From Minwuia thermotolerans (lineage in GTDB: Bacteria; Pseudomonadota; Alphaproteobacteria; Minwuiales; Minwuiaceae), in the NCBI RefSeq assembly GCF_002924445.1, contig NZ_PIGG01000010.1, forward strand, positions 62,001-126,000: a DNA stretch of 64,000 bases, written 5' to 3'. Shown here one piece after another: positions 1-64,000 of the stretch; position 1 is the first letter of the stretch; each line of letters opens with the position of its first letter. The translations under genes were made by a program, and so were the position numbers. The notes beneath the pieces were generated by a model that worked only from the letters and a program-made list of their open reading frames with translations, did no database searches and was not told the origin of the DNA.

Positions 1-1
1 G

Positions 2-724
2 CGCAACGCCGTCGACTGCGCGCTCTGGGATCTGGAATCGAAACAGGCAGGCCGGCCCGTGCACGAACTTGCGGGCCTGCCCGCGCCGGGACCGGTGACC
101 ACCGCCTACACCATCACCCTGGACGACCCGGCGAAGATGGCCGAGGTGGCGCGGGCCGAAGCGCACCGGCCGCTGCTGAAACTGAAGCTGGGCGAGACGG
201 CGGGCGACATCGAGCGCGCCCGGACCGTGCGGGAGGCCGCGCCCGAGGCGACGCTGATCGTCGACGCCAACGAGGGCTGGAAGCCCGAACAGCTGGACGA
301 GCTGTTCGCCGCCTTCGCCGAACTCGAGGTCCGCATGATCGAACAGCCGCTGACCGCCGGGCGCGACGAGGCATTGGAACGGGTCTCCCGCGCCGTGCCG
401 ATCTGCGCCGACGAGAGCTGTCACGACAGCGCCAGCCTCGCCGGGCTGAAGGGCCGATACGACATCGTCAACATCAAGCTCGACAAGACCGGCGGTCTGA
501 CGGAGGCCCTGCGCCTGCGCACAGCCGCGCGGGAGGCCGGGTTCCAGGTGATGGTCGGCTGCATGGTGGCGACCAGTCTGGCGATGGCGCCGGCCCTGCT
601 GGTGGCGCAGGGCGCGGATTTCGTGGATGTCGACGGGCCGCTGATGCTGAAGCGGGACCGTGTGCCCGGTCTCGTCTTCGACGGCTCCACCGTGCGGTCC
701 GCCGGCCGCGACCTCTGGGGCTGA
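2..724 (+). CDS. Dipeptide epimerase-like enolase superfamily protein, C-terminal part
   Basis: The reading frame is open from the left edge, so the N-terminal capping domain is missing; the GTG at 59 is internal. The barrel half of a muconate-lactonizing-type enolase enzyme is visible. A K-x-K pair lies in LLKLKLG, Mg ligands lie in VDANEGW, EQPL and ADES, and the second-face lysine lies in NIKLDKTGG. This arrangement of two opposed lysines is that of L-Ala-D/L-Glu and related dipeptide epimerases, which act in peptidoglycan peptide recycling. Substrate specificity cannot be fixed from a fragment. The DMT transporter gene follows 12 bases downstream and is probably cotranscribed. Confidence 0.8.
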   Translation, partial: RNAVDCALWDLESKQAGRPVHELAGLPAPGPVTTAYTITLDDPAKMAEVARAEAHRPLLKLKLGETAGDIERARTVREAAPEATLIVDANEGWKPEQLDELFAAFAELEVRMIEQPLTAGRDEALERVSRAVPICADESCHDSASLAGLKGRYDIVNIKLDKTGGLTEALRLRTAAREAGFQVMVGCMVATSLAMAPALLVAQGADFVDVDGPLMLKRDRVPGLVFDGSTVRSAGRDLWG

Positions 725-736
725 CGGACCGAGATC

Positions 737-1618
737 ATGCCGACGCCCGTCATCGTCGCCTTCTGGATGTTCTTCGGCGCGGTCGGCTTCGCCGCGATCC
801 TGGTGATCGTGCGCGAGCTGTCCCAGGACCTGCACGTCTTCGTCCTCAACTTCTGGCGCAACATCTTCGCCGTGGCGATCTTCCTGCCCTGGGTCTTCCG
901 CGTCGGGACCGCGGGCCTCAGAACGAAGCGGATGCCGCTCTTCGCGCTCCGCTCCCTGATCATGGTCACGTCATCGATCATGCTGTTCTACTCGGCGGTG
1001 CTGATGCCGATCGGGGAGGCGACGGCGATCACCTTCACCGCGCCGCTGTTCACCACCCTTCTGGCGGCGCTGCTGCTCAAGGAGCACGTCGGCTGGCGGC
1101 GGGCGATGGCGCTGGCGGTCGGTTTCTGCGGCGTCCTGATCATGCTCCGGCCCGGCGTGGAGGCCGTCGGTCTCGGCGCGGCCATGGCGATCGGCGCCTC
1201 GGTGGTCTTCGCCTTCGTCGTCATCATGGGCAAGCAGCTGGCGGCCAGCGAAAGCCCGGAACTGGTGATCCTGATGCTGGCGATCTGGAACATCCCGGTT
1301 TCGGCGGTGCCGGCGTCCTTCGTCTGGGACATGCCGTCGGGCCGCGAGTGGTGGCTTCTCGCCGCCCTCGGCGTCGCCGCCAACATGAACATGTACGGCA
1401 TCCAGCGCGCCATCTCCGCCGGCGACGCCAGTCTCAGCCAGGTCTTCGACTTCATGCGCCTGCCGCTGGCCGTCATCGGCGCCTGGTGGGCGTTCTCCGA
1501 AGTGCCCGATCCGTGGATGTGGGCCGGTGCGGCGGTAATCTTCACGGCGACGGTCTACACGACCCGCCGGGAGTCGCGGCTGGCGAGAGCGCGTCCGCCC
1601 GCCAATCCGCAGCCCTGA
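737..1618 (+). CDS. DMT (EamA) family transporter
   Basis: The 293-residue protein is almost entirely hydrophobic, with about ten membrane segments arranged as two EamA repeats. It starts directly in a membrane helix (residues 5-25) and ends in a short basic tail. The size and two-fold repeat are typical of drug/metabolite transporters of the inner membrane, which move amino acids, metabolites or drugs. It lies 12 bases after the epimerase-like gene, so export or uptake of an amino acid or dipeptide derivative is possible, but this is inference. Confidence 0.8.
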   Translation: MPTPVIVAFWMFFGAVGFAAILVIVRELSQDLHVFVLNFWRNIFAVAIFLPWVFRVGTAGLRTKRMPLFALRSLIMVTSSIMLFYSAVLMPIGEATAITFTAPLFTTLLAALLLKEHVGWRRAMALAVGFCGVLIMLRPGVEAVGLGAAMAIGASVVFAFVVIMGKQLAASESPELVILMLAIWNIPVSAVPASFVWDMPSGREWWLLAALGVAANMNMYGIQRAISAGDASLSQVFDFMRLPLAVIGAWWAFSEVPDPWMWAGAAVIFTATVYTTRRESRLARARPPANPQP

Positions 1619-1694
1619 AGCGGCGCCAGATGTCTTGCGGCCCGCGATTTCGCTGGCAGACTGTCTCGCACGCTTTTCCTGGGGGACGAAAGCC

Positions 1695-2507
1695 ATGATT
1701 CCGGACGACAGGCTGATCGAGGATTTCCGCCGCGATGGCGCCGCGGCGCTGCGCGGGGTGGCCGACGCCGGCTGGCTCGAGCGCCTGCGCGGCGCGCTGG
1801 AGGCGAACATCGCCGACCCCGGCCCGTTCGGGAAGATCTACACGCAACCGGGCGAGAGCGGCTTCTACTTCGGCGACTACTGCAACTGGAACCGCTTCTC
1901 CGGCTATCTCGACTTCGCGGTCGAAAGCGGCATCGCCGAAGCGGTGGCGGCTCTGATGGGCTCGTCGAAGGTCAACCTGTTCCACGAGCATGTACTGGTG
2001 AAGGATCCGGGCACCGAGAACCCGACGCCGTGGCACCATGACCAGCCCTACTGGGTCGTCGACGGCGATCAGGTGCTCTCGACCTGGGTCGCGCTCGACC
2101 CGGTGCCGGCCGACGTCGGCATGGAGTTCGTCGCCGGCTCACACCTGGACGGCACCCATTACAATCCCCGGTATTTCATCGATCAGCGCGACTTCGAGGA
2201 CCATCACGGTCCCTCGGTGCCGGATATCGACGGCAACCGCGCGGCCTACCGCATTCTGAACTGGGATCTGGAGCCCGGCGACTGCGTCGTCTTTCACGCC
2301 CGCACGCTGCACGCCGCGCCCGGCAACCGCGGCCAGCACCGCCGCCGCGCCGTGGCCTATCGCTGGACCGGCGACGACGCCCGCTTCGCGCGGCGCGAGG
2401 GACGCATGTCGCCGCCGTTCGAGGAAGTTTCGCTGAAGCCCGGCGATCCGATGGACAGCGAGACATTCCCCGTCGTCTGGCCGCCCGAGAGGCGCATGGT
2501 CGGATGA
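1695..2507 (+). CDS. Phytanoyl-CoA dioxygenase (PhyH) family oxygenase
   Basis: This 270-residue protein resembles Fe(II)/2-oxoglutarate dioxygenases of the PhyH family. The first metal ligands are H114-x-D116 in PWHHDQPYW, and the distal histidine lies in the FHARTLHAAPGNRG segment, followed by arginines suited to 2-oxoglutarate binding. The frame is open from 1635, but the ATG at 1695 is preceded by a gggggacgaaag ribosome-binding site and gives the family-like N terminus. Its stop overlaps the start of the next gene (ATGA), so the two are translationally coupled. The substrate is unknown. Confidence 0.8.
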   Translation: MIPDDRLIEDFRRDGAAALRGVADAGWLERLRGALEANIADPGPFGKIYTQPGESGFYFGDYCNWNRFSGYLDFAVESGIAEAVAALMGSSKVNLFHEHVLVKDPGTENPTPWHHDQPYWVVDGDQVLSTWVALDPVPADVGMEFVAGSHLDGTHYNPRYFIDQRDFEDHHGPSVPDIDGNRAAYRILNWDLEPGDCVVFHARTLHAAPGNRGQHRRRAVAYRWTGDDARFARREGRMSPPFEEVSLKPGDPMDSETFPVVWPPERRMVG

Positions 2508-3148
2508 ACCTTCATCTCTACGACTATTTCCGCTCCTCGGCGGCCTACCGGGTCCGTATCGCCATGAACCTGAAAGGGGTTCAGGCGGAACGGTCCTACG
2601 TGAACCTGTTCCGCGGCGAGCAGGCCAATCCGGAGTTCCGGTCGCTCAGCCCCTCGGGCCTCGTGCCCGTGCTGGAGCACGACGGGCAGCGCATCTACCA
2701 GTCGCTGGCGATCATCGACTATCTCGACGGCCTCCATCCCGAGCCGCCGGTGCTGCCCGCAGACCCGGCAGGCCGGGCGCGGGTCCAGGGGCTGGCGCTG
2801 GCCATCGCCGCCGACATTCACCCGCTGAACAATCTCAGAGTCCTCAACTTCGTCGAGAACGATCTGGGCGCGGGCAAGGAGGGCCGCATGAAATGGCTCG
2901 CCCACTGGTGCCATGTGGGCCTGGAGGGGCTGGAGGCCCGGCTATCTGCCGAACCGGCGACCGGCCGCTTCTGCCACGGAGACCAACCCACCCTGGCCGA
3001 TATCTGCCTGGCGCCGCAGGTCTTCTTCGCCCGGCGCTTCGACCTCGATCTCTCGGCCTATCCCACGGTGCTCCGCATCGACGCGGCGTGCCAGCAGATC
3101 CCCGCCTTCGCCGACGCCGCGCCGGGAAAACAGCCGGACGCGGCTTGA
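2504..3148 (+). CDS. maiA: Maleylacetoacetate/maleylpyruvate isomerase (zeta-class GST)
   Basis: The 214-residue protein begins with the zeta-GST N terminus: LYDYFRSSAAYRVRIA holds the SSxxxRVRIAxxLK glutathione-site motif. The cis-proline and SLAIIDYLD G-site follow near residue 50-70, with a helical C-terminal domain. Zeta GSTs isomerise maleylacetoacetate (tyrosine catabolism) or maleylpyruvate (gentisate pathway) using glutathione. No fumarylacetoacetase or ring-cleavage gene lies beside it, so which pathway it serves is open. It overlaps the upstream PhyH gene by four bases. Confidence 0.85.
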   Translation: MNLHLYDYFRSSAAYRVRIAMNLKGVQAERSYVNLFRGEQANPEFRSLSPSGLVPVLEHDGQRIYQSLAIIDYLDGLHPEPPVLPADPAGRARVQGLALAIAADIHPLNNLRVLNFVENDLGAGKEGRMKWLAHWCHVGLEGLEARLSAEPATGRFCHGDQPTLADICLAPQVFFARRFDLDLSAYPTVLRIDAACQQIPAFADAAPGKQPDAA

Positions 3149-3288
3149 ACGATCTCTTCGGCGTCCTGGAGTTCGCCGGGGCCCTGGATCACGCCTGCGC
3201 CAGACATGATCAGGGGTCAATTGGCGCGTGGGTCAAGCGCCTCTGGCCAAGGCAATCCTCGGAGTGTTGAACCGCCACCGCCACTTCT

Positions 3289-3378
3289 GTGTCATGCCCG
3301 CCTACGTGCGGGCATCCGGTCAGGCGGTCGACACGCCGCGAAGCCGCTCCGGACCCCCGCGCGAGGCGGGGGTGACAC
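3289..3378. repeat. Extragenic palindromic element A
   Basis: The gap between maiA and the convergent Fe-S gene carries a 90-base imperfect palindrome. Its ends are GTGTCATGCCCG (3289-3300) and CGGGGGTGACAC (3367-3378), which pair except for two central bases. The termini resemble those of elements at 24184-24293 and 53252-53319, so this is probably one copy of a dispersed GTCATCCCCG-type intergenic repeat. Confidence 0.6.
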
Positions 3379-3396
3379 CATGAGGGCGCATATAAT

Positions 3397-4383
3397 CTAC
3401 GCCCGCTCCAGCCGCCGCAGCATCTTCTGCAGCAGCTTCGGGCCGACCTCCGGCCGGCTCCAGGGGCAGACGGCGATGCAGATGCCGCAGCCATAGGTCT
3501 GGTTGAAATACGGCACACAGCGGTCGAAATCGACGTACCACTTCTCGGTTCCGCGCACCGTCTGCTTGGCCGGCGCGATGGCGTCGGGCGGACAGGCCTG
3601 CTCGCAGACGCGGCAGTTCATGCAGAACGCGTCGACGCCGAAGCTGTCGGGGTTGTCCACTGATAGCGGCATGTCGGTCAGCACGCCGGCGAGCCGGAAC
3701 GATGCGCCGAACTCACGGTTGATGATGGAGCCGTGCTTGCCCAGTTCGCCGAGTCCGGCCTCGATCGCCGGCGGGATCATCGTCACCGGTCCGGCCATTG
3801 GTCCGCCATGAGGCTCGGCGCGGTAGCCCTGCTCCCGGATCCAGTCCGCCAGCGATCGGGCGGCGCGGGTTCCGCGGTTGTACTGGCGGCTGACCTCGAC
3901 GATGGAAGGCGGATCGGGGGCGTGCGCCAGCGCCGCGTGGTCCATGGCGACGGCCAGCACCACGATTCGTGGCAGGTCGACCTCGAAGCCCTCGAAGACC
4001 CATTCCGGCTTCATCCGGGCAATGCCCGCCGCATCGGCCTCGTGGGCCAACGCGAATCTCTTCGCGGCCTCGGCGAAGGCATCCGGCGTGGCCTCCGTCC
4101 TGCGTTCCGCCACAGACGTTCGCTTCCTGGACCCGCGGCCACCAAAGGCGGTCTCCATGTCCGCGGTCTCGGGCACATCGGCGCTGGTCTTGCGCAGCAT
4201 CCACATCTGCATAGCACCATGCGGCAGGGACCGCGGGTCGTGCCAGTAGATCGGCGTCGGCCGGCGGACCTCCGTCTCGCCCAGGCCGTTTATTGCGTTG
4301 CCGGAAACGTTCGGGATCAGCGTGCGTTGCTCGGGATCGATCGTGGCCTCCAGCACCCGCCCGTCGAAGGCGCGCCCTGTCAT
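3397..4383 (-). CDS. 4Fe-4S protein related to QueG / reductive dehalogenases
   Basis: The 328-residue protein has two C-terminal [4Fe-4S] motifs: C254-x2-C-x2-C-x3-C264 followed by P, and C289 with C299-x2-C-x3-C306-P-W. This arrangement and the region before it (PMAGPVTMIPPAIEAGLGELGKHG, read as a split motif) match the iron-sulfur part shared by epoxyqueuosine reductase QueG and reductive dehalogenases. The N-terminal about 100 residues are unlike QueG. There is no Tat signal, so it is cytoplasmic. Its ATG overlaps the stop of the alcohol dehydrogenase (ATGA), making it the third gene of an acyl-CoA dehydrogenase/ADH operon. A cobalamin-dependent reduction is possible but unproven. Confidence 0.7.
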   Translation of the reverse strand: MTGRAFDGRVLEATIDPEQRTLIPNVSGNAINGLGETEVRRPTPIYWHDPRSLPHGAMQMWMLRKTSADVPETADMETAFGGRGSRKRTSVAERRTEATPDAFAEAAKRFALAHEADAAGIARMKPEWVFEGFEVDLPRIVVLAVAMDHAALAHAPDPPSIVEVSRQYNRGTRAARSLADWIREQGYRAEPHGGPMAGPVTMIPPAIEAGLGELGKHGSIINREFGASFRLAGVLTDMPLSVDNPDSFGVDAFCMNCRVCEQACPPDAIAPAKQTVRGTEKWYVDFDRCVPYFNQTYGCGICIAVCPWSRPEVGPKLLQKMLRRLERA

Positions 4384-5432
4384 GGCTTCAGGACCTGCCG
4401 CCCGCTGACCCGGCCCTCGATCAGATCCTGCAGCGCCTGGTTGGCCTCGGCCAGCGGCCTCGGCTTCACCGGGATCGGCGGCACCTTGCCTGCGCGGACC
4501 AGTTCCATCAGTTCCGTCATGTCCTGCAGATCGCCGACATAGGAGCCCTGGACGGTGAGCTGGAAGATCGGCATGCGCGGCAGGGCCAGCGGCAGGGCCT
4601 CGCCATAGAGCCCGACGAGAACGAGCTTGCCGGTCTTGCCCAGGCAATCGAGGCCGAAGCCGGCTGTCTCCGGCCGGCCGACGAAATCGATGACGCCGCG
4701 CAGGCCGCCGCCGCATTTTGCTTTCAGCTTTTCCGCCGCGTCCGGCTGGCCGTTGTCGAAGGTATCGAAGGCGCCGGCCTGGCGTGCGACCGAGCGCTTC
4801 TCCGGATCGGTGTCGGCGACGATGACCTTCGCCTTCGTCACGTGCTCCGCCAGCATCACGCCCGAAAGACCGACACCGCCCGCCCCGATGATGACGAGAT
4901 GATCGTTCTCGGTCAGGTAGTCGAGCTTCTTCAGCGCGCTGTAGGCGGTCAGCCCCGAGCAGGCGTAAGTGCAGGCGAGGTCGATCGGCGCGTCGCCATG
5001 ATCGAAAAGGTAGCGCTTGTCGGGACAGATAACATGGCTGGCGTAGCCGCCGTCGCGGCGCGTCCCCAGCGGCCGCGTCGTCAGGCAGTCGATATCGCGG
5101 CCCTTCCGGCAGTGCTCGCAGTCGCCGCAGCCGATCCAGGGATAGACGACGTACGATTTGCCGACTTCCACGCCATCGACGTCGGGACCGACCGCCTCGA
5201 CCACGCCGCCGATCTCGTGGCCCATGGTCATGGGCAGTTCGACGCCCATGTCGGCGAGGCGGGCGAAATTGCCCTGCCCCATGTTGAAGCCGCCCTCGTG
5301 GAGGTGAAGGTCGCTGTGGCAGACGCCGCAGGCGGTGATCCGGATAAGGATCTCGCCGCCCTGCGGCTCGGGTGTCTCGTAGTCCCGCTCCTGCAGGGGT
5401 TCGCCCCACTCGATGATCTGCTGCGCCTTCAT
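4380..5432 (-). CDS. Zinc-dependent alcohol dehydrogenase
   Basis: A 350-residue medium-chain dehydrogenase. The catalytic zinc site appears as CGVCHSDLH and GHE, the structural zinc site as CGDCEHCRKGRDIDC (four cysteines), and the nucleotide-binding fold as GAGGVGLSG. It should oxidise an alcohol or reduce an aldehyde with NAD(P). The frame extends further upstream, but the ATG at 5432 follows a GGAGGG ribosome-binding site and gives the standard N terminus. It starts one base after the acyl-CoA dehydrogenase stop codon and overlaps the downstream Fe-S gene by four bases. Confidence 0.88.
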   Translation of the reverse strand: MKAQQIIEWGEPLQERDYETPEPQGGEILIRITACGVCHSDLHLHEGGFNMGQGNFARLADMGVELPMTMGHEIGGVVEAVGPDVDGVEVGKSYVVYPWIGCGDCEHCRKGRDIDCLTTRPLGTRRDGGYASHVICPDKRYLFDHGDAPIDLACTYACSGLTAYSALKKLDYLTENDHLVIIGAGGVGLSGVMLAEHVTKAKVIVADTDPEKRSVARQAGAFDTFDNGQPDAAEKLKAKCGGGLRGVIDFVGRPETAGFGLDCLGKTGKLVLVGLYGEALPLALPRMPIFQLTVQGSYVGDLQDMTELMELVRAGKVPPIPVKPRPLAEANQALQDLIEGRVSGRQVLKP

Positions 5433-5433
5433 C

Positions 5434-6678
5434 TCAGGCCCTCCCCAGATAGTCCTTCGAACAGTTGAGCCCATCCCCCTCCTTCTCTTCAAGGCGGAAG
5501 ACGGTGCGCAGGTGCACTTCGTCGGGACCGTCATAGATGCGGAAGGCCCGCGCCTGGGAGAGTGACTCGGCGAAGGGCGTTTCGTCGGTCAGGCCCATGG
5601 CCCCGAAGATCTGGATGCCGCGCTGGCAGATGTCGTGATAGGCGCGGGCGACGGCGATCTTGATGAGCGAGATATCCTTGCGCGCCAGCTTGTTGCCCTC
5701 CCGGTCCAGCCGCCAGGCGGTGCGCTGCACCAGCAGGCGGGCCTGCTCCAGGGCAAGACGTGAATCGGCGATGGCGTCCTGCACGGAACTGTAGTCCCGC
5801 AGGTCCGTGCCGAAGGTCCGGCGGCTCGCCGCGCGCTCCACCATCAGGCGGATCAGCACCTCGCAGCGGCCGATCGCGCGCATGCAATGGTGCACGCGGG
5901 CCGGGCCCAGCCGCGCCTGGCCGATCAGGAAGCCCGCCCCCTCCTCGCCCAGGCGGTTCTCGACGGGCACCTCGACATCTTCCAGCAGCAGTTCCGTGTG
6001 CGGCGCGACATGCTCCACATGGTTCATCACCGGGATCTTGCGGACAACCGTGACCCCCGGCGCATCCTTCGGCACCAGCACCATGGAGTGCGTGCGGCCG
6101 CGCGGCGCGCCCGGATCGGTGACGCCGACGACGATCAGGAGACTGCACTTCGGATTGGCCGCGCCGGTGGCGAACCACTTGCGGCCGTTGACGACATAGC
6201 GGTCGCCGCGGCGCTCGATCCGGGTGGCGATGTTATTGGCGTCCGAGGACGCCACATCGGGTTCGGTCATGGCAAAGGAGGAGCGCGTCTCGCCAAGCAG
6301 GAGCGGCGCCAGGTAGCGCGCCTTCTGCTCGGGCGTGGCGAACATCTGCAGGATCTCCATGTTGGGCACGTCGGGTGCGTGACAGTTGAAGACCTCCGAC
6401 GCCCAGCCGACGCGCCCCAGGATCTCGGCGATGGGCGCGAACTGCAGGTTGGTGAGCCGCGTGCCCGGTTCGTCATCCGCCAGGCGCGGCAGCGCCATGT
6501 TCCAGAGCCCCTCCGCGAAGGCGCGGCGCTTGAGGGCCTTCAGGAATCCGGGCTCCAGGTCCCCGTCGACATCGACGGCGCGGTCATAGTCGGCCCGTCG
6601 CGGCAGGATCTCGTCGCGGAAGATGATCTCCACCCGGTCGGCGATTTCCCGCGTCATGGAATCGGTTTCGAAATCCAT
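5434..6678 (-). CDS. Acyl-CoA dehydrogenase
   Basis: The 414-residue protein shows the three-domain acyl-CoA dehydrogenase layout. The FAD-binding middle segment includes FAMTEPDVASSDA and the KWFATGA turn; the C-terminal helical segment ends with RIYDGPDEVH, typical of the ACAD10/11-like branch. It oxidises an acyl-CoA to the 2-enoyl-CoA, passing electrons to ETF. It is the first gene of a three-gene leftward operon with an AGGGGAGG ribosome-binding site. It faces the TetR gene across 151 bases, so that repressor is its most likely regulator. The acyl substrate cannot be inferred. Confidence 0.9.
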   Translation of the reverse strand: MDFETDSMTREIADRVEIIFRDEILPRRADYDRAVDVDGDLEPGFLKALKRRAFAEGLWNMALPRLADDEPGTRLTNLQFAPIAEILGRVGWASEVFNCHAPDVPNMEILQMFATPEQKARYLAPLLLGETRSSFAMTEPDVASSDANNIATRIERRGDRYVVNGRKWFATGAANPKCSLLIVVGVTDPGAPRGRTHSMVLVPKDAPGVTVVRKIPVMNHVEHVAPHTELLLEDVEVPVENRLGEEGAGFLIGQARLGPARVHHCMRAIGRCEVLIRLMVERAASRRTFGTDLRDYSSVQDAIADSRLALEQARLLVQRTAWRLDREGNKLARKDISLIKIAVARAYHDICQRGIQIFGAMGLTDETPFAESLSQARAFRIYDGPDEVHLRTVFRLEEKEGDGLNCSKDYLGRA

Positions 6679-6705
6679 CGTTCCTCCCCTCAGGCTGGCG
6701 GTCGT

Positions 6706-6788
6706 ATTAATGCAATCGGATTAGAGCCCCATATGCGCCGATGATGAAATGAAAATCCCGCTTGCGTGCATAATTCAGGCGCATTAAT
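6706..6788. promoter_or_regulatory. Divergent promoter region with separated inverted 8-mers
   Basis: In the 151-base gap between the acyl-CoA dehydrogenase and tetR starts, ATTAATGC (6706-6713) recurs exactly inverted as GCATTAAT (6781-6788). The AT-rich stretches containing them are the only such ones in the gap and could be half operators for TetR or parts of the two promoters. TetR operators are usually contiguous palindromes, so the assignment is weak. Confidence 0.3.
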
Positions 6789-6829
6789 CTTGCCGGCAAG
6801 CGGCGCGAGATCGCGGACATCCGAACGAG

Positions 6830-7525
6830 ATGACGGGGAGCGGACGGTTGGACACCCGCGAACGATTGCTGCTGACGGCGGAGAAGCTGTTCGGCCAACG
6901 GGGAGTAAACGGGGTTTCCCTGCGCGAGATCGTGCGCGCGGCCGGCCAGCGAAACGCATCGGCCCTGCATTACCATTTCGGCTCCCGCGAAGGGTTGATC
7001 GACGCGATCTTCGACAAGCGCATGCGCGCCATCGAGAAGCGCCGGATGGAGATGCTCGACCGCATCGAGGCGGAGAACCGCACGGACGATCTGCGCGCCA
7101 TCGCCGAGGCGATCGTCTGGCCGCTGGCGGAAGTCATGGCGCGGGAAGAGGAGGGCGCCAACTACGTCCGGTTCCTGACCGAGATGTTCCTGACGCCCGA
7201 TTTCGATATCGCAAAGATGGTCGAGGGCCGCCTGAACCATGGCGTCGGCCGCGCCTTTCGCATGATCGAGAAGAACCTGGGTGAGATGCCGGCCGCGATC
7301 CTGCGCCAGCGCCTGCCGCTGATCATGCATGCCGGCAGCTACGCCATCGCCGACATTCACGCGACCCGCCAGCGCCATCAGACGGCGGGACGGGAGCTCG
7401 ATCTGGATCAGGCCATCAACAACCTGGTCGACATGTGGGTCGGCGCGGTGTCCGCGCCGGTCAGCGAGGAAACGCTCGAATCGCTGCAGAAGAAGGAAGC
7501 CGCCAGACGAACGGCCGCTGCGTAA
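6830..7525 (+). CDS. TetR family transcriptional regulator
   Basis: The 231-residue protein has an N-terminal TetR helix-turn-helix (about residues 5-50): TRERLLLTAEKLF, VSLREIVRAAG and ALHYHFGSREGLIDAIF. The remainder is the variable ligand-binding domain. Repressors of this kind next to acyl-CoA enzymes often sense acyl-CoAs or their precursors. It sits between the leftward acyl-CoA dehydrogenase operon and the rightward dioxygenase/TRAP/acyl-CoA synthetase genes, 16 bases before the latter, and so probably governs the whole divergent cluster. Confidence 0.9.
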   Translation: MTGSGRLDTRERLLLTAEKLFGQRGVNGVSLREIVRAAGQRNASALHYHFGSREGLIDAIFDKRMRAIEKRRMEMLDRIEAENRTDDLRAIAEAIVWPLAEVMAREEEGANYVRFLTEMFLTPDFDIAKMVEGRLNHGVGRAFRMIEKNLGEMPAAILRQRLPLIMHAGSYAIADIHATRQRHQTAGRELDLDQAINNLVDMWVGAVSAPVSEETLESLQKKEAARRTAAA

Positions 7526-7541
7526 TTGGGGAGGAGACGTC

Positions 7542-8387
7542 ATGACCTACGACCTTATCGACGTGAAGCCGATCGCCGGCGCGCTCGGCGCCGAGATCGA
7601 GGGCATCGACATGTCGAAGCCGCTCGGCAACCAGGCCTTCAAGGAGGTGCATGACGCGTTGATGGCGCATCAGGTCATCTTTTTCCGCGATCAGGACATC
7701 ACGCCGGGCGAACACGTCGCCTTCGCGCGGCATTTCGGCGGCCTGCACGTGCATCCCTATGCGCCGAGCCACCCGGAGCATCCCGAGGTGCTGATCCTGA
7801 AGTCGTCGAAGGCCAATCGGTCGGCGGCCAACGCCTGGCATTCGGACGTGACCTTCCAGGAAGAACCGCCGCTGGGCTCGATCCTGCTGGCGCGGGAGGT
7901 CCCGGAGACCGGCGGCGACACGATGTGGGCCAACATGTACGACGCCTACGAGACGCTGTCGGCGCCGATGAAGCGCTACCTGGAGGGCATGAAGGCCCTG
8001 AACACCGCCGGCCGGGCCAGCTTCGAGAAGGCCTATGACAACCTTTCGAAGGAAGAGCAGGCCGAAATCAGGGCCGGCCGCATGTCGGAGGGCGGCGTGG
8101 AGCACCCCATCGTCCGCACCCATCCGGTAACCGGCCGCAAGGCGCTCTACGTCAATTCGATCTTCACCCAGAAGATCGTCGGCGTATCGAGCAAGGAGAG
8201 CCGGGCAATCCTGGGCTACCTGCTCGATCACCTGCAGAAGCCGGAGTTCACCTGCCGCTTCCGCTGGCGGAAGGGCTCGGTCGCCTTCTGGGACAACCGT
8301 TGTACCCAGCACTACGCCGTCGCCGACTATGGCGACGCCACCCGCGAGATGCACCGCGTCACTGTCAACGGCGACCGTCCTTTCTGA
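7542..8387 (+). CDS. TauD/TfdA family Fe(II)/2-oxoglutarate dioxygenase
   Basis: The 281-residue protein matches the TauD family. The N-terminal substrate-binding part includes GALGAEIEGIDMS, the iron site begins with H100-x-D102 in WHSDVTF, and the distal histidine and arginine lie near the C terminus in TQHYAV and ATREMHRVTV. Members hydroxylate taurine, alkyl sulfates, 2,4-D or similar compounds, releasing a heteroatom group. The chosen ATG at 7542 has a ggggaggag ribosome-binding site; the frame continues upstream without one. Genes for TRAP uptake and acyl-CoA activation follow directly, suggesting it catalyses an early step on the imported substrate. Confidence 0.88.
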   Translation: MTYDLIDVKPIAGALGAEIEGIDMSKPLGNQAFKEVHDALMAHQVIFFRDQDITPGEHVAFARHFGGLHVHPYAPSHPEHPEVLILKSSKANRSAANAWHSDVTFQEEPPLGSILLAREVPETGGDTMWANMYDAYETLSAPMKRYLEGMKALNTAGRASFEKAYDNLSKEEQAEIRAGRMSEGGVEHPIVRTHPVTGRKALYVNSIFTQKIVGVSSKESRAILGYLLDHLQKPEFTCRFRWRKGSVAFWDNRCTQHYAVADYGDATREMHRVTVNGDRPF

Positions 8388-8394
8388 GGCACAA

Positions 8395-10377
8395 ATGAGC
8401 ACACGTTCCGACCTGGAGCCCGATCAGCCGCTGCCGGACGACGGGGCGATCCCCCCGCCGGCAGACCCGATCTCCCGCGCCTTCCGGATCGTCGGCCTGG
8501 CGCTGGCGGCGCTGATCGCCGTTCACGCGATCTACGTCGCCTTTGTCGGGCAGTATGTAAGTCCGGAACTGATCCGGGCCGGCGCACTGTTCATCTGCGC
8601 CGCCATCGTCGTCTTCACCTCGCCGCTGGCGGCCAACCTGAAGGTCACGGCGGCGCCGTTGGTGGTCCTGCTCTGGGCCGTGGACCTCGTGCTGCTCGCC
8701 AATCTGGGCTTCGCGTGCTGGAACTTCCTCGACAAGATCGACGACATCGAGAATCTCGTCGTTTCCTTCTCGGACTTCGATCAGGCGACGGCGCTGCTGG
8801 CGGTGCTGACCCTGCTGGAACTGACCCGCCGCGCCTTCGGCATCGTGCTGGCCGGCGTCGGGCTGATCACCCTGCTCTACTGCCTGTTCGGCCAGGACCT
8901 GCCCTGGATCTTCCGCCATTCGGGCTTCAGCCTGGAACTGACCATGGAGATCATCTGGTTCGGTGTGCAGGGTATCTTCGGCGATCCCGTGGGCATCGTC
9001 GTGCTGCTGATCTTCATCTTCATCGTCTTCGGCGCCCTGCTGGAAGGCACCGGCGCGGGCAACGTCATGATCCGCATGGCGCTGGCCGCGACGGCGGGGA
9101 CGCGCGGCGGGCCCGCGCACTCCGCGATCATCGCCTCCTCCATCTTCGGCATGTCGTCGGGTTCGGTGGTGGCGAACGTCGTCGGCACCGGCGTGGTCAC
9201 CATACCGCTGATCAAGCGCCGCGGCTTCAAGGGATCCTTCGCCGGTGCGGTGGAGGCCGCCGCCTCGACAGGCGGCCAGATCATGCCGCCGGTGATGGGC
9301 GCCGCCGCCTTCCTGATGGTCAGCCTGGCCGGCGTCCCCTACCAGACCATCTGCATCGCGGCACTGATCCCGGCGCTGCTTTACTACGGCAACCTGTTCG
9401 TCTCGGTCGGTCTTGAGGCCCGCCGCCTCGGCCTGAAGCCGACGCCCAGGGCCGAACGGCTGAAGATCACCGCCGACGACTGGCTGAAGTCGCTGATGTT
9501 CTTCATACCCATCGGCGCGATCATCGGCACCCTCGCGGCCGGCCGCTCGCCTTCGATGGCCGGTTTCTGGGCCGTGGTCGCGACCATCGTCGCCGGCTTC
9601 GCGCTCAACGCCGCGCTTCGGCGCGATCCGGCGCGGCTGCTGACCGCCCTCGCCAAGGGGGGCGTCGCGGGCGCGCGGATCATGATGGCGGTCGGCACCA
9701 TCGGCGTCCTGATCGGTGTCTTCAACCTGACCGGCCTGGGGCTCAAGTTCGCCACCCAGGTGGCGCTGCTGGGCGACCAGTCGCTGTTCATTGCGCTGCT
9801 GCTGGCGGCCGGGTCGTGCCTGATCCTCGGCATGGGCATGCCGACGCTGCCGGCCTATCTGATCATCGTCCTGGTGCTCGGCCTGGCGATGAAGAAGCTG
9901 GGCGTGCCGGACCTCTCGATCCACCTGTTCGTGTTCTACTTCGGCGTCCTGTCCGCAGTAACGCCGCCGGTGGCGCTCGCCGCCGTGGCCGCCGCGCCAA
10001 TCGCCGACGCCGAACCGATCCGAACCGGGATCGATGCACTGAAACTCTCGCTGGTGGGCTTCATCATTCCGTTCGTCTTCATCTACGAACCGTCGATCCT
10101 GCTGGTGGTGGTGGAGTTCGATCCGGTGGCCTTCGTCTGGGTCATGGCGCGGCTGTTGTTCGCCATCTGGCTGCTGTCGACGGCGCTGATCGGCTGCGAG
10201 ATCGACCGGCTGCCCCTCTGGGCGCGCGCAGCCCGCCTGGCCGCCGGCTTCCTGCTGATCGTCGACTACACCCAACTCCAGTTCGCCGGCGTTGCGCTCG
10301 GGGCCGTTCTCATCGCCACCGAGACCTTTGCGGTGCGCCGGCGGCTGGCCGCCCAGCAGGGGGGCGGCGACGACTGA
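8395..10377 (+). CDS. TRAP transporter fused 4TM/12TM permease (TAXI type)
   Basis: The 660-residue membrane protein fuses the small DctQ-like and large DctM-like TRAP permeases. About residues 30-150 hold the first hydrophobic group. From about 190 onward comes the DctM-like part with FGALLEGTGAGNV, ASSIFGMSSGSVVANVVGTG and the conserved GGQIMPPVMGAAAFLM. Fused permeases of this size pair with TAXI-type binding proteins, and one follows 43 bases downstream. The ATG at 8395 begins seven bases after the dioxygenase stop. It should drive Na+- or H+-coupled uptake of an organic acid. Confidence 0.92.
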   Translation: MSTRSDLEPDQPLPDDGAIPPPADPISRAFRIVGLALAALIAVHAIYVAFVGQYVSPELIRAGALFICAAIVVFTSPLAANLKVTAAPLVVLLWAVDLVLLANLGFACWNFLDKIDDIENLVVSFSDFDQATALLAVLTLLELTRRAFGIVLAGVGLITLLYCLFGQDLPWIFRHSGFSLELTMEIIWFGVQGIFGDPVGIVVLLIFIFIVFGALLEGTGAGNVMIRMALAATAGTRGGPAHSAIIASSIFGMSSGSVVANVVGTGVVTIPLIKRRGFKGSFAGAVEAAASTGGQIMPPVMGAAAFLMVSLAGVPYQTICIAALIPALLYYGNLFVSVGLEARRLGLKPTPRAERLKITADDWLKSLMFFIPIGAIIGTLAAGRSPSMAGFWAVVATIVAGFALNAALRRDPARLLTALAKGGVAGARIMMAVGTIGVLIGVFNLTGLGLKFATQVALLGDQSLFIALLLAAGSCLILGMGMPTLPAYLIIVLVLGLAMKKLGVPDLSIHLFVFYFGVLSAVTPPVALAAVAAAPIADAEPIRTGIDALKLSLVGFIIPFVFIYEPSILLVVVEFDPVAFVWVMARLLFAIWLLSTALIGCEIDRLPLWARAARLAAGFLLIVDYTQLQFAGVALGAVLIATETFAVRRRLAAQQGGGDD

Positions 10378-10420
10378 CCCCCGCACGACCAACCGTCTTC
10401 AACAGGGAGGAACCCAATAA

Positions 10421-11446
10421 ATGAAACGACGGACATTCCTGGCCGCTGCGGCGGCCATGACAACGGCCCTGGCGCTGAGCGGCGCCCAGGCCCAGGACAA
10501 GAAGTTCATCACGATGGACAGCTTCCCGGCAGGATCGACGCCGGGACAGTTCAGCATCGCCTTCACCCAGATCGTGCAGAAGCACCTGCCGATCGAAATT
10601 CAGGTGTCGGTGGGCAAACCGGCCACCAAGTCGGCGGTGGACGCGTCGCAGCAGAAGGTCGACCTGTTCCTGACGGCGCCGACCATCAACCAGTTCATGC
10701 AGACCAAGACGGCGATGTTCGCCAAGGTCGAGAACGCGCCGGAGCTGAACAGCAACCTGCGCAACATCCTGAACTACAACCTGGGTCCGTATCACATTGT
10801 CGTCTACGAGGATTCCGGCATCAAGTCGCTCAACGACTTCAAGGGCAAGAAAGTCTTCCTCGGTCCGCCTGCCGGCGCGGCGACCAAGGTCGCGACCCAG
10901 ATCATGGAGGCGGCGACCGACCTGGTTCCGGGGGAGGACTACGAGGTCATGCGTTATGACTGGCAGTCTGCCGAGACCGCGTTCCTCGACCGGCAGATGG
11001 ACGTCTATATCGCGCCCACCACACTGCCGAGCCCGTCGGTGCAGCAGTTTGCCCTGGTTTCGCCCATCCGCATCCTCGGCATTCCGGAACACGCTTGGGA
11101 CAAACCGTCCATGAAGGCAGCCCTGGGCCTGCCAGGCCGGACCATTCAGGACATTCCAGCCGGCACCTACGACAACCAGGCGAACAAGGAAGACGTCAGG
11201 ACAATCGGCTCATGGGTCGGCCTCGGCACCCACAAGTGGATGGACGAGGAGACGGTCTACAACATCACCAGGGCGCTCTGGGAGAACATCGCCGAGCTGC
11301 ACGCCACGGCTGCGTGGATGAAGGGCATCAACAAGGACACCCTCTTCCACGAGAGCAACATCCCGCTGCACATCGGCGCATACCGCTATTACAAGGAAGC
11401 CGGCTTCGACGTGCCGGAAGACCAGATCCCGCCCGAGGCGAAATAG
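10421..11446 (+). CDS. TAXI family TRAP transporter solute-binding protein
   Basis: The 341-residue protein begins with a signal peptide (residues 1 to about 24, ending in GAQA). Its KRRTFLA start looks like a twin-arginine signal, suggesting export of the folded protein by Tat. The mature part has the TAXI-type segments around the KGKKVFLGPPAGAAT loop. It is periplasmic and delivers substrate to the fused permease encoded just upstream. A good rho-independent terminator follows 14 bases after the stop, so this gene ends the dioxygenase-transporter transcript. Confidence 0.88.
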   Translation: MKRRTFLAAAAAMTTALALSGAQAQDKKFITMDSFPAGSTPGQFSIAFTQIVQKHLPIEIQVSVGKPATKSAVDASQQKVDLFLTAPTINQFMQTKTAMFAKVENAPELNSNLRNILNYNLGPYHIVVYEDSGIKSLNDFKGKKVFLGPPAGAATKVATQIMEAATDLVPGEDYEVMRYDWQSAETAFLDRQMDVYIAPTTLPSPSVQQFALVSPIRILGIPEHAWDKPSMKAALGLPGRTIQDIPAGTYDNQANKEDVRTIGSWVGLGTHKWMDEETVYNITRALWENIAELHATAAWMKGINKDTLFHESNIPLHIGAYRYYKEAGFDVPEDQIPPEAK

Positions 11447-11460
11447 TCACGACCATCTTT

Positions 11461-11490
11461 GGGGGTGCGGTCCGTCCGCGCCCCCTTTTT
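11461..11490 (+). terminator. Rho-independent terminator after the TAXI gene
   Basis: A ten-base stem, gggggtgcgg (11461-11470) with ccgcgccccc (11476-11485), closes a five-base loop with one T-G wobble and is followed at once by TTTTT. It is a textbook intrinsic terminator. It should separate the transporter transcript from the acyl-CoA synthetase gene 28 bases later, or attenuate read-through into it. Confidence 0.85.
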
Positions 11491-11517
11491 GTGCCTTTCA
11501 TTGACGAGTACGCATCC

Positions 11518-13614
11518 ATGTCGAGAAAACAGAACCTGAAGCGCATGTTCGAGGCGCGTTCGATCGCCGTGATCGGCGCCTCGGGCGACGCCACGCGGAT
11601 CGGCGGCCGGCCGGTCGCCATGCTGAAGTCCATGGGCTACCGGGGCGAGCTTCACCCGATCAACCCCAACCGCGACGAAGTGCAGGGCCTGAAGGCCTAT
11701 CCGTCGATCGCCGAAGTGCCCGGCGCCGTCGATCTGGCCATCTGCGCCGTGCCCGGCGCGCTGGTCGAGGACGTGCTGAAACAATGCGCCGCCAGGGGCG
11801 TCGCCGGCGTCATCGTCTTCGCCGGCGGCTTCGCCGAGGTCGGCGGTGAAGGCGTCGAGGCGCAGGCCCGGCTGGCCGCGATCGGCCGTGAAGCGGATAT
11901 GCGCATCATCGGGCCGAACTGCATGGGCTTCGCCAACTTCGCGCTGAACATGCCGGCCAGCTTCCATCCCGCCTTCGCGCGGCCCATGCCGGAAGGCCGC
12001 ATCGGCCTGGTCAGCCAGTCCGGCGCGTTCGGGGGGCTGTCGGCCATCATGGCGATGGACCGCGGCGTCGGCTTCCGCCACGTGCTGACGACGGGCAATG
12101 AGGGGGACGTCGGCGTCGCCGACTGCCTCGACTATCTGGTCGACGACCCTGGCACCGAGGTCATTCTGCTCTATATCGAGGGCGTTCGCGACGGACCGGC
12201 CTTTCTCGACGCCCTTGCCCGCGCGAGGAAGGCGCAGAAGCCGGTCGTGGCGGTCAAGCTCGGCCGCACCGACGCCGGCGCGCGCGCCGCCCAGTCGCAC
12301 ACATCGGCGCTGGCCGGTGCGGACGCGATCTACGACGCCGTGTTCCACCAGTTCGGCGTTCACCGGGTCAGCTCGATCGAGGAATTCTTCGACCTCGGCG
12401 CGTCCATCGCCGTCGGCGGCCGTCCGCCCGGCGACCGCACGGCGCTTGTCACCGTCTCCGGCGGCGTCGGCGTTCTGATGGCCGACGACGCCGCGGCGCG
12501 CGGTCTCGACGTCGCCGAGCTGCCGGCTCCCACCCAGGCCAGGTTCAAGGAAATCGTGCCGTATGCAGGCGTCAACAACCCGCTGGACGTGACCGGCCAG
12601 ATCATCAACCAGCCTGACCTGTTCGAAAAGGCGATGCGGTTGGTGCTGGACGAAGGCGATTACGATTCGGTCGTGGGTTTCCAGGGCGCGACGCTGTCGG
12701 TCCCGGAAAACGTCGAGCCCAGCCTGCAGATGTGGCGCTCGCTGAAGGCCGACTACCCGGACAAGACCTTCGCCGTCTCGAGCCTGATGTCCGATGAAGC
12801 CCAGCATCTGTTCGAGGGCGCCGGCGTGCCGGCCTTCCGGGAAGCCACCCACGCGACACGCTATGTCGCCGCCGGGGCCCATTTCACCCGCGCATTCGCC
12901 ACGGACTTCGCCTGGAACCCGGAAGTCCGGGAAACGACGCCGCTGGCCGCGGGCCCCTACACCGAGGCGAGGGCCCTGGAGACGCTGGCGGCCGCCGGGG
13001 TGCCGGTCATGCCGACCCGGCTCGCCGGCAGCGCCGAGGCGGCCGTCGAAGCCGCGGCGGCGCTGGGCTTTCCGGTGGTGATGAAGATCGTCTCACCCGA
13101 CATCGTGCACAAGACGGATGTCGGCGGCGTGCGGCTGGGCCTCGGCTCGGCCGAAGATGTGCGCGCGGCCTACGGAGAGATGATGACGACCGTCGCCGCG
13201 AAGGCGCCCGAGGCGAAGCTGGAAGGCGTGCTGCTCGCGCCGATGATCTCCGGCGGCGTCGAAACGATCATGGGCGTCCATGTCGATCCGATTTTCGGAC
13301 CGGCGGTGATGTTCGGCCTGGGCGGCGTGTTCGTGGAGGTGCTGAAGGACGTGACCTTCCGCGTCGCCCCCTTCGACGCGGTGGAAGCGCGGCGCATGAT
13401 CGACGAGATCAGGGGCCGCGCCATGCTGGATGGCGTGCGCGGCGCCCCGCCCGCGGACGTCGGTGCGCTGGCCGAAGCGCTGGCGGCGATGTCGCGCTTC
13501 GCTGCCGCCCACCGCGACCAGATGGCCTCGGTGGACGTCAATCCTTTCGTCGTTCTGCCCGAAGGCCGGGGCGCCATGGCGCTCGACGCCGTGATCGAGT
13601 TGAAGGACGCGTGA
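11518..13614 (+). CDS. ADP-forming acyl-CoA synthetase (acetate--CoA ligase family)
   Basis: The 698-residue protein is a fused alpha-beta NDP-forming synthetase. The N-terminal CoA-binding Rossmann domain begins RSIAVIGASGDATRIGG. The middle ligase domain carries the likely phosphohistidine in SHTSALAGADA (near residue 260), and the C-terminal ATP-grasp domain contains FPVVMKIVSPDIVHKTDVGG (about 520-540). Such enzymes interconvert acyl-CoA and acid with ADP/ATP. The ATG at 11518 lies just after the terminator; the longer upstream frame is not protein-like. With the nitronate-monooxygenase-like gene one base downstream it forms a second small transcription unit. Confidence 0.88.
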   Translation: MSRKQNLKRMFEARSIAVIGASGDATRIGGRPVAMLKSMGYRGELHPINPNRDEVQGLKAYPSIAEVPGAVDLAICAVPGALVEDVLKQCAARGVAGVIVFAGGFAEVGGEGVEAQARLAAIGREADMRIIGPNCMGFANFALNMPASFHPAFARPMPEGRIGLVSQSGAFGGLSAIMAMDRGVGFRHVLTTGNEGDVGVADCLDYLVDDPGTEVILLYIEGVRDGPAFLDALARARKAQKPVVAVKLGRTDAGARAAQSHTSALAGADAIYDAVFHQFGVHRVSSIEEFFDLGASIAVGGRPPGDRTALVTVSGGVGVLMADDAAARGLDVAELPAPTQARFKEIVPYAGVNNPLDVTGQIINQPDLFEKAMRLVLDEGDYDSVVGFQGATLSVPENVEPSLQMWRSLKADYPDKTFAVSSLMSDEAQHLFEGAGVPAFREATHATRYVAAGAHFTRAFATDFAWNPEVRETTPLAAGPYTEARALETLAAAGVPVMPTRLAGSAEAAVEAAAALGFPVVMKIVSPDIVHKTDVGGVRLGLGSAEDVRAAYGEMMTTVAAKAPEAKLEGVLLAPMISGGVETIMGVHVDPIFGPAVMFGLGGVFVEVLKDVTFRVAPFDAVEARRMIDEIRGRAMLDGVRGAPPADVGALAEALAAMSRFAAAHRDQMASVDVNPFVVLPEGRGAMALDAVIELKDA

Positions 13615-13615
13615 A

Positions 13616-14698
13616 ATGACCTCTACCCTGCAGACACCGATCGGTGATCGCTTCGGCCTGAAATATCCGATCTTCGGCTTCGCCCACTCCATCGACGTCG
13701 TCTGCGCGCTGGCGGAGGCCGGCGGCATGGGCGTCTGGGGGGCGACGCGGGAGACGCCGGAGGAGATCGAGCGTGGCCTGGCCGAGATCCGCCGCCGCAT
13801 CGGCAGCCGGCCCTTCGGCATCGATCTGGTGCTGCCGCGGGGCATGCCGAAGACCGCCGACAAGGCCGCGATCGAGGCGGAACTGCCCGAAGATCACAAG
13901 GCCTTCGTGAAGGGAATCTACGAGAAATACGGCGTGCCGGCGGCGACAAGGCCCGGCATGCGCTCGCGTTTCCTCCGCTCCGACGAAGTCGCCGAGGCGC
14001 AGATCGCCGCCGTGCTGGCGTCCGATGTCGACCTGTTCGCCTGCGGCATCGGCGCGCCGGCCGACGCCGTGGCCCATGCCAAGGCCGACGGCAAGACCAC
14101 CCTCGCGCTGGTCGGCAGCGCCCGCCATGCCGAGGCCGCAATCCGCAACGGCGCGGAGATCATCGTCGCGCAGGGCTATGACGCCGGCGCGCATACCGGA
14201 CAGATCGGCACCTTCTCCCTGATTCCGCAGGTTGTCGACGCCTGCGGCGACATCCCCGTGCTCGCCGCCGGCGGAGTAGCCACGGGCCGCCATATCGCCG
14301 CATCCTACGCGCTCGGCGCGCAAGGGGTCTGGCTCGGTACGGCCTGGCTGACCACCCACGAACATGCGCTGCAGGACGTCCTGGTCGAAAAGCTGCTCGC
14401 CGCGGGCAGCGACGACACCGTCATCAGCCGCGCCGATTCCGGCAAGACGCTGCGCCAGATCCGCTCCGCCTGGTCGGAGGAATGGGCCGCGCCTGGCGCC
14501 CCGGCTCCGCTGAAGATGCCCTATCAGGACATCCTGGTCGGCGATCTGCTGGGCGCCATCGACGAGCACGGCGTCGAGCCTCTGATGCACCACCCGGCCG
14601 GCCAGTCCATCGCCTACAGCCGCGAGCGCAAGTCCGTCGCCGACGTGGTCGCCGAACTCGTCGGCGAGGCCGAAGAGACGCTGACCCGCCTCTCCTGA
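13616..14698 (+). CDS. Nitronate monooxygenase / FMN-dependent flavin oxidoreductase family
   Basis: The 360-residue TIM-barrel flavoprotein matches the 2-nitropropane dioxygenase family. It has the N-terminal YPIFGFAHSIDVVCALAEAGG strand (split here), AQGYDAGAHTG, VLAAGGVATGRHIAASYALGAQGVWLGTAW (two joined motifs) and the family's FMN phosphate-binding glycines. Members oxidise nitronates or act as NAD(P)H flavin reductases or enoyl reductases, so the exact reaction is open. It starts one base after the synthetase stop. Its place at the end of the TetR-linked cluster suggests a role in the same catabolic route. Confidence 0.78.
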   Translation: MTSTLQTPIGDRFGLKYPIFGFAHSIDVVCALAEAGGMGVWGATRETPEEIERGLAEIRRRIGSRPFGIDLVLPRGMPKTADKAAIEAELPEDHKAFVKGIYEKYGVPAATRPGMRSRFLRSDEVAEAQIAAVLASDVDLFACGIGAPADAVAHAKADGKTTLALVGSARHAEAAIRNGAEIIVAQGYDAGAHTGQIGTFSLIPQVVDACGDIPVLAAGGVATGRHIAASYALGAQGVWLGTAWLTTHEHALQDVLVEKLLAAGSDDTVISRADSGKTLRQIRSAWSEEWAAPGAPAPLKMPYQDILVGDLLGAIDEHGVEPLMHHPAGQSIAYSRERKSVADVVAELVGEAEETLTRLS

Positions 14699-14743
14699 TC
14701 CGCGGCGCGCCACCTGCGCGAGACCCGGGCCACCGAACAGGCC

Positions 14744-16093
14744 TCAGACCGGTATCCGCATCTCCACGCGCAGGCCGCCGCCCGGCGCATCGAGCAGGCG
14801 GATGTCGCCGCCATGGCGGCGCACCACGTCCCGGGCGATGGTCAGGCCCAGCCCGGCGCCGCTCTGGTCCGGACCGCGGGCATTGTCGAGGCGGCGGAAG
14901 GGCCGGAAGACCTCGACGCGCTGGTTGGCGGGAATGCCCGGCCCGTTGTCGTCGATGCGGATGAGAATCTGGTTCGCCCGCCGCTCCGCCTGGAGCACGA
15001 TGGAGGTGGCGAAGCGCCGGCTGTTGTCGAGCAGGTTGACCAGACACCGTTTCAGCGCATTCGGCCGCCCCATCATCTGCATGTCGCCCGTCACGCGCGT
15101 CTCGATGCCGACGCCCTGGCGCAGCATGTCGGCCCCGACCGCGGCGATCAGGTCGCGCAGGTCAAGCGGCTCCGCCGGTTCCTGGTCCTGGCCGCGGGCA
15201 AAGGCGAGATAGTCGTCGACCATGCGCTGCATGTCGGCGACATCGCTGCGCAGCGCCTCGATCTCCGGCGATTCCCCCAGCATGGCGAGCTGCAGCTTCA
15301 TCCGCGTGAGCGGCGCGCGCAGGTCGTGGCTGACCCCTGCCAGCATCTCGCTGCGCTGCTCGATCTGGCGGGTCAGGCGGTTCTTCATCTCCAGCAGGTT
15401 GCGCGCCGCCTGGCGCACCTCCGCCGCGCCGCTGGGCCGGAAGTCCGGCGCCTCCTGTCCCTTGCCGAACTTCTCCGCCGCCGAGGCAAGCCAGCGGATC
15501 GGGCGCACCTGGTTGCGCAGGAACAGGATGGCGATGATCAGCGCCACCACGGAGGTCAGGAGCATGCCGACGATGACCACTTCCAGGGTCAGCGTGTAGA
15601 GCCGGGTATCGCGTGTGGTCATGCGCAGCACGCCGTCGGCCATCTCGACAGAGACGATGAAATTGCGCGGTTCCGTTTCCGTGTCGATCAGGAACGGCCG
15701 CTGCAACCGCTGCACCAGAAAGCGCGCCAGCATCCGGTCCTTCAGCGAGAAGTCGGATTCGTCGTAGGTCGTCGGCGTGACCGGGTTGTCCAGCGTGTCG
15801 CCGGGGAAGTACTGCACCCGCAGGCCGAGGCTGCGCGCGGCGACGTTGAAGATGTATTCGCGCGACTCCGGGTCCGGATCGCGTCGGATCTGCTCGATGA
15901 TCATGACGATCTCGCCGGCCACGCCGTAGGCCATGTGGGCGGAGACGGACTTCCAGTGCCGTTCGTAGAACAGCCAGGCGACGATCGCCTGCAGCACGAT
16001 CATGGGCATGATGATGATCAGCAGCGCCCTGGGGAACAGCCGCTTGGGCAGCGCGCGCCGGAGGCCCAGATCGAACGGGAAGGGAATCCGCAT
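14744..16093 (-). CDS. EnvZ-like sensor histidine kinase
   Basis: The 449-residue inner-membrane kinase has a first membrane helix at about residues 22-45, a periplasmic sensor of about 130 residues, a second helix, HAMP, and the kinase core: H-box VSHDLRAPLTRMKLQL, N-box LVNLLDNSRRFA, D-box DNGPGI and G-box GAGLGLTIA. The short H-box with R-A-P is EnvZ-like. Its ATG overlaps the stop of the response regulator gene by one base, so the two form a cognate pair. Confidence 0.9.
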   Translation of the reverse strand: MRIPFPFDLGLRRALPKRLFPRALLIIIMPMIVLQAIVAWLFYERHWKSVSAHMAYGVAGEIVMIIEQIRRDPDPESREYIFNVAARSLGLRVQYFPGDTLDNPVTPTTYDESDFSLKDRMLARFLVQRLQRPFLIDTETEPRNFIVSVEMADGVLRMTTRDTRLYTLTLEVVIVGMLLTSVVALIIAILFLRNQVRPIRWLASAAEKFGKGQEAPDFRPSGAAEVRQAARNLLEMKNRLTRQIEQRSEMLAGVSHDLRAPLTRMKLQLAMLGESPEIEALRSDVADMQRMVDDYLAFARGQDQEPAEPLDLRDLIAAVGADMLRQGVGIETRVTGDMQMMGRPNALKRCLVNLLDNSRRFATSIVLQAERRANQILIRIDDNGPGIPANQRVEVFRPFRRLDNARGPDQSGAGLGLTIARDVVRRHGGDIRLLDAPGGGLRVEMRIPV

Positions 16094-16794
16094 CAGGCCT
16101 GGTCCGCCGGCTCCGCGTGCAGGACGTAGCCTTCGCCGCGAACGGTCTGCAAATGCACGGGATTGCGCGGATCGCGCTCCAGCTTTCGTCTGAGCCGGGT
16201 GATCTGCACGTCTATGGCGCGTCCCGATGCATCGCCGTCATTGCCGATATTACCCGCCAGGGCCTCCCGGCTGAGCGTCTCGCCGGGCCGGGCGGAGAGC
16301 AGGAACAGCAGCGCCGCCTCGCCGGAGGTCAGCCGCACCGGCTCGCCCTCCCGCGAGAGACGCTTCGAACTCCTGTCGAAGCTGTAGACGCCGAAGCGGA
16401 TGACGCGCTCCGTTCTGAGACGCCGCTCGCGGCGCAGGATGGCCTGGACCCTGAGCAGCAGTTCCTTCGGCTCGAATGGCTTTGGCATGTAGTCGTCGAC
16501 GCCGGCCTCGAGCCCGGAGATGCGGTCGGCCGCCTCCCCAAGCGCGGTCAGCATCAGGATCGGCACGTCATGGCCCAGCTTCCTCAGCCGCTGTGCGAAA
16601 CTGCGCCCGTCCTCGCCCGGCAGCATGACGTCGAGGATCAGCAGGTCGAAGACGATGCCCCGAAGCCGGCCTTCGGCGTCGGCCGTGTCCGGCGCCTCGG
16701 AAACGCGGTAGCCGTTGGCGCCGAGATAGCGTTTCAGCAGATCGCGCAGCCGGCTGTCGTCATCGACGATCAGGATGTGGGCCGCGTCCTCCAA
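16093..16794 (-). CDS. OmpR/PetR-like response regulator
   Basis: The 233-residue regulator has a receiver domain (phospho-acceptor D55 in LLILDVMLPG, acidic pocket DDD near 11-13, K in YMPKPFEP) and a winged-helix OmpR-type DNA-binding domain ending in TVRGEGYVLHAE. It lies between a MarR gene and the EnvZ-like kinase. The order ilvE / MarR / OmpR-type regulator resembles the petP-petR arrangement described in Rhodobacter, where these proteins affect cytochrome expression; I suggest this relation from arrangement, not from a sequence comparison. Confidence 0.9.
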   Translation of the reverse strand: MEDAAHILIVDDDSRLRDLLKRYLGANGYRVSEAPDTADAEGRLRGIVFDLLILDVMLPGEDGRSFAQRLRKLGHDVPILMLTALGEAADRISGLEAGVDDYMPKPFEPKELLLRVQAILRRERRLRTERVIRFGVYSFDRSSKRLSREGEPVRLTSGEAALLFLLSARPGETLSREALAGNIGNDGDASGRAIDVQITRLRRKLERDPRNPVHLQTVRGEGYVLHAEPADQA

Positions 16795-16799
16795 TCCGT

Positions 16800-17297
16800 T
16801 CAGTCCTTTTCGATCATCGCCAGCACCTCGGCCCGGTCGCCCGGATCGATCAGCGCCTTGAGCACAGCGGTATAGCCGTGCACGGCGTCGATGCCCGCTT
16901 CGGCGAAAGCCTCGGCGACCAGGCGGCGTTGCGGCGCCGAGCAGGCCGCCTCCAGCTCCCGTCCGCGATCGGTCAGGTGCAGGTGGCGCAGCCGCTTGTC
17001 GCGCCGGCCCTTGACCTGTTCGATGTAGCCGTCGTGGATCAGCGCGCCCAGCACACGCGAGAGCGACTGCTTGGTTATCCGCAGGATCCGCAGCAGCTGT
17101 TGCACCGTGATCCCCGGATTCCGGCCCACGAAATGGATCACGCGATGGTGCGCGCGCCCATAACCGAAATCGGCGAGGACCTCGTCGGGGCCGGACGTGA
17201 AATCGCGGTAGGCGAAGAACAGGAGTTCGATCGCCTGACGCACCGCGGGTTCCTCCGGCGCCAGGCTGGCCGAGCTCAACTTATTTAAGTCAACCAT
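16800..17297 (-). CDS. MarR family transcriptional regulator (PetP-like)
   Basis: The 165-residue protein has a MarR winged helix: VQQLLRILRITKQSLSRVL (recognition region, about residues 70-90) followed by the wing GRRDKRLRHLHLTDRGREL. It ends five bases before the OmpR-type regulator start, so the three regulatory genes form one leftward operon. A perfect palindrome centred on its own ATG (17289-17303) suggests autoregulation. It diverges from ilvE across 72 bases and might also affect that gene. Confidence 0.88.
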   Translation of the reverse strand: MVDLNKLSSASLAPEEPAVRQAIELLFFAYRDFTSGPDEVLADFGYGRAHHRVIHFVGRNPGITVQQLLRILRITKQSLSRVLGALIHDGYIEQVKGRRDKRLRHLHLTDRGRELEAACSAPQRRLVAEAFAEAGIDAVHGYTAVLKALIDPGDRAEVLAMIEKD

Positions 17298-17303
17298 GTT
17301 GAC
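17289..17303. promoter_or_regulatory. Palindrome centred on the marR start codon
   Basis: GTCAAC-CAT-GTTGAC is a perfect six-base inverted repeat whose central three bases are the complement of the marR ATG, so one arm also encodes codons 2-3. MarR proteins bind symmetrical sites of this size near their own promoters. Occupancy here would block transcription or translation initiation of the marR-ompR-envZ operon. Binding is inferred, not shown. Confidence 0.5.
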
Positions 17304-17369
17304 ATATATTCCTCACAATGTTACGAAACGCATGCCCTTGGAGACACATTCGTACAAACGAGGCCGAAA

Positions 17370-18257
17370 ATGAGCAACTTCGCCGACCTGGACGGTCTGA
17401 TCTGGTACAACGGAGAACTCGTTCCGTGGCAGGACGCCAATGTGCACGTGCTGACGCATGGCCTGCACTATGCCAGTTGCGTATTCGAGGGTGAACGGGT
17501 TTATGGCGGCGAGATCTTCAAGCTGACCGAGCACAGTCAGCGCCTGGTCCGCTCCGCCGAACTGCTGGACTTCGAGATCCCGTATTCCGTGGAGGAGATC
17601 GACGCAGCGTGCCGTCAGACGGTGGAGGCCAACAGCATCGTCGACGGCTATGTCCGGCCCGTGGCCTGGCGCGGCAGCGAGATGATGGGCGTCTCTGCCC
17701 AGTCGAATCGCATCAACCTGGCCATCGCCGTCTGGGAGTGGCCGAGCTACTTTGCGCCGGAGGAGCGCCTGCGCGGCATCCGGCTGCAGATTTCGAAGTG
17801 GCGGCGGCCCGACCCGGCGACGGCGCCGACGGATTCCAAGGCCGCCGGCCTCTACATGATCTGCACCCTTTCGAAACACCGGGCGGAATCGGAAGGCTAT
17901 CAGGACGCGCTGATGCTGGACTGGCGCGGCCGGGTGGCCGAGGCGACCGGCGCCAACATCTTTTTCTCCAAGGACGGCGTGCTGCACACGCCGACGCCGG
18001 ACTGCTTCCTGGATGGCATCACCCGCCGTACGGCCATCGAACTCGCGGGCCGGCGCGGCATCAAGGTGGTGGAGCGCCCGATCATGCCCGAGGAGATGGC
18101 CGATTTCGAGGAATGCTTCCTGACCGGCACCGCCGCAGAGGTGACGCCGGTGCGCGAGATCGGGCCCTACAGCTTCCAGCCGGGGACGATCTGCGAGCAG
18201 CTCATCGCCGACTATGACGCCGAGGTGCGCCGCAAGAACAGCGCCGCCGCAGCCTGA
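17370..18257 (+). CDS. ilvE: Branched-chain amino acid aminotransferase
   Basis: The 295-residue fold-type IV PLP enzyme interconverts Val, Leu, Ile and their 2-oxo acids. The Schiff-base lysine is K157 in TDSKAAGLYM. Other family motifs are the N-terminal WYNGELVPWQDANVHVLTHG region (split), the VAEATGANIF loop and FLTGTAAEVTPV. The length fits IlvE. It diverges from the marR operon and ends at a hairpin (18281-18314). The other leucine genes present (leuC, leuD, leuB) lie 3.5 kb downstream, not in this unit. Confidence 0.92.
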   Translation: MSNFADLDGLIWYNGELVPWQDANVHVLTHGLHYASCVFEGERVYGGEIFKLTEHSQRLVRSAELLDFEIPYSVEEIDAACRQTVEANSIVDGYVRPVAWRGSEMMGVSAQSNRINLAIAVWEWPSYFAPEERLRGIRLQISKWRRPDPATAPTDSKAAGLYMICTLSKHRAESEGYQDALMLDWRGRVAEATGANIFFSKDGVLHTPTPDCFLDGITRRTAIELAGRRGIKVVERPIMPEEMADFEECFLTGTAAEVTPVREIGPYSFQPGTICEQLIADYDAEVRRKNSAAAA

Positions 18258-18280
18258 AACACGGCATTCACCTTTCGCCG

Positions 18281-18319
18281 GAGGGGCGGTTCTCCTATAT
18301 GGGGGCCGCCCCTTTCATT
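18281..18319 (+). terminator. Hairpin after ilvE
   Basis: AGGGGCGG (18282-18289) pairs exactly with CCGCCCCT (18306-18313), followed by TTCATTT. It lies 24 bases beyond the ilvE stop and probably ends its transcript, although the T-run is interrupted. The ATG at 18299 lies in the loop, which argues that the next gene begins at the TTG at 18335. Confidence 0.6.
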
Positions 18320-18334
18320 TGCGGGAGACATCCC

Positions 18335-18937
18335 TTGGCGAACGGTCCGAAGAAGAACCAGAGCGGCGGCGAGCGGCGGCAGGGCCCGTCCGGTCCCCGG
18401 CGCACATCCACCGGCGCCCGGCACGGGTCGCCCGGCGCGCGCGGGCGCGGCCGCGGCGACGACCTCATCGTCCCGAAGGATGCGCTGACCGTGTGGCGGG
18501 ACGACGGGCTGACCCAGTTCAAGTTCGCTGTCATCGAGGTCGACGAGACGCGCAGCAACCAGAAACTGGAAGCCGTGGCGCGGGCGCGGGCTGAACCCGT
18601 CGAGGCGGCGCTGACCTACGCCTATCTGCTGGATCGCCCGCAGAGCACGATCTGGTGGCGTGAATGGGCCGGTTACGAACTGGAGGACGAACTGCTGGCC
18701 GCCGCCGTCCTGGCGCGGCCCGCCATCAGGGCGAAGCTCGACGCCTTCGATCCGAAGGACAACGAGTGGGGCATCGAGGATATCGAGGACTACAGGGATG
18801 TCCTGGTCCACGCCCATCACGAGGAAATCGACGAAGCCGATATCCGCAACGGTTTCCGGCGCTGGCTACAGACCCTGCCGCCGGATGCGCGGCGTCTGCT
18901 GGCGAAGGATCTGAAGGCCTGGCGCCGCCCGAAATGA
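18335..18937 (+). CDS. Conserved-looking protein of unknown function
   Basis: I do not recognise this 200-residue protein. The first 45 residues are basic, glycine/proline-rich and probably disordered (PKKNQSGGERRQ, GARGRGRGDD). The rest is a soluble alpha/beta-like domain with VWRDDGLTQFKFAVIEVDE, many acidic residues and two WWREWAG / WLQTLPPDARRLLAKDLKAW tryptophan-rich stretches. There is no signal peptide or membrane segment. I chose the TTG at 18335, preceded by gcgggaga; an in-frame ATG at 18299 sits inside a terminator loop. It converges on ctrA. Confidence 0.6.
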   Translation: MANGPKKNQSGGERRQGPSGPRRTSTGARHGSPGARGRGRGDDLIVPKDALTVWRDDGLTQFKFAVIEVDETRSNQKLEAVARARAEPVEAALTYAYLLDRPQSTIWWREWAGYELEDELLAAAVLARPAIRAKLDAFDPKDNEWGIEDIEDYRDVLVHAHHEEIDEADIRNGFRRWLQTLPPDARRLLAKDLKAWRRPK

Positions 18938-18939
18938 GA

Positions 18940-18967
18940 AACGCTCCGGACCGGGGACCGGAGCGTT
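18940..18967. terminator. Hairpin between convergent genes
   Basis: AACGCTCCGG (18940-18949) and CCGGAGCGTT (18958-18967) form a perfect ten-base stem with an eight-base loop between the unknown gene and ctrA. T-tracts on either side are short and interrupted, so it may act as a weak bidirectional terminator or a 3'-end protecting hairpin. Confidence 0.55.
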
Positions 18968-18997
18968 CCGAATTCACAGGATGAAAGCGGAGCGAAC

Positions 18998-19693
18998 TCA
19001 GGCGGCGGCTTCGGCCGCCTCCGGATCGCGCAGCACATAGCCGCGGCCCCACACCGTCTCGATGTAATGGTCGCCGCCGGTGGCCGAGGCAAGCTTCTTG
19101 CGCAGCTTGCAAATGAAGACGTCGATGATCTTCAGCTCCGGCTCGTCGAGACCGCCATAGAGATGGTTGAGGAACATTTCCTTGGTCAGCGTGGTGCCCT
19201 TGCGGAGCGATAGCAGCTCCAGCATCGCGTATTCCTTGCCGGTCAGGTGGATGCGCTGGGCTTCGACCTCGACGGACTTGGTGTCCAGGTTGACCGTCAG
19301 CTTGCCGGTGCGGATGACCGACTGGGCATGACCCTTGGAGCGCCGTACGATCGCATGAATGCGGGCGACCAGTTCCTCGCGGCGGAACGGCTTGGTGATG
19401 TAGTCGTCGGCGCCGAAGCCGAGACCCTTCACGATATCGCCCACGTCGCCCATGCCCGAGAGGATCAGGACCGGGGTGTCGACCTTGGAAACCCGAAGAC
19501 GCTTCAGCACGTCATAGCCGTGCATGTCGGGCAGGTTCAGGTCCAGCAGGATGATGTCGTAGTCGTACAGCTTGCCCAGGTCGAGGCCTTCCTCGCCCAG
19601 ATCCGTCGCATAGACGTTGAAGCCATCCGAAGCCAGCATCGTCTCGATGCCGCGCGACATTGCCATGTCGTCTTCGATCAACAGCACACGCAT
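18998..19693 (-). CDS. ctrA: Cell cycle response regulator CtrA
   Basis: The 231-residue OmpR-type regulator has the CtrA signature throughout. The receiver has D51 in [19 protein letters not shown], the [22 protein letters not shown] linker region (split) follows, and the winged helix includes [23 protein letters not shown] (split) and [16 protein letters not shown]. It ends in Ala residues like the ClpXP-recognised C terminus of Caulobacter CtrA. CtrA controls flagellar and cell-cycle genes through TTAA-N7-TTAA sites. Such a box lies in its own upstream region, shared with fliI, supporting autoregulation and control of flagellar export. Confidence 0.96.
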
Positions 19694-19748
19694 CCTGAGG
19701 TTCCTCGCAAAGGTAACGGCCTTGGTGAAGCAACTTGCGGCATTAATC

Positions 19749-19764
19749 TTAACCGAGGGTTAAC
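19749..19764. promoter_or_regulatory. CtrA box (TTAA-N7-TTAAC)
   Basis: The exact consensus TTAA-CCGAGGG-TTAAC lies 56 bases upstream of the ctrA ATG and 119 bases before the fliI start. Further TTAA half-sites flank it at 19743-19746 and 19769-19772 (the latter five bases after the second half-site), so more than one CtrA dimer could bind. The position suits autoregulation of ctrA and control of fliI-fliJ. Confidence 0.75.
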
Positions 19765-19836
19765 GCCGTTAACAATTCTGAACGCGGGGATAACCGTGAC
19801 CTGCATCGTGTTTACCCGGAATTAAGCCTGACCGGG

Positions 19837-19841
19837 GAATC
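19837..19841. promoter_or_regulatory. GANTC (CcrM methylation) site in the ctrA-fliI region
   Basis: GAATC is a substrate for the alphaproteobacterial methylase CcrM. In Caulobacter a GANTC site makes ctrA transcription depend on hemimethylation after fork passage. This one is 144 bases from the ctrA start. A single five-base match can occur by chance, so a role is only possible. Confidence 0.3.
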
Positions 19842-19882
19842 ATCGCTCCAGTCATCGGGACCGGAGATAGGGGATCGGCGCG

Positions 19883-21208
19883 TTGCGGACTTTGCTGGCT
19901 GAACTTGATCGGATCTCGTCGCGCAGCCACTACGGACGGGTCTCGGCCGTCCAGGGACTGATGGTCGAAATCGCCGGCATCGCCTGGCGGCTCAGCGTCG
20001 GCGCGCGCGTGGAGCTGGCGGCCCGCGACGGCCGCCAGGTGGAAGCCGAGATCGTTGGCTTCCGCGGCGACCAGGCGCTCGCCCTGCCCTTCGGCGCGCT
20101 CGACGGCGTCGGCATCGGCTGCAAGGCCGCCGTCAAGTCGGACCAGCCGGAAATCCGCCCCGACGTTTCCTGGCTCGGCCGGGTGGTCAACGCTCTGGGC
20201 GAACCCATCGACGGCGGCCCGCCGCTCGTCGCCGGCCCCCGCACCTGCCTGCTGCGCGCCCGCCCGCCCTCGGCGCATCTGCGCGACCGCGTGGGCGAGC
20301 CGCTGGATACCGGCGTCCGCGCCGTGAACACGTTCCTGACCACCTGCCGCGGCCAACGCATGGGCATCTTCGCTGGCTCGGGCGTGGGCAAGTCGGTGCT
20401 GCTTTCGATGTTCGCCAAGTACACGGAGTCCGACGTCGCCGTGATCGGCCTGATCGGCGAACGCGGCCGCGAGGTGAAGGAGTTCGTCGAGGACTATCTG
20501 GGCCCCGAGGGACTGGCCCGGTCCATCGTCGTGGTCTCGACCTCCGACGAGCCGCCGCTGATGCGCCGCCAGGCCGCGCACCTGACCCTGACGCTGGCCG
20601 AATTCTTCCGCGACGAGGGCCGCGAGGTCATGTGCATGATGGATTCCGTCACGCGCTTCGCCATGGCCCAGCGCGAGATCGGCCTTTCCGCCGGGGAGCC
20701 GCCCGCCTCCAAGGGCTACACGCCCTCGGTGTTCGCCGAATTGCCGCAGCTGCTGGAACGCGCCGGCCCGGGCGCCAATGGCTGCGCCATAACCGGCCTG
20801 TTCACCGTTCTGGTGGAGGGCGGCGACCATGACGAGCCCGTGGCCGACGCGGTGCGCGGCATCCTGGACGGCCATATCGTTCTCGACCGCTCGATCGCCG
20901 AGCGCGGACGCTACCCGGCCATCGATATCCTGAAGTCCATCTCGCGGACCATGCCCGCCTGCCAGACGCCCGAACAGCGCCAGGTGGTGCGCCGGGGACG
21001 CGAACTGCTGGCGACCTTCGAGGAGATGGGCGAGATGATCCGCATCGGCGCCTACCGCAAGGGCGCCGATCCCCGCATCGACGAGGCCATCGCCTACAAC
21101 CCGCAGCTCGAGGCCTTCCTGACGCAGGACATGAACGAGAAGGCGCCGCTGGACGAGGGCTTCGCCGAACTGGCCGGCATCGTCCGGGCCGAGAGGGCCG
21201 CAGCATGA
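19883..21208 (+). CDS. fliI: Flagellum-specific ATPase FliI
   Basis: The 441-residue protein is the ATPase of the flagellar type III export apparatus. The Walker A loop is AGSGVGKS (about 164-171), Walker B ends in MCMMDSVTRFA, and the RXGEVPPS-like segment appears as EPPASKGYTPSVFAELPQLLERAG (split). The N-terminal domain is beta-barrel-like as in F1 beta subunits. I accept the TTG at 19883, preceded by ggagatagggga, because it gives the usual N terminus and there is no better ATG. fliJ overlaps its stop (ATGA). CtrA control is likely. Confidence 0.94.
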   Translation: MRTLLAELDRISSRSHYGRVSAVQGLMVEIAGIAWRLSVGARVELAARDGRQVEAEIVGFRGDQALALPFGALDGVGIGCKAAVKSDQPEIRPDVSWLGRVVNALGEPIDGGPPLVAGPRTCLLRARPPSAHLRDRVGEPLDTGVRAVNTFLTTCRGQRMGIFAGSGVGKSVLLSMFAKYTESDVAVIGLIGERGREVKEFVEDYLGPEGLARSIVVVSTSDEPPLMRRQAAHLTLTLAEFFRDEGREVMCMMDSVTRFAMAQREIGLSAGEPPASKGYTPSVFAELPQLLERAGPGANGCAITGLFTVLVEGGDHDEPVADAVRGILDGHIVLDRSIAERGRYPAIDILKSISRTMPACQTPEQRQVVRRGRELLATFEEMGEMIRIGAYRKGADPRIDEAIAYNPQLEAFLTQDMNEKAPLDEGFAELAGIVRAERAAA

Positions 21209-21624
21209 AGACTCTGGAACGCCTGGTGGAGATGGTCCGGCTGGACCTGGAGCAGAAGCGCCGCACGGTGAACGACCTGGAGGCGATGCGGCAGGGCTTC
21301 GCCGACCGCATCATCTCCATCGACAACGAGATCGCCCACGAGATGCGCTCCGCCCGGACCGATCCCTTGCTGACGGACGGCCTCGGCCGCTTCATCCAGA
21401 CGGCGCGGGATCGCCAGGTTCGCCTGCGCGAGTCGCTGGCCGAGGTCGACCGGCAGCTCGAGTTCGCCCGCGAGCAGGTGACGGAAGCGTTCCAGGAGAA
21501 GAAGCGCTACGAGATCGTCCTGGAACGGCGCCGGCTGGAACGCCGCAAGGCCGCGGACCGCCGGGAGCAGCTCCGCCTCGACGAGATCGGCCTGCGCCGC
21601 GCCATGCGCCAGCGCGCGCCCTGA
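21205..21624 (+). CDS. fliJ: Flagellar export protein FliJ
   Basis: The 139-residue protein is highly charged and almost wholly helical, with heptad-like patterning over its full length, as in FliJ, the coiled-coil stalk that couples FliI to the export gate. Sequence conservation in the family is low, so the call rests on length, coiled-coil character and the four-base overlap with fliI. The end is strongly basic (RRLERRKAADRREQLRLDE). Confidence 0.85.
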   Translation: MKTLERLVEMVRLDLEQKRRTVNDLEAMRQGFADRIISIDNEIAHEMRSARTDPLLTDGLGRFIQTARDRQVRLRESLAEVDRQLEFAREQVTEAFQEKKRYEIVLERRRLERRKAADRREQLRLDEIGLRRAMRQRAP

Positions 21625-21726
21625 ACCCCGGCCCCTTCCCCGCCATTGCGATTGACCTGACGCCCGCCGGAGCCTAGGGAATAGCGCAATTCATGCCAAG
21701 CCTGCCCGGGGAAGAGACTGCCGATC

Positions 21727-23136
<1,410 letters not shown>

Positions 23137-23140
23137 CGGG

Positions 23141-23467
23141 TCAGTAGCCCCGCTCGATCCGGTCGACCACGGCGTTGTTCTCCGCCCGCACCATGCCGGG
23201 AATGAGGAACAGGTCGAGGAACCACCAGACCGCCCAGGGGATCAGCAGGAAGTAGCCGATCAGGATGAAGGCCAGGCCGCTGCCGGCGGCCCACATCAGC
23301 AGCATGATCAGGCCGGAAACCCAGCGGCCGAGATAGAAGCGGTGCAGCGCCAGCCAGCCGAGGAAGAACCAGAGCAGATAGGTGATGACGATCGATTTGA
23401 CGTTGGCCTGATAGCGCGCCGAGGCGGTCTCGTCCTTCGGGTCGGGAAAGCGGGCGTCCGTGGGCAT
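23141..23467 (-). CDS. TM2 domain membrane protein
   Basis: The 108-residue protein has a short charged N terminus, then three hydrophobic helices spanning about residues 24-92, including FFLGWLALHRFYLGR, the G-x-HRFYLG motif of TM2 domains, and ends in a charged tail. TM2 proteins are small inner-membrane proteins of poorly known function. Encoded on the minus strand, it separates leuC (ending 4 bases away) from leuD (starting 97 bases upstream of its ATG). Confidence 0.82.
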   Translation of the reverse strand: MPTDARFPDPKDETASARYQANVKSIVITYLLWFFLGWLALHRFYLGRWVSGLIMLLMWAAGSGLAFILIGYFLLIPWAVWWFLDLFLIPGMVRAENNAVVDRIERGY

Positions 23468-23564
23468 GGGTCTGATCTCCGTCGCCGAGGATCGGCTTGT
23501 ACTTTAACTATGCGCCGCCCGGCGCTATGACAATGCGCACGCGTCCCGAGGGAGTGAGGCAGAC

Positions 23565-24173
23565 ATGCAGAAATTCGACCGGCTGAAGGCCATCGCCGCG
23601 CCGATGAAGGTCAACAACATCGACACGGACATGATCATCCCCAAGCAGTTCCTGAAGACGATCAAGCGGGAAGGCCTGGGCGTGCATCTGTTCGACGAGG
23701 CGCGCTATGCCGACGACGGCGCGGAGATCCTGGATTTCGTGCTCAACCGGGAGCCCTATCGCGGCGCGAAGATCCTGGTCGCGGGGAAGAACTTCGGCTG
23801 CGGTTCCAGCCGCGAGCACGCGCCATGGGCGCTGCTCGACTTCGGCATCCATTGCGTCATCGCCGAGAGCTTCGCCGACATCTTCTACAACAACTGCGCC
23901 AAGAACGGCATCCTGGCGGTCTCCCTGCCCAAGGAGGCGGTCGACTACCTGCTGGCGGACGCGGCCGAGGGCCTGGAGCTGGAGGTCGACCTGGAGACGC
24001 AGACGGTGAAGGCTTCCAACGGCAAGGTCTTCGAGTTCGAGATCGACCCCTTCCGCAAGCACTGCCTGCTGAACGGCCTGGACGATATCGGCCTGACCAT
24101 GCAGTCCGCGCCCGCCATCGACAGCTTCGAGAGCGGCCAGAAGAACGCGCAGCCCTGGCTGTATCGCGCCTGA
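23565..24173 (+). CDS. leuD: 3-isopropylmalate dehydratase small subunit
   Basis: The 202-residue LeuD forms the mobile domain of isopropylmalate isomerase. It has the [23 protein letters not shown] region (split), [17 protein letters not shown] with the substrate-binding serine loop, and the C-terminal [18 protein letters not shown] segment. Its length matches the proteobacterial form. It is separated from leuB by 152 bases containing an extragenic palindrome. Confidence 0.96.
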
Positions 24174-24183
24174 TCCATGTTTC

Positions 24184-24293
24184 TGTCATCCCCGCCGTCG
24201 CGCCGCGGCGCGCGGGGATCGGGCGGCGGCTCACGCCAGTTCGGCTCCCGATCCCCGAGTCGTCCGGCGGTCCCGGACCGGTCGGGGATGACA
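24184..24293. repeat. Extragenic palindromic element B
   Basis: A 110-base element fills the leuD-leuB gap. TGTCATCCCCG (24184-24194) recurs exactly inverted as CGGGGATGACA (24283-24293), and an inner pair CGGGGATCGGG / CCCGATCCCCG is nested inside. This is the same kind of dispersed palindromic repeat as the elements at 3289 and 53252, and it could fold into a large hairpin between the two leu cistrons. Confidence 0.75.
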
Positions 24294-24325
24294 ACTGAAA
24301 TGACCGCACGAGGGGAAAACACGAA

Positions 24326-25438
24326 ATGGCTTCGAACCGCAAATTGCTGATCCTGCCGGGCGACGGCATCGGGCCGGAGGTGATGGGCACGGTCCGCAAG
24401 GTGATCGACTGGATGGACAGGCGCCGCGCCGTCAGCTTCGACGTGGACGAGGATCTGGTGGGCGGCGCCGCCATCGACAAACACGGCGCGCCCGTGACCG
24501 ATGCGACCGTCGACAAGGCCATGAACTGCGACGCAGTGCTGCTGGGCGCCGTCGGCGGCCCGAAGTGGGACGACCTGCCCTTCGAGCGGAAGCCGGAGCG
24601 CGGCCTGCTGCGGCTGCGCAAGGATCTCGGTCTGTACGCCAATCTCCGCCCGGCAATCTGCTTCGATGCACTGGTCGAGGCCTCGACGCTGAAGCCCGAG
24701 ATCGTCGCCGGCCTGGACATCATGATCATCCGCGAGCTGACCGGCGGCGTCTATTTCGGCGAGCCGCGCGGCATCGAAACCCTGCCCAACGGGGAGCGCC
24801 GTGGTGTCAATACTCAGGTCTACACCACGTCCGAAATCCGGCGTGTCGCGGCCGTCGCCTTCGATCTCGCCCGCAAGCGTTCCAACCGGGTCTGCTCGGT
24901 GGAGAAGGCGAACGTGATGGAGTCCGGCGTGCTCTGGCGCGAGGAGGTGACGAAGCTCCACGGGGAACAGTTCTCCGACGTCGAGCTCAGCCACATGTAC
25001 GCCGACAACTGCGCCATGCAGCTCGTCCGCGCGCCGAAGCAGTTCGACGTCATCGTCACCGACAATCTGTTCGGCGACATGCTTTCCGATGCCGCGGCGA
25101 TGCTGACCGGCTCGCTCGGCATGCTGCCTTCGGCCTCGCTGGGCGACGTGGACGAGAGCGGACGGCGCAAGTCGCTCTACGAGCCGGTGCACGGCTCTGC
25201 GCCCGACATCGCCGGCCAGGGCAAGGCCAATCCGCTGGCGACACTGCTCAGCTACGCCATGTCGCTGCGCTACACCTTCGACCTGCCGGAGGATGCGGAC
25301 CTGATCGAGCAGGCGGTCAACAACGTCCTCGCCAAGGGCCTGCGCACCCCCGACATCATGGCGAGCGGCATGGCCGCCGTCTCGACGGCGACGATGACCG
25401 ACGCCCTGATTCAGGAGCTGGACAAAATGGCGGCATGA
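24326..25438 (+). CDS. leuB: 3-isopropylmalate dehydrogenase
   Basis: The 370-residue NAD-dependent decarboxylating dehydrogenase has the family motifs: [19 protein letters not shown] (split) and [25 protein letters not shown] with the catalytic tyrosine; [15 protein letters not shown] with the catalytic lysine; and metal-binding aspartates in YADNCAM and [12 protein letters not shown]. It converts 3-isopropylmalate to 2-oxoisocaproate, the last pathway-specific step before IlvE. A bidirectional terminator follows at 25576. Confidence 0.97.
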
Positions 25439-25575
25439 CGCCTGTTCGTTAAGCATTGTGCTTGCGTAACGGTGTCTCCGGCCATACCCTGAAACCTCGA
25501 CGCCCAAGTCTCGGGAGGAAGCCGGTCGAGCGCCGCCGACAGATGCGCGCCGCCGGTCCAGCGAAGGCGACAACG

Positions 25576-25610
25576 AAAAGAGCCGTGATCGAAGGATCCG
25601 GCTCTTTTTT
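25576..25610. terminator. Bidirectional rho-independent terminator
   Basis: AAAAGAGCCG (25576-25585) and CGGCTCTTTT (25599-25608) form a perfect ten-base stem around a 13-base loop. It ends in a T-run on the plus strand and, on the minus strand, in TTTT followed by CG. It lies between convergent leuB and dctM and should stop both transcripts. Confidence 0.88.
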
Positions 25611-25631
25611 CTTTGCGCGGATTGCGCGCGC

Positions 25632-26993
25632 CTACTGCGTGATGATCTCCGGGCCCATGAAGGCTGTCGGCAGGAAGGTCGACAGCCAGGGCACGTAGGT
25701 CACCAGGATCAGGAACAGGAACAGGATCCCGAGCCAGGGTAGGGCCGCGCGGACGACGGCCATCATCGGCATCCCGGCGACGCCGGAAGTCACGAACAGG
25801 TTGAGCCCGACGGGCGGCGTGATCATTCCGATCTCCATGTTCACCACCATGATGATGCCGAGATGGATCGGGTCGATGCCAAGCTCGATGGCGATGGGAA
25901 AGACCAGCGGCGCGACGATGACGATCAGGCCAGAGGGCTCCATGAACTGACCGCCGATCAGCAGGATCACGTTGACCACGATCAGGAACATGATCGGCCC
26001 GAATCCGGCCTCCAGCATGGCGCTGGCGATGGACTGCGGGATCTGTTCGTCCGTCAGCACATGCTTCAGGATCAGCGCGTTGGCGATGATGAACAGCAGC
26101 AGGATGGTCAGCTTGCCGGCCTCGAACAGCGTCGCCTTGGTGTCCGGGTGGACGAAGGCCGTCAGCAGCGCGGCCGGGTTGCGCCACAGCTTTCTGCCGC
26201 CCTTCAGAGGGCCCATGTCCCTGTAGACGAAGTTGGCGATCAGGAAGGCGTAGACCGCCGCCACCGCGGCCGCTTCGGTGGGCGTGAAGATGCCGCCGTA
26301 TATGCCGCCCAGGATGATGACGATCAGGAACAGGCCCCAGGCCGCATCCATCGCCGATTCCAGGATCTCCCGGAAGCCCGCCCAGGGCTGCGCCGGCAGG
26401 CCCTTGATGCGGGCGGCGATGTAGATGCCGATCATCAGCATGACGCCGGCGACGAGGCCGGGGATGACGCCGGCCAGGAACATGCGTCCGACCGAGACGT
26501 CTACCGCGGAGGCGTAGACCACCATGACGATGGAGGGCGGGATCAGGATGCCCAGCGTGCCGGCGTTGCAGATCACACCGGCGGCGAATTCGCGGCTGTA
26601 GCCGACCTTGATCATGCCGGCGATGACGATGGTGCCGATGGCGACCACGGTAGCCGGAGACGAGCCGGAGAGCGCCGCGAACAGCATGCACGCGAAGACG
26701 CCGGCGATGGCCAGCCCGCCGCGCAGATGGCCGACGCAGGCGATGGCGAAGCGGATGATGCGCCGGGCCACGCCGCCCGTCGACATGAAGGCGGAGGCGA
26801 GGATGAAGAACGGGATCGCCAGCAGCGTGTAGTGCCCGGCGAAGGCGTTGAACAGCGTCTGCGCGATGGAGCCGAGCGAGCTGTCGGAAAAGATCAGCAG
26901 GAAGCCGATCGATGACAGGCCGAGGGCGACGGCGATGGGCACGCCGATCAGCAGCAGCCCGATCACCATGGTGAAGAGAAGCGCGACTTCCAT
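25632..26993 (-). CDS. dctM: TRAP transporter large permease (DctM)
   Basis: The 453-residue protein has about 12 membrane segments and DctM hallmarks: LLAIPFFILASAFMSTGG (split), AALSGSSPATVVAIGTIV, CNAGTLGILIPPSIVMVVYA and MITPPVGLNLFVTSG. It forms the translocation channel of a tripartite ATP-independent periplasmic transporter that uses an ion gradient. It is the last gene of the leftward dctP-dctQ-dctM operon and starts three bases after dctQ. Confidence 0.94.
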   Translation of the reverse strand: MEVALLFTMVIGLLLIGVPIAVALGLSSIGFLLIFSDSSLGSIAQTLFNAFAGHYTLLAIPFFILASAFMSTGGVARRIIRFAIACVGHLRGGLAIAGVFACMLFAALSGSSPATVVAIGTIVIAGMIKVGYSREFAAGVICNAGTLGILIPPSIVMVVYASAVDVSVGRMFLAGVIPGLVAGVMLMIGIYIAARIKGLPAQPWAGFREILESAMDAAWGLFLIVIILGGIYGGIFTPTEAAAVAAVYAFLIANFVYRDMGPLKGGRKLWRNPAALLTAFVHPDTKATLFEAGKLTILLLFIIANALILKHVLTDEQIPQSIASAMLEAGFGPIMFLIVVNVILLIGGQFMEPSGLIVIVAPLVFPIAIELGIDPIHLGIIMVVNMEIGMITPPVGLNLFVTSGVAGMPMMAVVRAALPWLGILFLFLILVTYVPWLSTFLPTAFMGPEIITQ

Positions 26994-26996
26994 GGA

Positions 26997-27647
26997 CTAG
27001 CGTCGCTCCCCCGGGTCAGGCAGGTCGGTGATCCGGTCGACCGGCGCCACGCCGGCGCTGTCGATATCGGTCTCGTGGGCGGCGATCAGCGTCTCCTGCT
27101 CGCCCTTCAGGACGCGCCAGCCGGCCTGCAGGAAGCGGAAGGTGAGCAGCGCCATCCCCAGCGGCAGGGCGAAATAGGGGATGAAGCGCGGCATCTTCTC
27201 ATAGCGCTCGCCCTCGTTCAGCCAGTCGGAGAGGAACTGCAGGAAGGCCGGCATCGGAATGTCGTTGACCTCGTACCAGACCTGCCGGCCGAAGAACGGC
27301 GACCAGTATTGCCAGGCGCCGATCAGCAGCAGGATCGAGAAGGCGAGGCAGCAGACCACCGAGGTCAGGACCAGGATCCTGCGCACCGGCGGCGAGGCGA
27401 GACCGATCACCGCGTCCACTCCCAGATGCGCCGTGATCTTCACGCAATAGGACGCGCCCAGCAGGACCAGCCAGGCGAAGAGGAACACCGTGGTCTCCAG
27501 CGCCCAGAGAATGTTGTCGTTGAAGACGTAGCGGGCGATGACGTTGGCGAAGGTCACCAGCGTCATCAAGCCGAGCAGGAGGGCGATCAGCGTCTCCTCG
27601 ATCTGGTCGACGACCCGGCCTGCGCCGGATTTCGGCTCGGCATTCAC
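26997..27647 (-). CDS. dctQ: TRAP transporter small permease (DctQ)
   Basis: The 216-residue protein has four membrane helices and the family motif around NVIARYVFNDNILWALE near residues 36-52. A longer than usual segment between helices 3 and 4 contains WLNEGERYEKMPRFIP. DctQ bridges the periplasmic binding protein and DctM. It starts 75 bases after the dctP stop; the gap holds a strong hairpin. Confidence 0.9.
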   Translation of the reverse strand: MNAEPKSGAGRVVDQIEETLIALLLGLMTLVTFANVIARYVFNDNILWALETTVFLFAWLVLLGASYCVKITAHLGVDAVIGLASPPVRRILVLTSVVCCLAFSILLLIGAWQYWSPFFGRQVWYEVNDIPMPAFLQFLSDWLNEGERYEKMPRFIPYFALPLGMALLTFRFLQAGWRVLKGEQETLIAAHETDIDSAGVAPVDRITDLPDPGERR

Positions 27648-27686
27648 CCTGAGGTCCCCCCGGCCCGGCCGCCCGGGCGGCCGGTC

Positions 27687-27712
27687 GGGCCGCCGTACGA
27701 ATACGGCGGCCC
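27687..27712 (-). promoter_or_regulatory. Intercistronic hairpin between dctP and dctQ
   Basis: On the transcribed strand an eleven-base perfect stem GGGCCGCCGTA / TACGGCGGCCC closes a TTCG tetraloop. It begins 11 bases after the dctP stop and has no T-run. Such hairpins commonly protect the upstream cistron from 3' exonucleases, giving more binding protein than permease, which TRAP systems need. Confidence 0.6.
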
Positions 27713-27722
27713 GCGGCGCCTG

Positions 27723-28724
27723 TCAGTTGGAGACGTTGTAGGAGACGGCGGCGTCGATCAGGTCCTGACCGATGTCGTCCTTGAACCGGTCCCAGACGGG
27801 CTTCATCGCATCGACCCAAGCCTGGCGCTGTTCCGCCGAGAGGGTGCGCACGGGGCTGCCCGCGGCGATGATGAGTTGCTTGTTGTGCTCGTTGACCGAG
27901 GTGGATTCGGCGTTCCGGGTCTGGGTCACTTCGGCGAGGATGGTCGAAAACTGATCGCGTACATCGGCGTCGAGGCCGTTCCACCAGTCCGTGGATGTCA
28001 CCACCAGATAGTCGATGATGCCGTGGTTGGTCTCGGTCACGCCGTCCTGAACCTCGAAGAACTTCTGGCCGTAGATGTTCGACCAGGTGTTCTCCTGACC
28101 ATCGACCACGCCGGTCTGCAGCGCGCCGTAGACCTCGGAGAAGGCCATCTTCTGCGGATTGGCGCCGATCGCCTCGAATTGGGCCTGCAGCACGTCCGAC
28201 TGCTGGATGCGGAACTTCAGGCCTTCGGCGTCGGACGGGTGGATCAGCGGCTTGTTGGCCGACATCTGCTTCATGCCGTTGTGCCAGAAGGCGAGCCCGG
28301 TCAGGCCGCGGCGCTCCATCGACGTCTTCAGCTTCTGCCCGTCGGGCGAGTTCTGGAAGCGGTCGACGGCGTCGACATCGGTGAAGACGAAGGGCAGATC
28401 GAAGATGCGGAACTTCTTGGTGAACTTCTCGAACTTCGACAGCGACGGCGCGGCGAGCTGGACGTCGCCGGCCAGCAGCGCCTCCAGCACCTGGTCGTCG
28501 TTGTAGAGCTGGGAGCTCGGGAAGACCTGCATGCAGGCCTTGCCGTCCATCTCCTTGTTGACGCGCTCGGCCAGCAGGCTGGCGGCAATGCCCTTGGGAT
28601 GCTTGTCGGTGTTGGTGACGTGGCTGAACTTGATGACGGTTTCGCCGTCCTGGCAGTCGGCATGGGCCGCGCCAGCGGCGAGAACCAGCGCCGCGGCGGC
28701 AGCGGTAGCGGCTAGGAATTTCAT
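27723..28724 (-). CDS. dctP: TRAP transporter solute-binding protein (DctP family)
   Basis: The 333-residue periplasmic protein has a Sec signal peptide (residues 1-22, ending GAAHA) and DctP-family segments, including RVNKEMDGKACMQVFPSSQL (split), LKFRIQQSDVLQAQFEAIGA with the conserved arginine, and VYGALQTGVVDGQENTWSNIY (split). It captures an organic acid for DctQM. I chose the ATG at 28724, seven bases after a gggagg ribosome-binding site; an ATG two codons earlier is too close to it. The ligand is unknown. Confidence 0.92.
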   Translation of the reverse strand: MKFLAATAAAAALVLAAGAAHADCQDGETVIKFSHVTNTDKHPKGIAASLLAERVNKEMDGKACMQVFPSSQLYNDDQVLEALLAGDVQLAAPSLSKFEKFTKKFRIFDLPFVFTDVDAVDRFQNSPDGQKLKTSMERRGLTGLAFWHNGMKQMSANKPLIHPSDAEGLKFRIQQSDVLQAQFEAIGANPQKMAFSEVYGALQTGVVDGQENTWSNIYGQKFFEVQDGVTETNHGIIDYLVVTSTDWWNGLDADVRDQFSTILAEVTQTRNAESTSVNEHNKQLIIAAGSPVRTLSAEQRQAWVDAMKPVWDRFKDDIGQDLIDAAVSYNVSN

Positions 28725-28802
28725 GATCATGCCTCCCTGTGGCTTATTGATCTTGTCGTCATTCTCAATACGCCAATCCCGAAGGCCCGGCAACGTCGAC
28801 GC

Positions 28803-29399
28803 TCAGACGAGATCGCCGGCCAGGGAAGCCACCTGGTCGGGGGAGAGGATCGCGATGTGGTTGTAGTTGCGGTGCCCGATGCGGAGCTGCACCTCTGCGC
28901 CGCCCTTCTTCAGCGCCGCCGCCTGCGTCTCGCTCAGCGGGAAGCTGAAGAAGTGCACCGAGGACGCCTTGCCGTCGGCGGTCGTGCGGTCGACGTCGTC
29001 GTCGGCCACGCCCTTCGCCGTCTCGCCGTCGATGACAAGAGCCACCGTCTCCTCGATGCCGCCCAGGGTCGAAAGCTCGCGGTGACGGCGCACCGGATCC
29101 TCGATTTCGATCATCATGGTCGCGGTCAGGTTGCGGCCGCCAGGGATCAGCGGCGCGTAGGCCGTGATCTCGTCGGCGAGTTGCGCGTCGCCGCCGCGCT
29201 CCACCCGGAGCATCTCCTGGACCTGCCACCACATGGTGAAATAGCTCTCGAAATAGACCGAACAGAAGGGCCCGACATCGACGCGGCGGTGCTTCTTGTG
29301 GGCGCGGAGTTCGGCCTGAAGCTCCTTGCGGCGCGCCTCGAATTCCTCGACCGGAATGATGTCCTCGGGCTTCAGTTCGGTCTTGCTCTCGATCTGCAT
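28803..29399 (-). CDS. DUF3501 family protein
   Basis: The 198-residue soluble protein matches DUF3501. It has the N-terminal LKPEDIIPVEEFEARRKE and HRRVDVGPFCSVYFESYFT segments, then an acidic IEDPVRRHRELSTLGGIEET region; the C-terminal part ends with RIGHRNYNHIAIL. No catalytic motif is obvious. Genes of this family commonly sit with rubrerythrin and a CCG-domain Fe-S protein, as here, so it probably works with them in peroxide or redox handling. It is the last gene of that leftward operon, 86 bases after the Fe-S gene. Confidence 0.8.
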   Translation of the reverse strand: MQIESKTELKPEDIIPVEEFEARRKELQAELRAHKKHRRVDVGPFCSVYFESYFTMWWQVQEMLRVERGGDAQLADEITAYAPLIPGGRNLTATMMIEIEDPVRRHRELSTLGGIEETVALVIDGETAKGVADDDVDRTTADGKASSVHFFSFPLSETQAAALKKGGAEVQLRIGHRNYNHIAILSPDQVASLAGDLV

Positions 29400-29485
29400 T
29401 CTACGGTCTCCATCAGTTTGGCTGTCCCCGCCCGGCGGGCGGACACCGTCCCGGCATGGACAGGCGCCGGCGCCGTGGACATCGT

Positions 29486-30838
29486 TCAGATCAGGCCGCA
29501 GGCCCGGGCAAACAGCTCTACCGGGTGATGTGATGTCTTCGGCGGCGCATGGAAGTTGTCCGGGTTCTCCCCGTTGAGGATCTCCATGCCCTGGAGCATG
29601 TGCATGCCGGCCAGCGGGCATTCCGAAGCCACGTATTCCTTGCCTTCGCGGCCGGCCGCCCGGGCGGCGTTCTTGCCCACCTTCAGCGCGGTCTCGAAGT
29701 TCTCCTTCTTGATGCCCCAGCTGCCGCCGTGGCCCGAGCAGCGCTCGATGATCTTGAGATCGCTGTCGGGGATCAGGCGCAGCATCTCGGCCGCCTTCTG
29801 GCCGATGTTCTGGGCCCGCGCGTGACAGGCCAGATGCAGGCTGACGCCGCCGTCCAGCGGCTTCGGCTTCACAGCCAGTCCCTCGCCCTTGGCGATCTCG
29901 ACGATGTACTGGGCAACGTCTCGGGTGGCTTCGGCCAGACGCCTCACCGCCGGGTCGTCGGGCAGCAGCAGCGGCCATTCGAATTTCAGCATCAGCGCGC
30001 AGGACGGCACCAGGGCTATGATGTCATAGCCATCGTCCAGCCAGGGCTTCATCGCCGCGGCCACGCGCCGGGCCCGGCCGGCGACATCGGCCAGATCGCC
30101 GTGCTCGAGCTGCGGCATGCCACAGCATTCGGGATACTCGACCACGGTCTCGACGCCATTGGCGGCCAGGATGGCCTGGGTCGCCTCGCCGATGCCGGGG
30201 TTGTTGTAGTTCACGAAACAGGTCGCGTAGAGCACCGCCTTGCGCCCGGCGGCCGGCGCCTCGCGGTTCACCTCGGGGCCGTGCGCGGCGCGGGAGGCAA
30301 AGCTCTTCGAATGGAACTTCGGCAGCTCGGCCTTGCGGTCGACGCCGGCCACGTCCTCCAGGATCGGTCGCGTCAGACCGTTGCCGGTCTTCGTGGCCCA
30401 GTTCGCCAGCGGCGCGGCCATGCCGGCGAGGCGCCCGTTGCGGTCGGTGCGGGTAAGCTGATCGTCCCAGAAGCCCTTGCCCTTCGCCTTGTGCTCGGCG
30501 GCGCGGTGGCGGAGCATCAGGTGCGGGAAATCGAGCATGAACTCGTGCGGCGGCGTGTAGGGACAGGTCGACATGAAGCACATGTCGCAGAGCGTGCAGG
30601 CGTCGACGACGGGCTTGAAGCCATCCGAGGAAACGCTGTCCAGCTCGCCCGTCTCGCTCTCGTCGATCAGATCGAACAGCCGGGGAAAGCTGTCGCAGAG
30701 ATTGAAACAGAGCCGGCAGCCATGACAGATGTCGAAGACCCGGCGCAGTTCGGCATCAATGGCCTCGGCGTCGTAGAACTCGGGATCCTGCCAGTTGAGC
30801 GGAATGCGCTGGGGCGCCTCGAGACCGCCTTCGCTCAT
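29486..30838 (-). CDS. Heterodisulfide reductase-related CCG-domain Fe-S protein
   Basis: The 450-residue protein resembles GlpC/HdrD-type electron carriers. Two N-terminal [4Fe-4S] motifs are present: C38-x2-C41-x2-C44-x3-C48 and C81-x2-C84-x2-C87-x4-C92. Two CCG-type cysteine-rich domains follow, with [13 protein letters not shown] near residue 240 and [17 protein letters not shown] near 385; the second has CSG in place of CCG. There is no flavin motif or membrane span, so it is probably a soluble electron-transfer or disulfide-reducing subunit. It lies between rubrerythrin and DUF3501 and may pass electrons to rubrerythrin. Confidence 0.85.
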
Positions 30839-30892
30839 GTCGATGGCTCCTGATAAATGACGTAACGGGAAATGATCTTGCAGTCGGACGAG

Positions 30893-30918
30893 CGGGCGGC
30901 CCCGTAAGGGACCGCCCG
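30893..30918 (-). promoter_or_regulatory. Intercistronic hairpin after rubrerythrin
   Basis: CGGGCGG (30893-30899) pairs with CCGCCCG (30912-30918), and inner CCC/GGG extends the helix across a mismatch. It lies 18 bases past the rubrerythrin stop without a T-run. It may reduce read-through so that rubrerythrin is made in excess over the downstream Fe-S protein. Confidence 0.5.
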
Positions 30919-30935
30919 AACGTCGGCAGGGCTGC

Positions 30936-31352
30936 TCAGCCCAGCGTGTCCAGCGCCTTCTGGAAGCGGCCGGCGTGGCTCTTCTCGGCCTTGGCCAGAG
31001 TTTCGAACCAGTCGGCGATCTCGTCGAAGCCCTCGTCGCGCGCGGTCTTCGCCATACCCGGGTACATGTCGGTGTATTCGTGGGTTTCGCCCGCGATGGC
31101 AGCCTTCAGGTTCTCCTGGGTGGAGCCGATCGGCTCGCCGGTGGCCGGGTCGCCGACCTCCTCCAGGAACTTCAGATGGCCGTGCGCGTGGCCGGTCTCG
31201 CCCTCGGCGGTCGAGCGGAAGACCGACGAGACGTCGTTGAAGCCTTCGACGTCGGCCTTCTGCGCGAAATAGAGATAGCGGCGATTGGCCTGGGATTCGC
31301 CCGCAAAGGCTTCCCTCAGGGACTGTTCGGTCTTGCTTCCCTTGAGCTGCAT
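30936..31352 (-). CDS. Rubrerythrin family diiron protein
   Basis: The 138-residue four-helix protein has the rubrerythrin E/ExxH ligands, in [37 protein letters not shown] and AEKSHAGRF. The rubredoxin tail of classical rubrerythrin is missing, so an outside electron donor is needed. Rubrerythrins reduce hydrogen peroxide. The start at 31352 follows a ctggaggaga ribosome-binding site. A promoter (31411-31439) and a palindromic Irr box (31444-31460) lie upstream, with irr as the next gene, indicating iron control. Confidence 0.9.
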
Positions 31353-31410
31353 GGTGCTCTCCTCCAGGTGATGCTTGGCATTGCGCGGCGCCTTCGCAGC
31401 GCTCGCAGTA

Positions 31411-31439
31411 TTTCTAGCCAAGCATGGAGGAAGCGTCAA
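31411..31439 (-). promoter_or_regulatory. Sigma-70-type promoter for the rubrerythrin operon
   Basis: Read on the minus strand, TTGACG (31439-31434) is followed after exactly 17 bases by TAGAAA (31416-31411). These are good -35 and -10 matches. Transcription would begin near 31404, giving a leader of about 50 bases before the rubrerythrin ATG. The Irr box lies four bases upstream of the -35 element. Confidence 0.6.
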
Positions 31440-31443
31440 CTAG

Positions 31444-31460
31444 ATTAGAATAATTCTAAA
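31444..31460. promoter_or_regulatory. Irr box (iron control element)
   Basis: TTAGAA-TAA-TTCTAA is a perfect palindrome with one more A at each end, matching the TTTAGAA-type iron control element described for Irr in alphaproteobacteria. Its centre is about 48 bases upstream of the predicted rubrerythrin start, an activator-like position. The irr gene ends 44 bases away. Confidence 0.75.
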
Positions 31461-31503
31461 CTAATGCAGTTGCGACGCGATTGCAAATACTTCTTGCCGG
31501 CAG

Positions 31504-31917
31504 CTATTCGTCGGACAGGCGGATGATCACCTCGGCGCTCTCGACGCGCATGCCCTTCGGGGCCGATGGCAGGTCGCCCAGCGCGATCGCCGCGCCGGGA
31601 ATGTCGATCAGTTCACCGGTGCGGGAATGATAGAAATGGTGGTGATCGCTGACATTGGTGTCGAAATAGGATCGCCCCGGATCCACCACGACCTCGCGCA
31701 CCAGCCCCGCCTTGCGGAACTGGTGCAGGCAATTGTAGACGGTGGCGAGCGACACGGCGACGCCGGCCCTCAAGGCCTCGTCGAAGAGCTGCTCCGCCGT
31801 GAGGTGGCGATCGCCGCCGTCGAAGATCAGTTCCGCCAGCGCGACGCGCTGGCGCGTCGGCCTGAGACGGGCCGCACGGAGACGATCGACGAGCTTCGAT
31901 GTTTCGGTTTCCGACAT
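31504..31917 (-). CDS. irr: Fur-family iron response regulator Irr
   Basis: The 137-residue protein has a Fur-type winged helix ([15 protein letters not shown], then [19 protein letters not shown]) and a dimerisation/metal domain with [17 protein letters not shown], the histidine cluster that binds heme in Irr proteins. It lacks the N-terminal heme regulatory motif of Bradyrhizobium Irr, as many others do. Irr acts when iron and heme are scarce. The ATG at 31917 has no ribosome-binding site and is preceded by ctatataag, so the message may be leaderless. The location beside fabA is common in alphaproteobacteria. Confidence 0.9.
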
Positions 31918-32099
31918 ATCGCTTATATAGCGAGGAGAACAGGCGAACGGAACCCCTCTCGCCGCGGGACCGGCGGAGGTCCCGTCGCCGGGACATTCGG
32001 GTTTTGCGGCCAAGATGTTACGGTTATAGTCGCCGCGGAGTTCCGCACCAACCACCGCCGGACCGCCGGGTCCGGCCGAGCACCTATCGAGGCGACCTT

Positions 32100-32615
32100 T
32101 TGAGCGAACGTCAGTCCAGCTACACATATGAAGAACTGCTTGAATGCGGCCATGGGCGGCTGTTCGGAGAAGGCAATGCGAAGCTGCCATTGCCGCCGAT
32201 GCTGATGTTCGACCGCATAACGAAGATCAACCAGGACGGCGGCGAGTACGGCAAGGGCGAACTGGAGGCCGAGCTCGACGTCAAGCCGGACCTCTGGTTC
32301 TTCAAGTGTCATTTCGAGAACGACCCGGTGATGCCCGGCTGTCTCGGTCTCGACGCGCTGTGGCAGTCGGTCGGCTTCTTCCTGGGCTGGCTTGGCCTGC
32401 CGGGCAAGGGGCGCGCACTGGGCGTGGGCGAGGTCAAGCTTGGCGGCCAGATCCTGAACACGGCCAGGCTGGTCACCTATCACCTGTCGATCAAGCGCAC
32501 CATTGCGCGCCGGCTCGTCCTCGGCATCGCGGATGGCGTGGTCAAGGTCGACGGCGAGGAGGTCTACCGCGCCAACGATCTGAGGGTCGGACTGTTTACC
32601 ACCGCCAACAATTGA
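32100..32615 (+). CDS. fabA: 3-hydroxydecanoyl-ACP dehydratase/isomerase
   Basis: The 171-residue hotdog enzyme dehydrates 3-hydroxydecanoyl-ACP and isomerises the product to the cis-3 form, starting unsaturated fatty acid synthesis. H71 in [14 protein letters not shown] and D85 in GLDALWQS match the catalytic pair His70/Asp84 of E. coli FabA. The TTG at 32100 gives the usual length; the longer upstream frame is not FabA-like. fabB starts ten bases downstream and fabI three bases after that. Confidence 0.95.
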
Positions 32616-32625
32616 GGGCTGCGCC

Positions 32626-33846
32626 TTGAAAAGAGTAGTCGTCACGGGCCTCGGCATCGTCTCTTCCATTGGCAACAACAAGGAAGAGGTGACGGCCAGC
32701 CTCAGGGAAAGCCGGTCAGGTATCGTCTTCGCGGACGAATACGCCGAACTCGGGATGCGCAGTCAGATTCACGGCTCGATCAAGCTGGATCCGGCGGACC
32801 ACATCGACAAGCGCGTGCTGCGCTTCATGGGACCGGGCGCCGCCTACAACTACATCGCGATGAAGGAGGCGATCGCCGACGCCGGACTGGAGGAGAACGA
32901 CGTATCCAATCCGCGCACCGGTCTGATCGCCGGCTCCGGCGGACCTTCCACCTCCAACCAGGTGCAGGCGGCCGACATCGCCAGGGAGAAGGGCGTGAAG
33001 CGGATCGGCCCGTTCATGGTTCCGCGATGCATGTGCTCGACCAACTCCGCCAACCTCTCGACGGCGTTCAAGATCAAGGGGATGAGCTACTCCATCTCGT
33101 CCGCCTGCTCCACCAGCGCCCACTGCATCGGCAACGGCTATGAATCGATCCAGCTCGGCAAGCAGGACATCGTCTTCGCCGGCGGCGGCGAAGAGCTGCA
33201 CTGGTCGCTGTCGATGCTGTTCGACGCCATGGGCGCGATGTCGAGCAAGTTCAATGACCGGCCCACGGAAGCCAGCCGCGCCTATGACCGCGACCGCGAC
33301 GGTTTCGTCATCGCCGGCGGCGGCGGCATGGTCGTTCTGGAGGAACTGGAGCACGCCCGCGCCCGCGGCGCGAAGATCTATGCCGAGGTCGTCGGCTACG
33401 GCGCCACTTCCGACGGCGTTGACATGGTCGCGCCCTCCGGCGAGGGGGCGAAACGCTGCATGGGCCTGGCGCTGGGCACCGTCGGCGGCACGCCGGTCGA
33501 CTACATCAACGCCCATGGCACCGCGACCCCGGTCGGCGACATCATCGAACTGAATGCAATCCGCGAGGTGTTCGGCGAGAACCTCCCGAAAGTGAGCTCC
33601 ACCAAGAGCCTGACCGGCCACAGCCAGGGCGCCGCCGGCGTGCATGAATCGATCTATTCCCTGCTCATGCTGGAAAACGACTTCCTCGCCAAGTCCGTGA
33701 ACATCGACAATGCCGACGACGGTGTGGGCGATTATCCGCTGGTGCGCGAACGGATCGATAATGCCGGCCTCAACTGCGTGATGTCGAACAGCTTCGGCTT
33801 CGGCGGCACCAACGCCAGCCTCGTATTCAAGCGGCTGGCGGACTGA
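32626..33846 (+). CDS. fabB: 3-oxoacyl-ACP synthase I
   Basis: The 406-residue condensing enzyme has the KAS Cys-His-His triad: C161 in [11 protein letters not shown]297 in [11 protein letters not shown] and H332 in GHSQGAAG. It elongates cis-unsaturated acyl-ACPs made by FabA and other intermediates. It starts with TTG at 32626, giving the standard [15 protein letters not shown] terminus. Pairing with fabA is the usual FabA/FabB unsaturated fatty acid module. Confidence 0.95.
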
Positions 33847-33849
33847 TCG

Positions 33850-34677
33850 ATGAAGACAGAGGGCATCCTGACCGGCCGCCGCGGACTTATCATGGGGGTC
33901 GCCAACGATCATTCCATCGCCTGGGCGATCGCCAGGGCAGCGCATGCGGCAGGCGCGAACCTGGCCTTCACCTACCAGGGCGACGCCATGCTGAAGCGGG
34001 TGAAGCCGTTGGCGGAGTCCGTCGGCGCAACCTTCCTTGAACCCTGCGATGTCGGCCAGCCGGGCGATCAGGCCCGGGTCTTCGAGAAGCTGGGGCAGCA
34101 GTGGGACAACCTGGACTTCGTCGTTCACGCCATCGCCTTCTCCGACAAGGGCGAGCTGAAGGGCCGCTATGTCGATACCAGCCCGGCGAACTTCCAGCGC
34201 ACGATGGAGATCAGCTGCTACTCCTTCACCGAAACGGCCCGCCTCGCGGCGCCGCTGATGAAATCGGGCGGCAGTCTTCTCACGCTCTCCTTCTCCGGCG
34301 CCGAGCGCTGGATGCCGAGCTACAATGTCATGGGCGTGGCCAAGGCGGCGCTGGAGGCCAGCGTGCGCTACATCGCCGTCGACCTCGGCGCCCAGATGAT
34401 CCGCGTCAACGCCATATCGGCCGGCCCCATGCGCACCGTTTCCGGCGCCGCCGTGGGCGACGCGCGCTATGTCTTCGGCTACACGCGTGACCACGCGCCG
34501 CTGATGCGCGCGATCACCCAGGACGATGTCGGCGGCGCGGGGCTCTACCTGCTCTCCGACCTGTCCTCGGGCGTCACCGGGGAGGTCCACCATGTGGACT
34601 CCGGATACAACGTCATGGGCATGATGAATCCGCATCAGCTCGACAAGCACGCCGACAAGCCGGTCAAGCCGGAGTAG
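33850..34677 (+). CDS. fabI: Enoyl-ACP reductase
   Basis: The 275-residue short-chain dehydrogenase-like reductase has GVANDHSIAWAIA at the nucleotide site and the Y158-x6-K165 catalytic pair in YNVMGVAKAAL, matching Tyr156/Lys163 of E. coli FabI. At the position of the second conserved tyrosine (E. coli Tyr146, in SYLGAER) this protein has F148 in LSFSGAERW, which is unusual. It completes each elongation cycle and is cotranscribed with fabA-fabB, three bases downstream. Confidence 0.94.
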   Translation: MKTEGILTGRRGLIMGVANDHSIAWAIARAAHAAGANLAFTYQGDAMLKRVKPLAESVGATFLEPCDVGQPGDQARVFEKLGQQWDNLDFVVHAIAFSDKGELKGRYVDTSPANFQRTMEISCYSFTETARLAAPLMKSGGSLLTLSFSGAERWMPSYNVMGVAKAALEASVRYIAVDLGAQMIRVNAISAGPMRTVSGAAVGDARYVFGYTRDHAPLMRAITQDDVGGAGLYLLSDLSSGVTGEVHHVDSGYNVMGMMNPHQLDKHADKPVKPE

Positions 34678-34689
34678 CACGACAGCGCC

Positions 34690-35328
34690 TCAGGCGGCTG
34701 TCGTCTTTGCCTTGTAGCGGCAGAGATCGCTGACCACGCAGTTCGGACAGTCGGGCTTGCGCGCCTTGCAGACATAACGCCCGTGCAGGATCAGCCAGTG
34801 ATGGGCGTGCCGCCGATAGGGCTCCGGCACGCGCTTCAGCAGTTTGGCCTCCACTTCGTCCGGCGTCTTTCCTCTGGCCAGTCCAGTGCGGTTGGATACC
34901 CGGAACAGATGGGTGTCCACTGCGATCGTCGGCTGTTCGAACCAGGTGTTGAGCACAACGTTGGCCGTCTTGCGCCCCACGCCGGCCAGTTTGACCAGCT
35001 TATCGCGGTCGCCGGGCACCTCGCCGCCATGCTCGGCGATGAGCTGCTCGCTGAGACGGATGACGTTCTTCGCCTTGTTCCTGTAGAGGCCGATCGTCTT
35101 GATCAGGTCGCGGACCCGATCCTCACCCAGTTCCAGCATCTTCTCCGGCGTGTCGGCGAGCTGAAAGAGCGGGCCCGTGGCCTTGTTGACGCCGATGTCG
35201 GTCGCCTGCGCCGACAGCACCACCGCGACCAGCAGGGTGTAGGCGTTGTGGTAGACGAGTTCGCCTTGGGGCTCAGGATTCGCCGCCCTGAGCCGGGCGA
35301 AGAATTCCTCGCGTTCGGCCTTGTTCAT
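34690..35328 (-). CDS. nth: Endonuclease III
   Basis: The 212-residue DNA glycosylase/AP lyase removes oxidised pyrimidines. The helix-hairpin-helix LAGVGRKTANVVL contains the catalytic lysine; the catalytic aspartate lies in AVDTHLFR. The C-terminal [4Fe-4S] cluster is C-x6-C-x2-C-x5-C within KARKPDCPNCVVSDLC and the cysteine just before it. It converges on fabI, 12 bases apart, and is followed on its own strand, from upstream, by the arsR-type gene eight bases away. Confidence 0.95.
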   Translation of the reverse strand: MNKAEREEFFARLRAANPEPQGELVYHNAYTLLVAVVLSAQATDIGVNKATGPLFQLADTPEKMLELGEDRVRDLIKTIGLYRNKAKNVIRLSEQLIAEHGGEVPGDRDKLVKLAGVGRKTANVVLNTWFEQPTIAVDTHLFRVSNRTGLARGKTPDEVEAKLLKRVPEPYRRHAHHWLILHGRYVCKARKPDCPNCVVSDLCRYKAKTTAA

Positions 35329-35336
35329 GAGGGCCT

Positions 35337-35636
35337 TTATGGCCGCCGGGCCGCGTCGCTTTCAACAAGATAGTCGGCGAGCCAGGCCCGCGCGGCTTCG
35401 ACGCCTTCCGGGTTGAGACTGCAGCGTTTCATCCGGCCGTCCCGGCGGCGGTGTATCAGGCCGGCCTGCTGCAGCACGTTGAGATGCTTGGTGATGGCCG
35501 GCATCGACATGTCGAAAGGTTCGGCCAGTTCGCCGACCGTCGCCTCTCCCCGGTTCAGTCTTGTCAGGATGGCCCGGCGTGTCGGATCGGCCAGAGCGCC
35601 GAAGACGCGGTCGAGGTTCGGTTTACTATTAACCAT
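35337..35636 (-). CDS. ArsR family transcriptional regulator
   Basis: The 99-residue winged-helix repressor has LDRVFGALADPTRRAIL, VGELAEPFDMSMPAITKHL and a GLIHRRRDGRMKRCSL wing. It has no metal-site cysteines, placing it with the non-metal ArsR group often paired with an AHSA1/SRPBCC gene. No such partner is adjacent; nth follows and an NnrU-like gene precedes. A perfect palindrome covers its start codon, suggesting autoregulation. Confidence 0.85.
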   Translation of the reverse strand: MVNSKPNLDRVFGALADPTRRAILTRLNRGEATVGELAEPFDMSMPAITKHLNVLQQAGLIHRRRDGRMKRCSLNPEGVEAARAWLADYLVESDAARRP

Positions 35637-35646
35637 ATAGTTAATA
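35627..35646. promoter_or_regulatory. Palindrome over the arsR start codon
   Basis: TATTAAC (35627-35633) recurs exactly inverted as GTTAATA (35640-35646) with six bases between; the ATG complement occupies 35634-35636. The adjacent AT-rich stretch (ttaatatatgg) probably holds the promoter. A bound ArsR dimer here would silence its own gene. Confidence 0.5.
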
Positions 35647-35683
35647 TATGGACCGCGGGCGCGTCTGCAAGCCCTGGATTCAC

Positions 35684-36379
35684 CTAGCCGGGTAGCGGAT
35701 AGGTTCCCATCAGATAGGGATGGGCGTGCAGAATGGCCATGAAGACGACGAAGCCGATGGCCAGGCGCCACAACCTCAGTTCGCCGAACACCAGCCGGTT
35801 TCGGCCCTGAATGATGGCCAGAAACGGCACGATCGACGTGACGGCGGCGAAGCGCTCCCACCCCGCCAGGCGGCGGCGCGACTTGCGGTCGATCAGCACC
35901 GTGCCGGCCGCGGCGAGCAGGCCGAGGCCGCCGAAGAAGACGATGGCCCGCAGGTCGCCGCGCACGATCAGATGAGCCACGGACCAGAGCACGACGCCGG
36001 TCAGGAAAGGATGGCGCGTGATGCGCAGGAAGCCCGTGGCCGGGTCGCCTTTCCTGGCCACGCCGCCGCCGCCGACCGCCGTCGGGCTGCGCCCGATCAG
36101 GCCGCCGACGCCGATCAGCAGGGCGACGAACATGAGCACCAGGGTGACGTATTGCGCGACGCCATGGTTCATCCACAGAACCGGGCCGGGCGGCGCTGCA
36201 TTGAATGCGAGCACCATCCAGAGCAGCGCGGCGATCGAGAGGACCGAGAAGGCGATGGCGTAGCCGGCCTCCCCCAGCGCTCCGGTCAGCCTGTTCCGCA
36301 GCACGCTGGAGGGGATGACATGGATCGCCAGAAAGACCGCGGTCGCCACAACCAGGTGCCAGAACTCACCCACAGGCAT
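35684..36379 (-). CDS. NnrU family membrane protein
   Basis: The 231-residue protein has about six to seven membrane helices and the NnrU/isoprenylcysteine-methyltransferase-like motif GFLRITRHPFLTGVVLWSVAHL (split) with the conserved RHP. NnrU proteins occur near nitric-oxide and nitrite reduction genes, but none is present here, and several family members relate to carotenoid or membrane lipid enzymes. Function is therefore unassigned beyond the family. Confidence 0.78.
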   Translation of the reverse strand: MPVGEFWHLVVATAVFLAIHVIPSSVLRNRLTGALGEAGYAIAFSVLSIAALLWMVLAFNAAPPGPVLWMNHGVAQYVTLVLMFVALLIGVGGLIGRSPTAVGGGGVARKGDPATGFLRITRHPFLTGVVLWSVAHLIVRGDLRAIVFFGGLGLLAAAGTVLIDRKSRRRLAGWERFAAVTSIVPFLAIIQGRNRLVFGELRLWRLAIGFVVFMAILHAHPYLMGTYPLPG

Positions 36380-36386
36380 GTTTACG

Positions 36387-37433
36387 TTACTCCTGTTTCC
36401 CGGCTTCGCCGTCCTGCATGGCCTTGTAGGTTTCCAGGCGCTGCCGGGCCTGAGGATGCCCCGCCCGCGCCGCCGCCGCCAGCCATTCCAGCGCCATGTC
36501 CATGTCCTTCCGGACGCCCCGTCCCGTCGCCAGATGATTGCCCATCAGGTACTGCGCGTCCGGATGGCCCTGCTCGGCGGCGCGGCGATACCAGAACACG
36601 GCTTCCGACTGGTCCGGCTCGCCGAAAGCGCCGTGAGCGCTCCAGACGCCGAGCTGGAACTGGGCGTCGGGCAGTCCCGCCCGAGCCGCGCGCAGGACCA
36701 GTTCGAAAGCCTTCTGGGATGAGGGGTTCACGCCCCTGCCCGACATGTAGAGCTGCGCCAGGGCGAGGTCGGCCTGCGGCAGACCCTGAGCCGCGGCGCG
36801 CTCGAACCACGTCTTCGCGGCAGCGGGGTCGGGCTCGCCCAGCAACTCGGTCAGGTGCAGGACGCCGAGGTGATACTGGCCGAGGGGGTGACCGGCCTGT
36901 GCTGCGGCGCGGAACAGTTCGATCGCGCGTTCGTTCGACTGGGCGCCCGCGATGCCCTGCTGATAGAAGACCCCCAGCGTCGCCTGCGCGGCCGGATAAC
37001 CTTGCGCCGCAGACAATTCGAACAGGCCCCGCGCCCGCGCCGCGTCCGGGGACGCGATGCCGAAGCCGTTGGCATGAATGGTGCCCAGACGATACTGCGC
37101 CATCGCGTCGCCGGCCGAAGCAGCCATTTCCAGCGCCTCCATGGCGCGGCCGAAATCCGGCTCGACGCCGTCACCGTCGAGCAGCATCTCGCCGAGACGG
37201 GCCGCGGCCTCGCTGGAGCCGTTGTTCATCGCCTCGCCGTACCAGTAGACGGCCGTCTCGGGATTCGGCTCCGGCCCTTCCGGGTCGCCGTAGTAGTCGC
37301 CGAGCGCGATCTGCGCCTCGACCTCGCCGCCGCGCGCCGCATCCCACAGTTCCTGGGGCGTCCGGTCATCGGCGGCCGCAGCCACCGAGACCAGAAGCAC
37401 GACGGCGGCCAGCATGGCGACGACCCGGATCAT
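36387..37433 (-). CDS. SEL1-repeat (TPR-like) secreted protein
   Basis: The 348-residue protein starts with a signal peptide (residues 1-21, ending in VAAAA) and then consists of about eight SEL1 repeats of roughly 36 residues, for example AAEQGHPDAQYLMGNHLATGRG (split) and AAAQGLPQADLALAQLYMSGRG (split). SEL1 repeats bind proteins in signalling or envelope complexes. Its ATG overlaps the stop of the small upstream gene by four bases (ATGA), and its stop is seven bases from nnrU. Confidence 0.85.
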   Translation of the reverse strand: MIRVVAMLAAVVLLVSVAAAADDRTPQELWDAARGGEVEAQIALGDYYGDPEGPEPNPETAVYWYGEAMNNGSSEAAARLGEMLLDGDGVEPDFGRAMEALEMAASAGDAMAQYRLGTIHANGFGIASPDAARARGLFELSAAQGYPAAQATLGVFYQQGIAGAQSNERAIELFRAAAQAGHPLGQYHLGVLHLTELLGEPDPAAAKTWFERAAAQGLPQADLALAQLYMSGRGVNPSSQKAFELVLRAARAGLPDAQFQLGVWSAHGAFGEPDQSEAVFWYRRAAEQGHPDAQYLMGNHLATGRGVRKDMDMALEWLAAAARAGHPQARQRLETYKAMQDGEAGKQE

Positions 37434-37660
37434 GCCCCCTCGGCGGCGTGGCGGCCGGCATCCGTCAGCCGGCAGACCAGCCAGTCCGGCTTGATCGGAT
37501 TGTCGAACCATGGCTCGGCCCAGCCCTTCTCGATGCAGATCCTGATTGTCCGCGCGGACACAGCCTGACCATCCTCATCGAACAACGGCAGCTTGCCCCC
37601 GGGTTGAACCAACCCGCGCCTCAGATAGCTGAGCTGTGCCGCCGACGGCGCGTCGTCCAT
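37430..37660 (-). CDS. Small conserved-looking protein of unknown function
   Basis: The 76-residue product begins MDDAPSAAQLSYLRRGL, then PGGKLPLFDEDGQ and a C-terminal segment resembling a small winged-helix-like fold (TIRICIEKGWAEPW, WLVCRLTDAGRHAAE). I do not recognise a named family. An in-frame ATG at 37687 would add nine residues, but neither start has an ideal ribosome-binding site. The four-base overlap with the SEL1 gene shows translational coupling. Confidence 0.6.
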   Translation of the reverse strand: MDDAPSAAQLSYLRRGLVQPGGKLPLFDEDGQAVSARTIRICIEKGWAEPWFDNPIKPDWLVCRLTDAGRHAAEGA

Positions 37661-37701
37661 TCTGTCATTGTCGCCCCCTCGCGCCATGCCGGGATGGTAG
37701 C

Positions 37702-38487
37702 TCAAGCCAGTGAGGCCGAAAAGCGGCGGATGGCTGGCAGGACCGCCTCGGGGCGGTCGCGGTGCGGGCTGTGACCGCAGTCCGGCAGCAGCAGGGTCTC
37801 GACCGGACCGGCGACACCCCGGGCGATGCCGTCGACCTGCTTCTCCGTGCCGTACTCGTCGCCCTCCCCCTGGATGACCAGGCACGGCGCCTCGATTCGC
37901 GGCAGCAGGTCGACCAGGTTCCACTCGTCGAAGGCGCCGCTCAGCCAGGCATCGGCCCAGCCGCGGAAGGCGCAGTCGACATTGTCGCCGTGATGGCGGG
38001 CCAGCGCCTCGCGCAGCTTACCGCGTTCGTAAGCCTCGCGGGCCCTGGCGATGGATTCGATGCTGACCGTTTCGGCAAAGATGTGCGCGGCCATGGTGAC
38101 GAGGCCGACGAGACCGGACCGGGCCGCCAGCGCGGCGTAGGCGAGCGCGATGGAGCCGCCATCCGAATGACCGACCAGCAGGTGCGGGCCGATCTTCAGC
38201 GCCGAGAGCAGTTCCGGCAGCACTGTCCGGCCCTCGTCATGCATGTAGCTGATGGGCCGGGGTAATCGGCACGGGGCCGAGCGGCCGTAGCCATAGCGGC
38301 TGTAGGCCAGCACGCGTAGGTCCAGCGCCGCGGCGAGGCGATCGGGAAAATCGCGCCAGAGGTCGACGCAGCCAAGACCCTCATGCAGCAACACCACCAC
38401 CGGTTCGTCGGCGCCGGAGACCGGCCGCCCGTACCAGCGGTACTCGATCCGGCCGCCGGCCAGTTCCACGAAATCGGACCCGGCCAA
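37702..38487 (-). CDS. Alpha/beta hydrolase
   Basis: The 261-residue protein has the hydrolase nucleophile elbow GHSDG, an oxyanion region VVLLHEGLGCVDLW and the catalytic histidine in PDCGHSPHRDRP; the acid is probably in QGEGDEYGT. There is no signal peptide. It lies six bases after the benzoate-CoA ligase gene in the same leftward operon, so it may act as a thioesterase, lactonase or ester hydrolase that supplies or rescues aromatic acids, but the substrate is unknown. Confidence 0.82.
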   Translation of the reverse strand: MAGSDFVELAGGRIEYRWYGRPVSGADEPVVVLLHEGLGCVDLWRDFPDRLAAALDLRVLAYSRYGYGRSAPCRLPRPISYMHDEGRTVLPELLSALKIGPHLLVGHSDGGSIALAYAALAARSGLVGLVTMAAHIFAETVSIESIARAREAYERGKLREALARHHGDNVDCAFRGWADAWLSGAFDEWNLVDLLPRIEAPCLVIQGEGDEYGTEKQVDGIARGVAGPVETLLLPDCGHSPHRDRPEAVLPAIRRFSASLA

Positions 38488-38493
38488 GACCCG

Positions 38494-40083
38494 TCAGTCC
38501 CTCAGCTTGAAACGCTGCGTCTTGCCGGTCGCGGTCTTCGGCAGTTCATCGACGAAGTTGATCCAGCGCGGATACTTGTACTTCGCCAGCCGGTCCTTCA
38601 CGAAGCCCTGCAGTTCCCCGGCCAGCGCGTCATCGCCGGTGCGGCCCTCCGCCAGGGTCACGAACGCCTCCGGCTTGACCAGGCCATCATGGTCCGCGCG
38701 GCCGACCACGGCGGCTTCCAGTACGGCCTCATGCTCGCCCAGGGCCGATTCCACCTCGAAGGGCGAGACCCAGATTCCACCGACCTTGAGCATGTCGTCG
38801 GACCGCCCCTGGTAGACATAGCAGCCGTTCTCGTCGATCAGGTACTTGTCGCCGGTCCGGGTCCACGGCCCGTGGAAGGTCTCCAGGCTCCTCGCCCGGT
38901 TGTTCCAGTAGGCCACGGCTGAGGACGGCCCGCTGATCCACAGATCGCCGATCTCGCCCTGCGGCACGGCCTGACCGTCTTCGGTGGTCAGCTTCGCCTC
39001 GTAGCCGGGCACCGGCTTGCCTGTCGTGCCGTAGCGGACCTCGCCGGGACGGTTGGACAGGAAGATATGCAGCATTTCCGTGGAGCCGATGCCGTCGATG
39101 ATGTCGACGCCGAATCGCTGCCGCCAGCGTTCGCCGACATCCCGCGGCAGGGCCTCCCCGGCGGAAACGCAGAGACGCAGGTCCGCATCTTCCCGTGCCG
39201 GCTTGAGCGCCGGATCGGCCAGCATGCCGGCGTAGAGCGTCGGCACCGCGTAGAACACGGTCGGATTGTGGTCGTTCAGGCGCTTCAGGACGCTTTCCGG
39301 CGTTGGCCGTTCCGCCATCAGCACCGCCTTGCCGCCGACATAGAGCGGAAACGTCATCGCATTGCCCAGCCCGTAGGCAAAGAACAGCTTGGCGGCAGAG
39401 AACACGGTGTCGTTCTGGCTCAGTCCGAGGATCTGCTGGCCATAGAGGACCGCTGTATTGACCATGTCGGAGTGGATGTGGACCGCGCCCTTCGGCCGGC
39501 CCGTCGAGCCGGAGCTGTAGAGCCAGAAGCAGGTTTCGTCCGCCAGGGTCTCCGCCGGCGCGAGATCGGCGTCGGCGCGGGCCATGAGGTCGGCAAGCCG
39601 CGGCCGCCCCCCGGCCGCCTCGCCGGAGACGACGACGTCCCGCACGAAGGGCTGATCTTCCAGCGCGCTTTCGATGACGGGATAGAGGGCGTCGGAGACG
39701 AAGACCGCCCTGGCCCGCGAATCCCTGAGCATGTAGGCGTAATCGTCGGCCGTCAGCAGCGTGTTGACGGGCACGGGCACGATGCCGGCCTTGATCGCGC
39801 CGAAGAACAGCGCCGGGAAATCGATGGTGTCCAGCATCACCATCATGATGCGGTCCTCGGGCTGCAGCCCCAGCGCCTTCAGCGCATTGCCCGCGCGGTT
39901 CACGCGCCGGGCAAGCTCGCCATAGGTGACCTGTTCGCGGTCGTCGATGAAGGCGACCCGCTCGCCGCGGCCCTCGGCGATGTGACGGTCGATGAAGTCG
40001 GCCGCGGCGTTGTAGGCCCGCGGGACCCGGATCTCAGGCGGGCTGGCGCCCCAGTCGACCTCGGTGAAGCGCGAAAGGTTCAT
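38494..40083 (-). CDS. bclA: Benzoate-CoA ligase family protein
   Basis: The 529-residue AMP-forming ligase has the adenylation motif WLYSSGSTGRPKGAVH, the aromatic-acid pocket region AAKLFFAYGLGNAMTFPL, GSTEMLHIFLSN, the YKYPR hinge, and the C-terminal lysine in LPKTATGKTQRFKLR. These match benzoate/4-hydroxybenzoate-CoA ligases. It should activate benzoate or a near analogue for the box pathway. It is transcribed with the flavodoxin gene 12 bases upstream, away from boxR. Confidence 0.93.
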   Translation of the reverse strand: MNLSRFTEVDWGASPPEIRVPRAYNAAADFIDRHIAEGRGERVAFIDDREQVTYGELARRVNRAGNALKALGLQPEDRIMMVMLDTIDFPALFFGAIKAGIVPVPVNTLLTADDYAYMLRDSRARAVFVSDALYPVIESALEDQPFVRDVVVSGEAAGGRPRLADLMARADADLAPAETLADETCFWLYSSGSTGRPKGAVHIHSDMVNTAVLYGQQILGLSQNDTVFSAAKLFFAYGLGNAMTFPLYVGGKAVLMAERPTPESVLKRLNDHNPTVFYAVPTLYAGMLADPALKPAREDADLRLCVSAGEALPRDVGERWRQRFGVDIIDGIGSTEMLHIFLSNRPGEVRYGTTGKPVPGYEAKLTTEDGQAVPQGEIGDLWISGPSSAVAYWNNRARSLETFHGPWTRTGDKYLIDENGCYVYQGRSDDMLKVGGIWVSPFEVESALGEHEAVLEAAVVGRADHDGLVKPEAFVTLAEGRTGDDALAGELQGFVKDRLAKYKYPRWINFVDELPKTATGKTQRFKLRD

Positions 40084-40095
40084 GTGATCCCCCCA

Positions 40096-40575
40096 TCATG
40101 CGGCCTCCTGGCTGCGGTTCAGTTCCCCCAGCCATTGCCTGACCCATTCGACGCCTGCATCTTCCGGCAGGTCGCCGCCGCTGGCATTGTGTGCGAAGCG
40201 TTCGCCGATCTGGCGCGCGCCGCGTTCCCGCAACACCTTCTCGAACCGTTTGCCGCCGTGGTTGAACGTGTCGGCGTAGGTCGAATCGCCCAGGCCGAAG
40301 ACGCCGAAGCGGATGCCGCTCAGGTCCGGCGCCTTCTCTTCCAGGGCCTCGTAGAAATCGAGCGCGTTGTCTGGCACGTCGCCCTGACCGTAGGTGGACG
40401 TGACGATCAGATAGACGGCCTCGACGTCGTCAAAGACCGTCTCGTCCAGATCGTCCATCAGCAGGATTTCGGTCTCCCGCTCGGTTTCGGCCTCGATCGC
40501 CGCCTGCATGTCCTCGGCGACCATTTCGGCCGTGCCGGTCATGGTGCCGACGAGTATCTTGATCGGATCGGCCAT
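40096..40575 (-). CDS. Flavodoxin / MioC-like FMN protein
   Basis: The 159-residue protein is a free-standing flavodoxin domain like that of CysJ-type reductases: phosphate loop GTMTGTAEMVAEDM, the first FMN loop TSTYGQGDVPDNA and the second FGLGDSTYADTF. It lacks any NADPH-binding domain. It is the first gene of the leftward operon with bclA and sits under a putative BoxR site overlapping a perfect TATAAT. Since no boxA is present, this protein may take part in electron delivery to BoxB; that is inference. Confidence 0.85.
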   Translation of the reverse strand: MADPIKILVGTMTGTAEMVAEDMQAAIEAETERETEILLMDDLDETVFDDVEAVYLIVTSTYGQGDVPDNALDFYEALEEKAPDLSGIRFGVFGLGDSTYADTFNHGGKRFEKVLRERGARQIGERFAHNASGGDLPEDAGVEWVRQWLGELNRSQEAA

Positions 40576-40650
40576 GGGTCCACGCTCCCAGTTGCGGTTC
40601 CGCCGCGCGCCCGCCCCTATAGCCCATAAGCGGATGCGCCGCCAGATCAA

Positions 40651-40665
40651 ATGCATTATACTGCA
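40651..40665. promoter_or_regulatory. Putative BoxR operator between boxR and the flavodoxin gene
   Basis: ATGCATTATACTGCA has the form TGCA-N6-TGCA. On the minus strand it contains a perfect TATAAT -10 (40660-40655) for the flavodoxin-bclA operon, and on the plus strand TATACT (40657-40662) for boxR. It differs by one base over 15 from the site upstream of boxC (42494-42508), so both are probably bound by BoxR. Confidence 0.7.
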
Positions 40666-40668
40666 GGC

Positions 40669-41559
40669 ATGACAATGCGCGAGCCGCCTGCCCGAGACCA
40701 GATGGATCCGACCGCCGCCTTTCTCCAGGGGGTCGGCACACGGGTGCGCGATGCACGCGCCCGTCACGGCATGACGCGCAGGGATCTCGCCAAGCATTCC
40801 GGGGTCTCTGAGCGGCATCTGGCCCAGCTCGAGGCGGGCAAGGGCAACATCTCGATCGTCCTGCTGCGGCAGGTCGCCGGCGCACTGGCGACGCCGCTGT
40901 CGGAACTGCTCGACGACGGCCCCGACCGCTCGCCCGATCACAGGTTGCTCGCCGGTATGCTGGACCAGTTGGGGGCGGATCAGATCGCCGAGGCGCGCCG
41001 GCTGCTGGAACAGCGCTTCGTGCGCAGCAGCGAGCGCAATGGCCGTCTCGCGCTGATCGGATTGCGCGGCGCCGGCAAGTCGACCGTCGGCCGGCTGGTC
41101 GCGGCGCGGCGCGGCAGCGAATTCGTCGAACTGGCCGAAGAAGTCGAACGGGTCGCCGGGCTCGGTCTGGACGAGATATTCGAGTTTTCCGGGCAGGCCG
41201 GCTATCGCCGTTTCGAAGGCGAGGCGCTGCGGCGTCTGCTCGGCGACCGCCGGCAGGCCGTGCTGGCGACGGGCGGCGGCATCGTCTCCAACCCGGCAAC
41301 GTTCCAGATGTTGCTGGGCGGCTGCTTCACGATCTGGCTGCGGGCCGACCCGCAGGCGCACATGGCGCGGGTCGTGGCCCAGGGCGACCAGCGGCCGATG
41401 GCCGGCAACCGGCAGGCGATGGAGGATCTGGAGCGCATCCTGCGGAACCGGGAAGCGCTCTATGCGCAGGCGGACGCGGTCGTCGACACCTCCGGATTGG
41501 CCCCCGATGCGGTGGCCGAACGCGTCCTGCGCTGCTGGCCCGCTGTCCGGGCCGCATGA
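40669..41559 (+). CDS. boxR: BoxR/BzdR-type benzoyl-CoA-responsive regulator
   Basis: The protein (296 residues) fuses an N-terminal Xre-type helix-turn-helix (MTRRDLAKHSGVSERHLAQL, about residues 36-55) to a shikimate-kinase-like C-terminal domain with Walker A GLRGAGKST and TGGGIVSN. This fusion is diagnostic of BzdR/BoxR repressors, which bind benzoyl-CoA in the kinase-like domain. Starts at 40651, 40675 and 40702 are also in frame; 40651 lies within the operator. With TATACT at 40657 the message could be leaderless at 40669. It controls the box genes around it. Confidence 0.92.
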   Translation: MTMREPPARDQMDPTAAFLQGVGTRVRDARARHGMTRRDLAKHSGVSERHLAQLEAGKGNISIVLLRQVAGALATPLSELLDDGPDRSPDHRLLAGMLDQLGADQIAEARRLLEQRFVRSSERNGRLALIGLRGAGKSTVGRLVAARRGSEFVELAEEVERVAGLGLDEIFEFSGQAGYRRFEGEALRRLLGDRRQAVLATGGGIVSNPATFQMLLGGCFTIWLRADPQAHMARVVAQGDQRPMAGNRQAMEDLERILRNREALYAQADAVVDTSGLAPDAVAERVLRCWPAVRAA

Positions 41560-41918
41560 GCGGCTGGCCGTCAAGTGACCGTCGTCGCAAATTGCAATGT
41601 ATGATGTTCGGCCGCAGTGCCGCATTGAGACGTATCGACAAAATCGGACACGGAATGCGACCAGGCGGCATCCGGTCGGCCGGGGCGCCTGAGGCAAATC
41701 CGACGCGAACTTCCGGGACGTATGAATCAAGGCTTGGTTGTTGGTTCGGATTCTCGACATGAAGGCTTCGGTCAACCGGCAGCAGGTGCGGGTAATCCGT
41801 ATTGGCCCGTGATTTGCTTGTACTGCACGCGAAAGCGCACGAAGAGGGTTGCGTCAGGTTCCATTTCGTACGGACCAGTTTGTTGCGTATCGGAATCCCG
41901 GGAAGGAAGGATCGAGAC
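41560..41918. other. Intergenic region without a gene
   Basis: The 359 bases between boxR and the SEL1-like gene contain no open frame I would defend and no strong hairpin. They include short AT-richer patches (aaattgcaatgtatgatg near 41588 and ttgcttgtactgcacg near 41814) that may hold the promoter of the SEL1 gene, and a GANTC site (GATTC) near 41753. Confidence 0.5.
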
Positions 41919-42404
41919 ATGTTCATCAGGACGGCCATTACCTCCATCTCCATGCTGGTCGCGCTTGGCGTCGGAACGGCGCAGGCGGGCCTCAAGGAGG
42001 CGGAACAGCTCTATGCCGCCGGCGATCACAAGGCCGCGTTGCAGGAATATGTGAACACCGGCGGGCAGGGTGACGTGGAAGCCACGTTCCGCGCCGCGCA
42101 GATGTTCGAGCGCGGCGAGGGCACCGGCGAGCCCCGCCTCGACAAGGCCGCCGCGTGGTACCAGACCGCCGCGCGCGCCGGGCATCTGACCGCGCTGAAG
42201 TCGCTGGCGGAGATGTTCGCCGCGGGACGCGGCGTCGACGAGGACAAGGTTCAGGCGTACGCGCTGCTTGAGATCGCGGCGCAGAAGGGCGACTCCGAGG
42301 CTGCGGAGGTGCGCGACAAGCTGAGCGCCGACCTGCGCCCCGGCCAGGTCGCCGCGGGCCAGCGCCGGGCCGAGAAGCTGGCGCCCAAGTACGAAGGCTC
42401 CTGA
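41919..42404 (+). CDS. Small SEL1-repeat exported protein
   Basis: The 161-residue protein has a signal peptide (residues 1-23, ending GTAQA) and two to three SEL1/TPR-like repeats, such as AAAWYQTAARAGHLTALKSL and AYALLEIAAQKGDSEAAE. The C-terminal part is charged. The start at 41919 follows a gggaaggaagg ribosome-binding site. It lies between boxR and boxC but looks like an envelope protein rather than a benzoate enzyme. A strong hairpin follows its stop. Confidence 0.8.
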   Translation: MFIRTAITSISMLVALGVGTAQAGLKEAEQLYAAGDHKAALQEYVNTGGQGDVEATFRAAQMFERGEGTGEPRLDKAAAWYQTAARAGHLTALKSLAEMFAAGRGVDEDKVQAYALLEIAAQKGDSEAAEVRDKLSADLRPGQVAAGQRRAEKLAPKYEGS

Positions 42405-42435
42405 ACCGACCCGACCACCGATTCCGATAGCTTGG

Positions 42436-42466
42436 GAGACGCCCGCCGGCACATGGCGGGCGTCTC
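42436..42466 (+). terminator. Strong hairpin after the small SEL1 gene
   Basis: GAGACGCCCGCC (42436-42447) and GGCGGGCGTCTC (42455-42466) form a perfect twelve-base stem around a seven-base loop, 32 bases past the stop. It is followed by TCATTTC rather than a T-run, but it probably insulates the boxC promoter that begins 11 bases later. Confidence 0.65.
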
Positions 42467-42476
42467 TCATTTCGGG

Positions 42477-42509
42477 TTGTTGGCTCTTCTTGCATGCATT
42501 ATAGTGCAT
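42477..42509 (+). promoter_or_regulatory. boxC promoter with overlapping BoxR operator
   Basis: TTGTTG (42477-42482), 17 bases, then TATAGT (42500-42505) make a plausible sigma-70 promoter. The inverted repeat ATGCA-TTATAG-TGCAT (42494-42509) covers its -10 element and matches the site at 40651. A repressor bound here would block transcription of boxC-boxB; benzoyl-CoA would relieve it. Confidence 0.7.
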
Positions 42510-42537
42510 GTTCAGGACAAGGGAGAGCCGCTGCCCG

Positions 42538-44187
42538 ATGATCGACTTCGAGAGACATCCCGACAGCTACCGCCACTGGCGCCTGGACATCGACGGCGAG
42601 ATCGCCTGGGTGCGCATGGACGTCGATGAAAAGGGCGGGCTGCGCGACGACGTCGAGCTGAAGCTCAACTCCTACGATCTCAGCGTCGATATCGAACTAT
42701 ACGACTGCATTCAGCGTCTGCGTTTCGAGCACCCCGAAGTCCGGGCCGTGATCCTGACCTCGGCCCATGACCGGGTGTTCTGCGCCGGCGCCAATATCCG
42801 CATGCTGGCCAGCGCGACGCACAGCCACAAGGTCAACTTCTGCAAGTTCACCAACGAGACGCGTCTGTACATGGAGGACGCGACGGAGAATTCGGGCCAG
42901 CGCTACATCTGCGCGGTGACCGGCTCCTGCGCCGGGGGCGGCTATGAACTGGCGCTGGCCTGTGACTGGATCATGCTGGCCGACGACGGCTCTTCCTCGG
43001 TGTCCCTGCCCGAGGTGCCGCTGCTGGCGGTGCTGCCCGGCACCGGCGGACTGACGCGACTGGTCGACAAGCGCCGGGTGCGCCGCGACCGGGCCGACTT
43101 CTTCTGCACCACCGAGGAAGGCGTCCGGGGCAAGCGCGCTGTCGACTGGAAGCTGGTCGACGAGACCGTGCCGCGCAGCAAGCTGATGGAAGCCGCGGAG
43201 AAGCGCGCGCACGAATTCGCCGCCGCTTCCGACCGGCCCGCGGACGCCAAGGGCGTCGAGCTCACGCCGCTGGGACGGAAGATCGACGGCGACGTCATCC
43301 GCTACACCACCGTCCGCGTCGAGATCGACCGGGAAGCCCGCGCCGCCGAGATCACGGTGCGGGGTCCGCAGGCCGACGCGCCGGCGGACGCCGCGGCCGC
43401 CGAAAGGGAGGGCGCGGGCTTCTGGCCGTTGCGTCTGGCCAGGGAACTGGACGACGCCATCCTGCATCTGCGCATCAACGAGGAAACCATCGGCGCCTGG
43501 GTGTTCCGCACCGAGGGCGACGGCGAACGCGTGGCCGGCCACGACGCGCTGCTGGCCGGCAACATGGACAACTGGTTCATCCGCGAGGTCGCGCTCTATC
43601 TGCGCCGGGTGCTGAAGCGCGTCGACGTCTCGGCGCGGTCGCTGTTCGCCTTCATCGAGCCCGGGAGCTGTTTCACCGGCGTCCTGCTGGAACTCGCCCT
43701 GGCCGCCGACCGCTCCTACATGCTCGACGGCCAGTTCGAAGGCGACAACCGGCCGCCGGCGGCCCTGAGGCTGACCGTCGCCAACCGCGGGGCCTATCCG
43801 ATGGGCAACGGACTCACGCGCCTGCAGAGCCGTTTCCTCGGCGATGAGGCGGCGCTCGCCGCTGCGCTGGAACGCGACGGCGAAGACGTGGAGGCATTGG
43901 AAGCCGAGGAACTCGGCCTCGTCACCTTCGCGCCCGACGACATCGACTGGGAAGACGAGGTCCGCATCGCGCTGGAGGAGCGCGCCGCATTCTCGCCGGA
44001 CGCGCTGACGGGCATGGAGGCGTCGCTCCGCTTCGCCGGTCCCGAGACCCTGGAAACCAAGATCTTCGCCCGCCTCTCCGCCTGGCAGAACTGGATATTC
44101 CAGCGCCCCAACGCCACCGGCGAGAAGGGCGCGCTGCCACTCTACGGCTCCGGCGAGCGCACCGAATTCGACCAGAGGAGAGCCTGA
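42538..44187 (+). CDS. boxC: 2,3-epoxybenzoyl-CoA dihydrolase BoxC
   Basis: The 549-residue protein is two crotonase-like halves, the size and layout of BoxC. The first half has VILTSAHDRVFCAGANIRML and TGSCAGGGYELALACDWIML (split), with oxyanion-hole glycines; the second half includes FIEPGSCFTGVLLELALAADR (split). BoxC hydrolytically opens the epoxidised ring, releasing formate and 3,4-dehydroadipyl-CoA semialdehyde. The ATG at 42538 follows an agggagag ribosome-binding site. Its stop overlaps the boxB ATG by one base. Confidence 0.94.
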   Translation: MIDFERHPDSYRHWRLDIDGEIAWVRMDVDEKGGLRDDVELKLNSYDLSVDIELYDCIQRLRFEHPEVRAVILTSAHDRVFCAGANIRMLASATHSHKVNFCKFTNETRLYMEDATENSGQRYICAVTGSCAGGGYELALACDWIMLADDGSSSVSLPEVPLLAVLPGTGGLTRLVDKRRVRRDRADFFCTTEEGVRGKRAVDWKLVDETVPRSKLMEAAEKRAHEFAAASDRPADAKGVELTPLGRKIDGDVIRYTTVRVEIDREARAAEITVRGPQADAPADAAAAEREGAGFWPLRLARELDDAILHLRINEETIGAWVFRTEGDGERVAGHDALLAGNMDNWFIREVALYLRRVLKRVDVSARSLFAFIEPGSCFTGVLLELALAADRSYMLDGQFEGDNRPPAALRLTVANRGAYPMGNGLTRLQSRFLGDEAALAAALERDGEDVEALEAEELGLVTFAPDDIDWEDEVRIALEERAAFSPDALTGMEASLRFAGPETLETKIFARLSAWQNWIFQRPNATGEKGALPLYGSGERTEFDQRRA

Positions 44188-45602
44188 TGGCGATCGACTA
44201 CGTCAACAAGATCCCGAACAATGTCGACCTGTCCGACAATCGCCGCCTGCAGCGCGCGCTTGAGGCCTGGCAGCCGAACTTCCTGAGCTGGTGGGACGAC
44301 ATCGGTCCCCTGGGATTTCAGCAGAAGGACGTCTACCTGCGCACCGCGACCTCGGTCGACGCCAAGGGCTGGGCCCATTTCGACTATGTGAAGATGCCGG
44401 ACTACCGCTGGGGCATCTTCCTGGCCGACCGCAATCCCGACCGGCAGATCAATTTCGGCGACCACAAGGGCGAGCCCGCCTGGCAGGAAGTCCCGGGGGA
44501 GTACCGCGGCGTGCTGCGCCGTCTGATCGTCACCCAGGGCGACACCGAGCCCGCTTCCGTCGAACAGCAGCGCCTGCTGGGCGCAACCGCGCCGTCGCTC
44601 TATGACCTGCGCAATCTCTTCCAGGTCAATGTCGAGGAAGGCCGGCACCTTTGGGCCATGGTCTACCTGCTGCACGCCCATTTCGGCCGCGACGGCCGCG
44701 AGGAGGCCGAGGCCCTGCTGGAGCGCCGCTCTGGCGACGAGGACAAGCCGCGCATCCTGGGCGCCTTCAACGAGAAGACGCCGGACTGGCTCAGTTTCTT
44801 CATGTTCACCTACTTCACCGACCGCGACGGCAAGTACCAGCTCGCCAGCCTGGCGGAGTCCGGCTTCGATCCGCTCTCGCGCACCTGCCGCTTCATGCTG
44901 ACCGAGGAAGCCCATCACATGTTCGTCGGCGAGACCGGCATCGGCCGCGTCATCGACCGCACGCTGGAGCTGATGAAGGAGCACGACACCGACGACGTCA
45001 GCCCCTTCGGCGGCGTGAATCTCCCGCTGCTGCAGAAATACCTGAACTTCCACTTCTCGGTATCGGTGGATCTGTTCGGTTCGGAACTCTCCACCAACGC
45101 CGCGAACTACTACACGATGGGCCTCAAGGGCCGGTTCGAGGAAACGCGGAAGGACGACGACCACCTGCTGAAGGACGCCAGCCACGAGGTCATGCACCTG
45201 GAGGACGGCCGCTTCGTCATGCGCGACGATCCCGCGCTTCAGGCACTCAACGAGGCGCTCCGCGACGACTACGTCCTCGATTGCCAGCGCGGCGTGGACC
45301 GCTGGAACAAGGCGATCGCCAAGGCGGGCGTCGACTTCCGGCTGAAGCTGCCGCACCGGGCCTTCCATCGCCAGATCGGGCAGTTCGCCAGCATCCACTG
45401 CACGCCGGAAGGCAAGCTGATTCCGACGGAAGAGTGGAATGCGCGCTGCCATGAATGGCTGCCGACCGACGAGGATCAGAAGTACGTCGAATCGCTGATG
45501 AAACCGGTCTACGAGCCCGGAAAGTTCGCCGCCTGGATCGCGCCGCCGCGCCGCGGCATCAACGGCCGGCCCATAGACTTCGAGTATGTCCGCTTCAACT
45601 AG
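44187..45602 (+). CDS. boxB: Benzoyl-CoA 2,3-epoxidase subunit BoxB
   Basis: The 471-residue protein is the diiron monooxygenase of aerobic benzoyl-CoA degradation. Ferritin-like iron ligands are visible as E-x-x-H motifs at about 151-154 (VEEGRHLWAM) and 240-244 (EEAHHMFVGE). It epoxidises benzoyl-CoA at C2-C3 and needs electrons from a reductase, normally BoxA, which is not in this window. Translation is coupled to boxC. Its TAG stop shares the CTAG at 45599-45602 with the convergent kinase gene. Confidence 0.95.
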   Translation: MAIDYVNKIPNNVDLSDNRRLQRALEAWQPNFLSWWDDIGPLGFQQKDVYLRTATSVDAKGWAHFDYVKMPDYRWGIFLADRNPDRQINFGDHKGEPAWQEVPGEYRGVLRRLIVTQGDTEPASVEQQRLLGATAPSLYDLRNLFQVNVEEGRHLWAMVYLLHAHFGRDGREEAEALLERRSGDEDKPRILGAFNEKTPDWLSFFMFTYFTDRDGKYQLASLAESGFDPLSRTCRFMLTEEAHHMFVGETGIGRVIDRTLELMKEHDTDDVSPFGGVNLPLLQKYLNFHFSVSVDLFGSELSTNAANYYTMGLKGRFEETRKDDDHLLKDASHEVMHLEDGRFVMRDDPALQALNEALRDDYVLDCQRGVDRWNKAIAKAGVDFRLKLPHRAFHRQIGQFASIHCTPEGKLIPTEEWNARCHEWLPTDEDQKYVESLMKPVYEPGKFAAWIAPPRRGINGRPIDFEYVRFN

Positions 45603-47251
45603 CTGACGGACCGCCGTCCGCGCCGGGTCCGCGTCTCGCCTCCTTCGGCTGCGTGACCGATGATGCAGTCGGGCGGAAAGGTCACGCGCGCCGTCAACCC
45701 CTTGCCCGGCGCGCTGTCGATCCAGATCGAGCCGCCATGCATGGCGGCCAGTTCACGCGCGATGGGCAGACCGAGACCGATGCCGTCGACATTGGCGAAA
45801 CGCGGGTCGCCGGCCCGCTCGAAGGGCTGCAGTAGCCGGCGGAGTTCGGCCTTCGCGATGCCGACGCCATCGTCGGCGATGATCACGCCCGCTTCCATCG
45901 CATCGCCGAAGATGCGGATCGAGACAATGGCGCGCGGCCCGGCGTACTGCACCGCGTTGGCGACCAGATTGCCGACGATCTGGCGGAATGCGCGCCGGTC
46001 AACGCTGAGCACCGGCGCCGCCGAGGCGGGTTCGACGCGCACGAACACCCCGTGCTCCGAGGCCACAGGCTCGTAGAGGCCGACCACGCGACGCACCTCC
46101 TGATCCAGATTGACCGCCTCGCGGCGCAGTTCCATCGCGCCCGACTCGATCTCGGAGAAGCCGATCAGGTTTTCGACGATGCTCATCAGCCGCTCGCCGC
46201 TCAGCTTGATGTCGCGCGCATAATCCAGGTATTTCGGGTTGTTCATCGGCCCGAAAGCCTCGCTGCCCATCAGTTCGGAAAAGCCGATGATGGCGTTGAG
46301 CGGCGTGCGCAGTTCGTGGCTGACATTGGCCATGATGCGCGACTTGGCCTCGGAGGCCGCTTCGGCATGAATGCGCGCCTGGGCGAGCTGGCGATTGCGC
46401 TGGCGGGCATAATCGAGCGCGCGCCGCAGCCGACGCATCAGCACCAGAAAGACGGCGCAGATCGCGGCCAGACCGGCCAGCAGGGCCAGCATCGGCCAGA
46501 ATGTCGGATTGGACGGATCGATCACGCGGCTCAACGAAGGAAACAGCGGGGGCAGCGCGATACTGACCGCCTGAACGCCGCGCACGTCGCCGGCCTTCCA
46601 GTCGTCACGCGGCGAATCGGGATGGGTGTTGTGGCAGGCCGCACAGCCGGCGCCCATGACCACGGGCTCCGCGTGGCGCAGGCGCAGCCCGTCGCCATCA
46701 CGGACGACCCGGCTGAAAGCCGGCTCCCGGTTGTTCACCAGCCGCTCCAGCGCCTCCGCCTCGAAGGCGTTGCGCGGCCCGCCGTCATCCCGGTAGTCGA
46801 ACGGGTGACCACTGAAAAAGCGGAATTCGGCGGGACGGACCAGGTCGTTGATCCAGATTCCCAGTTCGATCGACATGGTCGCCGGCGTGGGAATCGCGCG
46901 TTCGCGCTGATGGTAATCGCGGGCAACTTCCAGACCGCCGATACGGGCCCGGGGCACGACCACGGAGGTGTAGTATTCGCGGACGGCGGTGAGGGTTGCC
47001 GAATAGGACCGTGCGCTCTCCAGCGCGGTACGGTAGCGCAGGTCGTCCAGCACCATCGCAGCGAGTACGGCGATCAGGCCCAGACCGGCGGCGGCAAAGA
47101 AGGCGACGGACACGACCGGCCGCCGCGCCATGGCGTCGATGACCTTGCGCGCCTGGTGCAGAATGCTCCGCCGTCCGTCCACGGATCTTCTCTTTGCAGG
47201 TTGTCCGGCTCCTGCCGAACCATGACCGGCCCGCGTTAAATTTGCGTTCAC
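45599..47251 (-). CDS. Membrane sensor histidine kinase with heme c-binding sensor domain
   Basis: The 550-residue kinase has a membrane helix at about 48-68, a periplasmic DUF3365/Tll0287-like sensor with a CAACH heme c motif (C203-C206-H207), a second helix near 255-275, then H-box MANVSHELRTPLNAIIGF, N-box and GIGLGLPIARELAAMHGG. It probably senses redox state or small ligands through a covalent heme. No response regulator is adjacent. The GTG at 47251 overlaps its ribosome-binding site (gggaggtg), so the true start may lie slightly downstream. It is convergent with boxB. Confidence 0.85.
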   Translation of the reverse strand: MNANLTRAGHGSAGAGQPAKRRSVDGRRSILHQARKVIDAMARRPVVSVAFFAAAGLGLIAVLAAMVLDDLRYRTALESARSYSATLTAVREYYTSVVVPRARIGGLEVARDYHQRERAIPTPATMSIELGIWINDLVRPAEFRFFSGHPFDYRDDGGPRNAFEAEALERLVNNREPAFSRVVRDGDGLRLRHAEPVVMGAGCAACHNTHPDSPRDDWKAGDVRGVQAVSIALPPLFPSLSRVIDPSNPTFWPMLALLAGLAAICAVFLVLMRRLRRALDYARQRNRQLAQARIHAEAASEAKSRIMANVSHELRTPLNAIIGFSELMGSEAFGPMNNPKYLDYARDIKLSGERLMSIVENLIGFSEIESGAMELRREAVNLDQEVRRVVGLYEPVASEHGVFVRVEPASAAPVLSVDRRAFRQIVGNLVANAVQYAGPRAIVSIRIFGDAMEAGVIIADDGVGIAKAELRRLLQPFERAGDPRFANVDGIGLGLPIARELAAMHGGSIWIDSAPGKGLTARVTFPPDCIIGHAAEGGETRTRRGRRSVS

Positions 47252-47362
47252 CTCCCTCTGCGCCCGTTCGCAGCCGGGAGGCTCATATCGGGGTGTGCCG
47301 GCGACCGCCGCGCGCTAGGCTGCGGAGAACGATCCCCCAACGGGACCGAGGGAGGAACTGGA

Positions 47363-48052
47363 ATGCTCGAAGACGCGCCGCTGGTGACGGTGCGGCGGAA
47401 CACGCCGCGGCCGAGCGCCGAACAGGTCGCCGCGATCACCGGGGCGCCGACGGGATTCGTCGTCGACGCGCTGGGCGGGCGCGGCGCCATGGGACCCGCG
47501 GTCAAGCCCGTCATTGCCGGTCAGTCGGATTTCTGCGGCGTGGCGGTGACCTGCCATACCGGGCCGGCGGACAATCTGGCCCTGCTCGCGGCCCTGCCGC
47601 TGCTGCAGCCGGGCGACGTGGCGGTGGTCGCGACCGACGGCTATGTCGAGACCGCCGTGGTCGGCGATCTGGTGCTGCAGATGGCGAAGAACCGGGGCGC
47701 CGCGGCTCTGGTGACCGACGGCGCGGTACGCGACACGCCGGGCATCCGCCATGTCGGTCTCCCCTGTTTCGCGACTGCGGTCACGCCCAACTCCCCGGCC
47801 AAGAATGGCCCCGGCGTGGTCAACGAACCAGTCGTGCTGGCCGGGCTGACGGTCGCCGCCGGCGATATCGTGGTCGGCGACGTCGACGGCGTGGTGGTCG
47901 TGCCCCATGCCCGTATCGACGCGGTGATCGCAAAGCTGCACGACGTGCGCCGCGCCGAGGCGGAGATGCTGGCGAAGGTCGAGGGCGGGCTTGGCGTGCC
48001 GGCCTATATCGAGGACATGTACGCCAGCGGCAAGGTCCGGGAGATCGGATGA
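47363..48052 (+). CDS. RraA-like aldolase/decarboxylase
   Basis: The 229-residue protein belongs to the RraA/HMG aldolase fold: VVDALGGRGAMG at the N terminus, the substrate arginine and aspartate in DGAVRDTPGI, and VVGDVDGVVVVP near the end. Family members are 4-hydroxy-4-methyl-2-oxoglutarate or 4-carboxy-4-hydroxy-2-oxoadipate aldolases and oxaloacetate decarboxylases that act late in protocatechuate and gallate catabolism; some are RNase E regulators. The neighbouring Ldh-family gene suggests 2-oxo or 2-hydroxy acid metabolism. Confidence 0.8.
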   Translation: MLEDAPLVTVRRNTPRPSAEQVAAITGAPTGFVVDALGGRGAMGPAVKPVIAGQSDFCGVAVTCHTGPADNLALLAALPLLQPGDVAVVATDGYVETAVVGDLVLQMAKNRGAAALVTDGAVRDTPGIRHVGLPCFATAVTPNSPAKNGPGVVNEPVVLAGLTVAAGDIVVGDVDGVVVVPHARIDAVIAKLHDVRRAEAEMLAKVEGGLGVPAYIEDMYASGKVREIG

Positions 48053-48075
48053 CGCCGGCGGAAGAAGGGGGAATC

Positions 48076-49209
48076 ATGAACGAGATTCGCGAACGCGACG
48101 GTCAGGTCTTCGTGCCGGTCGAGACCATGCACCGCGTCGGCGCGGCCACTTTCGAGGCGGCGGGCTGCGCGCCCGAGGAAGCGCGGCGCATCATCACCCG
48201 GCTCGCCGGCGCCAACCTGCGTGGTCACGACAGCCACGGCGTGATCCGCATACCGCGCTATGTGCAGTGGGCCGAGGACGGCGTCCAGATCCCCGGCCAG
48301 ACGATCGCGCTGATGGTCGACCAACCGGTCTTCGCGGTGATCGACGGCCGCTTCGGCTTCGGCCAGACCATCGGCGAGCAGGCCGTCGACATCGGCATCG
48401 CCAAGGCGAAGGAACACGGCGTCTCGCTGACCGCGCTCAGGAACTCGGGCCATCTGGGCCGCATCGGCGACTGGGCGGAGCGTGCGGCCGAGGCCGGGCT
48501 GGTCTCCATGCACATGGTCAATGTGCGCGGCTCCCTGCTGGTCGCGCCTTTCGGCGGCATCGACCGGCGCAGCAGCACCAATCCCTTCTGCATCGGCGTG
48601 CCGCGGGAGGGCGAGGAGCCGATCGTGCTCGACTTCGCCACTTCCCTGGTGGCGGAGGGCAAGGCGCTGGTGGCGCTGAAGGGCGGCAAGCCCCTGCCGC
48701 CCGACGCCATCGTCGACGGCGAAGGCAATATCACTGGCGATCCCCGCCCGCTCTATGGCGACGTCTCCGACGGCGCCTTTCCCGACCCGGCCAAAGGGCC
48801 CGGCGCGCTTCGCGCCTTCGGTGAACACAAGGGCTTCGGCATGAATTTCATGATGGAGATGCTGGCCGGCGCGCTGACCGGCTCCGGCACGGCCGGCGCT
48901 CTGGGCGAGGAGGAGCGGCGGCGGTTCTGCAACGGCATGCTGTCCATCTACATCGATCCGTCAGCGCTGGCCGCCGCACCGCGGGAGATGGGCAGTGGCC
49001 TGTTCGAGGAGATCACCGCCTACGCCGCCTTCGTGAAGTCGGCGCGACCCACGGCGCCCGGCGGCGAGGTGCTGATCCCCGGCGAGAAGGAGCGCCAGGT
49101 GATGGCGGAACGGCTGGAAAGCGGCCTGCCGCTGGCGCCGGAAGCATGGGCGGATATCGTTGCCACGGCCGCGCGAAAGGGCGTGGACCTGACCGGGGCG
49201 GCGGCCTGA
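48076..49209 (+). CDS. Malate/L-lactate dehydrogenase family oxidoreductase
   Basis: The 377-residue protein is of the Ldh2/MDH2 fold: RLAGANLRGHDSHGVIRIPRY (split) holds the catalytic histidine of the DSHG motif, then NSGHLGRIGDWAERAAEAG (split) and FEEHKG-like FGEHKGFGMNFM. It reduces or oxidises 2-oxo/2-hydroxy acids with NAD(P). I chose the ATG at 48076 with an aagggggaat ribosome-binding site over the ATG at 48049 that overlaps the preceding stop. The aldolase-like gene just upstream suggests a shared pathway. Confidence 0.88.
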   Translation: MNEIRERDGQVFVPVETMHRVGAATFEAAGCAPEEARRIITRLAGANLRGHDSHGVIRIPRYVQWAEDGVQIPGQTIALMVDQPVFAVIDGRFGFGQTIGEQAVDIGIAKAKEHGVSLTALRNSGHLGRIGDWAERAAEAGLVSMHMVNVRGSLLVAPFGGIDRRSSTNPFCIGVPREGEEPIVLDFATSLVAEGKALVALKGGKPLPPDAIVDGEGNITGDPRPLYGDVSDGAFPDPAKGPGALRAFGEHKGFGMNFMMEMLAGALTGSGTAGALGEEERRRFCNGMLSIYIDPSALAAAPREMGSGLFEEITAYAAFVKSARPTAPGGEVLIPGEKERQVMAERLESGLPLAPEAWADIVATAARKGVDLTGAAA

Positions 49210-49314
49210 CCGGAACCCTCCGCCGGGGCGGTCAGCAAGATTGTTGCAGACGCGGCCGCCCCCCTTGGCCAAGATCGTGTGCAGCCGCACAATGGAAATC
49301 GGGTCTGCGTGATC

Positions 49315-50634
49315 ATGGAACGGCTGGAAATCTGGTTGGAACGCAACCTGGCGCTGGTTGAAACCACGCTGAGCGGGACCGCGTTCTACTATCAGCTCGG
49401 CGCCATCGCGGCCGCGCTCGCCGCATCCTGGCTGCTCTCCACCCTGATCCAGCGCCGCTTCTTCTGGTTCAGCCGGGAGCCGAAGGCGTCCGAGGGCTAC
49501 GAGATCAGATGGGCCTTCTTCCGCGCCCGCACGCTGGTCTTCCCCTTCACGTGCGTGGTCGTCTTCGGCGCTCTCTCGGTCTTCGGCGAGACCGCGTTCG
49601 GGGAGAACTGGCTGATCCGCATCGCCCAGGGCGTCTCGGTGGTTCAGCTCATCTACCGCCTCGGCACGCACCTGATCCGCAACCAGGCGATCAACCGCAT
49701 CCTGACCTTTATCGGCCTGCCGATCGCGCTGCTCTACGTCTTCGGCTGGCTCGACACGGTGACCAGCGAGCTCGAGGAAATCAGCTTCGAGATCGGCAAT
49801 ATCCATTTCTCGGCCTACACGATCGTGCGCACGCTGATCTTCGGCGCGGTGCTGTTCTGGCTGGGGCGTATCTCCAACCGCACCGGCCAGAAAGTCATCC
49901 GCAGCCAGAAGCAGCTCGACACCTCCACGAAGGAAGTGGCCGCCAAGCTGTTCCAGATCGCGCTGTTCGTGCTGATCTTCATCCTGCTGCTGCAGATCAT
50001 GGGCATCGACGTGACCACCCTGGTGGTCTTCGGCGGCGCCATCGGCGTCGGCCTCGGCTTCGGTCTGCAGCAGATCGCGGCGAACTTCATCTCCGGCATC
50101 ATCATCCTGCTGGACCGTTCGATCACCATCGACGACTACATCCAGCTGGAGGACGGCCGCGCGGGCCGGCTGCGCGAACTCAACATGCGCTACGCCATCC
50201 TGGAGACCTTCGACGGCAAGGACATCATGGTGCCGAACGAGCAGTTCATCACCACGGCCTTCACCAACTGGACGCATCACAACCAGAAGCAGCGCTACGC
50301 GCTCAACTTCCAGGTCGCCTACGACACCGACCTGGAAGCGATGTTCCCCATCATCCGTGACGTCGTCGCCAGCCATCCGAAGGTGCTCAGCGGCGAGCAC
50401 ATTCCCATCGCCGAACGTCCGGATGCGGAAATCCAGGAGTTCGCCGATTCGGGCATCACGATCCTGGTCGAGTTCTGGATGGAGGGGATCGATGATGGCG
50501 ACAACCGCGTCGGCGGCGATCTGCTGCTGATGATCTGGTCGACGCTGAAGGCGCACGGCATCGAGATCCCGTTCCCGCAGCGGGAGATCCGGCTGCTGAA
50601 GGACCAGGACCAGACCCCGAATGCATCCGCCTGA
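49315..50634 (+). CDS. Mechanosensitive ion channel (MscS family)
   Basis: The 439-residue protein has about five N-terminal membrane helices and the MscS core. The pore helix region is VTTLVVFGGAIGVGLGFGLQ followed by QIAANFISGIIILLDRSI, with the typical Gly-rich packing. The beta domain contains GRVRELNMRYAIL-like GRLRELNMRYAIL and VPNEQFITTAFTNWT. It should open under osmotic downshock. Upstream in-frame GTG codons (49279, 49309) exist, but the ATG at 49315 is preferred. Confidence 0.88.
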   Translation: MERLEIWLERNLALVETTLSGTAFYYQLGAIAAALAASWLLSTLIQRRFFWFSREPKASEGYEIRWAFFRARTLVFPFTCVVVFGALSVFGETAFGENWLIRIAQGVSVVQLIYRLGTHLIRNQAINRILTFIGLPIALLYVFGWLDTVTSELEEISFEIGNIHFSAYTIVRTLIFGAVLFWLGRISNRTGQKVIRSQKQLDTSTKEVAAKLFQIALFVLIFILLLQIMGIDVTTLVVFGGAIGVGLGFGLQQIAANFISGIIILLDRSITIDDYIQLEDGRAGRLRELNMRYAILETFDGKDIMVPNEQFITTAFTNWTHHNQKQRYALNFQVAYDTDLEAMFPIIRDVVASHPKVLSGEHIPIAERPDAEIQEFADSGITILVEFWMEGIDDGDNRVGGDLLLMIWSTLKAHGIEIPFPQREIRLLKDQDQTPNASA

Positions 50635-50646
50635 CCGGGGCCGGCC

Positions 50647-51879
50647 GTGACCGTCCGGCTCGCCATCGCCGCTCTCGCCATCGGCCAGACCATCGTCTGG
50701 GCGGGCACCTACTATTTCTTTCCCGCCATGCTGCTGCGCTGGGAAACGGTGGAAGGCTGGCCCAAGACGACGCTGACCGCCGCCTTCGCCGCCGCCCTGG
50801 TGCTGACGGCGCTGGTTTCCCCGCTGGCCGGCCGCCTGATCGACCGCGGCCGCGGGCCACAGACCATCGCAGGCCTCGCCTTCGTTGCCGCGGGACTGGT
50901 GGCGCTGCTGCCCTTCGCACCGAATATCTGGGTCTTCGCCGCCCTGTGGCTGGCGATCGGCATCTGCATGGGCGGCTGTCTCTACGAGCCCTGTTTCGCC
51001 CTGATCACGCGGACCCGCGGCGCGGCGGCGCGGCGCGCCATCACCATGGTGACGCTGGTGGCCGGCTTCGCCAGCACGGTGAGCTTCCCCCTCAGCCATT
51101 ACGTCTCCCGCGAAGCGGACTGGCAGACCGCCGCCTTCGTCTTCGCCGGCCTGATCGCATTCGCCGGCGCGCCGCTGCTGCTGTTCGGCGCGCGGACGCT
51201 GGAACACGCGCACGGCGCCGCGGGCGCAGCGGCGCCCGCCGAGACCGCTCACGGCGGCATTGCCGCAGCCGCGGAGCGCACCGTCGCCCAGGTGCTGCGC
51301 AGCCCCGTCTTCCTGTTGCTGGCGCTGGCCTTCGCGCTGCTCTCGCTGAATCACGCCGTGATCATCAACCATATCCTGCCGATCCTGGACGACCGGGGCG
51401 TCTCGCCGGAGCAGGCGGTGCTGGCGGCCTCGCTGATGGGGCCGATGCAGGTCGCCGGCCGTGTCGCCATGATGCTGTCGGAGCGGCACCTGTCGAACCA
51501 TGTCATCACCACCTACTGCTTCGGCGCGCTGTTGCTGGCAACGGTCTGTCTCTTCACGGCGTCGTTCTGGCCGCTGCTGATCTTCGCCTTCGTCGTCCTC
51601 CAGGGCAGCGGCATCGGCATCTTTTCCATCATGAAACCGGTGATGACCCGCGATCTGCTGGGGGAAAAGAATTTCGGCGCGATCTACGGCTCGCTTGCCC
51701 TGCCGACCATGCTGGCCTTCGCCCTGGCGCCGTTCCTCGGCACGCTGCTCTGGGCCGCCGGCGGCTACGACTTCGCGATCATGGTGATCGGCGCGCTGAC
51801 CCTGGCCGGCCTGATCGCGTTCCGGGCCGCCTCCGCCCAGGCGCATGCGGCGGCCGGCGCAGGGCCTCGCCCTTCTTGA
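50647..51879 (+). CDS. Major facilitator superfamily transporter
   Basis: The 410-residue protein has about 12 membrane helices in two halves joined by a cytoplasmic loop (residues 190-215). The first half shows the MFS loop motif at LAGRLIDRGRGPQ, and the second half MLSERHLSNH. The substrate is unknown; the family includes many exporters and monocarboxylate carriers. It begins with GTG at 50647, 12 bases after the MscS gene. Confidence 0.85.
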   Translation: MTVRLAIAALAIGQTIVWAGTYYFFPAMLLRWETVEGWPKTTLTAAFAAALVLTALVSPLAGRLIDRGRGPQTIAGLAFVAAGLVALLPFAPNIWVFAALWLAIGICMGGCLYEPCFALITRTRGAAARRAITMVTLVAGFASTVSFPLSHYVSREADWQTAAFVFAGLIAFAGAPLLLFGARTLEHAHGAAGAAAPAETAHGGIAAAAERTVAQVLRSPVFLLLALAFALLSLNHAVIINHILPILDDRGVSPEQAVLAASLMGPMQVAGRVAMMLSERHLSNHVITTYCFGALLLATVCLFTASFWPLLIFAFVVLQGSGIGIFSIMKPVMTRDLLGEKNFGAIYGSLALPTMLAFALAPFLGTLLWAAGGYDFAIMVIGALTLAGLIAFRAASAQAHAAAGAGPRPS

Positions 51880-51901
51880 ATTGCCTCCGCGCCGGGCGTA
51901 G

Positions 51902-53161
<1,260 letters not shown>

Positions 53162-53199
53162 GGCGATGTGCCCCTGCCCCGGCTATGACGGCCGACTGG

Positions 53200-53222
53200 G
53201 CTCCGGGATCGAATCCCGGAGC
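53200..53222 (+). terminator. Hairpin after the aminotransferase gene
   Basis: GCTCCGGGAT (53200-53209) and ATCCCGGAGC (53213-53222) form a perfect ten-base stem with a three-base loop, 38 bases beyond the stop. The absence of a T-run means it may be part of the neighbouring palindromic repeat rather than a dedicated terminator. Confidence 0.45.
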
Positions 53223-53251
53223 GGGCAAAAGCCGGTGGCACTTTCAATTCA

Positions 53252-53319
53252 TCCCCGTCCCGGGGCTTGACCCTGGGACCCAGCCCGGGGTCAAGGCCTG
53301 CCCGGAACGGGACCGGGGC
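53252..53319. repeat. Extragenic palindromic element C
   Basis: Nested inverted repeats fill this span: outer CCCCGTCCCG with CGGGACCGGGG, inner CTTGACCC (53266-53273) with GGGTCAAG (53288-53295), and CTGGG-A-CCCAG at the core. The CATCCCCG start and CTTGACCC core are typical of short palindromic repeats scattered through alphaproteobacterial genomes, and they relate it to the elements at 3289 and 24184. Confidence 0.7.
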
Positions 53320-53326
53320 AGGCGCC

Positions 53327-54319
53327 TCAGGCGTTGACGTCGACGATGACCCGGCCCCGCACCTGGCCCTTCAGGATCTCGGGCGCCAGTTCCAGCACCT
53401 TCTGCAGCGGCGCCATCTCCGACATGGCGTCCAGCTTGTCGAGCGGCAGGTCGACGGCCAGCCGGGACCAGGCTTCCTGCCGCGCCGGCATGGGCGCGTA
53501 GACGGAATCGACGCCGGCCAGATTCACCCCGCGCAGGATGAAGGGCAGCACCGTGGTGGGCAGGTCCGGCCCGCCGGCCAGGCCGCACGCCGCGACGCAG
53601 CCGCCATAGGCCGTTTGCGCCAGCGCGTTGGCCAGAGTGTGGGAGCCGACGGTGTCGACCACACCCGCCCAGCGCGGTTTCTGGAAAGGCTTGCCCTGTT
53701 CGGAGAGTTCGGTGCGGTCGATGATGTTCGCCGCACCGAGATCCTTCAGATAGCCGTGGGTCTCCTCACGGCCGGTCGAGGCGGTAACCGAGTAGCCGAG
53801 CTTGGCCAGCACCGCGACCGCGACCGAGCCGACGCCGCCGGCCGCGCCGGTGACCAGCACGTCGCCCGATCCGGGCGCCACGCCATGTTTCTCCAGCGCC
53901 AGCACGCAGAGCATCGCCGTATAGCCGGCCGTGCCGATGGCCATCGCCTGCTTCAGGTCGAGACCGTCGGGCAGACGCACCAGAATGTCGCTCTTCACCC
54001 GCGCCTTCTGGGCATAGCCGCCGCTCTTGTCCTGGCTGAGGCCATAGCCGTTCACGACCACGCGGTCACCGGGCTTGAAGGCGTCGGTTTCCGACGACGC
54101 CACGGTGCCGGAGAAGTCGATGCCGCAGACCATGGGAAAGCTCTCGCAGATCTTGCCCTTGCCCGTGACCGCGAGGCCGTCCTTGTAGTTCAGGGTCGAA
54201 TAGGCCACGTCGACGACCACATCGCCTTCGGATAGCTGGTCGAGACCGATCTCCTCGATCTTCGCCTCGTAGCCGGCGTCGGTCTTGTTGGCGACGATGG
54301 CTCTGAACGTGTCACCCAT
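53327..54319 (-). CDS. Acrylyl-CoA reductase-like quinone oxidoreductase (AcuI/YhdH)
   Basis: The 330-residue medium-chain reductase lacks zinc ligands and has the AcuI-type N terminus with STLNYKDGLAVTGKGKICE (split), YGLSQDKSGGYAQ and the nucleotide loop TGAAGGVGSVAV. AcuI reduces acryloyl-CoA with NADPH during propionate or DMSP metabolism; YhdH is a close paralogue. The exact substrate is not settled by sequence alone. It is transcribed leftward, alone. Confidence 0.85.
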   Translation of the reverse strand: MGDTFRAIVANKTDAGYEAKIEEIGLDQLSEGDVVVDVAYSTLNYKDGLAVTGKGKICESFPMVCGIDFSGTVASSETDAFKPGDRVVVNGYGLSQDKSGGYAQKARVKSDILVRLPDGLDLKQAMAIGTAGYTAMLCVLALEKHGVAPGSGDVLVTGAAGGVGSVAVAVLAKLGYSVTASTGREETHGYLKDLGAANIIDRTELSEQGKPFQKPRWAGVVDTVGSHTLANALAQTAYGGCVAACGLAGGPDLPTTVLPFILRGVNLAGVDSVYAPMPARQEAWSRLAVDLPLDKLDAMSEMAPLQKVLELAPEILKGQVRGRVIVDVNA

Positions 54320-54387
54320 GATGCGCTCCTCCCAAACGGCTGTTATCCGCGTACTACCTAGAGCATCGCCCGGTCCGGGCCAAATGC

Positions 54388-55353
54388 CTATGCGTCGAAG
54401 GCCCGCGCCAGCGCCGCCTGGTAGATTTCGACCGCCCGTGCGCGCCGCTCTGCGCCGGCGCGGGCGAAATGCTCCAGCATGACGCCGGCATTGATTTCCA
54501 TCACCGCCGGCACGCCGTCGACCGCCTCTGCGATGTCAACGCTGCCGAACCGCAGGCCGACCGCCTCGGCCGCGCGCAAGGCGATCTCGCCGTTGGCGGC
54601 GACGGTGGGATGGCTCGATTCCAGTTCCTTCGGCCGCGCGCCATGGCCGAGATTGTGCCGCCAGCCGACGGTGACGATCTCGCCCCTGTCCGGCGCCCGG
54701 TCCAGTTCCCGCGGCGTGCGGGCGGCCAGCCATTCGCCGAAGGCCTCCGCCATCTCCGGTGTCATGACCGCGGCGGCAAGCTGGCGCAGGGTGCGCTCTC
54801 CGTCGCCGACCACGGCGGGCCTGGTCTTGTCGTAGGCGAGCACGATTTCGCCGTCCAGGATGACGAAGCGTTGTTCGGCAGCGATCTCGACAAAGGGCGA
54901 GAGCGCGATGGAACGGCACCCCTGCAGCAGCATGTGGACGACGCGCTCCAGCTCGGCCACTGAATCCACACGGTGAACATCGTTGCCGCTGGTGCCCTCG
55001 TTGGCCTTGACCACCACGTCGCCGCCGAAGTCCGCGAAGGCCTTCAGCAAGGCCTGCCAGTTGCCGGACTGTCCGGTGAAGCGATGCATGATCGGCTCCA
55101 GGAACAGCCGGTGCTCGATCATGGGCACGCCCGCGGCGCGCAACACCTCGAAGCTGGCGGCCTTGTCGTTGGCAACCCTGAGGCATGCGGCGCCATTGAG
55201 CCCGACGTCATAGCCGAAGACGAGGTGGCGCCGGCCCGCCGCCTCGAGCACCAGGATCCAGTCATGCGAAAGCCGCGTCAGGGCAAGGCCGCGGCGCTCG
55301 GCGTAGTCCACCACCGCCTCGACCAGAAGCCGCTCGTCATTTCGGATCGGCAC
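54388..55353 (-). CDS. ATP-grasp domain protein of unknown substrate
   Basis: The 321-residue protein has an ATP-grasp fold: DKAASFEVLRAAGVP, VVVKANEGTSGNDV as the ATP loop, QRFVILDGEIVLAYDKTRPAVVGDGERTL (split) and a Mg-binding VMEINAGVML. The spacing is like that of cyanophycin synthetase and GshAB ligase domains, so it probably forms a peptide-type bond between an acid and an amino acid. I chose the GTG at 55353 with ggagcgggg upstream. It lies 23 bases after grpE on the same strand and may be cotranscribed with the heat-shock genes. Confidence 0.7.
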   Translation of the reverse strand: MPIRNDERLLVEAVVDYAERRGLALTRLSHDWILVLEAAGRRHLVFGYDVGLNGAACLRVANDKAASFEVLRAAGVPMIEHRLFLEPIMHRFTGQSGNWQALLKAFADFGGDVVVKANEGTSGNDVHRVDSVAELERVVHMLLQGCRSIALSPFVEIAAEQRFVILDGEIVLAYDKTRPAVVGDGERTLRQLAAAVMTPEMAEAFGEWLAARTPRELDRAPDRGEIVTVGWRHNLGHGARPKELESSHPTVAANGEIALRAAEAVGLRFGSVDIAEAVDGVPAVMEINAGVMLEHFARAGAERRARAVEIYQAALARAFDA

Positions 55354-55376
55354 GCGCCCCGCTCCGGCCGCCGGCC

Positions 55377-56054
55377 TCAGGCCTGGGTGTCCACCCTCTG
55401 GCCGGCGGAACGGCTCTGCGCCTTCGTCACCACGACGCGTGCGGGACGCAGCAGACGGCCGTTCAGGGTGTATCCGGTCTCGATCACCTCGATGCAGATT
55501 CCCGGCGGCGCGCCGGGGACGTCGATCTCGGTCATCGCCTCGTGCAGATTGGGGTCGAACTTCTGGTCCCTGGCTTCGATCACCCGGATGCCATGACGTT
55601 CGAAGATCTGCTGCAGCGCGGCCCGGGTGATCTTCACACCCTCCAGCACCGCCATGGTGTTCTCGTCCGCACCTTCCTCCGGCGCGGCGTCGATGGCGCG
55701 CTGCAGATTGTCGGCGACCTCGCACATGTCGCGCGCGAACTTCTGGACCGCGAACTTCTGGGCGTCCTCGCGGTCGCGCTGCGCGCGCTTGCGGGTGTTC
55801 TCCAGGTCGGCCAGCGTGCGCACCAGCCGGTCCTTCAGCGATGCGTTCTCCTCGGTCAGCACGGCCAGTTCGTCGGGCTCACCCGCGACCTCGTTCTCGG
55901 GCGGCGCGGCCGGCGCGTCGGGCTCCTGCTCCATGTCGTTGGCCGCCTGCTCGGCCGCCGCCGCCGCCGCATCCTCGCTGTCGGCGATTTCCTCGGTCGG
56001 CCGGCTCTCGTCGACCTTGTCCTCGGGCAACTTCTTGCCGTCTTCCTGCATCAT
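55377..56054 (-). CDS. grpE: Nucleotide exchange factor GrpE
   Basis: The 225-residue cochaperone has a long acidic N terminus (residues 1-65), a helical segment LKDRLVRTLADLENTRKRAQRDREDA (split) that forms the dimer stalk, and the C-terminal beta domain with the DPNLHEAM and GYTLNGRLLRPARVVV signature. It releases ADP from DnaK. It lies 42 bases after hrcA on the same strand, the usual order in alphaproteobacteria. Confidence 0.96.
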   Translation of the reverse strand: MMQEDGKKLPEDKVDESRPTEEIADSEDAAAAAAEQAANDMEQEPDAPAAPPENEVAGEPDELAVLTEENASLKDRLVRTLADLENTRKRAQRDREDAQKFAVQKFARDMCEVADNLQRAIDAAPEEGADENTMAVLEGVKITRAALQQIFERHGIRVIEARDQKFDPNLHEAMTEIDVPGAPPGICIEVIETGYTLNGRLLRPARVVVTKAQSRSAGQRVDTQA

Positions 56055-56096
56055 CGTTCGGTCCTGAATTCTGGAGGGCGCATCGTGGGCCGAGGC

Positions 56097-57146
56097 TCAG
56101 CCGATCAGCTTTCCGATCACGCGCGCGGTGTAGTCCACCATGGGAATGATGCGCGCGTAATTCAAGCGCGTCGGGCCGATCACGCCGATCGAGCCGACGA
56201 TCTGCTGATTGCTGTCGGAGAAGGGCGCGACGATCATCGAACTGCCCGAAAGGCTGAACAGCTTGCTCTCGGAGCCGATGAAGATGCGCACGCCCTCGCC
56301 TTCGCCGGTGAGGTCCAGCATGTTCACCAGGTCGCTTTTCGTCTCGAGATCGTTGAACAGGCGCCGCACCCGCTCCAGATCCTCGATCGCCTGTACATCC
56401 TCCAGCAGCCGTCCGCTGCCGCGGATGATCAGGCGGCTGGAGCCGTCGCCGCCGGCCCAGTCGGCGAGCCCCGCCTCCACCACCTGGGACGCCAGCGCGT
56501 CGAGCTGCGCCTGATGTTCCTCGATCTCCTTCAGGATCGCGTCCCTGGCCTCGGTGATCGTGCTGCCCCGCAACCGCTCCGAGAGGTAGTTTCCTGCCTC
56601 CTCCAGCGACGAGGGCGGCAGGCCGGGCGGCAGCGCGATCAGCCGGTTCTCGACCACGCCGCCGACCGTGACCATGACCACCAGCGCCTTGTCGGGCGCC
56701 AGGCTGACGAACTCCAGATGTTTGAGGGGCTGATCGTTCTTGGGCACCGTGACCAGTCCGGCGTAGCCCGACAGCGTGGACAGCATGTCGCTGGCCTGGG
56801 TGAGCATGTCCGTATAGTTGCGGCCGACAGCGACGCAATGCCCCTCGATCGACGCCCGCTCGTCATCGGTCAGATCGCCGATTTCGAGGAATCCGTCGAT
56901 GAACAGCCTCAAGCCCACTTCGGTCGGCATGCGGCCGGCCGAAGTGTGCGGCGAGTAGAGCAGCCCGAGTTCTTCCAGATCGGACATCGTGTTGCGGACG
57001 GACGCCGGCGAAAGCGCGGTATGGAGCCGGCGGGAGATCGTGCGCGAACCCACTGGCGCCCCTGTCTCCAGATAGCCCTCAACGATATGTCGGAAGATTT
57101 CGCGGCTGCGTTCGTCCAGTGACTGAATGACGGCCTTGTCGTGCAT
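56097..57146 (-). CDS. hrcA: Heat-inducible transcriptional repressor HrcA
   Basis: The 349-residue repressor starts with a winged helix (SREIFRHIVEGYLETGAPVGSRT, split, and LSPASVRNTMSDLEELGLLYSPHTSAGRMPTE, split), then the GAF-like and inserted dimerisation domains, ending with GVIGPTRLNYARIIPMVDYTA (split). HrcA binds CIRCE palindromes ahead of groESL and hrcA. I see no CIRCE in the 134 bases before its start. It diverges from rph and is followed by grpE. Confidence 0.95.
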   Translation of the reverse strand: MHDKAVIQSLDERSREIFRHIVEGYLETGAPVGSRTISRRLHTALSPASVRNTMSDLEELGLLYSPHTSAGRMPTEVGLRLFIDGFLEIGDLTDDERASIEGHCVAVGRNYTDMLTQASDMLSTLSGYAGLVTVPKNDQPLKHLEFVSLAPDKALVVMVTVGGVVENRLIALPPGLPPSSLEEAGNYLSERLRGSTITEARDAILKEIEEHQAQLDALASQVVEAGLADWAGGDGSSRLIIRGSGRLLEDVQAIEDLERVRRLFNDLETKSDLVNMLDLTGEGEGVRIFIGSESKLFSLSGSSMIVAPFSDSNQQIVGSIGVIGPTRLNYARIIPMVDYTARVIGKLIG

Positions 57147-57280
57147 CTTCCCATGTTACCGAAAAAACGGATGTGTTGCGGAAGTTAGGTAGGCCCCGGC
57201 CCGGGGTCAACGTCCTCGACCCGGTTCCCCCCGCCCCTCATATGGCCTAGAAGCACGTTCCGAAGACAAGGAGAAACGAA

Positions 57281-58000
<720 letters not shown>

Positions 58001-58002
58001 TC

Positions 58003-58602
58003 ATGACGCGCAAGCTGACCGAGAGGCGGATCGTCGTCGCCAGCCACAACAGGGGCAAGGTCCGCGAGATCGCCGATCTGGTGCAGCCGCACGGCATCGA
58101 GACGGTCTCGGCCGCCGACCTCGATCTGCCGGAGCCGGAGGAAACCGAGAACAGCTTCGCCGGCAATGCGCTGCTCAAGGCGCGGGCTGCGGCGAAGGCG
58201 GCGAACATGCCGGCGCTGGCCGACGATTCGGGCCTTGCGGTGGCGCTGCTCGACGGTGCGCCGGGGATTTACTCGGCGCGCTGGGCCGGCCCGGACAAGG
58301 ACTTCGCGCTGGCCATGGAAAAGGTCGAGAACGCCTTGCGCGAACAGGGCGCCTCCGACCGTTCGGCGCGCTTCGTCTGCGCACTCGCGCTGGCCTGGCC
58401 GGACGGCGGCGAGGCTGTCTTCGAAGGCACGGTGGAAGGGCAACTGGTCTGGCCGCCGCGGGGCGAGCACGGCTTCGGCTACGACCCCATCTTCCTGCCC
58501 GACGGGCACGACGTCACCTTCGGCGAGATGCCGCCCGACGAAAAGCACGCCATCAGCCACCGCGCTGACGCCTTCCGACAGCTTCTGGAATCCTGCCTTT
58601 GA
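58003..58602 (+). CDS. rdgB: Non-canonical purine NTP pyrophosphatase (RdgB/HAM1)
   Basis: The 199-residue protein has the nucleotide-binding S-H-N-x-G-K loop ([11 protein letters not shown]), the metal motif ADDSGLAV and the [10 protein letters not shown] segment. It hydrolyses ITP, dITP and XTP to keep them out of nucleic acids. The ATG at 58003 has a ggaggctgatc leader close to the rph stop. Its stop overlaps the hemW TTG start. Confidence 0.95.
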
Positions 58603-59762
58603 CCGGACACGCGATCTACGTCCACTGGCCGTTCTGCATCTCCAAGTGCCCCTATTGCGACTTCAACAGCCATGTCCGCGAGACCGTCGACGAGGCCGCC
58701 TGGGCGCAGGCGATGGGCCGGGAGATCGCCTGGTGGGGCGAGCGCTTCGGCGGCCGGGCGACATCGGTCTTCTTCGGCGGCGGCACGCCCTCGCTGATGC
58801 CGGCCTGGCTGGTCGACGGTATCCTCCGGAACATCGACGACGCCTTCGGTCTGGGGCCCGATTGCGAGATCACACTGGAGGCCAATCCCTCTTCGGTCGA
58901 GGCCGGACGCTTCCGGGATTTCCGGGCCGCCGGCGTCAACCGCCTCAGCCTGGGCGTACAGAGCTTCGACAATGGCGCGCTGAAGTTCCTCGGCCGCGCC
59001 CATGATTCGGGCCAGGCGCTCGCCGCCATCGAAACCGCGCGGCAGAGCTTCGATCGCTTCTCCTTCGACCTGATCTACGCCCTGCCTGGCCAGGACGCGG
59101 CGCGCTGGCGCGCCGAGCTGGAGCGCGCCATAGGCCTCTCCGCCGGACACCTTTCGCTCTACCAGCTTACCATCGAGGCGAATACAGGCTTCGCCGGCGC
59201 CGTCCGCCGCGGCGCCTGGTCGCCGATGGACGACGATCCGGCAGCCGACCTCTACGAGATGACGCAGGAGATCTGCGAAACGGCCGGCATGCCCGCCTAC
59301 GAGACCTCCAACCACGCCGCGCCGGGCCATGAGAGCCGCCACAACCTCGCCTACTGGCGCTACGGCTCGTGGATCGGCGTCGGGCCGGGCGCCCATGGCC
59401 GCCCGCTGGGCGCCGACGGCGCGCGCTTCGCCACCGCCAACTGGAAAAAGCCCGAGAGATGGCTCGAAGCGGTCGGCCGCGAGGGCCGGGGCGCGGACGA
59501 GTACCGAAAGCTCGACGCGGACGAACAGGCCGAGGAAGCGATGCTGATGGGGCTTCGCCTCGCCGAAGGCGTCGACATCGCGGCGCTGCGGCGGGAAACC
59601 GGCCGGCCCCTGGAGGCGTTCGTCGATACCGATGCCGCAGCCCAACTGGCCGCGCAGGGCCTGATCGAACTGGACGCCGAACGGCTCAGGATCCTGCCGG
59701 CCGGCCGGCTGCTGCTGGACGCCATCGCCTCACGGCTGATCGCCGAGCGCGCGGCGGCATGA
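58599..59762 (+). CDS. hemW: Radical SAM heme chaperone HemW (CPO-III family)
   Basis: The 387-residue protein has the CxxxCxxC radical SAM motif in [12 protein letters not shown] near residue 16-23, then [21 protein letters not shown] and [17 protein letters not shown] (split). HemW delivers heme to respiratory enzymes and is often mislabelled coproporphyrinogen III oxidase. The TTG at 58599 gives the standard N terminus right after rdgB; its stop overlaps the next ATG (ATGA). Confidence 0.93.
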
Positions 59763-60991
59763 GCCCGGAGGCGGAGCGGCCGCTCGGCCGCAACATCGCG
59801 CTGATCGTCTTCGGCGCCTTCATGTGCCTGCTGTCCAGCGTCGGCCAGACTTATTTCATCTCGCTGTTCGGCGGCGAGATCCGCGCCGATTTCGGCCTCA
59901 GCCACGGCGAATTCGGGCTGGTCTACATGATCGGCACCATCGCCAGCGGCGCGACGCTGATCCTGTTCGGGCGCATCGTCGATCACCTGTCGCTGGCCGG
60001 CAGTTCCTTCGTCGTGCTGCTCGGCCTGGCCGGGGTGGCCGCCTTCGCCGGGCTGGCATGGTCGGCCGTCGCGCTGACCGTGGCGATTTTCGGCCTCCGG
60101 CTGTTCGGACAGGGCATGTCTACCCATGTCGGGATCACCGCGATGGCGCGGCATTTCGAGGGGTTCCGGGGCCGCGCAATCTCCATCGCTTCGCTGGGTC
60201 ACGCGATCGGCGTCGCCGCCTCGCCGCCCTTCGTCATCTTCCTGGTGGCATGGCTCGGCTGGCGCAATGCCTGGTTCGCCACCGCGGTGCTGGTGCTGGC
60301 GCTGATTCCGGTCGTGCCGATGCTGCTGCGCCGGACGGGCTGGCAGCGGCCGGAGAAAGACAGCGGCCCGGCGGTGAGCGCGGAAGACCGGCGGCGTTCG
60401 GGCGACTACAGCCTGTCGGACGCGCTGCGCGATCCGGGCCTGTGGCTGCGCATGCCGGCGCTGCTGGCCCCGGCCTTCATCTCGACGGGCTTCTTCTTCC
60501 ACCAGGTCCATCTCGCCGGCGCCAAGGGCTGGGACATCGAGACCATGGCGTTCTCCTTTTCGGCCTTCGCGGCGACCACCGTGGCGGGCCTGCTGGTCGG
60601 CGGCGCGCTGGTCGACTGGCTGGGCGCGCGGCGGCTGGTCAGCGTCTTCCTGACGCCGCTGGCGGCTTCCGCCCTCGTGCTCTGGGCCGGCGACGACCCG
60701 GCGACCGCGCCGGTCTTCCTCGGCCTGATGGGCTTCGGCGCCGGCCTCACCCAGGTTCTGCTGGGTGCGCTCTGGGCGGAACTCTACGGCACGCGCCACA
60801 TCGGCTCGATCCGCGCTTTCGCCACGGCCATGATGGTTTTCTCAACCGGGCTCGCGCCCTTCGTCATGGGCTACGCCATCGATGGCGGCGCCTCGATGGA
60901 GACCATCGCCATCTGGTCGGCGCTCTATTGCCTGGGCGCCTCAATCTTCTCGACGCTCGCCGCGCGCTTCGGCGTCGCCGTCCGGCGCTAG
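59759..60991 (+). CDS. Major facilitator superfamily transporter
   Basis: The 410-residue protein has about 12 membrane helices in two halves, with a short loop at residues 190-215. The MFS loop motif appears as LFGRIVDHLSLAG and GALVDWLGARRLV. Its start overlaps the hemW stop by four bases (ATGA), so it is translationally coupled. Its stop codon lies in a CTAG shared with the convergent FAD oxidoreductase gene. The substrate is unknown. Confidence 0.85.
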   Translation: MSPEAERPLGRNIALIVFGAFMCLLSSVGQTYFISLFGGEIRADFGLSHGEFGLVYMIGTIASGATLILFGRIVDHLSLAGSSFVVLLGLAGVAAFAGLAWSAVALTVAIFGLRLFGQGMSTHVGITAMARHFEGFRGRAISIASLGHAIGVAASPPFVIFLVAWLGWRNAWFATAVLVLALIPVVPMLLRRTGWQRPEKDSGPAVSAEDRRRSGDYSLSDALRDPGLWLRMPALLAPAFISTGFFFHQVHLAGAKGWDIETMAFSFSAFAATTVAGLLVGGALVDWLGARRLVSVFLTPLAASALVLWAGDDPATAPVFLGLMGFGAGLTQVLLGALWAELYGTRHIGSIRAFATAMMVFSTGLAPFVMGYAIDGGASMETIAIWSALYCLGASIFSTLAARFGVAVRR

Positions 60992-62343
60992 GCGCCGTCC
61001 GCCTCACGGCCCGACTCGGCGACGAACGCCCGCGTCCAGGGATCGTGGTCGGCGCGGCTCAGATTGTCGGCCACGTCCCGCTGCAGGCCGGCGATATCGA
61101 TCTGATGAAAGGAGCCGCCGCCCAGCCGGGCCGCCGCTGCGGCCGCTGCGCGGCCCATGGCGAAGCACGGACCCATCACCCGCACGCTGGCGAGCGCGGC
61201 GGGTTCGGCGTCGATGCAGCGGCCTGCCGTCACCACGTTGTCCAGACCCTGCGGCACCATCGCGCCGAAGGGAACGTAGTGCATGTGATCGGCGTCGAAG
61301 ACCTCCCAGTGGGTATCCGCCATCTCCGTGTGCAGCTCGATCGGCCAGCTGCAGCGCACCACGGCGTCGTCGGGCTGTCTTCCCCGGCGGACATCGTCGA
61401 CTCTGATCCTGCCCTGGCCCCGGATCGTCCGCGTCTGGCGGATGCCGGGCTGGCCGTAGAGCGCCACACGGGCCTTGCCGAAGGCGTCGGGAAACTCGTC
61501 GCGGAACAGCGCCAGCAGGCCGTCGATCTGCCGACGGCCCGCGATCCCCGACAGCGCCAGGCCCACAGCCTCCTGCGGCGTCTCGATGTGGGTCATGTTG
61601 AGCAGCACGCGGCCACCCCGGGCGACGGGGAAGATGAAACCGTCATGGCGCACCAGTCCGAATTCGCCGCCGCGGCGGCGCATCGCCTCGTGGAAGGTAT
61701 CCCGGGGCCAGGATCCGCAGAGGTCGGTGTCGACGTCCTCGAAGACGGCCATGATGGTGCCGTAGATGTCCTGATCGGCCTGATTCAGATCAAGACCCGC
61801 GAGCCAGGACAGGACGGCGTCGCCGGACGCATCGACGAAGGCGTTGGCGCGGACCTCGTAGTCGCCCCAGCGCGTCGTCAGATGCAGGACACGGATGCGT
61901 CCGTCCTCGACCATGACCTCCCTGAGGACCGCCCCGGTGAGCGGCGTCACCCCGCGGTCGGCCACGGCGTCCTCGGCCCAGCGCATCCAGGCGTTGATCG
62001 AGTAGTCCAGGATCAGGGTGTTGCGGGCGCGACGCGCGGCGGCGTCGCCATTGGCTGTCAGCGCCGCCAGCATCTCGTCCATGACCCCGTAGGTCACGCG
62101 GTGCGGCCCCTCGCCATTGGCGTAGAGGCCGCAGATCGTGCCGATCGCGCTGCCGACCGCCTGACCTCCGAGCTGCGGCGAGGCGTCGACAACGATCACG
62201 CGCTGGCCCAGCGCGCGCGCCTCGAGCGCGGCCGAAAGGCCCGCGGCGCCCGACCCCACGACGCAGAGATCGGCCTCCAGCGAACGCACGGCCCCTGCCG
62301 GCCGACGAACGGTGATCATCCCCGGATGTTGCGCCATTGACAT
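60988..62343 (-). CDS. FAD-dependent oxidoreductase
   Basis: The 451-residue protein has an N-terminal FAD-binding Rossmann fold (CVVGSGAAGLSAALEARALG, about residues 26-45), a glycine-rich GGQAVGSAIGTICG loop and a C-terminal FAD segment with VVTAGRCIDAEPAALASVRVMGPC (split). The layout resembles the FAD_oxidored family. No substrate motif identifies the reaction. It diverges from the FAD monooxygenase gene across 104 bases, and the two might share a pathway or a regulator. Confidence 0.8.
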   Translation of the reverse strand: MSMAQHPGMITVRRPAGAVRSLEADLCVVGSGAAGLSAALEARALGQRVIVVDASPQLGGQAVGSAIGTICGLYANGEGPHRVTYGVMDEMLAALTANGDAAARRARNTLILDYSINAWMRWAEDAVADRGVTPLTGAVLREVMVEDGRIRVLHLTTRWGDYEVRANAFVDASGDAVLSWLAGLDLNQADQDIYGTIMAVFEDVDTDLCGSWPRDTFHEAMRRRGGEFGLVRHDGFIFPVARGGRVLLNMTHIETPQEAVGLALSGIAGRRQIDGLLALFRDEFPDAFGKARVALYGQPGIRQTRTIRGQGRIRVDDVRRGRQPDDAVVRCSWPIELHTEMADTHWEVFDADHMHYVPFGAMVPQGLDNVVTAGRCIDAEPAALASVRVMGPCFAMGRAAAAAAARLGGGSFHQIDIAGLQRDVADNLSRADHDPWTRAFVAESGREADGA

Positions 62344-62447
62344 TCTCCTCCCTGTTTCGCCGAACTATAGAGAAAGGCGCACCGGGCCGCATTGTCCCGC
62401 CATTGCGGAACACCTAAGAAGGTTCCGGCTCCGGGAGGGGAGATACA

Positions 62448-63632
62448 ATGGCGCGGGCGGAACACATCATCGTCGCGGGCGGCGGCATCGGCGGCCTGGC
62501 AGCGGCGCTGGGGCTGTCGTCGAAGGGCTTCCGCGTCACGGTGCTGGAACAGGCCCCAGCCTTCGGCGAGATCGGCGCCGGCATCCAGCTCGGCCCCAAC
62601 GCCTTCCATGCCTTCGACTGGCTGGGCGTCGGCGAGGGCGCGCGGGCGACGGCCGTCTACATCGACGGGCTGGTGCTGATGGACAGCCTGTCCGACGAGG
62701 AGATCTGCCGGATACCGGTCGACGCGCCCTTCCGCAAGCGTTTCGGCAACCCCTATGCCGTCTGCCACCGGGCGGATCTCCACAAGGTGCTGCTTGACGC
62801 CTGCGCGGCGCGGCCGAATGTGGCGCTGCTGACCGATCAGCGGATCACGGACTACACGCAGGACGGAGATACGGTCACGGTGCGCACCGCCGCGGGCGGA
62901 AGTCATCGCGGCGATATACTGATCGGCGCCGACGGTCTCCGCTCGGCGGTGCGCGCGCAGCTCGTCGGCGACGGCGAGCCCCGGGTCTCCGGCCACACCA
63001 CCTACCGATCCGTCATTCCGGTCGAACGGATGCCCGAGGAATTGCGCTGGAACGCGGCGACGCTCTGGGCCGGGCCGAAATGCCATATCGTCCACTACCC
63101 GCTCAGCGGCTGGAAACTGTTCAACCTGGTGGTCACGTTCCATTCCGACGCCGACGAACCGGTGACCGGGGTTCCGGTGGACAAGGATTTCGTACGCAAG
63201 GGATTCGACCACATCGCCGACCGCCCCCGCGCCATCATCGACCTGGCCGACGACTGGCGGATGTGGGTGTTGTGCGACCGCGACCCTGACGGGAACTGGG
63301 TCGACGGGCGCGTGGCCCTGCTGGGCGATGCGGCGCATCCGATGCTGCAGTACATGGCGCAGGGCGCCTGCATGGCGCTGGAGGACGCGGTCTGCCTGTC
63401 GCACATGCTGGACAGCCATGCGGAAGCCGGGCGGGCCCTGCTGGCCTATCACGACATGCGTGTCGCGCGCACGGCCCGGGTTCAGCTCTCGTCGCGGCTG
63501 ATAGGCGACCATGTCTACCATGCCGCCGGTCCGGTCCGGCTGGTCCGCAACCAGATGCTGGGCGGACGCGACCGTGAGCAGCACTACGACAGCATCGCGT
63601 GGCTATATGGCGGAACGGGCCTCGCGCCCTGA
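62448..63632 (+). CDS. FAD-dependent aromatic monooxygenase (salicylate/3-hydroxybenzoate hydroxylase-like)
   Basis: The 394-residue flavoprotein monooxygenase has the GxGxxG motif VAGGGIGGLAAALGL, the DG motif LIGADGLRSAVR and the GD motif LLGDAAHPMLQYMAQGACMALEDA (split). The motifs match class A para-hydroxylases such as 3-hydroxybenzoate 6-hydroxylase and salicylate hydroxylase. Gentisate would be a product if it is the former, and a zeta GST (2504-3148) could serve that route elsewhere in the window. The start has a gggagggga ribosome-binding site. Confidence 0.85.
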   Translation: MARAEHIIVAGGGIGGLAAALGLSSKGFRVTVLEQAPAFGEIGAGIQLGPNAFHAFDWLGVGEGARATAVYIDGLVLMDSLSDEEICRIPVDAPFRKRFGNPYAVCHRADLHKVLLDACAARPNVALLTDQRITDYTQDGDTVTVRTAAGGSHRGDILIGADGLRSAVRAQLVGDGEPRVSGHTTYRSVIPVERMPEELRWNAATLWAGPKCHIVHYPLSGWKLFNLVVTFHSDADEPVTGVPVDKDFVRKGFDHIADRPRAIIDLADDWRMWVLCDRDPDGNWVDGRVALLGDAAHPMLQYMAQGACMALEDAVCLSHMLDSHAEAGRALLAYHDMRVARTARVQLSSRLIGDHVYHAAGPVRLVRNQMLGGRDREQHYDSIAWLYGGTGLAP

Positions 63633-63639
63633 GCAGAGG

Positions 63640-64000
63640 TCAGACGGACTGGGAGCCGCTGTCCGGTTCTCCGGTGGATATCAGGTCGACCTGACGGGCC
63701 ATCAGGCCCTTGTCACCCTCCTCGACCAGGGCCTGAACCTGCTGGCCGGGCTGCACGCTGGTCAGGCCGGCGCGGCGCAGCACCTCGATATGCAGGAAGA
63801 TGTCGGGCGTATTCTCGCCCACCGAGAGGAAGCCATATCCACGGATACGGTTGAACCACTTCACCGTGGCGACGATCGAATCCAGATCGCCCGATACCGG
63901 CTCTGGGGCCGGCCGGCCGGGCTCGCCGGCAGGCTGTCGCGCAGCGGATTGCGCGACCGCCGCCTCGTTCGCCGTCGCGGGCCGTACCTGAAGCACCGAA
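63640..64000 (-). CDS. Two-domain cold-shock protein, C-terminal part
   Basis: The frame is open to the right edge, so the start and the first cold-shock domain are outside. The visible part holds an alanine/proline-rich linker, then a cold-shock domain with [19 protein letters not shown] (RNP1-like) and [13 protein letters not shown]. Alphaproteobacterial proteins with two such domains share this linker and C-terminal domain. The GTG at 63996 is an internal valine. It should be an RNA-binding protein; it converges on the monooxygenase gene seven bases away. Confidence 0.75.

Follow-up and report, generated by a model that had tools for sequence, protein, structure and literature searches.

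The window, i.e., the entire 64-kb stretch of alphaproteobacterial DNA analyzed here, carries a gene cluster for the aerobic benzoyl-CoA (box) pathway in which two near-identical palindromes flank a regulatory gene, raising the question of whether these palindromes are the sites through which that regulator controls the pathway. The answer proposed here, to which we assign a probability of roughly 0.9, is that both palindromes would act as operators of the BoxR protein encoded between them, and that a third site on another contig (C61) would belong to the same regulon. This proposal is based on computed features, i.e., the sites as such, how rare they are, the extent to which they are conserved at boxR, at boxC and, inside the genus, at a transporter operon, and the domains of the regulator, from which we infer binding of BoxR and its release by benzoyl-CoA.

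The boxR gene (40669..41559, plus strand) encodes an XRE helix-turn-helix followed by a shikimate-kinase-like domain, and its product scores 372.5 bits against family NF006015 (cut-off 204). The Pfam domains HTH_3 (26-80) and SKI (133-288) provide the N-terminal XRE plus C-terminal SKI arrangement by which family membership was judged, and the gene has box neighbours on either side, being placed between flavodoxin-bclA and boxCB. The Walker-A motif is kept (GLRGAGKS), while the kinase aspartates present in the genome's own AroK (FVDADDEIE) are lost from the corresponding segment of BoxR (FVELAEEVE), in agreement with a kinase-dead sensor domain such as that described for BzdR, in which kinase activity is not detectable (PMC3602430). 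By its sequence, the regulator encoded between the two sites is of the BoxR/BzdR type, and a search of the genome returned no second full-length BoxR, the remaining hits being a shikimate kinase and some short helix-turn-helix segments.

The gene calls for boxR, flavodoxin, bclA, boxC and boxB all hold. Divergent from boxR on the minus strand are located a MioC-like flavodoxin gene (40096..40575), which is the first gene of the bclA operon and whose product is a candidate electron donor for BoxB, the benzoate-CoA ligase gene bclA (38494..40083; TIGR02262, 805 bits) and a gene for an alpha/beta hydrolase (37702..38487, start uncertain) that is a candidate for the lactonase of the box cluster. 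Downstream on the plus strand lie boxC (42538..44187; 2,3-epoxybenzoyl-CoA dihydrolase; TIGR03222, 915 bits), which is preceded by a Shine-Dalgarno-like AAGGGAG, and boxB (44187..45602; benzoyl-CoA 2,3-epoxidase; TIGR03225, 865 bits), both over their family cut-offs as expected of a box pathway. The cluster thus resembles known box pathways in possessing bclA, boxB, boxC and a lactonase-like gene, yet differs from them in that no BoxA is found at cut-off in this genome. A Sel1-repeat protein gene (41919..42404, plus strand), absent from the preliminary description of this DNA, separates boxR from boxC and, among the loci listed, does so only in those of this genus. A gene for a histidine kinase with a Tll0287-like domain (45599-47251, minus strand) is convergent with boxB.

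The 15-mer ATGCATTATA[C/G]TGCA is present at 40651-40665 and at 42494-42508, in each case within a 16-bp near-palindrome, and a check of the sequence bore out the preliminary description in that these two near-identical sites differ at a single base. Operator 1 (40651-40666; ATGCATTATACTGCAG), which, like operator 2, is not assigned to a strand, is located on the boxR promoter within the flavodoxin-boxR divergon and is found at the same place in relatives, while operator 2 (42494-42509; ATGCATTATAGTGCAT) is located on the boxC promoter and shows no mismatch to the symmetrised 16-mer ATGCAYTATARTGCAT. Both fit the published BoxR/BzdR operator consensus, the 16-bp palindrome ATGCACTATAGTGCAT, which goes back to footprinting and comparative work on Betaproteobacteria (PMC6449761) and by which operators were recognized here. 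At up to three mismatches the 15-mer returns four matches in the window (two places, both strands) against 0.56 expected, a number reached in none of 100 shuffles. The TGCA-N6-TGCA motif alone is not significantly enriched in the window (two places against 0.82 expected; 19 of 100 shuffles reach two) and was dropped as evidence in its own right; it follows that the AT core and the outer bases carry the signal. A plasmid search with the region (megablast) gave no matches.

In the 4.90-Mb genome, TGCA-N6-TGCA is found at 22 places, compared to ten for the reversed control. The exact 15-mer ATGCATTATASTGCA occurs at only two places, both of them the box sites, with one further place at up to two mismatches, and the symmetrised 16-mer at up to two mismatches occurs at three, i.e., the two box sites and C61:12053; allowing three mismatches increases this to five (reversed control: one). 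Wide occurrence of the 15-mer at unrelated loci, the outcome that the preliminary description had named as telling against its own proposal, was thus absent from the genome scan. That proposal, i.e., coordinated control through BoxR operators, is well supported by comparison as regards the sites at boxR/flavodoxin-bclA and boxCB, which are rare and conserved, but the TGCA-N6-TGCA motif on which it was built is too common by itself.

To rank the sites, a score matrix built from 108 sites of relatives, leaving out the window and its 98% relative (G006), was employed. Operator 2 scores 31.9 bits, operator 1 scores 23.9 and the C61 site 21.9, while the next best place in the window scores 4.8; the two remaining three-mismatch matches in the genome score 8.2 (C30) and 13.1 bits (C45), and twelve of the other TGCA-N6-TGCA places (L007-L018), each scored over its whole 3-kb locus, give 9.4 bits at most. 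No score of at least 23.8 occurred in 30 Mb of Markov null sequence of orders 1 and 3, and a score of 21.8 would arise by chance 0.16 times in 4.9 Mb. There is some circularity in the matrix, the training sites having been picked by similarity to the consensus (up to three mismatches); the bits therefore rank the sites and do not constitute independent proof, which is provided instead by where the sites lie in relatives.

According to the mechanism proposed, BoxR would sit on each site as a dimer and mask the -10 element (TATACT before boxR, TATAGT before boxC), shutting the promoter until benzoyl-CoA made by the ligase causes BoxR to let go. In this way boxR would regulate itself, flavodoxin-bclA would be controlled from the divergent side and boxCB would be expressed, while the C61 operator would, in trans, bring a branched-chain-type ABC transporter into the BoxR regulon. 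Repression and the role of benzoyl-CoA as inducer are, like the substrate of the transporter, inferred steps of this scheme. A compact regulon of this kind (boxR, flavodoxin-bclA, boxCB and the transporter) is testable with three short DNA fragments.

The third site (G000:C61:12053-12068, on an unlinked contig) is located upstream of an operon for a transporter of the branched-chain (LIV) type, comprising one periplasmic binding protein and two each of permeases and ATPases. In the preliminary description the two box sites were considered to define the regulon; both do stand in front of boxR/flavodoxin-bclA and boxCB, but the third, at C61, has to be added to them. The alternative, that the C61 match arose by chance or is unrelated and that the regulon does not extend beyond the box locus, is considered unlikely. 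The expectation of 0.16 per genome at this score speaks for it, as does the lack of a good site at the transporter orthologues of all three nearest genera (8.5 bits in G007, none in G008, 10.5 bits in G009). Against it, a site of 20.5-28.0 bits is found upstream of the orthologues in all seven genus genomes searched, and in five of these (G001-G005) it is paired with a second site of 12.6-17.7 bits at a centre spacing of 41-43 bp, although the seven are not independent cases, G000 and G006 being near-identical and G001-G003 probably close. The transporter and an adjoining gene of the benzoate-CoA-ligase family (TIGR02262, 398.6 bits, cut-off 375.25) furthermore fit the pathway. Among the genome's proteins, the C61 binding protein also gives the best hit to a box-linked binding protein from a Burkholderiales locus (1e-51, next 4e-17), and in G049 a 42% relative of this protein and a 54% relative of the adjoining ligase are encoded within 20 kb of boxR/boxBC. 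We retain the C61 site as part of the proposed BoxR regulon, with the transporter the likely benzoate importer. The two 39-40% transporter homologues of G015 have no site upstream. The transporter operon on C61 (L020:5348-14839) has ahead of it genes for a cupin, a second benzoate-CoA-ligase-family protein besides BclA, an OYE-type flavoenzyme, a MarR regulator and an SDR.

The Betaproteobacterial BoxR/BzdR regulons described by Suvorova and Gelfand 2019 (PMC6449761) share with the present one the regulator type, the 16-bp palindrome, the divergent boxR/bclA and boxC units, and a benzoate ABC transporter within the regulon. In contrast, the present regulon belongs to an alphaproteobacterium, has one operator per promoter, includes a flavodoxin in the bclA unit and resides in a genome without BoxA. 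Benzoate ABC transporters being already part of BoxR regulons (PMC6449761), what is added here is the unlinked arrangement of the transporter. The predicted switch is an ordinary one of published kind and is well supported by comparison; what is gained is its presence in a new lineage, that of an alphaproteobacterium. A literature search found no paper joining Minwuia and benzoate.

Conservation was assessed in a locus set comprising the best 80 BoxR loci from a scan of the genome_contigs collection and 14 loci of relatives. Excluding the window and G006, the palindrome at up to two mismatches is present upstream of 36 of 90 boxR and 51 of 73 boxC genes, increasing to 58 of 90 and 57 of 73, respectively, at up to three. 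When 200 shuffled palindromes were run over the full sets of 92 boxR and 75 boxC regions, they matched on average 0.02 and 0.01 regions at up to two mismatches, and 0.23 and 0.24 at up to three, the largest counts at the latter setting being 10 for boxR (from patterns resembling the motif) and 13 for boxC. No site at up to three mismatches is present in 32 of the 92 boxR and 16 of the 75 boxC regions of the full sets. L025/L070 and L028/L081 are apparently the same stretches from two collections, both of which are included, where usable, in these counts and in those of promoter elements over boxC sites and boxR loci given below, while the non-redundant counts given below were obtained with a 10-mer filter. 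L028 and L081 are left out of the boxR counts (the match starts too late), as are three of the 78 loci with a boxC match from the boxC counts (start beyond residue 30, or too near the end).

These data also bear on the possibility that a different regulator, whether of XRE type or unrelated, uses the palindromes, with BoxR linked to them by proximity only, which we regard as very improbable. Among 60 kin genomes, sites with at most one mismatch are present in nine of the 14 that possess BoxR versus two of the 46 that do not (Fisher p 6e-6), and in numerous lineages boxR and boxC carry such a palindrome; moreover, footprinting and comparative work in Betaproteobacteria attributed the same consensus to BoxR/BzdR (PMC6449761). 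What favours another regulator are the two exceptions without a full-length BoxR, i.e., G047, with the exact 16-mer ATGCATTATAGTGCAT (G047:C1:2256866-2256881), and G023, with a one-mismatch copy, together with a 21.5-bit site in the near-identical G006 (L165:7443; G006:C1:1162442). The latter is located directly upstream of a parA-like gene and close to an integrase-like gene, both named from reading the translation; it is missing from the window's genome (G000), and was rejected as a regulon member and taken as chance or the site of another regulator.

Assignment of the palindromes to BoxR leaves their number per promoter to be considered. Of 43 non-redundant boxC promoters whose main site reaches at least 12 bits, 35 possess a second site of at least 8 bits at a distance of 27-54 bp, and a second site is present at 25 of 63 non-redundant boxR promoters, the chance of such a site being approximately 0.005 per region. 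BoxR/BzdR sites are described as "almost always multiple", usually three to five helical turns apart but not obligatorily so (PMC6449761). Neither window promoter has a second site of at least 8 bits within 20-80 bp, and the one weak place, of 3.6 bits at 40665, overlaps operator 1; weak accessory sites below the 8-bit limit may be present at the window promoters. The Minwuia relative L025 likewise has single sites at both promoters. The PN promoter of Azoarcus sp. CIB, controlled by BzdR, is similar to the system described here in its TGCA(N6)TGCA palindromes, its XRE/shikimate-kinase repressor and its operator at the promoter core, but differs in having three operator regions and in controlling anaerobic bzd genes (PMC6678401). 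At PN, OR1 is enough for repression, while benzoyl-CoA relieves it only with OR2 and OR3 in place (PMC6678401); with the matrix, nothing resembling OR2 or OR3 was found at either window promoter. The way in which a single operator lets BoxR go, given that the Azoarcus homologue depends on accessory ones, is thus a testable question.

As to the promoters, the preliminary description had each site overlap a -10 element, and both sequences, TATAAT (minus strand, 40660-40655) and TATAGT (42500-42505), are indeed present. For boxC, the TATAGT inside operator 2 is preceded, at 17 bp, by a -35 TTGTTG (42477..42482, plus strand); across 62 boxC sites a TTG is present at a spacer of 16, 17 or 18 bp in 15, 3 and 2 cases, respectively (20 of 62 in total), and at any other offset in at most three. 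For boxR, operator 1 contains the -10 TATACT (40657..40662, plus strand), with the first in-frame ATG beginning 6 nt later, at 40669. An ATG 5-8 nt past the -10 is present in 11 of 86 loci (at 7 nt in L025, L074 and L080), and a leaderless boxR mRNA is therefore probable in this group, not in general. The minus-strand TATAAT in operator 1 is the weaker candidate for the flavodoxin -10, having no recognisable -35 (CTCGCG at 17 bp), which amends the earlier description. A more likely flavodoxin-bclA promoter is located approximately 36 bp from the palindrome (40616..40644, minus strand), with TGGCGG (40644-40639) and TATAGG (40621-40616) separated by 17 bp. Since the TATAAT lacks a -35 and the flavodoxin side has its own candidate promoter, the -10 of the palindrome more likely serves boxR. 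The proposed flavodoxin-bclA promoter is overlapped by a decayed half-operator (TATAGCCCA; 40618-40626, plus strand); in relatives a half-operator ATATACTGCA or similar was seen by eye approximately 40 bp from the boxR palindrome on the flavodoxin side, and the matrix returned three second sites at -39 bp among their boxR promoters.

That the palindrome represents a strong promoter core only, i.e., a symmetric -10 acting in both directions with no operator role, would explain the TATAAT/TATAGT at its centre and the fitting -35 of boxC, but is the most improbable of the alternatives, as the outer TGCA arms, for which a -10 has no need, are conserved, positions 3 (G) and 14 (C) being invariant in the 108 sites (preselected at up to three mismatches), and the second copies at the boxC promoters are located where a -10 would be useless.

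BoxA is the reductase for BoxB, and no protein of the window's genome exceeds the BoxA cut-off (TIGR03224; best 34.6 bits against 459.2). Among the 14 kin genomes, BoxA is over cut-off in four (G001, G002, G003 and G049), none of which has the flavodoxin at the box locus, while the flavodoxin adjoins boxR in nine of the ten without BoxA, the tenth, G005, being cut by a contig end. In G001-G003, which are of the same genus and possess BoxA, the box cluster is arranged differently. A further 49 genomes, taken from 50 of the best 80 BoxR loci with L127 left out, comprise 13 with flavodoxin only, 18 with BoxA only, two with both and 16 with neither, at a flavodoxin limit of 1e-40 that was set after seeing a gap from 3e-41 to 1e-26 and that counts four weaker matches as absent. 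Fisher's test gives p 0.012 for these 49 genomes, and p 0.0006 after addition of nine of the 14 relatives (without near-duplicates and G005), both values ignoring kinship and incomplete assemblies. The operator-linked flavodoxin is thus found preferentially in genomes without BoxA; a strict rule of flavodoxin for BoxA is ruled out by the 16 genomes with neither and the two with both. Because of those 16, which include Bradyrhizobium isolates, other electron donors must exist.

No mention of a flavodoxin as BoxB donor was found in open PubMed Central papers. A tentative reading, which falls somewhat short of being probable, is that the box pathway has been rewired here, such that the MioC-like flavodoxin replaces BoxA as donor to BoxB and the single-operator promoters respond to benzoyl-CoA without accessory operators. 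Under this tentative reading the donor to BoxB would be an exchangeable module, either BoxA or flavodoxin, with a ferredoxin perhaps taking this part in some genomes, and the electron supply to BoxB where BoxA is missing becomes a testable question. In L096, whose genome lacks both BoxA and the flavodoxin, a Fer2 ferredoxin gene (L096:10032-10376) is located directly after boxB; the gene of similar size in L135, also from a genome with neither, has no Pfam match.
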